From an uncultured Pelagibacteraceae bacterium (GTDB taxonomy: Bacteria; Pseudomonadota; Alphaproteobacteria; Pelagibacterales; Pelagibacteraceae): a stretch of DNA of 40,260 nucleotides. The position numbers and the translations under genes are program-made. The notes beneath the pieces are model-generated. The model was given only the letters and a program-made list of their open reading frames with translations, was not told the origin of the DNA and made no database searches. Positions 1 through 40,260 of the stretch are shown one piece after another. The stretch spans positions 1 to 40,260 of the forward strand of contig CACJGL010000010.1 in NCBI GenBank assembly GCA_902592965.1, written 5' to 3'. Numbering within the stretch: the first letter of the stretch is position 1; every line of letters starts with the position of its first letter.

Positions 1-2
1 AT

Positions 3-248
3 AGTATGGAAAGTCATGAAAAATTTAGAGATAGATTTAAAATTAAGTTTGATTTGGTAGCAGACGTAAAAAAAGAAGCGATTAAAGCATACAAAGTTTG
101 GGGTAAAAAAAAATTCATGGGTAGAGAATTTATGGGATTAATAAGAAGTACATTCTTATTAAAAGATGACAAAATTATTAAAGAGTGGCGTTCAGTAAAA
201 GTTAAAGACCACGCAAAAGAAGTGTTAGAATTTTTAAAAACAGTTTAA
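3..248 (+). CDS. bcp: Peroxiredoxin Bcp (thioredoxin-dependent thiol peroxidase), C-terminal part
   Basis: Only the last ~82 codons are in the window. The frame is open to the left edge, so the first ATG at position 6 is probably internal. The segment has the typical Bcp/PrxQ tail: a conserved GVWGKKKFMGRE-like stretch (here KVWGKKKFMGRE), then RSTFLLKDDKIIKEW and a final HAKEVLEFLK helix. The family reduces hydrogen peroxide and organic hydroperoxides in the cytoplasm using thioredoxin. The catalytic cysteine lies upstream, outside the window, so activity cannot be judged. A strong terminator follows within a few bases of the stop, so this is the last gene of its transcript. Confidence 0.82.
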   Translation, partial: SMESHEKFRDRFKIKFDLVADVKKEAIKAYKVWGKKKFMGREFMGLIRSTFLLKDDKIIKEWRSVKVKDHAKEVLEFLKTV

Positions 249-250
249 TA

Positions 251-281
251 AAAAAAGGCCCCATTTACGGGGCCTTTTTAG
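251..281. terminator. Bidirectional intrinsic terminator between bcp and amt
   Basis: GGCCCC (257-262) pairs with GGGGCC (269-274) around the loop ATTTAC. An A-run precedes the stem and a T-run follows it, so it can work for both strands. It ends bcp on plus and amt, which converges from the right, on minus. Confidence 0.88.
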
Positions 282-306
282 TTTAACTTAAGGGAGGGAG
301 TTAAAT

Positions 307-1608
307 TTAGTCTCTTATAGCGTAAGCTATTACACCAGTTTCAGTTACGTCTGTACCTTTCAGTTCAGCCTCTTTACTTAATCTGATACCCATAGTGTTT
401 TTCATAATTGCCCATACAATGTATGATACTACAAAAACAAATGCGTTGATCGAGATTACACCGATTAACTGTGCACTAAAGTTTGCATCAGAGTTTGTTA
501 GTGGAACAGCTAATGTTCCCCAAACTCCAGCAAATAAGTGAGCTGGTATTGCACCAACAACATCATCAATCTTAAATGAGAATAATAGTTTTGTTCCAAA
601 CACTACTATCAATCCACCGATTGCACCGATGAATATTGCTGCTATAGGTGCTGGCGCTAATGGTTCAGCTGTTATTGCAACTAATCCACCAATCGCACCG
701 TTGAGCATTTGAACTACATCAGTTTTACCATACATTAATCTAGTAATTACTGCTGCTGCTAAAACACCACCACACGCTGCTAAGTTTGTATTAATAAATA
801 TATTAGATACTGCTACTGCATCATCGAAAGTTCCCATAGCAAGCTGTGAACCACCGTTGAAACCGAACCAACCTAACCATAAAATAAATACTCCAACTGT
901 TACCAAAGGTATAGAAGAAGCTGCAAATGGTCTCATTGGTTTTGCTTCACCTGATTTAGCAAATCTTCCTGTTCTCGCACCTAACAACATAGCTCCTGCT
1001 AATGCTGCAGCACCACCAGTTGAGTGTACAAGAGTTGAACCAGCAAAATCAGAGAAACCTAAAGCGGCTAACCAGCCACCACCCCACTGCCATCCCATGA
1101 CAATTGGATAAATGATTCCTGATAAAATTGCTGCAAATAAGAAGAAAGGCCATAATTTAATTCTTTCTGCTAACGTACCAGATACAATAGATACTGTTGT
1201 TGCACAGAATACCATTTGGAAATACCAATCCGAACCATCTGCATATCCTGTATCAACAGCACTTGCATCAGACCACGGAGTGAATGTTCCTATATATCCT
1301 CCTTCTGGAATTCCATATGCTAGATTATAACCAACCATCCAGAACATAATTCCAGCGATAGAAAATAATCCTATATTTTTTGCACAAATTACAGATACAC
1401 TTTTTGAAGTTACCATTCCTGATTCTAGCATCGCAAATCCGCAAGCCATAAACATGACAAGAAAACCACAAACTAAAAATAGAAATGTATTAAAAATAAA
1501 TCCAACTTCTGCAGAGACTGTAGATTCGGCATAACCTACACTTGTCATATTCAGTAAGAAAAACAAACTTACTAAAGGACCGACAAGTTTTTTTAAATGT
1601 TTAGTCAT
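307..1608 (-). CDS. amt: Ammonium transporter (Amt/MEP/Rh family)
   Basis: The 433-residue product matches the usual AmtB length. It starts with a hydrophobic leader (about residues 8-27) and has about eleven membrane segments. The family's twin pore histidines are visible: H195 in STLVHSTGGAA and H357 in IPAHLFAGVWG. The CGFAMLESGM segment near residue 57 is also typical. It brings ammonium into the cell. No glnK (PII) gene lies beside it, although amtB and glnK are paired in most bacteria. Published work on cultured SAR11 describes a nitrogen response without PII, and this layout agrees. The start has a good ribosome site, GGAGG about 6 bases upstream, which lies inside a potential hairpin (see the separate feature). 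Transcription ends at the shared terminator near 251-281. Confidence 0.95.
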   Translation of the reverse strand: MTKHLKKLVGPLVSLFFLLNMTSVGYAESTVSAEVGFIFNTFLFLVCGFLVMFMACGFAMLESGMVTSKSVSVICAKNIGLFSIAGIMFWMVGYNLAYGIPEGGYIGTFTPWSDASAVDTGYADGSDWYFQMVFCATTVSIVSGTLAERIKLWPFFLFAAILSGIIYPIVMGWQWGGGWLAALGFSDFAGSTLVHSTGGAAALAGAMLLGARTGRFAKSGEAKPMRPFAASSIPLVTVGVFILWLGWFGFNGGSQLAMGTFDDAVAVSNIFINTNLAACGGVLAAAVITRLMYGKTDVVQMLNGAIGGLVAITAEPLAPAPIAAIFIGAIGGLIVVFGTKLLFSFKIDDVVGAIPAHLFAGVWGTLAVPLTNSDANFSAQLIGVISINAFVFVVSYIVWAIMKNTMGIRLSKEAELKGTDVTETGVIAYAIRD

Positions 1609-1610
1609 TT

Positions 1611-1634
1611 AACCTCCATTGTTAAAAAGAGGTT
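1611..1634 (-). promoter_or_regulatory. Possible ribosome-site-masking hairpin in the amt leader
   Basis: In the amt mRNA the Shine-Dalgarno region GAGGTT (complement of 1611-1616) can pair perfectly with AACCTC (complement of 1629-1634) across a 12-base loop. The stem is only 6 bp but three of its pairs are G-C, and it covers the whole GGAGG core just before the start codon. The sequence shows the pairing; any regulatory use is inference. Confidence 0.4.
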
Positions 1635-1704
1635 CTTATAATTTTAAAATAAATAAAAACTAATGATTGTTGTTAAAAATAGATATGCAGTTTTTGCATG
1701 TAGA

Positions 1705-1748
1705 AACAGCCTTTATCAAGAATTTTAGCATTCCTGATAAAGGCTGTT
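1705..1748 (-). terminator. Hairpin terminator after hup
   Basis: Two 16-base arms (1705-1720 and 1733-1748) pair around a 12-base loop, just downstream of the HU stop. The single non-Watson-Crick position is a G.U wobble in the minus-strand RNA but an A.C mismatch in the plus-strand RNA. This suggests the hairpin acts for the HU transcript. No long U-run follows, so it may be an RNA 3'-end stabiliser as much as a terminator. Confidence 0.6.
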
Positions 1749-1757
1749 AAATGAGAT

Positions 1758-2033
1758 TTACTTGTTAAATACTTCTTTAAGTGCTTTAGCAGGTAAAAAC
1801 TTTACCTTTTGAGAAGCAGCGATTTGGATTTGCTCTCCAGTTCTTGGATTACGTCCAATTCGGGCTTTTCTTTTAGCCACTTTATATGTACCAAAACCTG
1901 CAATCTTTACAGAATCGTCATTTTTCAACGCATCTAGTATAGTATTCGTAATAGTATCAAAAGTACGCTCTGCATCAGCTTTACTTTGATTTAACGAACC
2001 AGCTAGCTTTGCTACTAATTGTTTTTTGTTCAT
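1758..2033 (-). CDS. hup: DNA-binding protein HU
   Basis: The 91-residue product has the normal HU length. It starts MNKKQLVAKLA, has the GFGTYKVAKRKAR body, and carries the DNA-clasping beta-arm signature GRNPRTGEQIQI with its conserved proline (about residues 59-70). HU-family dimers bend and compact DNA with little sequence preference. The start has GGAG about 5-8 bases upstream. The gene is single: hairpins or spacers separate it from amt below and rseP above. Telling HU from IHF subunits by sequence alone is imperfect, but the arm and length favour HU. Confidence 0.93.
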   Translation of the reverse strand: MNKKQLVAKLAGSLNQSKADAERTFDTITNTILDALKNDDSVKIAGFGTYKVAKRKARIGRNPRTGEQIQIAASQKVKFLPAKALKEVFNK

Positions 2034-2061
2034 TTTAGCTCCGGTTTTAAAGGTTTATGAA

Positions 2062-2092
2062 ACTATACTTAACAAAATCATTGATAATTCAA
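2062..2092 (-). promoter_or_regulatory. Weak candidate promoter for hup
   Basis: On the minus strand, TTGAAT (complement of 2087-2092) and TATAGT (complement of 2062-2067) resemble -35 and -10 boxes, 19 bases apart. That spacing is slightly long, and the DNA is so A+T-rich that chance matches are common. Confidence 0.25.
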
Positions 2093-2124
2093 GCTTTTTT
2101 TTAGTATATATTTTTTTTTGAACA

Positions 2125-2136
2125 ACAATATATTGT
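2125..2136. promoter_or_regulatory. 12-bp palindrome in the rseP-hup spacer
   Basis: ACAATATATTGT is a perfect dyad, located in the 152-base stretch upstream of hup. It could be a binding site for a dimeric regulator, but a composition effect is possible because most of it is A or T. Confidence 0.2.
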
Positions 2137-2185
2137 GGTAAAAAAAGTCAATAAATACAATGTTTTTTTAGCTGTTAAAAAAGCC

Positions 2186-3295
2186 TTAAAATAAGCCTAA
2201 ATCTTTAAGGTCGTTAAATGTTGCGAAAAACATCAAAGATAACAACAAAAACATTCCGATTCGAAAAAAACCTTCCTGTGTTTTTTGACTTAAAGGACGA
2301 CCTAATACTTTTTCAAATGCATAAAACATCAGATGTCCTCCATCTAATAAAGGTATAGGAAACAAGTTAATTAGTCCTAAACTTATAGAAATATATGCCA
2401 TCATACTGACAAAAGGTATAATTCCAAATTCTGCAACTTGGCCAGAAATTTTAGCAATCCTAATTGGACCACCCAATTGAGAACTGTCCCCTGCCCCTGT
2501 AAACATTGATCCAAGATATTTAAGTGAAGAAGTTGTTACAAAATAAACTTCATTAAATGATTGAAGTAAAGCTTGTGCAGGTCCAAGTTTTTTGTGTGTT
2601 ATTTGATTGTTATAAGGACTAAGTTTAATACCTACCATCCTTTTCTTTAATTTGTTTCCTAATTCATCAACGCTATCAACAAAATTTGGTTTAACTTTTA
2701 AAATTATCTCCTGGTCATATCTTGAAACTTTAAAATCGATAAATTCTGATGTTGACATTGCTATTAATTTAGAAACATCAAGAATACTCTCAACTTTTGT
2801 ATTATCTATTTCAATAATAACATCATTTTTTTGCATACCAGCAACTTCTGCAGGACTATCTTTTAATACTTCATCAATTACAGCTGGTGTAAAATCTTTA
2901 CCTGCAAACATGTATATGAAAGTAAAAATGACTAAAGCTAATATAAAATTAGCCAATGGTCCTCCAGCAACAATTAAGGCTCTTTGGTAAAGTGGTTTTG
3001 TTACAAACAATTTGTGTTGGTCTTCTTTGCTATATTTTTTTAGTAGTTCCTCTTGATCTGCTTGTGAAAATACATTCCTATCTCCGAAAAATTTTACATA
3101 ACCGCCTAGTGGTATCCAACAAACTTTCCATCTTGTCCCTGATTTATCGTTCCATCCAAATAATTCTCGACCAAAACCTATCGAAAAATCTGTTACACCA
3201 ACACCATATCTTTTTGCAAAATAATAATGTCCATATTCATGAATGAAAACAACAACAACGATTAATACAATAAATGGTAATATAAAATTGAGCAT
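2186..3295 (-). CDS. rseP: RIP metalloprotease RseP (site-2 protease)
   Basis: The 369-residue inner-membrane zinc protease has its catalytic HExxH motif in the first membrane helix (HEYGH, residues 19-23) and the second metal-site motif LDGGH near residue 317 in the C-terminal membrane pair. A PDZ-like domain lies between them, around residues 130-210 (PAEVAGMQKNDVIIEIDN). The family cleaves transmembrane anti-sigma factors and signal-peptide remnants inside the membrane. Length is near the short alphaproteobacterial form with one PDZ domain. In many proteobacteria rseP sits with dxr, cdsA and bamA; here its neighbours are hup and thiV, so the usual envelope-gene context is absent. Confidence 0.9.
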   Translation of the reverse strand: MLNFILPFIVLIVVVVFIHEYGHYYFAKRYGVGVTDFSIGFGRELFGWNDKSGTRWKVCWIPLGGYVKFFGDRNVFSQADQEELLKKYSKEDQHKLFVTKPLYQRALIVAGGPLANFILALVIFTFIYMFAGKDFTPAVIDEVLKDSPAEVAGMQKNDVIIEIDNTKVESILDVSKLIAMSTSEFIDFKVSRYDQEIILKVKPNFVDSVDELGNKLKKRMVGIKLSPYNNQITHKKLGPAQALLQSFNEVYFVTTSSLKYLGSMFTGAGDSSQLGGPIRIAKISGQVAEFGIIPFVSMMAYISISLGLINLFPIPLLDGGHLMFYAFEKVLGRPLSQKTQEGFFRIGMFLLLSLMFFATFNDLKDLGLF

Positions 3296-3336
3296 TTATT
3301 AAGTTATACAATAATTAGGTTTTTAATAAACATCAA

Positions 3337-4767
3337 TTATTTCAATTTCCATGCAATTATTGGTGATAAAGTTGCCGCAATAAATGAACAAAATAAAAGA
3401 GATTGAGAAATATACGATGGTGCTAAATCCATTGGCAAAATTATGCCAAATAGTATTGATTTAGAAAAATCAGGACTTGGAAAAAATAATAGTCCTGCAA
3501 TTAATCCTATTAATATAGAAACATAAGCATTTTTTTCATCATAAGATTTTGAATAAAAAGTATAAAAAACACTTAGAACAGCCGCACAACAAAATAAATC
3601 TGCTATTAAGAACAAATAAAGAATACTAAATCCTTTTGATGCAACAAAAAAAGCTATGACCGAAAGAAAAATAACAAATTGTTTTGAGATATTTAAATGA
3701 TTATTTTTTAAATTTAATACTTTATCTACATCGATTATTACCAAACTTGAAATAGCATTTATTAAAGTATCAATACTACTTATTGTTAAAGAGATAGCTA
3801 AAATTATTACAATGACTGAAAATATTATTAAATTTTCTTTTAATAAAATTGAGAAAAATGCAAGATCAGGTATTACATTATTATCTTGAGAGACAGCCAC
3901 TAAACCACTAAATCCCATAAAAAAGACTATTGGTAATATTATTAAAAATGAAAATATTAAACTTTTTTTTAGAACCTCATAATTTTTTGCAGCATAAACT
4001 CTCTGCCAATTACCTTGATGAAAAAGATTAGTTGCAGCAACAGCTATAAAGAAAGTTAAACCGGCAGTATAATTTGGAAGATAACTAAAACTTAACAAAT
4101 GCGGATTATTATTTTTAATAATTTCAAAATTAAATTCGTTTGTTTCAATTGAGGTAATAAAAATTAAACTAATTATTAAAAGTGCCGTAAATACAAAAAA
4201 TTGAATATTATCTGTGATTAAAGATGCTCTTAACCCTCCATATAATGTGTAAAGTAACGAACATGATATTACTATTAAAGAGGTGATCCACAATTCAGTA
4301 CCAGATATGTAATTAATTAAAAAAGCTACAGCAGTAACTTCAGCAATTAAAAAGATTGTCATGTAAAAAATGGAAAAAACTAAAATAAGTTTATAAAGAT
4401 TTGGTCCAAATCTTAATCTTATTATTTCAATAATACTTTTGCCTTGCGGATAACTGGTTCTAAATTTTTTACCAAGATAAATTAAAATAAAAAGCGGAAA
4501 AGCAGTTCCTAGTGAATAGCCAATCACTGCACCAATTCCTCCCCATGTTGCTGCTGATGCGGGTCCAAATAAAATCCAAGCACCAAGTGCTGAAGCAACA
4601 AGACTTGTTGTTAAGGATAAAGTTCCAATCGAACGGTTTGCAACTAAATAATTATTAAGTCCTTTAAATTTTTTTGAAAAATAAATTCCAACAAAAACAA
4701 ATATTAAAGAAATTGAAATAATTAATATTATTGCTGATGATTGATTGATTATATTTAAATTATTCAT
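3337..4767 (-). CDS. thiV: Sodium:solute symporter under a TPP riboswitch, ThiV-type thiamin-precursor transporter
   Basis: The 476-residue product is a multi-helix membrane protein of the SSS family. The family signature appears as YGGLRASLITDNIQ (about residues 176-189), and AxSALGAWILFGPASAATWG (about 58-75) matches the N-terminal substrate-path region. SSS proteins use the sodium gradient to import small organic solutes. The specific assignment comes from the leader: the whole gap upstream is filled by a TPP riboswitch aptamer ending at the start codon. In SAR11, an SSS gene in this position was named thiV and proposed to import HMP, the pyrimidine half of thiamin, which these cells cannot make. 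HMP as substrate is therefore knowledge by analogy, not visible in the protein. The AAAGGG ribosome site is unusually close (about 3 bases) to the ATG and is part of the aptamer. Confidence 0.85.
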   Translation of the reverse strand: MNNLNIINQSSAIILIISISLIFVFVGIYFSKKFKGLNNYLVANRSIGTLSLTTSLVASALGAWILFGPASAATWGGIGAVIGYSLGTAFPLFILIYLGKKFRTSYPQGKSIIEIIRLRFGPNLYKLILVFSIFYMTIFLIAEVTAVAFLINYISGTELWITSLIVISCSLLYTLYGGLRASLITDNIQFFVFTALLIISLIFITSIETNEFNFEIIKNNNPHLLSFSYLPNYTAGLTFFIAVAATNLFHQGNWQRVYAAKNYEVLKKSLIFSFLIILPIVFFMGFSGLVAVSQDNNVIPDLAFFSILLKENLIIFSVIVIILAISLTISSIDTLINAISSLVIIDVDKVLNLKNNHLNISKQFVIFLSVIAFFVASKGFSILYLFLIADLFCCAAVLSVFYTFYSKSYDEKNAYVSILIGLIAGLLFFPSPDFSKSILFGIILPMDLAPSYISQSLLFCSFIAATLSPIIAWKLK

Positions 4768-4770
4768 TTT

Positions 4771-4830
4771 CCCTTTCTGAATTACCGGACAGGTTCTAAG
4801 GGTATTTCTCAGCCATCTGGCACCCCATTT
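4771..4830 (-). promoter_or_regulatory. TPP riboswitch (THI box) controlling thiV
   Basis: The minus-strand RNA contains the conserved THI-box order: GGGGTGCC, then GGCTGAGAAATACCC, then GAACCTG, a short P5-like hairpin and AAAGGG. GGGGT and ATACCC form the P2 helix; GCC/GGC make a very short P3; CCU and AGGG close the P4 helix. AAAGGG is also the Shine-Dalgarno sequence, three bases before the ATG. TPP binding should therefore hide the ribosome site, which means translational repression. There is no room for a separate terminator. The element occupies most of the 80-base gap after the tauE-like gene, so it may lie inside a longer transcript. Confidence 0.93.
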
Positions 4831-4847
4831 ACAACTTATTTCAAAGA

Positions 4848-5591
4848 TTAAATGAAATCAATTATTAACTTAGCGCTACTAACAAGAATTAAAGTGTAAA
4901 TGATATTATAAAATAAATTTTCCTCAATTATTTTAAGTAATTTGTAACCTATAAAAATTCCAATAAGCGCTAGGGGAAAGAGAGTAACTGATTGATATAA
5001 AGTATCAAAATTCATCATAGATAAATAAACATACAGAGGAAGCTTAATTAGATTAACACAACTAAAAAAAATAATTCTTGTGCCAACATAAATTTCTTTT
5101 TTCATTCTTAGTGGAAGCAAATAAAGACTTGTTGGAGTTCCTCCCGCATGAACACAAAAACTTGAAAAACCGGCAATGGATGAACAAATAGCCCCTTTAA
5201 AAAAGTTTTTTTTTGCCGGTATAGTTTTTTCTTTTTTAAATAAAAAATAATGACCAGAAAATAAAAAACCCATTATTCCAACAATTAACTTAAGCAAATC
5301 CTCAGAAAAATAAGTAAATGTAAATGAGCCAATTATTATTCCAATAGCTGCAAATGGAACTATTAATTTAAGTGTTCCAAAATCAAACTCTCTTCTAAAT
5401 CTATAAACTGCAATAATGTCTGAAAAAATTAATATTGGTAAAATAATTGCAAGTGCTTGATTTAATGGCATTACTACTGTCATTAATGGAACTGAAATTA
5501 ATGATATTGATCCACCTAAACCTGATTTAGCAATTCCATATAATACGATAGCTGGAACAACACTAACAAAGAATAATAAATTTATCTCCAT
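4848..5591 (-). CDS. TauE/SafE-family (TSUP) anion exporter
   Basis: The 247-residue product has about eight membrane helices in two similar halves, typical of TSUP. Family-like segments are GIAKSGLGGSISLISVPL (about residues 20-37) and AGFSSFCVHAGGTPTSLYLL in the second half. TSUP proteins move small sulfur anions such as sulfite or sulfoacetate, or organic acids, across the inner membrane. The stop lies just before the TPP riboswitch of thiV, and the start is 6 bases after the small membrane gene upstream, so it is probably co-transcribed with both. A sulfite exporter would suit taurine catabolism encoded 5 kb away, but the substrate is not readable from sequence. Confidence 0.8.
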   Translation of the reverse strand: MEINLLFFVSVVPAIVLYGIAKSGLGGSISLISVPLMTVVMPLNQALAIILPILIFSDIIAVYRFRREFDFGTLKLIVPFAAIGIIIGSFTFTYFSEDLLKLIVGIMGFLFSGHYFLFKKEKTIPAKKNFFKGAICSSIAGFSSFCVHAGGTPTSLYLLPLRMKKEIYVGTRIIFFSCVNLIKLPLYVYLSMMNFDTLYQSVTLFPLALIGIFIGYKLLKIIEENLFYNIIYTLILVSSAKLIIDFI

Positions 5592-5597
5592 TGTAAA

Positions 5598-5762
5598 TTA
5601 GAAATATAGCAATAAAGATAAAACCACTAATATTAAAACTAATATGATGACAGCTATGTAATTGAATTTAATTTTAAATTTGCTTAATAAAAATTCATTA
5701 ATTTTTTCCCAGAAAATAATAATTAAAATTAATAGTACTGCTGGAAGAATAAATTTAATCAT
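5598..5762 (-). CDS. Small two-helix membrane protein B (unknown function)
   Basis: The 54-residue product starts MIKFILPAVLLILIIIF. It has an N-terminal hydrophobic helix (about 4-17), a short charged linker (EKINEFLLSKFKIKF) and a second helix (about 35-53). A longer reading from 5822 is possible, but its first 20 residues overlap gene A upstream in another frame and look non-hydrophobic and unrelated. I therefore chose the ATG at 5762, 8 bases after gene A's stop. Layout and hydrophobic pattern resemble gene A, so the two look like tandem paralogues. I do not recognise the family. It sits between the YadGH-type exporter and the TauE-type exporter, with a 6-base gap to the latter. No clear Shine-Dalgarno; translation coupling is likely. 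Confidence 0.6.
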   Translation of the reverse strand: MIKFILPAVLLILIIIFWEKINEFLLSKFKIKFNYIAVIILVLILVVLSLLLYF

Positions 5763-5770
5763 AAATCTAT

Positions 5771-5938
5771 TTACATCAAAAAATACATCAATCCAAATAT
5801 AACAAGTATAATTATTATCCAAATTGAAAAATTAGATATCAATTGTTTAATATTTGAGTTTGATCTGAGAAAATTAGGTAGAACTAATATTAAGACTAAT
5901 ATTAAAAATATTGCAGGAATTATCTGGTCAACAGTCAA
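5771..5938 (-). CDS. Small two-helix membrane protein A, TTG start (unknown function)
   Basis: This short reading frame begins with TTG one base after the stop of the ABC permease gene and encodes 55 residues. It begins (M)TVDQIIPAIFLILVLILV, continues with a polar linker (LPNFLRSNSNIKQLISN), and ends in a second helix (IWIIIILVIFGLMYFLM). No ATG exists in frame before the final residues, so the TTG, placed for translational coupling, is the only sensible start. The IPAIFLIL segment parallels LPAVLLIL in protein B, suggesting duplication. It is easy to miss because it is short and has a non-ATG start. Function unknown; position after an ABC exporter may mean an accessory membrane role, which is only a guess. 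Confidence 0.55.
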   Translation of the reverse strand: MTVDQIIPAIFLILVLILVLPNFLRSNSNIKQLISNFSIWIIIILVIFGLMYFLM

Positions 5939-5939
5939 A

Positions 5940-6707
5940 TTAATTTTTTATATTATAACCTTTTTTAAGTATAATTGAGACAAGAGTTACACATGCAATT
6001 AAAAATATAAACATTGTTGAAATACTTATCCAAATATCAAAATCAGAAACTCCATAAAATGCAAACCTCAGCCCATTAATTAAATATACAACAGGATTAA
6101 AATAAGTGACTGTTTGCCAGAAACTTGGGAGCATATCTAGCGAATACAAACTTCCACCTAAGAATACCATTGGTGTTATGACAATTGTTGGTATTATAGA
6201 CATTTGCTCGAAATTTTTACTAAGAAGTCCAATTAAAAACCCGAACAAAGCAAAAGTAAAAGCAACTAGAATTAATAAGAAAATCATTAGTAAAGGAAAC
6301 TTTACATTTACTTCTGCAAAGAAAAGTGAAGTGCAGAAAATTACTGCAGCAACAATTAAGGTTTTAGTTGCACCTGCACCAACATAAGCAATTACAATTT
6401 CTACAGTAGAAATTGGAGCTGCTAAAATTTCATAAATTGTTCCATTAAATTTAGGAAAAAAAATTCCAAAAGAAGTGTTACTGATAGATTGCGTTAATAA
6501 TGTTAACATCAATAATCCTGGAACTATATAAGAGCCATAACTAATGCCATCAATTTTTTGTACATAATCCCCGATTACCGAGCCGAATACTATAAAGTAT
6601 AATGAAGTAGATAAAACTGGAGAAAGAAGAGATTGTATTAATGTTCTTCTAAATCTATCCATTTCATGAAAATAAATTGCTCTTAATGCGTAAAAATTAA
6701 TCCTCAT
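5940..6707 (-). CDS. ABC-2 type exporter permease (YadH-like)
   Basis: The 255-residue product has six predicted membrane helices. It has the ABC-2 fold markers: an N-terminal amphipathic stretch (YFHEMDRFRRTLIQSLLSP), GSYIVPGLLMLTLL around residue 61-74, and a late FLGGSLYSLDMLPSFWQ loop before the last helices. With the ATPase encoded just upstream (start overlapping the ATPase end by 11 bases) it forms an export complex of the YadGH/NodIJ/DrrAB kind in the inner membrane. Substrates in this group range from polysaccharide and lipid to drugs; nothing here decides between them. Two small membrane proteins follow immediately. Confidence 0.85.
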   Translation of the reverse strand: MRINFYALRAIYFHEMDRFRRTLIQSLLSPVLSTSLYFIVFGSVIGDYVQKIDGISYGSYIVPGLLMLTLLTQSISNTSFGIFFPKFNGTIYEILAAPISTVEIVIAYVGAGATKTLIVAAVIFCTSLFFAEVNVKFPLLMIFLLILVAFTFALFGFLIGLLSKNFEQMSIIPTIVITPMVFLGGSLYSLDMLPSFWQTVTYFNPVVYLINGLRFAFYGVSDFDIWISISTMFIFLIACVTLVSIILKKGYNIKN

Positions 6708-7632
6708 TATTTTCCTTTACCAATGTCACAAAAATCTTTTCAAGATTATTTTGCTCTGTTTTTAAGTCTCTCATCCTCAAACCTGCATTTTTTAAATCTT
6801 GAAGCATCTTTGTAATACCTGTTCTTTCAGCATGTAAGTTATAGTTGTAAATTAATGAATAATTATCATTAGAGATTGATAGATTATATTCATCAAGTTC
6901 TGATGGAATTTTTTCGACTTTATCCTGCAACTCAATAGTTAATTTTTTATGACCCATCTTTTTTAATAAATCTATTTTATTATCAACAACAATGATTTCT
7001 CCTTGATTAATTACAGCAACTCGGTCTGCGATTGCCTCTGCTTCTTCAATATAGTGTGTTGTTAAAATTATGGTTACTCCAGTTTTCCTTAATCCCTCTA
7101 CAACTTTCCACATATCTTTTCTCAATTCTACATCTACGCCTGCTGTTGGTTCGTCAAGAAATAATATCGAAGGTTCATGAGATAATGCTTTTGCTATCAT
7201 TACACGTCTTTTCATTCCTCCTGAAAGCTGATTTAACCTTAAATCTTTTTTATCCCATAAACTAAAATCTTTTAGAACTTTTTCTATATGTTGAGGGTTC
7301 GGCTTTTTTCCATATAAACCTCTTGAATATGAAACATTGTTAAACACTGTTTCAAATTGTTCTAGTGAAATTTCTTGGGGGACCAGTCCTATTCTTGATC
7401 TTGTTTCTCTATAATCTTTTATAATATCAAAACCATCTACTGTAATTACTCCAGAAGTTGGTTTAACTATACCACATACAATACTTATCAGTGTAGTTTT
7501 GCCAGCTCCATTTGGTCCAAGCATAGCAATAATTTCACCTTGCTTTATATTTAAATTAACAGTTTTTAAAGCGTTAAATCCATTGTCGTATACCTTTGAA
7601 AGGCCATCAATTGTTATTAAATCTTTAGTCAT
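6697..7632 (-). CDS. ABC exporter ATPase (YadG-like)
   Basis: The 311-residue product has a complete nucleotide-binding domain: Walker A GPNGAGKTT (39-47), signature LSGGMKRR (136-143), Walker B ILFLDEP (156-162) and the switch histidine in ILTTHYIEEAE. A ~90-residue C-terminal tail follows the ATPase core, as in the CcmA/YadG group. It powers the permease encoded by the overlapping downstream gene. The gap to the DUF4396 gene upstream is 33 bases, so it may belong to the same transcript as the cytochromes, though the functions look unrelated. Confidence 0.9.
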   Translation of the reverse strand: MTKDLITIDGLSKVYDNGFNALKTVNLNIKQGEIIAMLGPNGAGKTTLISIVCGIVKPTSGVITVDGFDIIKDYRETRSRIGLVPQEISLEQFETVFNNVSYSRGLYGKKPNPQHIEKVLKDFSLWDKKDLRLNQLSGGMKRRVMIAKALSHEPSILFLDEPTAGVDVELRKDMWKVVEGLRKTGVTIILTTHYIEEAEAIADRVAVINQGEIIVVDNKIDLLKKMGHKKLTIELQDKVEKIPSELDEYNLSISNDNYSLIYNYNLHAERTGITKMLQDLKNAGLRMRDLKTEQNNLEKIFVTLVKENNED

Positions 7633-7665
7633 TATCTGAGGTCTTAATTTGATATAGAGATGTTT

Positions 7666-8109
7666 TTAGTGACAAGCAATATTATATTTTTTTAATCTCC
7701 AATAATTGTATGGCCATGGAGTTAAAAATCCAACTAAAAGCATTATTGGTACTACCCACCAATTTAAAATGGCTCCACCTGTTAAAATTACATCTGTGAG
7801 GTTCATGGCTATTTCCATACTGACCATTGATATAAAGCTCATACCAAGCGCAGTCTTTAATGCTTTGGAAAAATCAAGTTTTTGTCTTAACAAAATTATA
7901 GTTTCTAAAATAATACTTGTAATCAAACCATTGATAATTGCTAAAGTCATAATAGCTAAAACAGGCCAGGGAATTCCTGTTATCTGAAAATACAATATAG
8001 TTCCAAAGTCACCAATTGCACAGCCTAGTAAACACCAAGCAGTATTTTTTGCGCTTCTTTTCCAAGTATGCTTGCATGACCAATTAAAATTAATTGCTTC
8101 TGAACTCAT
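7666..8109 (-). CDS. DUF4396-type membrane protein
   Basis: The 147-residue protein has three or four hydrophobic segments. The opening WSCKHTWKRSAKNTAWCLLG and the end YWRLKKYNIACH, with paired Cys/His residues at both ends, match my memory of the DUF4396 family. Cys/His ends could bind a metal or haem, which is inference. The start overlaps the stop of the cytochrome c gene by 4 bases (ATGA), indicating a tight operon with two periplasmic cytochromes. The next gene, an ABC ATPase, begins 33 bases later. Function unknown. Confidence 0.6.
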   Translation of the reverse strand: MSSEAINFNWSCKHTWKRSAKNTAWCLLGCAIGDFGTILYFQITGIPWPVLAIMTLAIINGLITSIILETIILLRQKLDFSKALKTALGMSFISMVSMEIAMNLTDVILTGGAILNWWVVPIMLLVGFLTPWPYNYWRLKKYNIACH

Positions 8110-8534
8110 TGTTTGCTCATTTCTAAATGATATTCATAAATATCATCTTTCCAATAAGATTTAATGTACGAAAGAATGTTATCAATACCTTCATCACTTA
8201 TTTTGTCACCAAAACCCATCATCTTGCCTTCATAATTTTTTATCAATTTAGCAAATCCATACTTTATCATTCTATGTAGTAACTCATCTGTATGATGCCA
8301 AGTATGACCAGTTCCATTTAAAGGGGGTGCTTTTCTATGCCCATCTTCATCTAAACCTTGCCAATTTGTAGCTCCAGCTAAATTTGCTTGGTGACAAGAA
8401 ACACAATATTGATTGTATAATATCTTGCCATTTTTAATTGCTTCTAATGAATCTCTTGTTATGGGGTAGTGCGAATGAGAGAAAGCAGTATCTGCATAAA
8501 ATAAAACAATAAGAATAAAAAAATACTTTTTCAT
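8106..8534 (-). CDS. Periplasmic cytochrome c (class I)
   Basis: The 142-residue protein has a signal peptide (MKKYFFILIVLFYADTAFS). One haem-attachment site, CVSCH, lies at residues 44-48, and a likely axial methionine is in GKMMGFG (about 103-109). This is a mono-haem electron carrier or the electron-accepting subunit of a periplasmic oxidoreductase. The start overlaps the cytochrome c' stop as TAATG, and the end overlaps the DUF4396 gene by 4 bases, so all three should be translated together. Several extra histidines lie between the haem site and the methionine (HRKAPPLNGTGHTWHH), which is unusual and might bind a metal. Confidence 0.85.
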   Translation of the reverse strand: MKKYFFILIVLFYADTAFSHSHYPITRDSLEAIKNGKILYNQYCVSCHQANLAGATNWQGLDEDGHRKAPPLNGTGHTWHHTDELLHRMIKYGFAKLIKNYEGKMMGFGDKISDEGIDNILSYIKSYWKDDIYEYHLEMSKQ

Positions 8535-8998
8535 TAGTGTGGAGCCCTATATCTGCTATGACAAGCTTTACAGCTCGACCACATATATTGTTTCAAAGCT
8601 GCTCTAAAATCATCTTGGTCTTCGATAATTGAAGCTAGCTTTATCATTTGATCAGATGATTTTTTCATTAGAGCATTAAATTCATCTTTTTCTTCCCAAA
8701 TAATTGGTAAAGCCTCTGTTCCATGTCCCTCTTTTGTATTTTCTGGAAATAAATTTAGTAATTCTAAATAATTATCACTCATTCTAATCATCAGTTTTTT
8801 TGAGTCCTCAATTTCAACTTCGTTAAGTAAAATACTAATTCTTTTTGCTAGTTTATAATTTTGACTGAATAAAGATTTTCTTTTCTTTATAATGTCTTTT
8901 GCACTTTCTTCTGATAAAACATTAGAATTAAATGAAAAAGAAAGTGCTGCAATAAACATTATTTTGAAAATATTATTTATTTTTATAAAATAGCTCAT
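8534..8998 (-). CDS. Cytochrome c'-like (class II) protein
   Basis: The 154-residue product has a hydrophobic leader (about residues 10-28) and a mainly helical body. The haem site CKACH lies 8 residues from the C terminus (143-147), as expected for class II cytochromes of the four-helix-bundle type. These bind haem at the end of the last helix and are linked to NO handling or electron transfer. I chose the start at 8998, since the upstream 19 codons of a longer reading lie inside the divergent b561 gene and would spoil the signal peptide. The start codon shares bases with the b561 start (CATG). First gene of the run that includes cytochrome c and the DUF4396 protein. Confidence 0.75.
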   Translation of the reverse strand: MSYFIKINNIFKIMFIAALSFSFNSNVLSEESAKDIIKKRKSLFSQNYKLAKRISILLNEVEIEDSKKLMIRMSDNYLELLNLFPENTKEGHGTEALPIIWEEKDEFNALMKKSSDQMIKLASIIEDQDDFRAALKQYMWSSCKACHSRYRAPH

Positions 8999-9524
8999 GT
9001 CGAATAGTATAACATTACAATATAGTTGGTTAGCTAAATTTTTCCATTGGTTCACTTTGCTCCTTCTAATTGCTCAGATACCAATGGGGTTTATTTTAGT
9101 CAGATTGGATTTTTCGGATTTAAGAATAACTATAGAAAATGTGCACGTAATTGTTGGGATATCTATATTTTACATAACTCTATTTAGGTTAATTTATAAA
9201 TTTTTTAGCAAGTCCCCAAAACTAATGCCTGAGGCATTCTTTGGACAAAACTTGATTGCGAAATTGAATCATTTCGCTCTTTATGTCGCACTTTTAACAA
9301 TAACAACATCAGGAATTTTAAAAAAGCTATTTAATGGTGAAAAACTAAATTTTTTTATTTTTAAATTAAGGATTGAAGATAACTTTGATTTAGCAGATCA
9401 ATTTTACAATGTTCACGTTATTTCAAATTATACATTAATAGTTTTAATCTCATTGCATATTTTTGCAGTTTTGTTTCATCAAATATTTTTGAAAGAAAAC
9501 ATCTTGAAAAGAATGACCAGATAA
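8997..9524 (+). CDS. Cytochrome b561 family membrane protein
   Basis: The 175-residue protein has four membrane helices. Histidines at 17 (KFFHWF), 50 (ENVHVIVG), 92 (LNHFALY) and 140/154 (NVHVI, SLHIF) fit the two-haem pattern of the bacterial b561/YceJ family. It would pass electrons between the quinone pool and periplasmic partners. The start is the usual b561 opening (YSWLAKFFHWFT) and overlaps the start of divergent cytochrome c'. The thioredoxin-like gene follows 13 bases downstream. The c', c and b561 genes plausibly form one redox chain. Confidence 0.85.
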   Translation: MSNSITLQYSWLAKFFHWFTLLLLIAQIPMGFILVRLDFSDLRITIENVHVIVGISIFYITLFRLIYKFFSKSPKLMPEAFFGQNLIAKLNHFALYVALLTITTSGILKKLFNGEKLNFFIFKLRIEDNFDLADQFYNVHVISNYTLIVLISLHIFAVLFHQIFLKENILKRMTR

Positions 9525-9537
9525 TTAAATTGAGCTC

Positions 9538-9912
9538 ATGAAAAAATATTTTGTCTTTTTTATTTTATTCTTGATACCAAATATCTCATTTGGTTTTGAA
9601 AAAACCACAAACTTTGATCTGAAAAAATTATTTGAAATTCAAAAATCTGGTAAAACAATTGTTATTAATTCTTGGAATGAATATTGTTCAACTTGCGCAG
9701 CACAAACAAAAGTTTTCGATCAAGCAATGAAAGACTTTAAGGATGTAGAATTTTTATTCTATGAGCAAACAGAACATGAAGATATTGCTAAAGCTTTAGG
9801 TGTAAATTATTGGACTACAATAGTAGTTTTTAAAGGTGAAAGTGAAGTAGCAAGAGAAATTGGTTTAACTGACAAAGACCAAATATATAATTTAATAAAC
9901 AAAGGGATATAA
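9538..9912 (+). CDS. Periplasmic thioredoxin-fold protein
   Basis: The 124-residue protein has a signal peptide (MKKYFVFFILFLIPNISFG) and one thioredoxin-like domain. The active-site motif is CSTC (C50, C53) in WNEYCSTCAAQ. A cis-proline is not obvious: the usual TxPT position reads YWTTIVVF, so the fold may be divergent. Likely role is thiol reduction or maturation of extracytoplasmic proteins, perhaps apocytochrome thiols given the cytochrome neighbours. It is the second gene of the b561 pair. Confidence 0.7.
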   Translation: MKKYFVFFILFLIPNISFGFEKTTNFDLKKLFEIQKSGKTIVINSWNEYCSTCAAQTKVFDQAMKDFKDVEFLFYEQTEHEDIAKALGVNYWTTIVVFKGESEVAREIGLTDKDQIYNLINKGI

Positions 9913-9946
9913 TTCCTTTTTACCTCCCCTTTCGAGGAGGTGAATT
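9911..9946 (+). other. Two-tier RNA hairpin after the thioredoxin-like gene
   Basis: AATTC (9911-9915) pairs with GAATT (9942-9946), and inside it ACCTCC (9922-9927) pairs with GGAGGT (9936-9941). There is no U-run after it, so it is not a standard terminator. It may stabilise the mRNA end or start a small RNA or leader. Confidence 0.4.
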
Positions 9947-9967
9947 CAACAAAAAAGAGAGAAATAA

Positions 9968-10075
9968 ATGAATGTTAAATTCAGGAATAATTTTTTAAAT
10001 TATGACTGCTATATAGAATTAATTTTTTTTTTGTCAATTTATGAAAAAGCAAGAAAAATTAGGGATTTTAATTAA
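9968..10075 (+). CDS. Possible 35-residue small protein
   Basis: An ATG frame starting MNVKFRNNFLNYDCYIEL ends RKIRDFN. It fills most of the gap between the thioredoxin-like gene and ald, and overlaps the ald end by 8 bases. GAGAG about 6-10 bases upstream is a weak ribosome site. The composition (Y, D, C and mixed charges) looks more protein-like than the poly-K/N/I runs expected by chance in this DNA. Still, a frame this short can be random. Function unknown. Confidence 0.3.
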   Translation: MNVKFRNNFLNYDCYIELIFFLSIYEKARKIRDFN

Positions 10076-11186
10076 ACAATGCTTTTTGAGCTGGTAAATA
10101 ATCATGACCAAATACATCAGCTACAGCTTTATGAGTAACACCTCCTTTAAATATATTTAATCCTGCTTGAAAATTTTGATCATCATTTAAAGCTTTTAAG
10201 TAACCATCTTTTGCTAATTTAGATAAAAAAGGAAGTGTTGCTTTATTCAATGCAATTGTTGATGTTCTAGGAACACCACCGGGCATATTTGCAACGCAAT
10301 AATGAATTATATCATCTATTATAAAAGTTGGTTCTGCAAAAGTAGTCGGTTTACTGGTTTCAACACATCCTCCTTGATCAATTGCAACATCTACAATTAC
10401 TGATCCCCTTTTCATTTTTTTTAACATATTCTTTGTAACTAATTTTGGTGCCTCAGCACCCGGTATCAAAACTCCACCTACTAACAAATCACATTCAGAA
10501 ATTAATTTTTCTAAATCAGTTTTATCGCTTAAGTTGGGAATTATTTTGTCTCCAAATATTTGGGAAAGTTCGTTTAATCTTTTTTCAGATTTATCTACAA
10601 TATTAACCTTGGCTTTCATGCCTGTTGCAATTATAGCAGCATTTTCTCCTACAACTCCACCTCCAAGTATAACTACATTTCCAGGCTCTACACCAGGAGC
10701 TCCTCCTAACAAAAGACCACGGCCTTTTTGATTTTTTTCTAAACAATGTGCACCCGCTTGTACTGACATTCTTCCAGCTACTGCACTCATTGGTGCTAAC
10801 AAAGGAAGTCTTCCGTTATTATCTGTGACTGTTTCATAAGCGATGCATATTGATTTGCTGTCTATTAAACCTTGTGTCAGTTCCTTGGCTGCAGCAAGAT
10901 GAAGATACGTAAAGACAACTTGATTTTCTTTTATCATTCTTACTTCGCTAGATTGTGGCTCTTTGACTTTAACAATGATGTCGGAGTCGTTAAATATATC
11001 TTCAGCTGTATTAACTATTTTTGCTCCACTTGATACGTAATGATCGTTTTCAAATCCTGCTTCAAAACCTCCGTTATTTTCAATTAAAACTTCGTGGCCA
11101 TTAGAAGTTAATGTCTTTACGCTTTCGGGAGTGAGTCCAATTCTATTTTCTTGAGGCTTTATTTCTTTTGGAACCCCGATTTTCAT
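10068..11186 (-). CDS. ald: Alanine dehydrogenase
   Basis: The 372-residue product has the standard Ald length. It opens MKIGVPKEIKPQENRIGLTP, the family start, and has TYLHLAAAKELT with the catalytic-region histidine near residue 96. The NAD-binding glycine motif VILGGGVVGENAA is near 172, and a late HYCVANMPGGVPRTS signature is present. It oxidises alanine to pyruvate and ammonium with NAD. The gene is 9 bases after the aminotransferase gene. Together they can deaminate an amine: pyruvate takes the amino group, and Ald regenerates pyruvate and releases ammonium. This is the known partnership in taurine catabolism (Tpa plus Ald). Confidence 0.95.
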   Translation of the reverse strand: MKIGVPKEIKPQENRIGLTPESVKTLTSNGHEVLIENNGGFEAGFENDHYVSSGAKIVNTAEDIFNDSDIIVKVKEPQSSEVRMIKENQVVFTYLHLAAAKELTQGLIDSKSICIAYETVTDNNGRLPLLAPMSAVAGRMSVQAGAHCLEKNQKGRGLLLGGAPGVEPGNVVILGGGVVGENAAIIATGMKAKVNIVDKSEKRLNELSQIFGDKIIPNLSDKTDLEKLISECDLLVGGVLIPGAEAPKLVTKNMLKKMKRGSVIVDVAIDQGGCVETSKPTTFAEPTFIIDDIIHYCVANMPGGVPRTSTIALNKATLPFLSKLAKDGYLKALNDDQNFQAGLNIFKGGVTHKAVADVFGHDYLPAQKALFN

Positions 11187-11195
11187 AGAATTAAA

Positions 11196-12557
11196 TTAAT
11201 TTTTTTTGCTTTTTGAATAGTTTGTAATACCAGTTCTTAGTTTCTCGATTATTTCATCAATATGTTTTTTTTCACAGATAAACATTGGAGCAATAATTAA
11301 ACAATCTCCTGTCGCTTTAAAGTTAACTCCTGCATCATAACAGTGTTTGAAACATGTAAATCCTGCTGCGCCAGGTTTTTTATGCATTTTAATATCAATA
11401 CCACCCATCATTCCATAACCTCTTATGTTATCAACAACATCAATATCTTTTAAAGACATTAAACCTTCTTGGAAATATGGAGATAAATTTTTTGCTCTAT
11501 TAAAGATATCATCTTTTTCAAAAATATCTTGAACCGCTAAGCCTGCAGCTACTGAGACAGGAATACCAGAGTAAGTGTAACCATGAAATAATTCTATTGT
11601 TCCTTTTGGAGATCCATCCATAACTGTGTCATAAATTTCTTCTTTACACGCAACTGCACCTAAAGGACTTATTCCATTTGTTGTAGCTTTAGCCATTGTT
11701 ATAATATCAGGTGTAACTCCGTATTCTTGAGATGCAAAAGGCGAACCTGTTCTTCCCCAACCTGTAATAACTTCGTCAAAAACTAATAAAATACCATGCT
11801 TATCGCAAATTTCTCTTAGTCTTTGCAAATATCCTTTTGGTGGAACTAAAGTTCCTGTTGATCCAGCAATTGGTTCAACAATGCAAGCTGCTATATTTTC
11901 TGAGCCAAAATTTGTACAAATTCTCTCAAGGTCTTCTGCCATTTCCGCACCAGTTTCAGGTTGACCAGAAACAAATTTATGTTCTGGTAAATGTGTATGT
12001 CTCATGTGAAGAACACCTGGCATCAAAACATTGGCAAATGTTTTCACGTTGTTAATCATTCCGCCAACAGAAGTAGCTCCGATATTCATTCCATGATAGC
12101 CTCTTTCTCTTCCAACAAACCTAAATCTATGTCCTTCACCTCTTGCTTTATGATATGCAACTGCAATTTTTATTGCAGTCTCAACAGCAGTAGATCCACA
12201 AATTGTATAAAAAATTCTATTTAAATTCCCTGGTGTATGTTTTGAAATTTTTGTTGCAAGTTCAAATGAACCTCCAAAACCTTGTTGAAATGGTTGAGCA
12301 TAGTCTAATTTTTTTAATTGATTTGTAATTGCATTAATAATTTCTTCTCTTCCATGACCTAAAGGATTACAAAATAATCCCGAGCTTGCATCTATCTGAG
12401 TTTGACCTTGATGATTTTTTAAATAAACACCTTTTGCTTCTACAATTAATCTTGGAGACTCTTTAAAATCTCTATTGGATGTAAATGGCATCCAATGTTC
12501 ATTTAAAGAATTTGGTATTTGAGGTTTTTCTGAACTCATAATTATGTTTTGATTCAT
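11196..12557 (-). CDS. tpa: Omega-amino acid:pyruvate aminotransferase, probably taurine:pyruvate aminotransferase
   Basis: The 453-residue class-III aminotransferase carries the PLP-binding lysine K290 (ITMAKATTNG) and the cofactor aspartate in VFDEVITGWGRTG (D261). FHGYTYSGIPVSVAAGLA near residue 325 is typical of omega-amino acid:pyruvate enzymes. Substrates in this group include taurine, beta-alanine and hypotaurine. Taurine is favoured because the divergent neighbour is tauABC and the next gene is ald, the normal partner of Tpa. A second ATG six codons in (12539) is an alternative start. The adjoining 173-base divergent gap probably holds promoters for both this operon and tauABC. Confidence 0.8.
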   Translation of the reverse strand: MNQNIIMSSEKPQIPNSLNEHWMPFTSNRDFKESPRLIVEAKGVYLKNHQGQTQIDASSGLFCNPLGHGREEIINAITNQLKKLDYAQPFQQGFGGSFELATKISKHTPGNLNRIFYTICGSTAVETAIKIAVAYHKARGEGHRFRFVGRERGYHGMNIGATSVGGMINNVKTFANVLMPGVLHMRHTHLPEHKFVSGQPETGAEMAEDLERICTNFGSENIAACIVEPIAGSTGTLVPPKGYLQRLREICDKHGILLVFDEVITGWGRTGSPFASQEYGVTPDIITMAKATTNGISPLGAVACKEEIYDTVMDGSPKGTIELFHGYTYSGIPVSVAAGLAVQDIFEKDDIFNRAKNLSPYFQEGLMSLKDIDVVDNIRGYGMMGGIDIKMHKKPGAAGFTCFKHCYDAGVNFKATGDCLIIAPMFICEKKHIDEIIEKLRTGITNYSKSKKN

Positions 12558-12616
12558 AGACTAATTATATAAATTAACCAGTAAATTTTAGTCATACTTG
12601 CTATGTTAAATGACCG

Positions 12617-12629
12617 CAACTATAGGTTG
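12617..12629. promoter_or_regulatory. Short inverted repeat in the tpa-tauA divergent gap
   Basis: CAAC-TATAG-GTTG lies about midway in the 173-base gap (12558-12730) between tpa and tauA. It could be an operator for coordinated taurine control, but arms of 4 bases are weak evidence. Otherwise the gap is plain A+T-rich DNA. Confidence 0.2.
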
Positions 12630-12730
12630 TAACTTATGACTTTTGAAGCCTGTGTAATTTATTCATCATTTACTTAAAACAAAATTTAAACTTAAATATC
12701 GATAATTAAATTTAATTAACAGGAGATGAA

Positions 12731-13672
12731 ATGAAAAAAATAGTTAGTTTCATTTTAGGAAGTTTATTTGCTCTAAACTTAACAATCACAGCAGCAAACT
12801 CTGCTGCGAACGAAGTTAGAGTTGCATACTTTCTAGAGTGGCCAAGTCCAAATTTAGAGGACATGCAAAAAAAGAATTTTGCTAAAGCTTTAGGAGTTCC
12901 AGTAAAATGGACAAACTTCACAAATGGTGGAGCAATGACAGATGCAATGTTAGCAGGAGATATTGATATTTCTTACTCACAAGGTTTAGTACCATTTATT
13001 AATGCTGTAAAATCAAATGCACCTATCAAATTAGTTGATATTGCAATGGAATACGGAATGGGTGGAACAACTTGTGTAACATCTAATGCATCAGGAATAA
13101 CAAAAGCAAATGCAACTGAATTAGAAGGTAAAAAAGTTGCTGTTCCGTTAGGTACTATGGCTGAGTACGTTTTCGACGAAAGTATGAAAGTTGTCGGAGC
13201 TGACAGAAGCAAAATGGATATTATTCAAATGGATCCAGAAGAAGGTGCGGCTGCATTAGTAAGTGGAGATGTAGTGATGGCATGTTTATTTGGTGGTAAT
13301 TCTATCAAAGCTGCGGTTGCTGTAGGATCAAGACTTTTAACAGTTCAAGAAGCAAGAGATGCAGGTATTTTAGGAATAGATATAACTTCTGTAACAGACA
13401 AGTTTATGAAGGAAAATCCTGGAATGTTGAGAACTTTTATTGAAGTAACTCATGAAGCTAATGAAAGATATAGAAATGGAAAAAGTGATATGAATTCTAT
13501 GTCAAAAGCTTCAGAAATGAAAATTGCTGATATGAAAGACACTTTAAGTGGTTTCAAATTCTTAACTCCAGAAGAAACTAAAAAATCTATGGAAAGTGGA
13601 AACTTAGATGCATTCTTAAAAGGAATGGGAACTCCAGGTGGAGCAGTAGACACTAGTTTCTTACCTTTATAA
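12731..13672 (+). CDS. tauA: Taurine ABC transporter substrate-binding protein
   Basis: The 313-residue protein has a signal peptide (MKKIVSFILGSLFALNLTITAANSA). The body has the NMT1/SsuA-like fold: RVAYFLEWPSPN at the start of the mature protein, a GDIDISYSQGLVPF segment (about 77-90), and GKKVAVPLGTMAEYVFD near residue 135. The family binds alkylsulfonates, taurine or similar compounds in the periplasm. AGGAGATGA just before the ATG is one of the clearest ribosome sites in the window. A strong hairpin terminator follows, then tauB and tauC, so tauA should be made in excess over the membrane parts. Divergent tpa-ald supports taurine. Confidence 0.85.
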   Translation: MKKIVSFILGSLFALNLTITAANSAANEVRVAYFLEWPSPNLEDMQKKNFAKALGVPVKWTNFTNGGAMTDAMLAGDIDISYSQGLVPFINAVKSNAPIKLVDIAMEYGMGGTTCVTSNASGITKANATELEGKKVAVPLGTMAEYVFDESMKVVGADRSKMDIIQMDPEEGAAALVSGDVVMACLFGGNSIKAAVAVGSRLLTVQEARDAGILGIDITSVTDKFMKENPGMLRTFIEVTHEANERYRNGKSDMNSMSKASEMKIADMKDTLSGFKFLTPEETKKSMESGNLDAFLKGMGTPGGAVDTSFLPL

Positions 13673-13691
13673 TTTAAAGATTAGAATAATT

Positions 13692-13727
13692 AAATAGGCG
13701 CCAATTTTATTGGTGCCTATTTTTTTA
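13692..13727 (+). terminator. Hairpin terminator/attenuator between tauA and tauB
   Basis: Arms AATAGGCGCCAAT and ATTGGTGCCTATT (13693-13705, 13709-13721) pair over 13 positions with one G.U pair and are followed by a run of T. This is a partial terminator, the usual way to raise binding-protein levels above those of tauBC. Confidence 0.85.
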
Positions 13728-13754
13728 AGTAAATATTTTATATAAAGTCAACTA

Positions 13755-14552
13755 ATGAGTGATTTAATATCTCAAAACTTAAACATGATTTTCAAAACTC
13801 CAAAAGGAGAGACTGTTCATGCTTTAAAAGATTTAAATTTCAAATTAAAAAAAGGAGAACTGTTAACTGTTCTTGGGCCCTCTGGTTGTGGAAAAACAAC
13901 TTTATTAAATATTGCAGCTGGTTTCTTAAGACCAACATCTGGAAATATAACTTTGAATGGTAAAGAAATTGATGGACCTGGAGTTGAAAGAGGCATGGTT
14001 TTTCAACAAGGTGCATTATTCGAATGGTTGACTGTTGCAGAGAACGTAAACTTTGGTCTTAGAATGAAAAAAAAAGATCCTATAGAAACTTCGAAAAAAG
14101 TTGATGAGTGGCTGGAGATTGTTGGCTTAAAAGGATTTGGAAATACCCCAACATATCAATTATCTGGAGGAATGCAGCAAAGAGTAGCTCTTGCAAGATG
14201 TTTAATCAATGATCCTGATTTGATTTTAATGGATGAGCCTTTAGGTGCTCTTGATGCTTTAACAAGAGAAAAAATGCAATCTTTAGTTTTGAAAATTTGG
14301 AAAGAAACTGGAAAAACAATTATTTTAATTACGCACTCGGTTGAGGAAGCACTACTGCTTGGTGAAAGGTTGTATGTAATGGCACCAAGACCAGGTAGGA
14401 TACATAAAGAATATAATCTTCCATTTGCAGAGATGGGATTAAAAGAAGATTTAAGAGAAATAAAAAAAAATAAAGATTTTTCATCAAAAAGAGAAGAAAT
14501 TTTATCCATGATTTGGAACATGGAGGAAGAAATTATGGGAAAAGAAAATTAA
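13755..14552 (+). CDS. tauB: Taurine ABC transporter ATPase
   Basis: The 265-residue product is a full importer ATPase: Walker A GPSGCGKTT (41-49), Q-loop VFQQGALFEWLTV, signature LSGGMQQRVALARC, Walker B LILMDEPLGALD and switch ILITHSVEEAL. It belongs to the SsuB/TauB group. It pairs with TauC, whose start codon follows its stop directly with no gap. Confidence 0.9.
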   Translation: MSDLISQNLNMIFKTPKGETVHALKDLNFKLKKGELLTVLGPSGCGKTTLLNIAAGFLRPTSGNITLNGKEIDGPGVERGMVFQQGALFEWLTVAENVNFGLRMKKKDPIETSKKVDEWLEIVGLKGFGNTPTYQLSGGMQQRVALARCLINDPDLILMDEPLGALDALTREKMQSLVLKIWKETGKTIILITHSVEEALLLGERLYVMAPRPGRIHKEYNLPFAEMGLKEDLREIKKNKDFSSKREEILSMIWNMEEEIMGKEN

Positions 14553-16478
14553 ATGTTTACTCAAATAATAACAATATTAATTCTCGTATCAATTATCGGG
14601 TGCATACTCTATGGAAGACGTTTAATAAAAACTGAAAAAGTTGATGCAGTTTTTGGAAATCCAGAAAGAGCAAAAGGTGGAACTCATTGGATAATTGTCG
14701 GAAGTAGTGCAATATTGTTAGTTTGGCTTTATTATTCTTGGGATATTGCAAAAGGATTTTATCCAAAATCAGCAAATGAATTATGTCAGGTCGCAAAAAT
14801 AAATGAGTCTTTATTAGGATTAAAATATCAATTTCCAATTGAAGAAAGAGAATTCAAAAGTACTTCAATAATAAAAATAGAAAATAAAAATCTTAAAAAA
14901 ATAAGTTTAGAAATTCAAAATTCGCCAGATTTAAGCAACATACAGAAAACTGCATTAGTTGGTTTTATTAATAAAACAAACAAATTAATTCCATTACTTA
15001 CTAACGATAATCTAATGGAGATTAACACAAAAATTAAAATAGATGAAATGACTGATGAAATTAGATTATTAAGTACTAATTTTCAAAAGAAAGATTATCC
15101 ATTTGAAACACCAGAGCAAAAAAATGAAAGACAAAAAGCAATTGCTGAGCAAGGAAGCTGGGGCATAGTAACTGTAAGTGCCGGAACAGGATCAATAGAA
15201 AATACTATTGAAGTGCCTTTAGTGCCTGAAACAGATAGAGGGTTGAAATTTCACGCTGCAGCTGAAAAATTAAAAAAAATTAATGATAAATTTTTTAAAT
15301 TAAGAAACCATAATCCTCAATTCAAAAATGCAATAAAAGAACTTAAATCAGAGATAAAATTATATAGAAAAAATTTAGATGACACTGAGGAAGTGGCATC
15401 TACTTACGCAAAAAACATTGTAAAAATTGCAAGAAGAATTGAATTTGCAAGTATTTATCCACCAAATGCTCTTAATGAAATGCAAAATGCAATTATTGAA
15501 TTTGATAATCTTCAAAAAACTGAGCAAGGGGGTTTAAGATTAATTGACATTCTTTTATTCCCTGCAGGAACTATAGTTGCAAGTGGTCCTAGTTGTTCTG
15601 AGCAAGGTTCAGGTAGATGGTTACCAAAACCCTCAGATACACTTAATAAATTTATTTTAATGTCTAAGCCAAGTGTAGGTTACAAAAATATCCCACTTCT
15701 TTGGATTGATATGATGGATGTAAGCCAAATAATTGGCTTTATATTGCCAGATTGGATAGCTGATGTTTTGCCTGGAGAATATCCGGTTCACACTAAAGAC
15801 GGTGTGGTTAAGCAAAATTTTAAAGGTAAAGTTTTAAAAATTGTTACTGGTGATTTTAAATTATTTAAAATCCCTGTTCCTTATGGTCATATTTGGGATT
15901 CATTTTTAAGAGTTTTTCTTGGATTAGTTTTTGGAATATTGATTGGTGTTCCATTAGGACTTTTCATGGGCTTAAATAGATTTGCTAAAGGTTTCTTTGA
16001 TCCATTAATTGAACTTTATAGACCAGTACCTCCACTTGCGTGGGCTCCTTTAATAATCTCGGTTTTAGGTATTGATAATACTGGAAAAGTATTTTTATTA
16101 TTTATGGTTTCATTGTCTATAATGATCATTTCAGCTAGAGCTGGAGCATCAGGTACACAGCTATCTAAAATACATGCAGCGCATTCTCTTGGTGCTTCTA
16201 AAAGACAAATACTTAGATATGTTATTTTTCCAAATTCTTTACCTGAAATTTTAACAGGTATTAGAGTAGCTGTTGGTATGTGTTGGGGAACTTTGGTTGC
16301 AGCAGAATTTTTAGCAGGTACAACTGGAATTGGATTTGTTGAAAATGTTGCCAAAAAGTATTTTCAATATGAAGTAATTTGGATCACAATTTTTATAATG
16401 GGTATGTTGGGTCTTCTTTTTGATGTAACTTTGAGAAAAATTATAGATAAGACAATACCTTGGAGAGGTAAAGGCTAA
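14553..16478 (+). CDS. tauC: Taurine ABC transporter permease with large N-terminal extension
   Basis: At 641 residues this is more than twice the usual TauC/SsuC (~270). The transport domain is the C-terminal part (about 440-640) with the ATPase-contact loop AHSLGASKRQILRYVIFPNSLPE near 541-562. The extension begins with two membrane helices (about 4-22 and 47-66). A long polar region of roughly 350 residues follows, rich in lysine, glutamate and asparagine with probable coiled-coil stretches (for example around 240-290). It contains FETPEQKNERQKAIAEQG and GPSCSEQGSGRWLPKP. The extension probably faces the periplasm, but I do not recognise it. The frame is intact, so this is a genuine fusion rather than a misread start. 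Confidence 0.87.
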   Translation: MFTQIITILILVSIIGCILYGRRLIKTEKVDAVFGNPERAKGGTHWIIVGSSAILLVWLYYSWDIAKGFYPKSANELCQVAKINESLLGLKYQFPIEEREFKSTSIIKIENKNLKKISLEIQNSPDLSNIQKTALVGFINKTNKLIPLLTNDNLMEINTKIKIDEMTDEIRLLSTNFQKKDYPFETPEQKNERQKAIAEQGSWGIVTVSAGTGSIENTIEVPLVPETDRGLKFHAAAEKLKKINDKFFKLRNHNPQFKNAIKELKSEIKLYRKNLDDTEEVASTYAKNIVKIARRIEFASIYPPNALNEMQNAIIEFDNLQKTEQGGLRLIDILLFPAGTIVASGPSCSEQGSGRWLPKPSDTLNKFILMSKPSVGYKNIPLLWIDMMDVSQIIGFILPDWIADVLPGEYPVHTKDGVVKQNFKGKVLKIVTGDFKLFKIPVPYGHIWDSFLRVFLGLVFGILIGVPLGLFMGLNRFAKGFFDPLIELYRPVPPLAWAPLIISVLGIDNTGKVFLLFMVSLSIMIISARAGASGTQLSKIHAAHSLGASKRQILRYVIFPNSLPEILTGIRVAVGMCWGTLVAAEFLAGTTGIGFVENVAKKYFQYEVIWITIFIMGMLGLLFDVTLRKIIDKTIPWRGKG

Positions 16479-16481
16479 TCC

Positions 16482-17537
16482 TTAATCGTCGAGTAAGCGT
16501 AATTCTTTTTCGTCGAAATTTAAATAAACGTTTTCTCCAACATTAAATATTTCATTGGTATCGCTAGAAACTACGTAAATCTTACCGACTTTTGAATTAA
16601 CTATATATTGATAACTATTTCCAACGAATGACGCATTATTAACAGATGCATGTATTGAGTTTTCTTCAGGACTTTTTGAAATAGTTATTTTTTCTGGTCT
16701 TAAAGAGACGGAAACTGAACTTTCTAATTTTTGATCACTTTTTATATTAATTTTCATTTCTGCTAATTGAATCTCGTAAACATTATTATTTTGATTAATG
16801 ATTTTAGCTTTAACAACATTTGCGTCTCCTATGAAGTTGGCTACAAATTTAGTTTTAGGAAAGTTATACAATTCTTTTGGGCTACCTTGTTGAGCAATAA
16901 TAGCATTGTTCATTACAATTACTTTGTCAGAAATTGCTAATGCTTCCTCTTGATCGTGAGTTACATAAATTGTAGTTACTCCAAGTTTTTGTTGAATTTC
17001 TCTAATATCCTCTCTTACTTGTCTTCTTAATTTTGCATCTAAATTAGATAAAGGCTCGTCAAAGAGTAGAACCTTAGGTTTCAGTACAATTGCTCTTGCA
17101 ACTGCTACTCTTTGCTGCTGACCTCCAGATAGCTCTGAGGGCATCCTATTTTCATAACCTTCTAAATTAACTAACTTCAGAGTTTCTAAAGATTTTTCTG
17201 TAAATTCTTCTTTTGGAACATTTATCATCTTTAAACCATACGATACATTTTCAAGCACACTCATATGTGGGAACAAAGCATAAGATTGAAATACCATAGA
17301 TACATCTCTATCTGTCGCTGGTAATAATGTTACATCTTCATTTTCTACTAAAATTTTACCACTAGTAGCTCTTTCTAGACCAGCAATAATTCTTAAAGAA
17401 GTAGTTTTTCCGCATCCAGAGGGACCTAGTAATGTAGTCAGTGTTCCTGCTTCAAAAGTACAACTCACATTATCAACAGCAACGGTCTCATTAAATTTTT
17501 TTGTAATATTTTCAAATTTTACTTCTGCTTTTTTCAT
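16482..17537 (-). CDS. FbpC/PotA-like ABC importer ATPase
   Basis: The 351-residue product has Walker A GPSGCGKTT, Q-loop VFQSYALFPHMSV, signature LSGGQQQRVAVARAI and Walker B VLLFDEPLSNLDAKLRR. A C-terminal TOBE-type regulatory domain (about 240-351) is typical of the ferric/polyamine/phosphonate importer group. Its start overlaps the permease stop as TAATG, so the pair is translationally coupled. It ends three bases from the converging tauC stop. With the fused permease and the binding protein it makes a complete importer. Confidence 0.88.
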   Translation of the reverse strand: MKKAEVKFENITKKFNETVAVDNVSCTFEAGTLTTLLGPSGCGKTTSLRIIAGLERATSGKILVENEDVTLLPATDRDVSMVFQSYALFPHMSVLENVSYGLKMINVPKEEFTEKSLETLKLVNLEGYENRMPSELSGGQQQRVAVARAIVLKPKVLLFDEPLSNLDAKLRRQVREDIREIQQKLGVTTIYVTHDQEEALAISDKVIVMNNAIIAQQGSPKELYNFPKTKFVANFIGDANVVKAKIINQNNNVYEIQLAEMKINIKSDQKLESSVSVSLRPEKITISKSPEENSIHASVNNASFVGNSYQYIVNSKVGKIYVVSSDTNEIFNVGENVYLNFDEKELRLLDD

Positions 17538-19735
17538 TATCCAAAATTTCCTTGTAATATTCCTGCTGTTTCTTCTCTTCTTCCTAATTTTCTTTTACCT
17601 ATTATTAATTGCATTAATGTTATTGTAAATAACATAACAACAATTAATGCAGATGAATAAACAATTGCTAGACCATAATCATTGTTTTCTAATCTTCCTA
17701 ATATATATGAGACAGCTAAATCATAATTAGCACTAACAAGGAATATAACAGCACTAATTGCCGTCATTGCTCTAACAAAACTAAAAACTAAAGAAGCAGT
17801 AATTGCAGGTTTAAGCAATGGAAGAATTACATTCCTAAAAGTTTGAGAACTAGATGCATTTAATGTTGATGATGCTTCATCTAAATGAGGATCTAATTGA
17901 TTCATTGAAGCTATACCTGCCCTAACCCCAACCGGCATATTTCTAAATACAAAAGCGATTACCAAAATAATTCCTGTTCCTGTAAGTTCAAGTGGCGGAA
18001 CATTAAACGCAAAAACGTAACTCACACCAATAACACTTCCAGGTATTGCAAAACTTAACATTGTACCGAATTCGAAAGCATTTTTTCCTTTAAACTTGTG
18101 TCTTGTAAGAAGATATGCTGTTAAAATACCTATTGCAGCAGTAGGAAATGATGAAATTAATGCTATCGCAAAAGTAGTGTTAAAAGAATTCCACGCAGTA
18201 CCAGTCCACAAAATTCCTCTTTCTTTAACCCATTCAACACTAAATGCTTCAACATAATGTCTTAACGTAAAACTGTGATCGACACCCCACATCTCTACAA
18301 ATCCACCAAACATAATCATTATATAAATTATAAATGTAAGGAGTGCCCAAGGTAGAACAGTTGAGTAAATTATCCACTTAGTATTATTTGGTAATTCAGG
18401 ATGAACTCCACTATCACCTTTCCCAGAAATTGAAATATAGGATTTTTTTCCCAGCCATTGATTCTGAAGATAAAATACTACCAGAACAACGGTTAATAAA
18501 ATCATTGCTAATATTGCAGCTTTAGTTTCATCATACTGTGCACCTACAATTGCAAAGAATATTTCTGTAGATAAAACATCATATTCGGCACCTAGTACAA
18601 GTGGATTTCCAAAATCAGCTAAGCTTTCAATAAACCCAAGCAAAAATGCATTTGCAATTCCAGGTCTCATTAAAGGTAATGTAACAGTTTTAAAAACTTG
18701 CCATTTTGAAGCTCTCAATGTTTGTGAAGCCTCTTCCATTGCAGGACTTACACTTTCAACAACTCCTATTAAAACTAAAAAAGCAATAGGAGTAAAAGCA
18801 AGAGTTTGTGCAAACCATATTCCTGGTAAACCATAAATCCATCTCGAGGGCTCTATCTCGAAAGCCCATTCAAGAAAAGAACTCACGACTCCCGTTCTAC
18901 CAAATAAAATTATTATCGCTAAACCAATTACAAATGGAGGAGTTATAATTGGTAAAACAGATAAAATTCTAATGGTTTTTTTAAATTTAAAACTTGTTCT
19001 TGCAATTAATAAAGCAAAACCTAAACCTAAAATTGTTGATGAGAAAGCTGTAAGTGTTCCCATAGTAACAGTGTTCCAAAAAACACCACATGCATAATCA
19101 CTATATAGACAATCAAGACCCCAAATTCCTTTATTAAATATTTTGGTTGAAAAATTACTAATTTCATATCCACCTTCTGTGCCTTTAAAGGCAACAGCAA
19201 ACATTCTAAAAATAGGAAAAAAAACGAAAGTTGAAACTAGAATAATTATGCTTCCTATACTTCCTACAATAAAATTATCTCCATTCAACCACCCACGCGA
19301 GGATAGCCCATGTGTAATATAAAAAATAAATGTAGAGCATATAAGAACTGCGCCAGACCCTACTCCAAATTGATTTTCTACATCGCCAAAAATCGATTGA
19401 AAGATTTCAAAATTCCACCCTCTTATGCCAATTGAAAACCCCTGAAGAATAAAATAAAAAATACCAAATAATCCTGAGTACAAGAAAATTTTGGAATAAA
19501 TAGGATTATTCTGATTTAATTTTAAAGTTGATAATGGAAAAAATAAAGGAACAATTAAAGGAAGAAGCCAATATTTTTTATTTATAAATACCTGCGGTAA
19601 TACAGAACCGTAATCTTCTAAAGAATATTCTAAAATCCAGTTTATTGAGAAAAACCCGTCACCTGTTACATACCATGGAAATATTAGGAAACCCAATACT
19701 CCCACGAGCATCCAACAGATAACGAGCCCTCTCAT
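17537..19735 (-). CDS. FbpB-like fused double permease
   Basis: The 732-residue protein contains two permease halves in one chain. Two ATPase-contact loops are visible: EASQTLRASKWQVFKTVTLPLMRP in the first half and EASSTLNASSSQTFRNVILPLLKP in the second. About fourteen membrane segments include extra helices at the N terminus. This architecture is typical of FbpB/AfuB importers for ferric iron and some phosphorylated organics. The gene lies 8 bases after the binding protein and overlaps the ATPase start. Confidence 0.88.
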   Translation of the reverse strand: MRGLVICWMLVGVLGFLIFPWYVTGDGFFSINWILEYSLEDYGSVLPQVFINKKYWLLPLIVPLFFPLSTLKLNQNNPIYSKIFLYSGLFGIFYFILQGFSIGIRGWNFEIFQSIFGDVENQFGVGSGAVLICSTFIFYITHGLSSRGWLNGDNFIVGSIGSIIILVSTFVFFPIFRMFAVAFKGTEGGYEISNFSTKIFNKGIWGLDCLYSDYACGVFWNTVTMGTLTAFSSTILGLGFALLIARTSFKFKKTIRILSVLPIITPPFVIGLAIIILFGRTGVVSSFLEWAFEIEPSRWIYGLPGIWFAQTLAFTPIAFLVLIGVVESVSPAMEEASQTLRASKWQVFKTVTLPLMRPGIANAFLLGFIESLADFGNPLVLGAEYDVLSTEIFFAIVGAQYDETKAAILAMILLTVVLVVFYLQNQWLGKKSYISISGKGDSGVHPELPNNTKWIIYSTVLPWALLTFIIYIMIMFGGFVEMWGVDHSFTLRHYVEAFSVEWVKERGILWTGTAWNSFNTTFAIALISSFPTAAIGILTAYLLTRHKFKGKNAFEFGTMLSFAIPGSVIGVSYVFAFNVPPLELTGTGIILVIAFVFRNMPVGVRAGIASMNQLDPHLDEASSTLNASSSQTFRNVILPLLKPAITASLVFSFVRAMTAISAVIFLVSANYDLAVSYILGRLENNDYGLAIVYSSALIVVMLFTITLMQLIIGKRKLGRREETAGILQGNFG

Positions 19736-19743
19736 TTAATTCC

Positions 19744-20781
19744 TTATCTAGGAATTACAGAAACATCGTTATCCCATTTGGATAACAAACTCGCTCTAGT
19801 ACTTTTGTCTCCATAAACTTTAAAATTATAATCAATTAAGTTTATTGTTGATAAGTCTGGAGCATCAGGATCAGCTTTTGCTTTAGTATTAGATGGCACT
19901 TGCAAAGATTTTCCTGAAGTGAAGACCATAGTTTGAATAGCGGGACTTAAAGCCCAGTCATAAAACTTTTTAGCTTCCTTCATATTTCTTGCACCTGCAA
20001 TAATACTCATAGATCCAACTTCATATCCAGTTCCTTCAGCTGGTGAGACCGTAACAACCGGCAAACCTTTTTTTGTTTGTTTCACACCATCATGTTGGAA
20101 ACAAATACCGATTAAGTTTTCACCTCTACCAGTTGCCTTAATTGGTGCAGAACCAGATTTAGTATATGTATTTATGTTTGCATGAAGTTTTTTCATGTAA
20201 TCCCAACCTTTATCTTCTCCAAATATTTGAAGAATAGTGGCTAAGGTAGTGTAAGCAGTTCCAGATGAGTTTGGATTTGCTACTTGTATTTCGCCTTTAT
20301 ATATTGGTTTTGTTAAATCCATCCATGATTTTGGAGCTGGAAGACCTTTTTTTGCTAAAAGATCTTTGTTGTATCCAAAACCTAATGCACCAACATAAAT
20401 TCCTACTGATTTAAAATCAGCATTTTTTGCTTGGTTCTGAGCTGCAGGTAATAAATCATTAAAATGAACAGATTTATATTTCTCAGTTAAATTTTCTTGT
20501 GCTGCAGTCAAATGTGGATCACCTGTTCCCCCAAACCAAACATCTCCTTTTGGATTTGATGCTTCTGCTTTTATTTTTGCAAAAGTTTCACCACTACTTG
20601 CTCTTGTCATAGCAACTTTTGTTCCAGTTTCTTTTTCATAAGCTTGTTCAAGCATTTCACAAACGTCTATTTCAACACTGCAATATAAAGTTAGTTTTGC
20701 AGCTGAAGCTTTATTTGTGATACCGAAAAGTGTTAATGAAAGAACTAGAGCCATAGAAGCTACTTTAAGTATATTTTTCAT
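19744..20781 (-). CDS. AfuA/FbpA-like periplasmic binding protein
   Basis: The 345-residue protein has a signal peptide (about 1-27) and starts the mature part with KLTLYCSVEIDVCEML, where two cysteines may form a disulfide. GDVWFGGTGDPHL (about 79-91) and IQVANPNSSGTAYTTLATIL are characteristic of the COG1840 group. Many members bind ferric iron, but others bind hexose phosphates or aminoethylphosphonate. The paired tyrosines (YY) used by FbpA to hold iron are not visible, so the iron assignment is uncertain. GAGGGA just before the ATG is a good ribosome site. It is the first gene of a three-gene importer operon. Confidence 0.82.
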   Translation of the reverse strand: MKNILKVASMALVLSLTLFGITNKASAAKLTLYCSVEIDVCEMLEQAYEKETGTKVAMTRASSGETFAKIKAEASNPKGDVWFGGTGDPHLTAAQENLTEKYKSVHFNDLLPAAQNQAKNADFKSVGIYVGALGFGYNKDLLAKKGLPAPKSWMDLTKPIYKGEIQVANPNSSGTAYTTLATILQIFGEDKGWDYMKKLHANINTYTKSGSAPIKATGRGENLIGICFQHDGVKQTKKGLPVVTVSPAEGTGYEVGSMSIIAGARNMKEAKKFYDWALSPAIQTMVFTSGKSLQVPSNTKAKADPDAPDLSTINLIDYNFKVYGDKSTRASLLSKWDNDVSVIPR

Positions 20782-20931
20782 ATATCCCTCACTTTTTTAT
20801 TAGTTAATGATAATAAATTTAAACGACTAATGTTAATCTTTTGTTACTTTAAATTTAAAGATAATTTTAATAAATAAAAAAAATATTCAATTTATAGTTT
20901 AATTTTCAAATCAATTATGTTTACATAAATT

Positions 20932-21936
20932 ATGAATGAAAAAGAGCTTAAAAATTTAATAATTAAAATTTTTACTAATTTTAAATTAAGTAGAAAACAC
21001 TCTATAGTTTGCGCAAATGCAATTATGAATGCAGAGCTTGTGGGTGCGCCTTCACATGGATTGTCTCGTTTAAAAATGTATTGTGAAAGAATCTCAAAAA
21101 AAGTTATTAATCCGAGACCTAAAATAACTGTAAAAAATATATCGAAATCTATATCAATAATTGATGCTGATAATTCTATTGGCTTTGTTGCAGCAGATGA
21201 GGCTATTAAAAAAACTATTCAAAATGCAAAAAAAACAGGGATTGGGTTAGTTGCTGTGAAAAACAGCGGACATTACGGTCTATCTGGATACTACGTCGAG
21301 CAAGCGGTTAAAAAAAATTTAATAACATTCGCATTTACAAATGCTCCTCCAGCTATTGCGCCTTTTGGTGGAAAAAAATCAGTCTTTGGAACTAATCCAA
21401 TATGTTTTGGAACCCAAACAAATAGTAAGGTACCATTTATACTGGATACATCAATGTCAATGATTAATAGAGGTAAAATTAGAATTGCAGAAAAGTTAGG
21501 AAAAAAAATACCATATGGAGTTGCTTTAAACAAATTTGGTAAACCAACTACAAATGCAAAAGAAGCTCTTGCTGGGGTACAACTTCCAATAGCTGGATTT
21601 AGAGGATCTGGATTAGCCTGGATGGTAGATATTTTAACTGGAGTATTTGTTGGAAGTAATCATGGTGGCAAAGTAAAAGACCCATTTGATGATTTCTCTG
21701 GGCCACAAAATATCGGTCACTTATTTTTAGCATTTAAAGATAATCTATTTGTTAAAGATTATAAAAAAGAGATAAAAAAAAATATTAAAAGAATAAAAAA
21801 AATACCTAATTTAAAAGGACAAAAAGTCTTTTATCCTGGCGAGCAAAAGTTTTTAAGAACAAAAACAAACTCTAAAAAATCTATAAAAATCCCAAAAAAT
21901 ATAAAAAAGGATTTAGATATTCTCTTAGCTAATTAA
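20932..21936 (+). CDS. Malate/L-lactate dehydrogenase family (Ldh2) oxidoreductase
   Basis: The 334-residue product has the PF02615 fold markers: VGAPSHGLSRLKMYCE (about 37-52), KNSGHYGLSGYYVEQA with the catalytic histidine near residue 111, FTNAPPAIAPFGG and GTNPICFGTQ. The family uses NAD(P) to oxidise or reduce 2-hydroxyacids (malate, lactate, sulfolactate, ureidoglycolate). Sulfolactate would suit a sulfonate theme, but sequence alone does not say. It stands alone on plus, divergent from the AfuA-like gene. The small membrane-protein gene on the other strand overlaps its end by 4 bases. Confidence 0.85.
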   Translation: MNEKELKNLIIKIFTNFKLSRKHSIVCANAIMNAELVGAPSHGLSRLKMYCERISKKVINPRPKITVKNISKSISIIDADNSIGFVAADEAIKKTIQNAKKTGIGLVAVKNSGHYGLSGYYVEQAVKKNLITFAFTNAPPAIAPFGGKKSVFGTNPICFGTQTNSKVPFILDTSMSMINRGKIRIAEKLGKKIPYGVALNKFGKPTTNAKEALAGVQLPIAGFRGSGLAWMVDILTGVFVGSNHGGKVKDPFDDFSGPQNIGHLFLAFKDNLFVKDYKKEIKKNIKRIKKIPNLKGQKVFYPGEQKFLRTKTNSKKSIKIPKNIKKDLDILLAN

Positions 21937-22139
21937 CCTGCAAAATAACCTAGTATTCCAATAGATAAACAGACTGAAAGTATTATTATTTTTGACTGAA
22001 GTGCCTCTTTTTTCTTTTCAGTGATTACTCGTTTCTTTAGAACATCTATATTTACTTTACGAGGGGACATTCGAATTACTCTCGGTTTTTTTTCAGGTAT
22101 TTCAATATTAGATGTTCTATTTAAGCTTTCAGTACTCAT
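21933..22139 (-). CDS. Small tail-anchored membrane protein (unknown function)
   Basis: The 68-residue product has a basic, proline- and lysine-rich N-terminal part (PRVIRMSPRKVNIDVLKKRVITEKKKEA), then one hydrophobic C-terminal helix (KIIILSVCLSIGILGYFAG). It probably sits in the inner membrane with a cytoplasmic charged tail. An alternative start is the internal ATG at MSPRKVN. It is divergent from the duplicated regulator; the 101-base gap contains the direct repeats, so both could be controlled from there. Not recognised. Confidence 0.5.
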   Translation of the reverse strand: MSTESLNRTSNIEIPEKKPRVIRMSPRKVNIDVLKKRVITEKKKEALQSKIIILSVCLSIGILGYFAG

Positions 22140-22183
22140 TAAATTATTAAATCATATAGTAAAAAAATTTTACAGAATTTAAC

Positions 22184-22230
22184 TGTTCAAAATGGGTTGA
22201 CTCAAGTTTTAAAATTGTTCAAATTGGGTT
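22184..22230 (+). promoter_or_regulatory. Direct-repeat operator candidate upstream of the duplicated regulator
   Basis: TGTTCAAAATGGGTT (22184-22198) and TGTTCAAATTGGGTT (22216-22230) match at 14 of 15 bases and start 32 bases apart, close to three helical turns. The second copy ends 10 bases before the regulator's ATG. They are relatively G-rich for this DNA. They may be an autoregulatory operator; no binding can be shown from sequence. Confidence 0.5.
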
Positions 22231-22240
22231 TTGATACATT

Positions 22241-23203
22241 ATGAAGCAGCTACCAAGTGTAAATTCAGAACTAGATGATGATCTGATTGATAAAATTTTC
22301 AAAAATCATTTTGATATTTTAAGTCCTTTTTTTTTAAAACTTATGTCTGAATGGACAATCGGTGCTTATAAAGTGTTTAAAGATATAGATACTTACACAA
22401 TTCTAATTTATTTGATTAGTAAGCAGTTTGATTTTTACAGAAGAAATAATTTAAATATTACTTTCAATAATTTTTATAAGGATAAAACATTAGAGATTGA
22501 GAAAATTAACCTCATAAAAATATCAAAGGATCTTCAAATACCAAAAGAAAGTGTCAGAAGAAAAGTTATATCCCTAGAAAAAAAGGGAATAATTAAAAAG
22601 AAGAGCAAGAAGATTACAATAGATAGAAGTGCATACAATTCAACACAGCCAAATGATACATTAAAAAATATATGCGCACTTTTATCTGTTTTTAGTCAAA
22701 TTTTAAAAGAAGAAAAAGTTATAAAAAACGAAATGTCCAGTAATGAAATTAATAACTTAATAAAACATAATTTCTCATTTTGCTGGTATCAATTTTATAA
22801 ATTTTTATTCCCTTACTGCTTAAGGTGGAAAAATTATTTTGGTGATATGGAAATATTTACTATTTTAGCAACTATAATTCTGAATAATAATTCAAAAATT
22901 GGAAGGCAACTTAAAGGAATAGACAGTTATTTAGATAAATGGAGAGATAAAATTATTAATAAAAAAATAAAAGGAATTAATGCAATGTCTATTTCTGAAA
23001 TAACAGGAATACCAAGACCAACTGTAGTAAGAAAAATCAAGAAATTAATTAAAAATAAATTTATTTCTATAGACAAAAATAAATTGATAAATTTTGATGT
23101 CAGCAAACAAAATTTTAAAGATATGTCGATAATCCAAGATGAAAATTTAAAATCAATAAATGTTTTTATAAAAAGAACTTACAATCAAATAAATCTTAAT
23201 TAG
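22241..23203 (+). CDS. Transcription regulator with two tandem copies of a winged-helix domain
   Basis: The 320-residue product contains two similar halves. First copy: hydrophobic helix with DIDTYTILIYLI (48-59), then helix-turn-helix ISKDLQIPKESVRRKVISLE (94-113) and a wing. Second copy: DMEIFTILATII (202-213), then ISEITGIPRPTVVRKIKKLI (251-270) and a wing. The recognition helices are IPKESVRRKV and IPRPTVVRKI. The HTH resembles MarR- or Crp-type winged helices, but there is no recognisable ligand domain. Two DNA-binding units in one chain suggest binding to two linked sites, and two direct repeats lie just upstream. The exact family is not recognised. Its stop overlaps the converging BASS gene by 8 bases. 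Confidence 0.75.
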   Translation: MKQLPSVNSELDDDLIDKIFKNHFDILSPFFLKLMSEWTIGAYKVFKDIDTYTILIYLISKQFDFYRRNNLNITFNNFYKDKTLEIEKINLIKISKDLQIPKESVRRKVISLEKKGIIKKKSKKITIDRSAYNSTQPNDTLKNICALLSVFSQILKEEKVIKNEMSSNEINNLIKHNFSFCWYQFYKFLFPYCLRWKNYFGDMEIFTILATIILNNNSKIGRQLKGIDSYLDKWRDKIINKKIKGINAMSISEITGIPRPTVVRKIKKLIKNKFISIDKNKLINFDVSKQNFKDMSIIQDENLKSINVFIKRTYNQINLN

Positions 23204-24044
23204 AATTTTTAAGAATATATATAAATATAAATCCAGTTATATACATTATTAATGCATAAGCAGCTGTGGGAACCATGTAAGCGACATCATTGAAAATTTG
23301 TGTTGCTACAAATACAGCTAAAGTTCCATTTTGTAATCCACATTCTAAAGAAATACATTTTCTCTGTGGTATTCCAGTTGCAAAACCTTTTGCAATGTAA
23401 AATGCCAAAGTCATCATGACTATGTTTAATATTAAAACAGCTAAACCCGCTTGACCTAAGTATGATATTATATTTTCTCTTTCCTCAATCCATATTGCTG
23501 CAAATACAACAATAAATAAAATGCCTGTAATTCTATTTACAATATTAATATTAGAGGAAATAAAGTTTTCAGCGAATCTTCTAATTATCATTCCTAGAAT
23601 TACTGGCACAGTTACAACTAGTGCCATTTTAAGAGCAATACCAGTCATCGTAATATCTGAGGATAAATCAGTTATACCTAATAATTTTGCTGAAGAAAAA
23701 ACAATAAATGGAACAGAAAAAATACTAATTAAACTACCTACTGCTGTTAACGAAATAGATAATGCAACATCTCCATTTGCAAATTTTGTTAAGACATTTG
23801 ATGTCACTCCTCCAGGAGCAGCAGCAATAATCATTAATCCTAAAGCTAATTCAACTGGTAATCTTAATATTAAAAGTAAAATATAAGCGACGATTGGGAG
23901 AAGGATTAATTGACAAATTATTCCGACTGTAAAATCTTTTGGATTATTTATAACCCTTAAAAAATCTCTAGTTGATAAGCCCAATCCCAGACCTAACATT
24001 ATAAGTGCTAACGCTATAGGTGCAATTTTTGTAACTATCTCCAT
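23196..24044 (-). CDS. BASS-family sodium-dependent transporter
   Basis: The 282-residue membrane protein has about nine helices. AAAPGGVTSNVLTKFANGDVALS (about residues 74-95) is the bile-acid:sodium symporter family signature, and the second crossing region is at LECGLQNGTLAVFVATQIF. Bacterial members import organic acids and related anions with sodium (bile acids, pantothenate, 2-oxoacids). The substrate here is unknown. It ends overlapping the duplicated regulator and is divergent from the phosphotransacetylase gene. Confidence 0.88.
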   Translation of the reverse strand: MEIVTKIAPIALALIMLGLGLGLSTRDFLRVINNPKDFTVGIICQLILLPIVAYILLLILRLPVELALGLMIIAAAPGGVTSNVLTKFANGDVALSISLTAVGSLISIFSVPFIVFSSAKLLGITDLSSDITMTGIALKMALVVTVPVILGMIIRRFAENFISSNINIVNRITGILFIVVFAAIWIEERENIISYLGQAGLAVLILNIVMMTLAFYIAKGFATGIPQRKCISLECGLQNGTLAVFVATQIFNDVAYMVPTAAYALIMYITGFIFIYILKNSN

Positions 24045-24128
24045 CGTTTGTTCAATTTTAAACTATTTTTATATCGAACGTAATAAAAAATATTGATATT
24101 TAGAACCATAACAAATATTTAAACTCAT

Positions 24129-25040
24129 ATGTTATCTGATAAATCTACAGTTTGCCCTGTTAATCTACTTAATATAGCCCATCAAAAAAGGGGTGTAAAA
24201 GCAGCCATTGTAAATGCAGGCAAAAAATTACCAATGATGTCGGTAATGGATGCTGTCTCTGAAAAATTGATCACCCCAATATTAATAGGTGATAAACAAA
24301 AAATACAAGAATGCGCAGATGAGCTTAAATTTGATATATCAAATTTTGAAATAATTAATGAGCCAGTTGAAAATAATACAGCAGGTATTGCAACAAAACT
24401 TGCATCAGAAGATAAAGTAAAAATTATTGTAAAAGGACATATCCATACTGATATATTAATGAAAGAAGTTCTTAAAAGAGAGTATAAATTAATCGGAAAA
24501 ACAAGACTAAGTCATATTTGGCATATGACATTACAAAAAGATGATAAACCATTAATCATAACCGATGGAGCATTGAATGTTTCTCCTAACCTAAAAACTA
24601 AAATGCATATTTTAAGAAATGTTATAGATTTTAGTCATAGAATTAATATTCCAAGACCAAAGATTTCTGTTCTTTCAGCAACAGAGGAAGTTATTGATAG
24701 TGTACAGAGTTCGGTTGAAGCTAAAGAGTTAACTGAATTGGCAAGTAAAGAAAATTTTAATGCTGATATATTTGGACCCTTAGCATTCGACAATAGTATT
24801 TCAAAAAAATCTACTTCTATTAAGGGAATTGAGAATATAGTTGCTGGAGAAGCTGATGTATTATTAGTTCCAAATGTCGAGACTGGAAATGCGCTTGTAA
24901 AAATGATGATTTATTTTATGGGAGCATGTGCAGCAGGTGTAGTTGTTGGAGGTAAAGTGCCTGTTGTTATAACTAGTAGATCAGATGATGCGACAGCAAG
25001 ACTTGCTTCTATAGCTGCAGCTGTTGTTGCTTTAGATTAA
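24129..25040 (+). CDS. Phosphate acetyl/butyryltransferase
   Basis: The 303-residue product is of PF01515 type: KAAIVNAGKKLPMMSVMDA near the N terminus, IVKGHIHTDILMKEVL (about 99-115), ITDGALNVSPNL, FGPLAFDNSIS, and a C-terminal VVVGGKVPVVITSRSDDA signature. It exchanges phosphate and CoA on a short acyl group. Its form is that of the Pta domain of Pta/enoyl-hydratase fusions, but without the fused part. It could convert acetyl phosphate, the product of Xsc in taurine catabolism, to acetyl-CoA. No acetate kinase gene lies beside it. A HisD-like gene follows 59 bases later. Confidence 0.85.
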   Translation: MLSDKSTVCPVNLLNIAHQKRGVKAAIVNAGKKLPMMSVMDAVSEKLITPILIGDKQKIQECADELKFDISNFEIINEPVENNTAGIATKLASEDKVKIIVKGHIHTDILMKEVLKREYKLIGKTRLSHIWHMTLQKDDKPLIITDGALNVSPNLKTKMHILRNVIDFSHRINIPRPKISVLSATEEVIDSVQSSVEAKELTELASKENFNADIFGPLAFDNSISKKSTSIKGIENIVAGEADVLLVPNVETGNALVKMMIYFMGACAAGVVVGGKVPVVITSRSDDATARLASIAAAVVALD

Positions 25041-25099
25041 ACTTCTGTTGAATAAACATCTTTTATAATTTAAACATTTATAAAATTATAGAAAAGATA

Positions 25100-26386
25100 A
25101 TGACAATTACTTATATAAAAAAAGCTGAAAAAACTGCATTTACAGGTGAAGATGAAACAAGAACTAAAGTAAGTTCAATTTTAAAAGATTTAGAAAAAAC
25201 AAAGGACCAAGGGGTTAAAGATATTTTAAAAAAATTTGATAATTATGAAGGTGATATAATTGTTAGCAAAGAAAAAATTGAAGAAATAAACAAAACTTTA
25301 GATCAGAAGATTAAAGATGATATTCAGTTTTCTCATGAAAGAGTAAGAAAGTTTGCAGAACATCAACTAGAAAATCTTGGAAAAGACTCAGAAGTTGAAT
25401 TATCACCTGGTTTAATAGCAGGACAAAAACTAATACCTGTAAATACAGTTGGGTGTTACGTGCCCGGTGGAAGATATAACAATATCGCCTCTGCTATAAT
25501 GAGTGTAACGACTGCAAAAGTTGCCGGAGTAAAGAATGTTATTGCAACAAGTCCACCAAAAGATTCAAATGGTGCAAACCCAATTATAATTTATACAGCT
25601 AACCTTTGTGGTGCGGATGTAATTATGAACATTGGTGGTATAGGGGCAATCGGTGCGCTTGCATATGGTTGCTTTGGTAATCCAGAAGTAGATATGATTG
25701 TTGGACCTGGAAATAAATTTGTAGCAGAGTCTAAAAGAATTTTATTTGGAAAAGTTGGAATTGATTTATTTGCTGGACCGACAGAAATAGGCATAATTGC
25801 TGATCATACAGCTGATAAAGAAATAATTGCTTATGATTTAGTTGGACAGGCTGAACATGGCCCTGACTCTCCTGCTTGGCTTTATACTACTGATAAATCT
25901 TTATGTGATTATGTGATGAAAAGAGTTCCAGAAATTATTCAAGAACTACCTGAACACAACAGAAACAATGCTGATGCTGCATGGAGAGATTATGGAGAAG
26001 TAATCATGTGTGAAACTAAAGAGGAAATGTTAAAGGTTAGTGATGAATATGCTCCTGAACATTTAGAGGTTCAGGCTGAAAACTTAGATTGGTATTTAAA
26101 AAATTTAAAAAATTATGGTTCATTATTTTTAGGTGAGGAAACAACAGTTGCATATGGTGACAAATGTTCTGGACCAAATCACATTTTACCAACAAAGGGA
26201 GCAGGAAAATATACTGGCGGCTTATACGTTGGAAAATTTATAAAAACTGTTACTTACCAAAAAATGAATAAAGAATCTAATAAAGAAGTCGGTGCTGCTG
26301 CAGCTCGAATTTCTAGGTATGAGGGTATGGAAGCGCATGCTAGAACTGGTGATGTTAGACTTCGAAAATATGGTTTTTCAAATTAA
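25100..26386 (+). CDS. HisD-family dehydrogenase, HpsN-like (sulfopropanediol dehydrogenase type)
   Basis: The 428-residue protein has the histidinol dehydrogenase fold with the zinc-site residues: Q and H in GQAEHGPDSP, D in YGDKCSGPNH and H in MEAHARTG. The catalytic E-H pair is in YAPEHLEV. Two parts depart from true HisD and resemble HpsN: WRDYGEVIMCETKEEML (about 295-311) and AGKYTGGLYVGKFIKTVTYQ. HpsN oxidises (R)-2,3-dihydroxypropane-1-sulfonate. There are no histidine-pathway genes around, which supports a catabolic role. The neighbours are a Pta-type enzyme and a ProXW-like importer, so the substrate may be a hydroxylated sulfonate or another alcohol taken up by that system. Confidence 0.75.
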   Translation: MTITYIKKAEKTAFTGEDETRTKVSSILKDLEKTKDQGVKDILKKFDNYEGDIIVSKEKIEEINKTLDQKIKDDIQFSHERVRKFAEHQLENLGKDSEVELSPGLIAGQKLIPVNTVGCYVPGGRYNNIASAIMSVTTAKVAGVKNVIATSPPKDSNGANPIIIYTANLCGADVIMNIGGIGAIGALAYGCFGNPEVDMIVGPGNKFVAESKRILFGKVGIDLFAGPTEIGIIADHTADKEIIAYDLVGQAEHGPDSPAWLYTTDKSLCDYVMKRVPEIIQELPEHNRNNADAAWRDYGEVIMCETKEEMLKVSDEYAPEHLEVQAENLDWYLKNLKNYGSLFLGEETTVAYGDKCSGPNHILPTKGAGKYTGGLYVGKFIKTVTYQKMNKESNKEVGAAAARISRYEGMEAHARTGDVRLRKYGFSN

Positions 26387-26411
26387 AAGAATGATGTAGT
26401 CTTTCCTCTAT

Positions 26412-27953
26412 ATGAGTAAAGAAAAAACAGTAAAAAATACATTCAAAGATTTTGCCCAACAAAATGGCGATTATTACAGTAAAGTTTTCAGTTTAATTCA
26501 AAGAAACCAATTAAAATTATATCATATAAATTACTCGGCTCTATTAGGAGGTTTCTTTTGGTGTGCTTTAAGAGGGAACTGGTTTCTTTTTTTTCTAAGT
26601 TCATTTTTAGATTTAATAGCTGCAGTAAATATAACTTTATATTTTAGATATGGCGCTGGTATTGAGCAAGCAATATTAGATAAAAAAGATTTTTTGGTTG
26701 ATAGATACTCAACCTGGCAAGATAGTTCTTTAATTTATGCAATTTTAACTATTATCTTAGGTCGAATATTAATTGGTTGGTTAGCAGATAGAGTTTACAT
26801 TAAACAATTTGATAAGTGGCAAATAAGTAAAAAAACATCATCAGGTTTTAACTTCTCGAGACTTATAAACGTTTTTTTAGTTTTAGCATTAATTTGGCCT
26901 TTAACATTATATAGATCATCACAATTCGCTCCTGATGAAAGAACTTGTATCAAACAACATAGAGCAATGGAAAAAGGTGCCGAGGTATCTTTTAAAAAAA
27001 GATTTGATTGTTTCTTTATATCTGAATTTCCTATTTTAATTTGGATAGATAGACCTGTTAAAGTTAGCTATCCAAGAAATGAGGATGGCACTAGATATGT
27101 AAAGAAAAAACCTCCTAGAGAAGGAATGCCTACAATTACTCTTAATAAATATGTTTCACAAAAAATTGAGGAAAAAGTTGGTTATTTAACTGCATTTCAC
27201 GGATATGTTTTTGATGCTGCAACAGATGGAATAAGGTCATTATTAAAGGGGATATCGGCTTTATTTGTTGGAACACCATGGATAATCACGGGTGGAATAT
27301 TTTTACTTGTAGCTCATAAGATTGCGGGATTTAGAGTTACCATGTTTGTAGCATTTGCACTTATCTATCTCGCCTTATTTGGTTTTTGGAATACAGCAAT
27401 GGATACTATGGCTTTAGTATTAACCGCTACTTTAATATGTTGTGCTATTGGACTGCCTTTAGGGGTTTTGGTTGGAAAATCAAATCGAGCTGAAACAATT
27501 ACAAGGCCTATTCTAGATGTAATGCAAACGATTCCTTCATTTGTATATTTGATACCGGCAGTTGCTTTTTTCTCTGTTGGAAAACCACCAGGAATTATTG
27601 CAACTGTAATATTTGCAATGCCTCCTATAGTAAGATTAACAGCTTTAGGAATTAGACAAGTTCCATCAGAAATTAAAGAAGCAGCTCTTGCTTTTGGTTC
27701 TACAGAAAGACAACTATTATATAGTGTTGAGTTGCCACTTGCCCTTCCCTCTATAATGGCTGGTATAAATCAAGTAGTCATGATGTGTTTATCAATGGTT
27801 GTTATTGCTGCTTTAATTGGTGCTGGAGGAATGGGTTTAATAGTTGTTGAGGCTTTAGCGAACACAAAAATTGGAAGAGGAATTTTAGCAGGTCTTGCAA
27901 TTGCTTTTATAGCTATGATCATTGATAGAGTGGTACAGAAAGCTACAAAATAA
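26412..27953 (+). CDS. proW: ProW-like ABC permease with N-terminal extension
   Basis: At 513 residues it is longer than usual ProW (~350). The transport core is about residues 290-510, with the contact loop EAALAFGSTERQLLYSVELPLALPSI. The first ~240 residues are extra. They hold a DUF2628-like start (INYSALLGGFFWCALRGNWFLFFLS, about 39-63), further membrane helices near 107-130 and 151-168, and a polar region with two cysteines (about 170-265). It lies 25 bases after the HisD-like gene and 72 before proX. No ProV-type ATPase gene is adjacent. The family imports glycine betaine, proline betaine and similar osmolytes. Confidence 0.85.
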   Translation: MSKEKTVKNTFKDFAQQNGDYYSKVFSLIQRNQLKLYHINYSALLGGFFWCALRGNWFLFFLSSFLDLIAAVNITLYFRYGAGIEQAILDKKDFLVDRYSTWQDSSLIYAILTIILGRILIGWLADRVYIKQFDKWQISKKTSSGFNFSRLINVFLVLALIWPLTLYRSSQFAPDERTCIKQHRAMEKGAEVSFKKRFDCFFISEFPILIWIDRPVKVSYPRNEDGTRYVKKKPPREGMPTITLNKYVSQKIEEKVGYLTAFHGYVFDAATDGIRSLLKGISALFVGTPWIITGGIFLLVAHKIAGFRVTMFVAFALIYLALFGFWNTAMDTMALVLTATLICCAIGLPLGVLVGKSNRAETITRPILDVMQTIPSFVYLIPAVAFFSVGKPPGIIATVIFAMPPIVRLTALGIRQVPSEIKEAALAFGSTERQLLYSVELPLALPSIMAGINQVVMMCLSMVVIAALIGAGGMGLIVVEALANTKIGRGILAGLAIAFIAMIIDRVVQKATK

Positions 27954-28025
27954 TAGAAAAATATTAATTGATTATCATTTTTAAAAATTAGATAATTCTT
28001 TCATTAAATTACAAGAGAGGGAAAA

Positions 28026-28982
28026 ATGAAAAAACTAATATTAGGTTTAATATTTTCTTCAATAATGCTTGTTACGACTTCAGCTAAAGCTGCAGGTGAG
28101 AAAGTAATGATCTCAGACTTAAGTTGGACTGGTGCAAAAGTTATTGGACACATTATTAAAGCTGTCATTAATGGACCTCTGAATTCTGAAGCAGAAATTG
28201 TTCAGGGATTATCAGACGGTAACTTGATAATGGCTGGAATGGACAAAGGTGACGGGAAAATTGATGTCTATACAGATTTGTGGATGCCGAATAGACAAGG
28301 TATTTGGGATCAATATATTGATGGAAACAAAACTGTAGCTGTCAACACACCTTATAAAGGAACTCAAGATATGTATGTTCCTGCATTTTTAAAAAGCAAA
28401 GTTCCAGATGTTGCAGCAATGAAAGATCCAAACGTTGCAGCGATGTTTGATACAGACGGCAATGGTAAAGGTGAATACTGGGCTGGTGATGCTGGATGGA
28501 AATCTACAAAAATGTGGCAAGTTAAATTTAAAAGTTATGGTTTAACTGACCTTTGGGAGCCAAATATTATTCCACAAGATACTTTTAAAGCACAATTAAA
28601 AGATGCAATTGATAATCAAAAGCCAATATTATTTTATTATTGGACACCAGAATGGTTACATGCAGCTTATGACTTACATGAAATTGGTGAGCCTGCTTAC
28701 ACTGAAGGATGTGATTCAAATATGAACTTAGATGCTGAAGATTGGTTAGAAGTATCAGAGTTTCCTTGCAAAAGTAGACAAGCGACTATTTATGTAGCTT
28801 ATTCAAAATCTTTGGAAAAAAGAAATCCAAAAGCTGCTAAATTTTTAAGTCAAATGGCTATGGACCCTAAAGTAATCAACCAATGGATATTAAAAGTTGG
28901 AAGAGATGAAATGGATGCTGACGATATGGCAGAAGAATGGGTTAAAAACAATATGTCTACTGTAAATAAGTGGATAAACTAA
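28026..28982 (+). CDS. proX: ProX/OpuAC-type periplasmic binding protein
   Basis: The 318-residue protein has a signal peptide (MKKLILGLIFSSIMLVTTSAKA) and the OpuAC fold: ISDLSWTGAKVIGHIIKAV, then DVYTDLWMPNRQGIWDQY, and a late FYYWTPEWLHAAYDL. The tryptophan and tyrosine boxes are typical of pockets for quaternary ammonium groups. A DTDGNGKGE loop (about 140-148) resembles a calcium-binding DxDxNG loop and may bind a metal. Four cysteines could form disulfides. GAGAGGGA precedes the ATG. It is the last gene of its operon and a hairpin follows. Confidence 0.85.
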   Translation: MKKLILGLIFSSIMLVTTSAKAAGEKVMISDLSWTGAKVIGHIIKAVINGPLNSEAEIVQGLSDGNLIMAGMDKGDGKIDVYTDLWMPNRQGIWDQYIDGNKTVAVNTPYKGTQDMYVPAFLKSKVPDVAAMKDPNVAAMFDTDGNGKGEYWAGDAGWKSTKMWQVKFKSYGLTDLWEPNIIPQDTFKAQLKDAIDNQKPILFYYWTPEWLHAAYDLHEIGEPAYTEGCDSNMNLDAEDWLEVSEFPCKSRQATIYVAYSKSLEKRNPKAAKFLSQMAMDPKVINQWILKVGRDEMDADDMAEEWVKNNMSTVNKWIN

Positions 28983-28996
28983 AATCTTAAATTTTT

Positions 28997-29018
28997 GAGG
29001 CCGTTAAACTACGGCCTC
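28997..29018. terminator. Hairpin between converging proX and SnoaL-like genes
   Basis: GAGGCCG (28997-29003) pairs with CGGCCTC (29012-29018) around an 8-base loop. The run of T lies on the 5' side of the plus strand, so neither strand has a textbook U-run after the stem. It probably marks the 3' end for both converging transcripts. Confidence 0.6.
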
Positions 29019-29035
29019 ATTAAAATAAATTCTTA

Positions 29036-30109
29036 CTAATTAAAAATATCTATTCCAATCTGGCTGAGTATGTGTGCCAAATCTATTGGCACCCAATTTT
29101 CTCTAATTTTTCCCTCATCATGATGGTAAAAATCCATAACTCTCATGGTCACTTTATTTTTATTTGAATTATATCCTAGCCAATCATTTGAACCATACAC
29201 TGCTTGTATACTGTGCCATCCAGCAGTAAGTGAAAATTTACCATCTCCTAACTCACAATAATGTCCTAATTCCCAGTAATTTCTCTCTTTAAATGTTTTT
29301 CTAAAAGGAAGTTGATGATGATCAATGAAACCTTCCAAAGAGCGTGCTGTTCCTATACCGCTAGGTCCATACCAAATCATTTTTTCATGCCAAAAATCTT
29401 TTTGTGGGTGATTAAGAAGTTTTTCTTTTAAATCAGAGTCAGATGATGCTTCTAATTCTGGTTTAATATTTAAACTTCTTTGCATAGTAAGAGATTGATC
29501 TAGAGTGGCTTTTGAAACATCTAAATTGTTTTCGTAAAAATTTACACCATCTGTATTTATTGGTGTCATCCAAATGCCCTCATACCCTCTTGAAGGATTT
29601 ATTGGAAACTTCCCTAATTGATTTAGAAAATTTATTGTGTCGATTAAAATGTGACTTTCAATAATTTTATCGTTTTTTAATTCGTGTATCTCACAGCATC
29701 TTAAATTTACCATTTTAAAATTTGGCTCTACATTTAGCCATTTCTTTTTAAAAATTCCTGATAAGGTAGATATTGTTCCAACTTGAAATTTATCTCTAAA
29801 GGCTCCGCCTATAACGAGTTGTTCTCTTCTCTCTAAATCAGGAAACGCATCAAAAAGTGGATTCCAAAATTTATCCCTAAAATTAGACAAACCTTTAAAT
29901 TCATTTAATGGAAAAAAACATTTAATGTTTACATCTTCGCTAAAATATTTGCTTAAATTTTCTTCTATATTAGATAGTCCAAGCTTGTAAATATTGTTCA
30001 AATAATTTCTAACTATTTGTTTATTTTGTTTATTTTCTTCAGCTGTGATTTTTAATTCTTGAAAATTATTTTGATTTTTAAGTCCTGTATCAAATTGTTC
30101 TATTTGCAT
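29036..30109 (-). CDS. Tandem SnoaL-like (NTF2-fold) protein
   Basis: From the ATG at 30109 the product is 357 residues. It contains two SnoaL-like units: first about 40-165 (YFSEDVNIKCFFPLNEFKG, then DKIIESHILIDTINFLNQLG), second about 220-357 (WYGPSGIGTARSLEGFIDHH, then DEGKIRENWVPIDLAHILSQ). Such folds act as cyclases, hydrolases or dehydratases on small organic molecules. A longer reading from 30169 adds 20 residues but overlaps the divergent cupin gene, so I prefer 30109. It is transcribed away from the cupin operon and likely shares its 41-base promoter gap. Substrate unknown. Confidence 0.7.
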   Translation of the reverse strand: MQIEQFDTGLKNQNNFQELKITAEENKQNKQIVRNYLNNIYKLGLSNIEENLSKYFSEDVNIKCFFPLNEFKGLSNFRDKFWNPLFDAFPDLERREQLVIGGAFRDKFQVGTISTLSGIFKKKWLNVEPNFKMVNLRCCEIHELKNDKIIESHILIDTINFLNQLGKFPINPSRGYEGIWMTPINTDGVNFYENNLDVSKATLDQSLTMQRSLNIKPELEASSDSDLKEKLLNHPQKDFWHEKMIWYGPSGIGTARSLEGFIDHHQLPFRKTFKERNYWELGHYCELGDGKFSLTAGWHSIQAVYGSNDWLGYNSNKNKVTMRVMDFYHHDEGKIRENWVPIDLAHILSQIGIDIFN

Positions 30110-30150
30110 AAGTTGCAATTTATATTTAAATAGACATAAATAACAAGAAT

Positions 30151-31089
30151 ATGATTGATAGATTGGCAAAATTTAATGAACTGGTTCCAAGCAGTCTTCC
30201 TTTTGTAGAGGGGAGGCTAGAAGGTCATAAAGAAAGAAAAAATTATACAATTATTGGACGTGGAGTTGCTGAAGACACCAAACAATTAATAAAAATACAG
30301 TCTTTACATGGGTATAATTTAGGAGCTGTGAGTGCTATGCCAAAAAATGGATCTGGTCTTCACAGTCATACCACGGCTGAAGTGTTTGTAATTTACTCGG
30401 GTAAATGGAGATTTTATTGGGGTGCTGATGGAAAACAAGAAACAATATTAGAAGCTGGCGACATAATTTCAATGCCTACAAATATGTTCAGAGCATTTGA
30501 AAATGTTGGAGATAAAGAAAGTTTGATGTTTGTTGTATTAGGCGGAGATGATCCTGGTATAATAACATGGATTCCAGAAATTTTAAAAAAGGCAAAAGAG
30601 ACCGGTATGGCATTGCTTGATGATAATTCGTTAATAGATTTAAAAAAGGTTGAAGTGCCTAACGGTAGAAAGATGATAGAGCCTATCACTCAAGATGAAT
30701 TAGAAAGATTTGATAATTATTTGCCAGAAGAATTAGAAAAAAATATTTATAGAAATAAACAAAACAATATTAGCGATGAAGTTAATGGTATTAAATTATA
30801 TCAAGTATTAGGAAACAAATTTAATAAAAAAACTTATGAACCTTCAATCAAACAAGATACTGGATTTAATTTAACAACTTTAAATTCTATATCTGGTGAA
30901 ATTAAAGATATTGAATGTATAAAGCCTACCGTTCTTTTTGCTCAAGAGGGAAATTGGAAAATAGTAATAGGAAACTCAAATATAAAATTAGAAAAAGGAG
31001 ATACTTTTTCAGTTCCTTTGAGTAGCAAAATAGATATCTCTTGTAATAATTCAGAAAATAGTATTTTAAATTTTGTTAGTCAGATCTAA
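30151..31089 (+). CDS. Cupin-domain protein
   Basis: The 312-residue product has a clear first cupin motif, GLHSHTTAEVFVIYSGKW, with metal ligands H71, H73 and E77. The second motif region reads GDIISMPTNMFRAFENVG and lacks the usual fourth histidine. The C-terminal part (about 205-310) looks like a second, degenerate beta-barrel. Possible roles are dioxygenase, isomerase or sensor. It is the first gene of a plus-strand operon continuing with SnoaL-like, MetE-like and ABC genes. The stop shares its last base with the next ATG (TAATG). Confidence 0.75.
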   Translation: MIDRLAKFNELVPSSLPFVEGRLEGHKERKNYTIIGRGVAEDTKQLIKIQSLHGYNLGAVSAMPKNGSGLHSHTTAEVFVIYSGKWRFYWGADGKQETILEAGDIISMPTNMFRAFENVGDKESLMFVVLGGDDPGIITWIPEILKKAKETGMALLDDNSLIDLKKVEVPNGRKMIEPITQDELERFDNYLPEELEKNIYRNKQNNISDEVNGIKLYQVLGNKFNKKTYEPSIKQDTGFNLTTLNSISGEIKDIECIKPTVLFAQEGNWKIVIGNSNIKLEKGDTFSVPLSSKIDISCNNSENSILNFVSQI

Positions 31090-32048
31090 TGAAAGGATTT
31101 GATAGTAATTATAAAAATTTAACTGATTACATTTTAAAAATTACTAAACAAATTTGGGAAGGGAAAGATGTCGAGTCAATATCCAAATATTATTCAGAGA
31201 ATATCCCTGTAAGATCACCTTTTGGAGTAACCTATGGTTTTAAACCTGTTATTGATGCAACCTATAAAACTTTAGACGAATTTCCTGACAGACAATTATT
31301 AGGTGAAGATGTAATTTGGAGTGGAAATGATGATGAAGGATATCATTCATCTCACAGAATTCTTAGCAAAGCTACACATTTAAATGACGGGTATTACGGA
31401 AAAAAAACAGGAAACAAAATTGTTTATAGAGTTATAGCCGACTGTGCATGTAAAAATAATCAGGTTTATGATGAGTGGATTGTGAGAGATCAAGGTGCAA
31501 TGGTTCGACAGCTGGGTTATACACCTGAGCAATTTGCAAGGCATTTAATTGATAAAGAAGGTGGGGTATCTAAAGCTATCAAAGTTTTTAATAGATCTTC
31601 TGATAAAAAGTCAGATTATACTCCAGTTAAAGTTAATGAAGTTTCATCAGGTTATATATATTCCAATATTTTAAAGAAAATATTTAATAATAATTATGAT
31701 TTTGAAGATTATGATAGAGCAGTCAGTCTATTTTGGCCAAGTAATAAAGTTGGAAATGGCAGTGAAGATATAATTAAATATTGGAGCTCTTTAAAAAATA
31801 TATTTTCTGAAATAAAGTTTACAATCGAACATGTTGCATCATTAGATGAAAAAAATAACAATCAAAAAGCTACAATCAGATGGTTTTTAAGTGGTAAGCA
31901 CTCTAAAGACAGTGAAGAATTCGGGAAAAAGACTGACAAAGATTTATTTATAATGGGTATAAATCATGCAGAATTAAGAGATGATAAAATAATAAGAGAA
32001 TGGGTATTGTTTGATGAAGTGGCTATTTGGAAACAAATATTAATGTAA
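31089..32048 (+). CDS. Second tandem SnoaL-like protein
   Basis: The 319-residue product contains two SnoaL-like units: about 10-160 (IWEGKDVESISKYYSENIPV, then VYDEWIVRDQGAMVRQLG) and about 190-319 (DYDRAVSLFWPSNKVGNG, then KIIREWVLFDEVAIWKQIL). It is a relative of the minus-strand SnoaL-like protein encoded just before the cupin. Two such proteins flanking a cupin suggest steps in one catabolic route. It overlaps the cupin gene by one base and is followed by the MetE-like gene after 5 bases. Reaction unknown. Confidence 0.72.
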   Translation: MKGFDSNYKNLTDYILKITKQIWEGKDVESISKYYSENIPVRSPFGVTYGFKPVIDATYKTLDEFPDRQLLGEDVIWSGNDDEGYHSSHRILSKATHLNDGYYGKKTGNKIVYRVIADCACKNNQVYDEWIVRDQGAMVRQLGYTPEQFARHLIDKEGGVSKAIKVFNRSSDKKSDYTPVKVNEVSSGYIYSNILKKIFNNNYDFEDYDRAVSLFWPSNKVGNGSEDIIKYWSSLKNIFSEIKFTIEHVASLDEKNNNQKATIRWFLSGKHSKDSEEFGKKTDKDLFIMGINHAELRDDKIIREWVLFDEVAIWKQILM

Positions 32049-32053
32049 AAACT

Positions 32054-33181
32054 ATGGATAAAATTAAAACCACACATGTTGGAAGTCTGCCAAGATCAAA
32101 AAAGCTATCTGAGATACTATTTAAAAAAGATAAAAATGAATTATTTGATCAAGGAGAGCTTGATAAGATAATTGAAGAAGATGTAAACAAAATTGTAAAA
32201 AAACAAATTAATATCGGAATTGACATTGTAAGTGATGGTGAAATGTCAAAAATCAGTTATGCTACTTATGTCAAGGATCGATTACATGGATTTAGTGGTG
32301 AAAGCGAGAGAAGAGCTCCTAAAGACTTAGATGATTTTCCATCATATAAAGAAAAAATTGCAAAATCAGGAGGCACACCTACTTATACAAGACCATGTTG
32401 TACTGCTGATTTAAAAATTAAAGATACTAAATCTTTAACTAAAGATATCAGTAATTTAAAATCTGCATTAAAAAAAAATAACCATTCTCAAGGATTTATA
32501 AACTCTGCATCACCAGGAGTAATTTCAAATTTCCTTCCAAACAAATTCTATAAAAATGACGATGATTATTTAGAGGCATTATCAAAAATGATGAAAACTG
32601 AATATGATGAAATAACAAAGAATGATTTATTTTTACAAATTGATTGCCCAGATCTTGCGCTAGCAAGACATATGACTTTTAAAAATGTATCAGATGAAGA
32701 ATTTTTAGTAAGAGCTGAAAAACAAATCGAATGTCTTAATGAAGCAATCAAAGATATCGATGCTTCTAAGTTGAGAATGCATATCTGCTGGGGAAATTAT
32801 GAAGGACCTCATATTCACGATATTGGATTAGAAAAAATATTACCTATTGCTTTAAAAGCAAATATCCAAACTTATTTAATTGAAGCCTCGAACCCAAGAC
32901 ATGCTCATGAATGGCAGGTTTTTGAGAATATTAAACTTCCTAATGATAAAGTAATAGCTCCTGGTGTAATAGACTCAACCTCAAACTTCATAGAGCATGA
33001 AGAGTTAGTAAAAAATAGAATAATTCAGTATTCAAAAGTAATTGATAAAGATCAATTGATGGCTGGAAGTGATTGTGGATTTAGTACTTTTGCAGGCTTT
33101 GGAAATGTTGATGAAAATATTGTTTACAAGAAATTTGAATCTTTGGTCGCAGGTGCAGAGCTTGCGTCAAATGCGATTTAA
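32054..33181 (+). CDS. MetE C-terminal-domain methyltransferase (cobalamin-independent type)
   Basis: The 375-residue protein consists of the catalytic C-terminal half of MetE only. It opens KIKTTHVGSLPRS, a family signature. The zinc ligands are present: H243 and C245 (MHICWGN), E277 (LIEASN) and C341 (GSDCGF). Full MetE (~750 residues) also has an N-terminal half; short forms like this act on other methyl donors or acceptors. I chose the ATG at 32054, because the longer reading from 32027 overlaps the SnoaL-like gene. Context in a catabolic operon suggests demethylation of an imported compound rather than methionine synthesis; this is inference. Confidence 0.82.
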   Translation: MDKIKTTHVGSLPRSKKLSEILFKKDKNELFDQGELDKIIEEDVNKIVKKQINIGIDIVSDGEMSKISYATYVKDRLHGFSGESERRAPKDLDDFPSYKEKIAKSGGTPTYTRPCCTADLKIKDTKSLTKDISNLKSALKKNNHSQGFINSASPGVISNFLPNKFYKNDDDYLEALSKMMKTEYDEITKNDLFLQIDCPDLALARHMTFKNVSDEEFLVRAEKQIECLNEAIKDIDASKLRMHICWGNYEGPHIHDIGLEKILPIALKANIQTYLIEASNPRHAHEWQVFENIKLPNDKVIAPGVIDSTSNFIEHEELVKNRIIQYSKVIDKDQLMAGSDCGFSTFAGFGNVDENIVYKKFESLVAGAELASNAI

Positions 33182-33254
33182 AAACTACTTTTAAATTCCC
33201 TAAGGAATATATATCCTTTCACCCATAAATTTAAATTTAATGAGGGAAACAAAT

Positions 33255-34475
33255 ATGAAAAAAATATTAATATCTTTATTGTTTCTTCTTTTTGGAAATT
33301 CTGCTTACGCAGATTGTAACATTAAGAGTGGATCAATAAATATTTTAGCTAATGATTTTCCAGCTTTAAGAACTTTCGTGGAAACTGCTAAAGGATGTAA
33401 AGGAAGTGCAGATTTTAAAGTCACACACTCATCTGAGCACAATAAAATTGCTGTGCCAGCTCTAACTGCAAATCCATCAGAGTTTTCTGCAAGAATTGCA
33501 GCAAATAGCTCTATAGTTCCTTTGATGAACCAAGACTTAATTAGACCACTTGATGATCTTGTTAAGAAATATGGAAAAGGAATACAAGATTCTCAATTGA
33601 TAACAATTGATGGAAAAATAATGGCAGTTGCTTTTATGGCTAACACTCAGCACTTATATTACAGAGAAGATGTTTTAAAAGAATTGGGTATAGCTGTTCC
33701 TAAAACATATGAGGAAGTAGTTGCGGCTTCAGAAAAAATAAGAGCATCTGGTAAAATGCAATATCCTTACGCAGCAGCATACAAAGCTGGTTGGAATTTA
33801 GCAGAAGAATTCGTTAACATGTACATTGGACATGGAGGAGAATTCTTTAAAGCAGGAACTGCTCAGCCAAGCATTAACAATGCAAAAGGTGTAGCAACAT
33901 TAAATATGCTAAAAAAATTAGCAGGTTTAAGTAACCCAGATTATTTAACTCACGATAGTGAAGCTATTAAAGTTGAATGGGAATCTGGAAATGTTGCATT
34001 AATGACTCTTTGGGCATCAAGATCAGGAACATTGCTTGATGATGATGGTGATGCAAAAATTACAGCAGCAACTAAATTAACTGGACCAGCAACAGTTGCT
34101 GGAGGAAACATACCAGCAGCGACTTTATGGTGGGACGGTTTCACATTAGCAAAAAATAGATCTGACGCTGATGCTGAAGCAACATTTAGAGCTTTGGCAC
34201 ACGCAGCTGCTAACAAAAAGATGGTTGCAGATGCAGCGGATCAAGCTGTTTGGTTAATTGAAGGTTTCAAGCCTGGACCAAAATCAATTGGAGTTATCGA
34301 AGCTGTTAAAATGAAAGCTAAACCATATCCAATGTTACCACAAATGGGTTTAATGCATGGTGCATTAGGAAGTGAGATTGTTGAATTTTTACAAGGTAAA
34401 GAGTCAGCAGAACAAGCTTTAAAAGATGTGGAAGCAGCTTACATGAGTAAAGCAAAAGAACAAGGCTTTCTATAA
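33255..34475 (+). CDS. Sugar-type (CUT1) ABC binding protein
   Basis: From the ATG at 33255 the protein has 406 residues, with signal peptide MKKILISLLFLLFGNSAYA and a mature start DCNIKSGSINILAND. It is of the UgpB/MalE type: LYYREDVLKELGIAVPKTYEEV (about 138-159) is the usual mid-domain signature. GAGGGA 8 bases before this ATG supports it over the ATG five codons upstream, which overlaps the ribosome site. Family members bind sugars, polyols, glycerol-3-phosphate or glycosides. It is followed by a hairpin, then two permease genes. Confidence 0.85.
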   Translation: MKKILISLLFLLFGNSAYADCNIKSGSINILANDFPALRTFVETAKGCKGSADFKVTHSSEHNKIAVPALTANPSEFSARIAANSSIVPLMNQDLIRPLDDLVKKYGKGIQDSQLITIDGKIMAVAFMANTQHLYYREDVLKELGIAVPKTYEEVVAASEKIRASGKMQYPYAAAYKAGWNLAEEFVNMYIGHGGEFFKAGTAQPSINNAKGVATLNMLKKLAGLSNPDYLTHDSEAIKVEWESGNVALMTLWASRSGTLLDDDGDAKITAATKLTGPATVAGGNIPAATLWWDGFTLAKNRSDADAEATFRALAHAAANKKMVADAADQAVWLIEGFKPGPKSIGVIEAVKMKAKPYPMLPQMGLMHGALGSEIVEFLQGKESAEQALKDVEAAYMSKAKEQGFL

Positions 34476-34487
34476 TCTATAAATTTT

Positions 34488-34511
34488 AAGTGGGGATGAA
34501 AATCCCCACTT
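34488..34511 (+). other. Hairpin between binding-protein and permease genes
   Basis: AAGTGGGGA (34488-34496) and TCCCCACTT (34503-34511) pair perfectly around a 6-base loop. Only a weak U-run follows. As after tauA, it probably raises the level of the binding-protein mRNA over that of the permeases. Confidence 0.7.
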
Positions 34512-34520
34512 ATTACATTA

Positions 34521-35549
34521 ATGCCTAACAAAACTTTTTTTTGGTTTTTCTTGCCAACTGGATTGGCAATGATTTTATTTATAGGTCTTCCTATTATTTC
34601 AACAGGGATACAATCATTTTATGCGCAGCACGACCAAGTTGTTAAGGAAGTAAAAAAATGTGATCCTTTTGGATGTACAGTTTCTATAGTTGTTGACCAA
34701 GAAAAAACCTCTAAAATTCGAGAAGAAAAGCCTTTAGGAAAATTCAATGGATTTGGGACTTATGTAGATAGAAATCATCTTGCAATAGAAGAAATTGGAA
34801 AATTTTGGAATGAAACAAATACTTTTGGGGAATTTGTAGATCAAGTTACCAACCTACCCTTTTACAAGGCTCTAATTTTTACTTTAACCTATTGCTTGTT
34901 TGTAACGCCTAACGTCTTACTTTTAGGTTTTATAATTGCTTTAAGTCTTAATGCAGTAACTAGAAGAATTAGAGGACCACTAATATTTGGAACCATATTG
35001 CCGATGATTGTTACTCCATTGGTAGGTTCTTTAGTTTTATTTTGGATGATAGACGCAGAAGGAATTATTGGAGCGAATTTGCAAATGTTGATGGATGACC
35101 CTTATTTATCCTTAAAATCCTCAAAAACTCTTACTTGGATAACTATAATAATTTATGGAATTTGGCACCATTCACCGTTTGCTTTTGTAGTATTTTATGC
35201 AGCTTTACAAACTGTTCCTCAAGAACCTGTTGAGGCAGCTATTATTGATGGAGCATCAAGATGGCAGAGAGTAAGACATATTGTTTTACCTCATATTTAT
35301 CCTGTAGTTACATTTGTTGCTCTCATATCCTTGATGGATAATTTTAGAGTTTTTGAGCCTATAATTGGTTTTAGTGCTGAAGGAAGTGCTCAATCTTTAT
35401 CTTGGTTAATTTATGATAACCTCGTTAATGAGGAAGTAATATTATTTGGTTCGGCCGCAGCCACCTCAATGATGACGATTGTTGGGATAGCCATACTTTT
35501 AGCACCAGTTTTAATAAGAACATGGAAGGAATTTAGGACAGCGAGATAA
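34521..35549 (+). CDS. Sugar-type ABC permease 1 (MalF/UgpA-like)
   Basis: The 342-residue product has six membrane helices and the contact loop VEAAIIDGASRWQRVRHIVLPHI (about 236-258). A ~80-residue periplasmic insert after the first helix contains two cysteines (KKCDPFGCTV). The next permease gene begins directly after its stop. With the second permease it should form the membrane channel of the importer that uses the upstream binding protein. No ATPase gene is in the operon. Confidence 0.88.
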   Translation: MPNKTFFWFFLPTGLAMILFIGLPIISTGIQSFYAQHDQVVKEVKKCDPFGCTVSIVVDQEKTSKIREEKPLGKFNGFGTYVDRNHLAIEEIGKFWNETNTFGEFVDQVTNLPFYKALIFTLTYCLFVTPNVLLLGFIIALSLNAVTRRIRGPLIFGTILPMIVTPLVGSLVLFWMIDAEGIIGANLQMLMDDPYLSLKSSKTLTWITIIIYGIWHHSPFAFVVFYAALQTVPQEPVEAAIIDGASRWQRVRHIVLPHIYPVVTFVALISLMDNFRVFEPIIGFSAEGSAQSLSWLIYDNLVNEEVILFGSAAATSMMTIVGIAILLAPVLIRTWKEFRTAR

Positions 35550-36431
35550 ATGGAATACGGACTTGATAAAAGATCAAATGCTTTAAAAATTTTTAATACA
35601 ACCTTTATAATAGTTTGGCTTTTGGTTGCATGCTTTCCTTTTATTTGGACTTTCTGGGGGTCATTTAAAGTAAGAGCTGACTTTTTTTCAAGAGCTGACT
35701 GGTGGTATGCTATCACAGCATTCAATACATTGTTAGAAACTGGAGGAAAGTTTACAACAGATGCTTATAGTCAAGCTTGGACTGAAGGAGAGTTTTGGAA
35801 GGCATCTAGGAATACAGTTATAGTTACATTTTTTGTTGTAACCATTTCTCTGTTCCTCGGTACCTTAGGAGCTTATGCTTTATCTAGATCTACAAGAAAT
35901 TATGCATTTTGGATTTTAATTGCAGCATTAATTTTTAGAGCAATGCCGCACATTACTCTAGTCTCTGGTTATTTATTTCCCTTTTTTCAATTACAAATTT
36001 GGGGAATACTACCTACGACCATCGTTGTTCTTGTTGCGATAAATCAACCATTTACTTTATGGTTATTGTATTCATTTTTTAAAACTGTTCCTAAAGAACT
36101 TGATGAAAGTGCTTTAATTGATGGCTGTTCTTATTTTCAAGCTTTTAGACATATCATTATGCCAGTTATGTGGCCTGGAGTAATAACAGCTGGATTATTT
36201 AGTTTAATGCTTGCGTATAACGATTTTACAGTGACTGCTCTTTTATTGAACCAGGAAAATCATACTATGGTTCCTAAAATACAAAGTTATCTTGGAACAA
36301 ATCAACATGAAGGTAATTTGATGTGGGCTGTTTCTGCAGTTGTTTCGGCTACTGCTCCTTTATTTATGTTAGTTATGTTTTTCCAAAGACAAGTAATCAG
36401 TGGATTAACAGCTGGTGCTGTGAAGGGATAA
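35550..36431 (+). CDS. Sugar-type ABC permease 2 (MalG/UgpE-like)
   Basis: The 293-residue product has six membrane helices and the contact loop DESALIDGCSYFQAFRHIIMPVMWPG. It partners the preceding permease. A periplasmic region (about 38-75) separates the first and second helices. Its stop overlaps the ATG of the HAD-fold gene as TAATG, so the latter is part of the same operon. Confidence 0.88.
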   Translation: MEYGLDKRSNALKIFNTTFIIVWLLVACFPFIWTFWGSFKVRADFFSRADWWYAITAFNTLLETGGKFTTDAYSQAWTEGEFWKASRNTVIVTFFVVTISLFLGTLGAYALSRSTRNYAFWILIAALIFRAMPHITLVSGYLFPFFQLQIWGILPTTIVVLVAINQPFTLWLLYSFFKTVPKELDESALIDGCSYFQAFRHIIMPVMWPGVITAGLFSLMLAYNDFTVTALLLNQENHTMVPKIQSYLGTNQHEGNLMWAVSAVVSATAPLFMLVMFFQRQVISGLTAGAVKG

Positions 36432-37090
36432 TGAATTACAAAGCTGTTTTATTTGGTTCTATTGGAACTTTAGCTGAGACATCAGATCTTCAAAGAGATG
36501 CATTTAATCAAGCTTTTAAAATAAGTGGATTAGACTGGTTTTGGGATGAAGATATATACAGAAAACTATTGTCAAAATCAGGTGGAACTACGAGAATCAA
36601 TGATTACGCAAAAGATACTAGTGTTGAAATAGACGGAAAAAAAATAAGAAATTTAAAAACCAAAATTTTTAATGAATATTTAAACAAACACAAAGTTGAG
36701 CCTAGAGACGGTGTAAAAGAAATAATTCAATTTTGCAAAAAGAACAAAATAAAAATTGGGCTTGCTAGCTCAACAACGAGTAACAATATCAATTCTATTT
36801 TTAACTCATTAAGAGGAAGAATTGAAAAAAAAGATTTTGATTTTATCGGCAATAATGAATTCATATTAAGAGAAAAACCATATCCCGATATTTATAATTA
36901 TGCTTTAAAATACTTGAATATTAACTCAGACGAATGTGTGGCAATTGAAGATACAGAAGAAAGTTTAAATTCTGCTTTAAGTGCAGACATAAAATGTGTT
37001 GCATTTCCTGGAAAATATCACACTCAATACGGATTTGATGGGAACCATTTAAAGGTTAATAAATTATCAAAAAAAATCTTTAATAAATAA
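36431..37090 (+). CDS. HAD-fold protein lacking the catalytic aspartates
   Basis: The 219-residue product looks like the CbbY/beta-phosphoglucomutase group. Motif II (LASSTTSNN, about 111-119), the lysine of motif III (REKPYPD, K149) and the acidic pair (AIEDTEES, E173 and D174) are present. Motif I, normally DxDGT, reads LFGSIGTL, with G9 and I11 replacing both catalytic aspartates. It should therefore not form a phospho-aspartate and may bind without catalysis, or act by another chemistry. The start at 36431 overlaps the permease stop; a longer reading from 36323 would duplicate permease DNA in another frame. It overlaps the converging lysE-like gene by 11 bases. Confidence 0.8.
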   Translation: MNYKAVLFGSIGTLAETSDLQRDAFNQAFKISGLDWFWDEDIYRKLLSKSGGTTRINDYAKDTSVEIDGKKIRNLKTKIFNEYLNKHKVEPRDGVKEIIQFCKKNKIKIGLASSTTSNNINSIFNSLRGRIEKKDFDFIGNNEFILREKPYPDIYNYALKYLNINSDECVAIEDTEESLNSALSADIKCVAFPGKYHTQYGFDGNHLKVNKLSKKIFNK

Positions 37091-37694
37091 TATCTCTAAT
37101 AATGTAAAAAACTATACCTGACATAAATATTATAATAAAAATATTTATGTATTTCCAAAAACTTCTATTATTTAATTTGTTTGAGAAAATCTTAGATAAG
37201 TATCCTAAAGAAAAGAAAAATAAAAAAGAAGCTATAGAAGCACCTATTCCAAAGTAAAATTTTTTTTCAATATTAAAGGATTTTGAGAAATTTCCTAAAA
37301 AAAATACTGTATCAGAATATACGTGAGGATTTAAATATGTAAAACCTAAGGTCTTAATAAAGATATTAAATGAGCTCTGTGCTATGACATTATTTTTAAA
37401 TTCTAAAGATCTAAATTTAAATATTTCTTTAATTTTTCCATAAATAAAAAAAGATAAAAAAATAATTAAAAGGATATTTAAAATCAGCTCCACTACATTA
37501 TTAAAATAATTAGAAAAATAATTAAATAAAAAGATACCTAAGAAAATTAAAATCAAATCAGATAACGCACAGACTAAGCAAACTAAAAATATATATTGTT
37601 TCTTTAGTCCTTGCTCTATTACAAAAACATTTTGAGGTCCTATTGCAAAAATTAATGTTAAGCCCGTCAAAAAACCTAAAAAAAGGAAAGACAT
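37080..37694 (-). CDS. LysE/ArgO-family amino-acid exporter
   Basis: The 204-residue membrane protein has about six helices. AIGPQNVFVIEQGLKKQ (about residues 17-33) is the LysE/ArgO signature, and TYLNPHVYSDT (about 119-129) is the second conserved site with NPH. The family exports basic or other amino acids and so prevents toxic build-up. It is followed by little space and preceded by an MFS gene that ends 2 bases upstream, so the two are probably one transcript. Confidence 0.88.
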   Translation of the reverse strand: MSFLFLGFLTGLTLIFAIGPQNVFVIEQGLKKQYIFLVCLVCALSDLILIFLGIFLFNYFSNYFNNVVELILNILLIIFLSFFIYGKIKEIFKFRSLEFKNNVIAQSSFNIFIKTLGFTYLNPHVYSDTVFFLGNFSKSFNIEKKFYFGIGASIASFLFFFSLGYLSKIFSNKLNNRSFWKYINIFIIIFMSGIVFYIIRDIIY

Positions 37695-37696
37695 GT

Positions 37697-38866
37697 TTAA
37701 GAAACTGATTTTTTATCAGCAACAAAACTTACTAAAATAATTAATATTAAAAAAGGTATACAAATAATATTCATCATTTTCCATCCAATAGAATTTAGTA
37801 AAATTCCAGCAGATAAACTGGCCAAAGCCATAGTTGAAAAAACAATTAAATCATTTATCCCTTGTACTTTAAATTTTTCTTCTTTGTTATAAGTCAAAAC
37901 TACTAAGCTGGTACCTGATATAAACAAAAAATTCCAACCGAGACCTAGAAAAATTAATGAGAGCATATAATTAAGATATGTCTGTTCAAATAAACTTAAA
38001 AGAACTGTAATAAAAAAAAATAAAACTCCACCATAAATTATTGCACTGTGTCCATATTTTTTTATTAAATTACCCGTTATTAACGACGGTAAAAACATTG
38101 CAACTACATGAAATTGTAATACTAACCCAGTTTCTTTTAAGCTCATATTTTCCATAACATGCATACTTAAAGGTGTTGCTGTCATTAAAAATGACATTAC
38201 TGCATAAGCAAAAGCAGCTGCGGTAATTGCTTGTAAAAATCTTGGTTGTAATACTATAGATTTTAGATTTCTTACATTTCCTTCCTTTAGACTATCCTCC
38301 TGAACATTTTCTACATTTTTAAAAAAAAATAAAAAAACTCCAGGCATAAAAGATAGGAAAGATAGCAAAAGATAAGAGCCAACATACAATTGATCTTGAA
38401 TTAAATCTTTAGTGTAATTTGCAAGAGTTATACCTAAAAATGCAGAAACAATTCCTGCTAACAAGAGAGTAGAAACTGCTTTTGGTATTTTGTCTTTTTC
38501 AACACTTTCAGCTGCTGCAAATCTATATTGATGATTAAATGCAGCGCCCATTCCAAGAATTAAGCAAGATAGACAAAATAAATTAAAACTTTTCTGACTA
38601 ATTGCAAAAGCAGCAAGTAGTCCTGAACAAGAACTTCCGATAGCCGCAAAGACAAAACCATTTCTTCTTCCAATTTTACTCATAATATTTGCCGCTAAAA
38701 CAGTAAAGCTTGCTGTTCCAACTACGAATAAAGCGGTTGGTAAGGTTGATAAAGATTGATTTGAGCTAATTTGAGAACCAACTATTCCGCTAAGAAATAC
38801 TGTTATTGTTGCTGTGGTAAAACCAAATATCTGACTTAACGTAAGTAATGATAAATTTCTGTTCAT
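37697..38866 (-). CDS. MFS transporter
   Basis: The 389-residue product has about twelve helices and typical MFS markers such as the loop KIGRRNGFVFAAIGSS between helices 2 and 3 (about 64-79). SSCSGLLAAFAISQ and LGMGAAFNHQYRF are in the first half. Substrate unknown. The LysE-type exporter gene follows after two bases. The divergent gap to the racemase gene contains a 12-bp palindrome. Confidence 0.85.
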   Translation of the reverse strand: MNRNLSLLTLSQIFGFTTATITVFLSGIVGSQISSNQSLSTLPTALFVVGTASFTVLAANIMSKIGRRNGFVFAAIGSSCSGLLAAFAISQKSFNLFCLSCLILGMGAAFNHQYRFAAAESVEKDKIPKAVSTLLLAGIVSAFLGITLANYTKDLIQDQLYVGSYLLLSFLSFMPGVFLFFFKNVENVQEDSLKEGNVRNLKSIVLQPRFLQAITAAAFAYAVMSFLMTATPLSMHVMENMSLKETGLVLQFHVVAMFLPSLITGNLIKKYGHSAIIYGGVLFFFITVLLSLFEQTYLNYMLSLIFLGLGWNFLFISGTSLVVLTYNKEEKFKVQGINDLIVFSTMALASLSAGILLNSIGWKMMNIICIPFLILIILVSFVADKKSVS

Positions 38867-38901
38867 ATTTAGCGATAATATATTTCTGCTGTTATTTAAA
38901 T

Positions 38902-38941
38902 ATCTATATAGATGTTTTGAATTTTAATATAGAAGATATTA
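38902..38941. promoter_or_regulatory. Two dyad sequences in the MFS-racemase divergent gap
   Basis: ATCTATATAGAT (38902-38913) is a perfect 12-bp palindrome. TAATAT-AGAAG-ATATTA (38925-38941) is an inverted repeat just before the racemase ATG. Both lie in the 83-base gap between two divergent genes and could be operators or part of -10 regions. A+T richness makes chance dyads likely. Confidence 0.28.
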
Positions 38942-38949
38942 TTTAAATT

Positions 38950-39651
38950 ATGATTGGAATATTAGGTGGCATGGGAACTCAAGCAGGCTTAGACTTTTGC
39001 GATAAGCTTGCAAAATTAAACAGGGGAAAATTAGATCAAAAATATCCGATGTTTGTCCTCTATAATAAATCAAATACACCACGAAGAGCAGAGAATTTAA
39101 AGCAATACAAAAATGTTTTAAAAGAATTAATTGCTGGTTGTCGAATGCTTGAAAAAAATAAATGCAAGTTTATTGTAATGCCATGTAACACAGCACATTA
39201 TTGGCATGAAGATATTCAAAAAAAAATATCTGTACCATTTCTTAGTATGCCAAAAGAAGTATATTTAAACACACAAAAAAGATTTAAAAAAGATTCAACT
39301 ATAGGATTGTTATGTACTGAGGCTACTTTGGACACAAAAATCTACCATAAGTATTTTGAAAAAAATTATAATTTGATAAGTCCGAGTGAAAGATTACAAA
39401 AGAGTTCAGTAAATACTGCTATTAAATATGTAAAAAAAGGTAAAGTAAAAGATGCTGAAAAAGCTTTAAGACCAGCGGTTAAATTTTTAATGAAAAAAAA
39501 ATGTAAAAAAATTATTCTTGGTTGTACAGAACTACCAATAGCTATTTTTTCATACAAATCTTTTAAAAAAGCAAAAGATTCAAAATTATTTATAGACCCA
39601 AATCTTTTGTTAGCTCAAGTTTGCATGAAAAAATACAAAAATTTAAAGTAA
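38950..39651 (+). CDS. Aspartate/glutamate racemase family protein
   Basis: The 233-residue product opens MIGILGGMGTQAGLDF, the family start. Both catalytic cysteines are present, C79 in VMPCNTAHYW and C192 in LGCTELPI, so a two-base racemase mechanism is possible. The family interconverts L- and D-aspartate or glutamate. A transporter and an amino-acid exporter are divergent beside it. It ends two bases from the converging methyltransferase gene. Substrate preference between aspartate and other amino acids is not visible. Confidence 0.88.
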   Translation: MIGILGGMGTQAGLDFCDKLAKLNRGKLDQKYPMFVLYNKSNTPRRAENLKQYKNVLKELIAGCRMLEKNKCKFIVMPCNTAHYWHEDIQKKISVPFLSMPKEVYLNTQKRFKKDSTIGLLCTEATLDTKIYHKYFEKNYNLISPSERLQKSSVNTAIKYVKKGKVKDAEKALRPAVKFLMKKKCKKIILGCTELPIAIFSYKSFKKAKDSKLFIDPNLLLAQVCMKKYKNLK

Positions 39652-39653
39652 AT

Positions 39654-40260
39654 TCAATTTTTTTTATTACAAATAAAATATAATTTTCTTGGAAATGATC
39701 CTTCTTCAAAATACTCAATATTTAAGTTTTTAAATCCATTTGTTAAATTCAGTATTTTATCTTTAGAAAAAAAATGAATAATAAAACCATCTATTTCGTA
39801 TAGATCTTCTCCTCTATGAATTCCTTTTTTATAGTCTCCATCATCAGTATTTCTGACTGTGTAAATATTTAATCCTCCAGGTTTTAAAATTCTATGAATT
39901 TCGCTATTAAGTTTGTCCAAATCTTTCTGGGTTAAAGCCATGCAATAAAGCATATGTGAATAACAAGCGTCAACTGAATTAGTTTCAAATGGTAAGTCTT
40001 CTCTTATGTCAAATTTTAATGTTGAAATTGAAGATATTAGATTTTCTTTTTTTATTTTTTCATTGATAATTTTAATTCCATTTTCACTATAATCTAATGC
40101 AGTAACATTTATCGAATTTTTTCCAAAGTAAATGCTATCTCTTCCTAGGCCTGCTCCTAACTCAACAATTTTAGAACAATTGTTTTCTTTGAAAATATTT
40201 AAAGCTTTTTTTGCAGGTAAACTTGGTTCTAAACCAAACATCTCAGGCTTATTTGAGAAA
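39654..40260 (-). CDS. Class I SAM-dependent methyltransferase (5' end cut by window)
   Basis: Motif I, VELGAGLGRDSIYFG, and the acidic end of strand 2 (ALDYSENGI) bind S-adenosylmethionine. LPFETNSVDACYSHML is the usual strand-4 motif, and RILKPGGLNIYTVRN the post-core segment. The frame is open to the right edge (in-frame FSNKPEMFGLEPS), so the ATG at 40241 is probably internal and the N terminus lies outside. Substrate unknown: this group methylates small molecules, including metalloids and thiols. It converges with the racemase gene. Confidence 0.82.
   Translation of the reverse strand, partial: FSNKPEMFGLEPSLPAKKALNIFKENNCSKIVELGAGLGRDSIYFGKNSINVTALDYSENGIKIINEKIKKENLISSISTLKFDIREDLPFETNSVDACYSHMLYCMALTQKDLDKLNSEIHRILKPGGLNIYTVRNTDDGDYKKGIHRGEDLYEIDGFIIHFFSKDKILNLTNGFKNLNIEYFEEGSFPRKLYFICNKKN

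Follow-up and report, generated by a model that had tools for sequence, protein, structure and literature searches.

The window, that is, the whole stretch of DNA analysed, comprises 40,260 nucleotides of contig CACJGL010000010.1. It contains seven plus-strand genes in the order cupin, snoB, MetE-half, binding protein, permA, permB and HAD, and a divergent snoA (Table 1). A preliminary description had proposed seven such genes, joined by TAATG overlaps or separated by short gaps, and a divergent SnoaL-like gene; all of these open reading frames are in place, and the cupin/snoB (31086-31090) and permB/HAD junctions both read directly as TAATG. The permB ATG at 35550 abuts the permA stop. All eight proteins exceed the curated Pfam cut-off for their families (SnoaL twice, Cupin_2, Meth_synt_2, SBP_bac_1, BPD_transp_1 twice and HAD_2).

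Table 1. Genes and other features of the operon region in contig CACJGL010000010.1
Feature	Position	Strand	Description	Pfam match or source
snoA	29036..30109	-	tandem SnoaL-like protein, 357 aa, divergent from operon	SnoaL 7.6e-19
bicupin	30151..31089	+		Cupin_2 1.6e-11
snoB	31089..32048	+	tandem SnoaL-like protein, 319 aa	SnoaL 1.2e-14
core-MetE-like zinc thiol alkyltransferase	32054..33181	+	375 aa	Meth_synt_2 3.2e-16
periplasmic solute-binding protein, family 1	33240..34475	+		SBP_bac_1 1.1e-15
10-bp stem, GAAA loop	34488..34511	+	perfect; between binding-protein and permease genes	read from sequence
permA	34521..35549	+	MalF/UgpA-type permease	BPD_transp_1 5.4e-16
permB	35550..36431	+	MalG-type permease	BPD_transp_1 3.1e-17
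CbbY-like HAD-fold protein	36431..37090	+	motif I GSIG	HAD_2 3.9e-22

The start used for snoA is the ATG at 30109. The MetE-like gene most likely begins at ATG 32054 rather than TTG 32027, and alignment with relatives suggests ATG 33255 as the putative start of the binding protein. The stem-loop may have a role in differential expression. Riboswitch control is not indicated: no riboswitch, the SAM type included, reached the Rfam gathering threshold in the window, a negative that counts against the reading preferred below.

The binding protein and the two permeases belong by Pfam to CUT1 families, as in importers of the UgpABE/MalEFG type. The window differs from these systems in that the operon has no ATPase gene and the binding protein falls far under NCBIfam equivalog cut-offs; in profile comparison its nearest solved relatives are sugar-type binding proteins, one of them labelled sorbitol. 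Neither a ligand for this protein nor a matching operon was named in the literature searched, which included work on homarine. Among the best 80 of 283 SAR11 relatives, an ATPase gene directly adjoins snoA in 24 of the 64 loci that reach that place. Two of six SAR11 relatives have the ATPase in this position (91-98%) and four carry a 55-57% homologue elsewhere; the best match in the genome of the window, which is 79% complete, is at 42%. The ATPase used in SAR11 would either be the one beside snoA or be encoded at another site in the genome and serve a second importer as well.

Conservation in SAR11 and recurrence in other bacteria

SAR11 loci were collected with the binding protein alone, and the sample consists of the best 80 of 283 relatives, with more distant ones outside it. 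Among these, snoA is present in 64 of 64 testable loci, no other operon gene is missing from a locus whose contig extends far enough (64/64 to 77/77), and the gene order is retained in every testable locus. Scattering of the genes in related genomes, which the preliminary description had set against its own proposal, is not what is seen; the block is kept together. LacI and RraA homologues are absent from these 80 loci (best 80 of 283 relatives), and SDR homologues number two, both weak. Transporter dN between two SAR11 clades is 0.03-0.06; the transporter is under strong purifying selection.

A class-wide search of 385 alphaproteobacterial genomes gave snoB matches in 29. Fuller clusters often add an ATPase, a HisD-like dehydrogenase, an SDR, a LacI regulator, an alpha/beta hydrolase, an RraA aldolase and more SnoaL genes. 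Twenty distant regions were drawn from the 28 other snoB genomes (G253, G148, G217, G144, G134, G322, G307 and G235 lie outside the 20), with a homologue defined by E 1e-10 over half the query. Homologues were found of the cupin in 20 regions, the MetE-like and tandem SnoaL proteins in 18 each, the HisD-like enzyme and each permease in 17, the binding protein in 16, LacI in 15, the SDR in 13, the hydrolase in 11 and RraA in 9; the counts include any homologue, and a few of these, such as the ATPase in L165 (28%) and the importer in L168 (25-26%), could be parts of different systems. The divergent snoA/cupin-snoB-metE layout recurs in L164-L166, where RraA is inserted before metE in two cases and the snoA copies adjoining the cupin are 52-53% identical. 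In the closest non-SAR11 clusters a snoA orthologue precedes the HisD-like gene. The snoA matches include one remnant (G610) and some partial ones.

Because gene order is kept in SAR11 loci and distant Alphaproteobacteria have the cluster as well, the SAR11 block is co-inherited and not accidental. In certain cluster relatives the stretch that was read lacks a MetE-like gene, namely in those of Paracoccus alcaliphilus, Ensifer adhaerens, Priestia filamentosa, Vibrio pelagius and Alloyangia pacifica, the last with a stretch that ends shortly past its cupin. For this reason the methyl step may be accessory and not core everywhere.

The window also contains a hisD gene, at 25100-26386. It was rejected as a pathway member: an annotated hpsN resembles it more (54.5% identity) than does the HisD-like enzyme of the fuller clusters (47%), and its distance from snoA varies between loci. 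The HisD-like enzyme thereby has a relative in this HpsN-like gene, HpsN being a sulfopropanediol 3-dehydrogenase. Unlike the HisD-like member of the fuller clusters, the HpsN-like gene of the window is a neighbour outside the operon.

The MetE-like protein and its possible methyl donor

Pfam detects Meth_synt_2 alone in the MetE-like protein (375 aa), with no N-terminal MetE domain. Residues H243, C245, E277 and C341, corresponding to zinc residues 641, 643, 665 and 726 of Escherichia coli MetE, are invariant in all 16 members aligned, the Glu being placed by hhalign but by none of three mafft runs. In its zinc site and its extent the protein agrees with its earlier description as a zinc-site methyltransferase equal to the MetE catalytic half. 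Equally invariant are the homocysteine residues S11, E63 and D197 (E. coli Ser433, Glu484 and Asp599; 16/16). The test of zinc and homocysteine residues follows Price 2021 (PMC7857596), and by it the MetE-like protein has the residues needed to activate homocysteine. The core methionine synthases MesA-MesD of the same source are alike in being a short MetE catalytic half without the N-terminal domain and in the four zinc and three homocysteine residues, all of which are kept here; the window protein differs in being encoded in an importer operon.

The MetE-like gene is the sole PF01717 gene in seven of seven cluster-bearing SAR11 genomes searched, and its product shares 25-29% identity with the remaining MetE-like proteins among the matches from the order. 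MesX (PF08908) was found in none of the seven, in a search that was silent in 14 control genomes too.

In E. coli MetE, folate is contacted by W561, E605 and H694. The equivalents of these residues are F/S, L/S and T/K in the 16 aligned members, although one of three mafft runs set a His at 605. Of the earlier suggestion that the methyl group passes to folate or homocysteine, the homocysteine part is supported by a site intact in 16/16, and transfer to or from folate in the manner of MetE is not supported, given these replacements. An invariant Arg (R113) lies near where E. coli R515 aligns, an ambiguous match.

Three sphingomonad plasmids carry a 42-44% identical MetE-like gene that overlaps a single-domain NTF2-like gene. 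One-carbon folate genes lie within ~10 kb of these MetE-like genes; metF, purU and members of the aminomethyltransferase family are nearby, and two of the plasmids also have folD-type genes there. This linkage is counted in favour of the reading preferred below. The proximity to 5-methyl-THF genes would fit a folate donor and so speaks against a substrate-derived one. The MetE-like protein could be a methyl-THF-dependent methionine synthase that recycles methyl-THF from other demethylases, with the rest of the operon serving an unmethylated sugar or polyol. The sphingomonad neighbourhoods, R113 and the relatives without a MetE-like gene favour this explanation, but the three replaced residues and the missing N-terminal domain argue against it, as do the rhodobacterial clusters, for which no folate genes are listed in plasmid gene tables that are incomplete. 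It is considered unlikely. DmdA and T-protein genes do occur close to the Marinovum cluster, in a DMSP block that is a few kb away.

The SnoaL, bicupin and HAD-fold proteins

By Pfam score and fold match snoB belongs to the SnoaL/NTF2 superfamily. Both halves have the SnoaL/ketosteroid-isomerase fold, with Z up to 17.6 over 134 residues, and both match limonene epoxide hydrolases (Z ~15). Foldseek ranks Lsd19, a polyether epoxide hydrolase with two domains, first (E 2.2e-10), albeit with an rmsd of 16. Fold and family are shared with SnoaL-like polyketide cyclases and ketosteroid isomerase-type NTF2 proteins, and cofactorless acid-base chemistry is plausible. Here, in contrast to those cyclases and to the NTF2 deformylases LdpA and PcfL, the proteins are tandem two-domain forms encoded next to an importer of sugar type, and a cluster usually has several of them. 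A role in polyketide tailoring is disfavoured; the named clusters that were read list no polyketide synthase, and permeases occur in 17 of the 20 distant regions.

The epoxide hydrolase-like folds raise another explanation. Epoxyalkane:coenzyme M transferase, a short protein related to MetE, has a His-x-Cys...Cys zinc site, and the MetE-like protein might act in the same manner, handling with the SnoaL proteins an epoxide or other electrophile to which a thiol is added, no methyl group being moved. The Lsd19 and limonene epoxide hydrolase matches are in accord with this. The counterparts of S433, E484 and D599 are all kept, however, and point to an amino-acid thiol; such a reaction is considered very unlikely.

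In the bicupin, H71, H73 and E77 of the N-terminal barrel are invariant in alignments; the second-motif His is replaced, with F113/R114 invariant at that place. The AlphaFold model (pLDDT 90.5) has a bicupin fold and matches quercetinases at Z ~21, oxalate decarboxylases and seed vicilins matching too. PcaD is the closest match of the hydrolase in the fuller clusters, and the RraA protein has a match to LigK as well, each under the curated cut-offs; the sphingomonad MetE-like genes lie near ligA (two loci) and ligK (one locus). LdpA and PcfL are reported to act as deformylases on lignin dimers (PMC12997858). These observations would suit aromatic ring opening, in which the bicupin is a ring-cleaving dioxygenase, the SnoaL and MetE-like proteins strip side chains or methoxyl groups, and the PcaD-like hydrolase and LigK-type aldolase finish. 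Against this quite improbable combination of roles stand the replaced cupin His, the MalFG-type importer with its sugar-type binding protein, and the LacI regulator. The Ruegeria conchae cluster lists no CoA ligase or ring hydroxylase, and in the Ensifer relative a 3-oxo-tetronate kinase and an aldolase, a sugar-acid route, accompany the importer, SnoaL, hydrolase, LacI and cupin genes.

The best PDB match of the HAD-fold protein is CbbY (E 2.8e-34, ~200 aligned residues; 4uas/4uat group), with which it shares the HAD fold, the motif III Lys-Pro and the motif IV Glu-Asp. Motif I reads LFGSIGTL in place of LFDVDGTL. With this change from DVDG to GSIG the nucleophile and the acid/base Asp are both gone and an aspartyl-phosphate cannot form, confirming the nucleophile-less HAD of the preliminary description. 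GSIG was found in 74 of 74 SAR11 copies read. In the search of 385 genomes of the class, motif I was read in 30 of 38 HAD matches, the other eight scoring below 124 bits; eight of the 30 loci have GSIG and 22 keep DVDG. Seven of the eight GSIG genomes carry snoB (Fisher p 5e-8, with unread HAD matches counted as not GSIG). One of the eight unread matches, that of the cluster genome G370, starts at profile position 47, and motif I is outside it. No description of a nucleophile-less CbbY form was found in the literature searched.

Proposed function and its implications

The comparisons show, at the level of sequence, that the importer, two tandem SnoaL proteins, the bicupin, the MetE-type zinc protein and the stripped HAD are inherited together. 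The uptake and catabolic module proposed earlier is supported by the SAR11 and distant clusters as a co-inherited import and probably catabolic module. The preferred reading, held as a whole with slightly less than even confidence, is that SAR11 has in this block its own form of a gene cluster widespread in Alphaproteobacteria, and that the block encodes an importer together with enzymes that break down a sugar- or polyol-like compound and pass on to homocysteine an alkyl group that is probably methyl. The compound may be methylated or methoxylated, or a glycoside, as the preliminary description suggested. As the preliminary description had supposed, no account of this gene combination was found in the literature searched, an open library.

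In this scheme the MalFG-type importer would bring in the compound for breakdown inside the cell; the polyol assignment, which is putative, draws on distant homology of the binding protein. The tandem SnoaL proteins may carry out isomerisation, elimination or retro-aldol cleavage by cofactorless acid-base chemistry, and the bicupin may have that carbon skeleton as its substrate too. The MetE-like protein would bind homocysteine as a zinc thiolate and alkylate it, probably with a methyl group, to give methionine; the donor would derive from the substrate and not be 5-methyl-THF. The HAD-like protein would be a non-hydrolytic binding or regulatory partner. A more specific joint proposal is doubtful: that the MetE-like protein represents a further folate-independent methionine synthase family, its donor being the imported compound readied by the tandem SnoaL proteins and the cupin, and that the nucleophile-less CbbY relative is a non-enzymatic partner of this catabolism-coupled synthase.

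If true, this would give a catabolism-coupled methionine route to the SAR11 subset reported without MetE and MetH. Core-MetE homologues are noted in some marine bacteria, with their function there doubted (PMC12478193). The intact homocysteine site and the sole PF01717 gene in seven of seven genomes make marine core-MetE function directly testable. A HAD protein that tracks the cluster with both motif I aspartates lost offers a clear example of an enzyme fold put to new use. SAR11 bacteria are among the most abundant of the surface ocean and have streamlined genomes. Strict retention of the block in them implies that the compound, so far unnamed, is one of real importance in seawater.

A gene block retained among SAR11 loci

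The window contains a block of eight genes in which the tandem SnoaL gene snoA is separated by 41 bp, from its ATG, from the cupin start. NCBIfam equivalog cut-offs are reached by none of the eight encoded proteins. The GAAA-looped stem possibly sets a higher expression of the binding protein.

Features of the gene block and the support or location of each
Feature	Position	Strand	Support or location
snoA, tandem SnoaL gene	29036-30109	divergent from + strand genes	Pfam above curated cut-off
Bicupin	30151-31089	+	Pfam above curated cut-off
snoB, tandem SnoaL protein	31089-32048	+	Pfam above curated cut-off
Short MetE-like protein	ATG 32054-33181	+	Pfam above curated cut-off
Family-1 binding protein	33240-34475	+	Pfam above curated cut-off
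Perfect 10-bp stem, GAAA loop	34488-34511		between binding-protein and first permease genes
permA, MalF/MalG-type permease	34521-35549	+	Pfam above curated cut-off
permB, MalF/MalG-type permease	35550-36431	+	Pfam above curated cut-off
HAD-fold protein	36431-37090	+	Pfam above curated cut-off

Genome contigs were scanned with the binding protein alone and the best 80 of 283 relatives were retained; only contigs extending to the expected position were included in neighbour counts. In these best 80 of 283, the neighbours present are snoA (64/64), cupin (65/65), snoB (68/68), MetE-like (74/74), permA (77/77), permB (74/74) and HAD (67/67). The flanks beyond the block vary among SAR11 clades, and the block is not in every SAR11: a MetE-like orthologue is found in 7 of 37 searched genomes of the window's genus (16 further matches, 25-29% identical, belong to a second family), and of 297 genomes of the order 53 contain a snoA match, which in one genome is a remnant. 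In G610, a SAR11 genome that is 89% complete, the sole snoA match is a short one to the gene's end with two stop codons (G610:C1:349624-349764), probably a decaying remnant.

The transporter is under the strongest constraint in the block. Between the window and L067, a locus of a second SAR11 clade, dS is 1.1-2.1 for every gene compared. The binding protein and permeases have a dN of 0.03-0.06, against 0.16-0.31 in the enzymes and snoA, and the HAD gene reaches 0.42. That second clade (L067, L088; 34 of the 80 loci) displays a convergent alpha/beta hydrolase gene just past HAD, a position where the window is without one. Among loci with binding proteins >97% identical (window, L024-L066), snoA has two divergent alleles, one in 14 loci (>90% identity to the window) and the other in 18 (near 65%), as if recombination had exchanged one end of the block.

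Upstream, at 24129-26386, a phosphotransacetylase-like gene is followed by a HisD-like gene whose product is 54.5% identical to annotated HpsN (sulfopropanediol 3-dehydrogenase); the sequence here suggests a separate sulfonate (DHPS) function adjoining the operon. Between hisD and snoA (26412-28982) lie a permease and a binding protein of glycine-betaine type. This pair looks like a variable insert, since of the 64 SAR11 loci that extend 7 kb upstream of sbp, the block's binding-protein gene, 7 contain the pair's binding-protein gene at >90% identity.

A fuller cluster outside SAR11

Of 385 genomes sampled from the class, 29, the window's own genome counted among them, have a snoB match, and they span many families; regions were fetched for 20 of the 28 matches outside the own genome. 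A larger gene set recurs there, comprising an importer with ATPase, a LacI regulator, small and tandem SnoaL genes, a HisD-like dehydrogenase, an SDR, snoB, cupin, MetE-like, alpha/beta hydrolase and RraA genes. Homologues were counted in the 20 regions as follows: cupin 20, MetE-like 18, tandem SnoaL 18, HisD-like 17, each permease 17, binding protein 16, LacI 15, ATPase 15, small SnoaL 14, SDR 13, hydrolase 11, RraA 9, GMC oxidoreductase 3 and HAD 2, where a few ATPase and importer matches may come from other systems. The three closest relatives (L164-L166) have the divergent snoA/cupin-snoB-MetE arrangement of SAR11; a HisD-like gene immediately follows snoA, and two of the three carry RraA between snoB and the MetE-like gene.

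The SAR11 block looks like a trimmed version of this cluster, because in the 80 SAR11 loci (best 80 of 283) no LacI or RraA homologues were found, SDR homologues number two and are weak, and the HisD-like matches, in 41 loci, are the HpsN-like neighbour (about 47% where shown). The second-clade SAR11 hydrolase is 28% identical to that of the fuller clusters. Plasmid copies that include the MetE-like gene are present in Ruegeria conchae, Marinovum algicola and Octadecabacter arcticus. Parts of the set, with no MetE-like gene in the stretches checked by tblastn, are found in Paracoccus alcaliphilus, Alloyangia pacifica (where the stretch stops shortly past the cupin), Ensifer adhaerens, Priestia filamentosa and Vibrio pelagius. 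In Vibrio, four SnoaL-type genes accompany the importer; in Ensifer, the stretch also includes a 3-oxo-tetronate kinase and aldolase, a hint that carbon may end as a sugar acid.

The MetE-like protein and its gene partners

Price et al. (2021; PMC7857596) judged short MetE families on four zinc and three homocysteine residues. All 16 aligned members, the window's included, share the zinc residues H243, C245, E277 and C341 and the homocysteine residues S11, E63 and D197, with the placement of E277 dependent on the profile alignment (three mafft runs placed another residue there). The folate contacts W561 and E605 of E. coli MetE, and also its H694, are replaced by F/S, L/S and T/K, respectively, with one mafft mode placing a His at the E605 equivalent. 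The R515 equivalent is ambiguous, an invariant Arg being one or two positions off. With the seven residues kept and these three replaced, a homocysteine-type thiol is the likely acceptor, and the donor is unlikely to be a folate as in MetE. The MetE-like protein is the sole PF01717 protein in all seven cluster-bearing SAR11 genomes searched, each of which also has at least one S-methyltransferase (PF02574) gene. Core-MetE homologues occur in several marine bacteria, their function being termed questionable in one report (PMC12478193).

A folate-linked MetE-like protein is nevertheless kept alive as a reading by three sphingomonad plasmids, where the gene for a 42-44% identical protein overlaps a single-domain NTF2-like gene, with aminomethyltransferase-family, metF and purU genes within about 10 kb; folD-type genes and ligA are near it in two of the three. 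The repeated pairing alongside one-carbon genes favours the MetE-like and NTF2 proteins acting together. On a plasmid of the haloarchaeon Halobellus limi, five consecutive ester-cyclase (SnoaL) genes directly precede a MetE-like gene (L197:4750-11143). On Dietzia and Rhodococcus plasmids (L198, L253), the gene for a 41-42% identical protein overlaps a 2-oxoglutarate/iron oxygenase gene, a possible alternative methyl-donor partner; a phytanoyl-CoA dioxygenase-family gene is nearby and there is no SnoaL gene among the listed genes.

Other enzymes and a putative function

SnoaL/ketosteroid-isomerase folds perform acid-base chemistry without cofactors. The snoB model (pLDDT 94.2) displays two such domains, with best matches to single-domain SnoaL-type proteins (Z up to 17.6) and Z near 15 to limonene epoxide hydrolases; in Foldseek, Lsd19, an epoxide hydrolase of two domains, ranks first but superposes poorly overall. 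For the cupin, the model (pLDDT 90.5) shows a bicupin with similar scores (Z about 20-23) against quercetinases, oxalate decarboxylases and seed vicilins. Two His and a Glu are retained in the first barrel, but the usual second-motif His is replaced. No single reaction follows from either result. Catabolic precedents for the NTF2 fold, the deformylases LdpA and PcfL, are described in PMC12997858.

The HAD-fold protein matches CbbY (E 2.8e-34, about 200 residues aligned), but all 74 SAR11 copies read have GSIG as motif I. A profile search of the class gave matches in 38 of 385 genomes; of the 30 loci read, the eight with GSIG score at least 167 bits and the 22 that retain DVDG at most 164 bits. 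snoB is found in 7 of the 8 GSIG genomes versus 22 of 377 others (Fisher p = 5e-8; 6e-7 without the own genome), the exception being G164. The GSIG gene is linked to cluster genes in SAR11, G397, G169 and G221; in G319, G273 and G312 no such linkage was found inside the stretch read.

A compound would be taken up by the ABC importer, whose family is clear, served by an ATPase whose gene adjoins snoA in 24 of 64 SAR11 loci and which is probably shared in others. A sugar- or polyol-like compound is suggested by the class of importer, together with the LacI regulator and the SDR and aldolase partners found in the fuller clusters. SnoaL and cupin proteins would work on its skeleton, the MetE-like protein, judging from its residues, may pass an alkyl group to homocysteine, and the HAD protein may be a non-catalytic partner. 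The block is a real, conserved and undescribed module, probably catabolic. It belongs to a known kind, that of ABC importers with catabolic enzymes; as far as literature searches reach, its enzyme set and homocysteine-ready MetE-like member are new.
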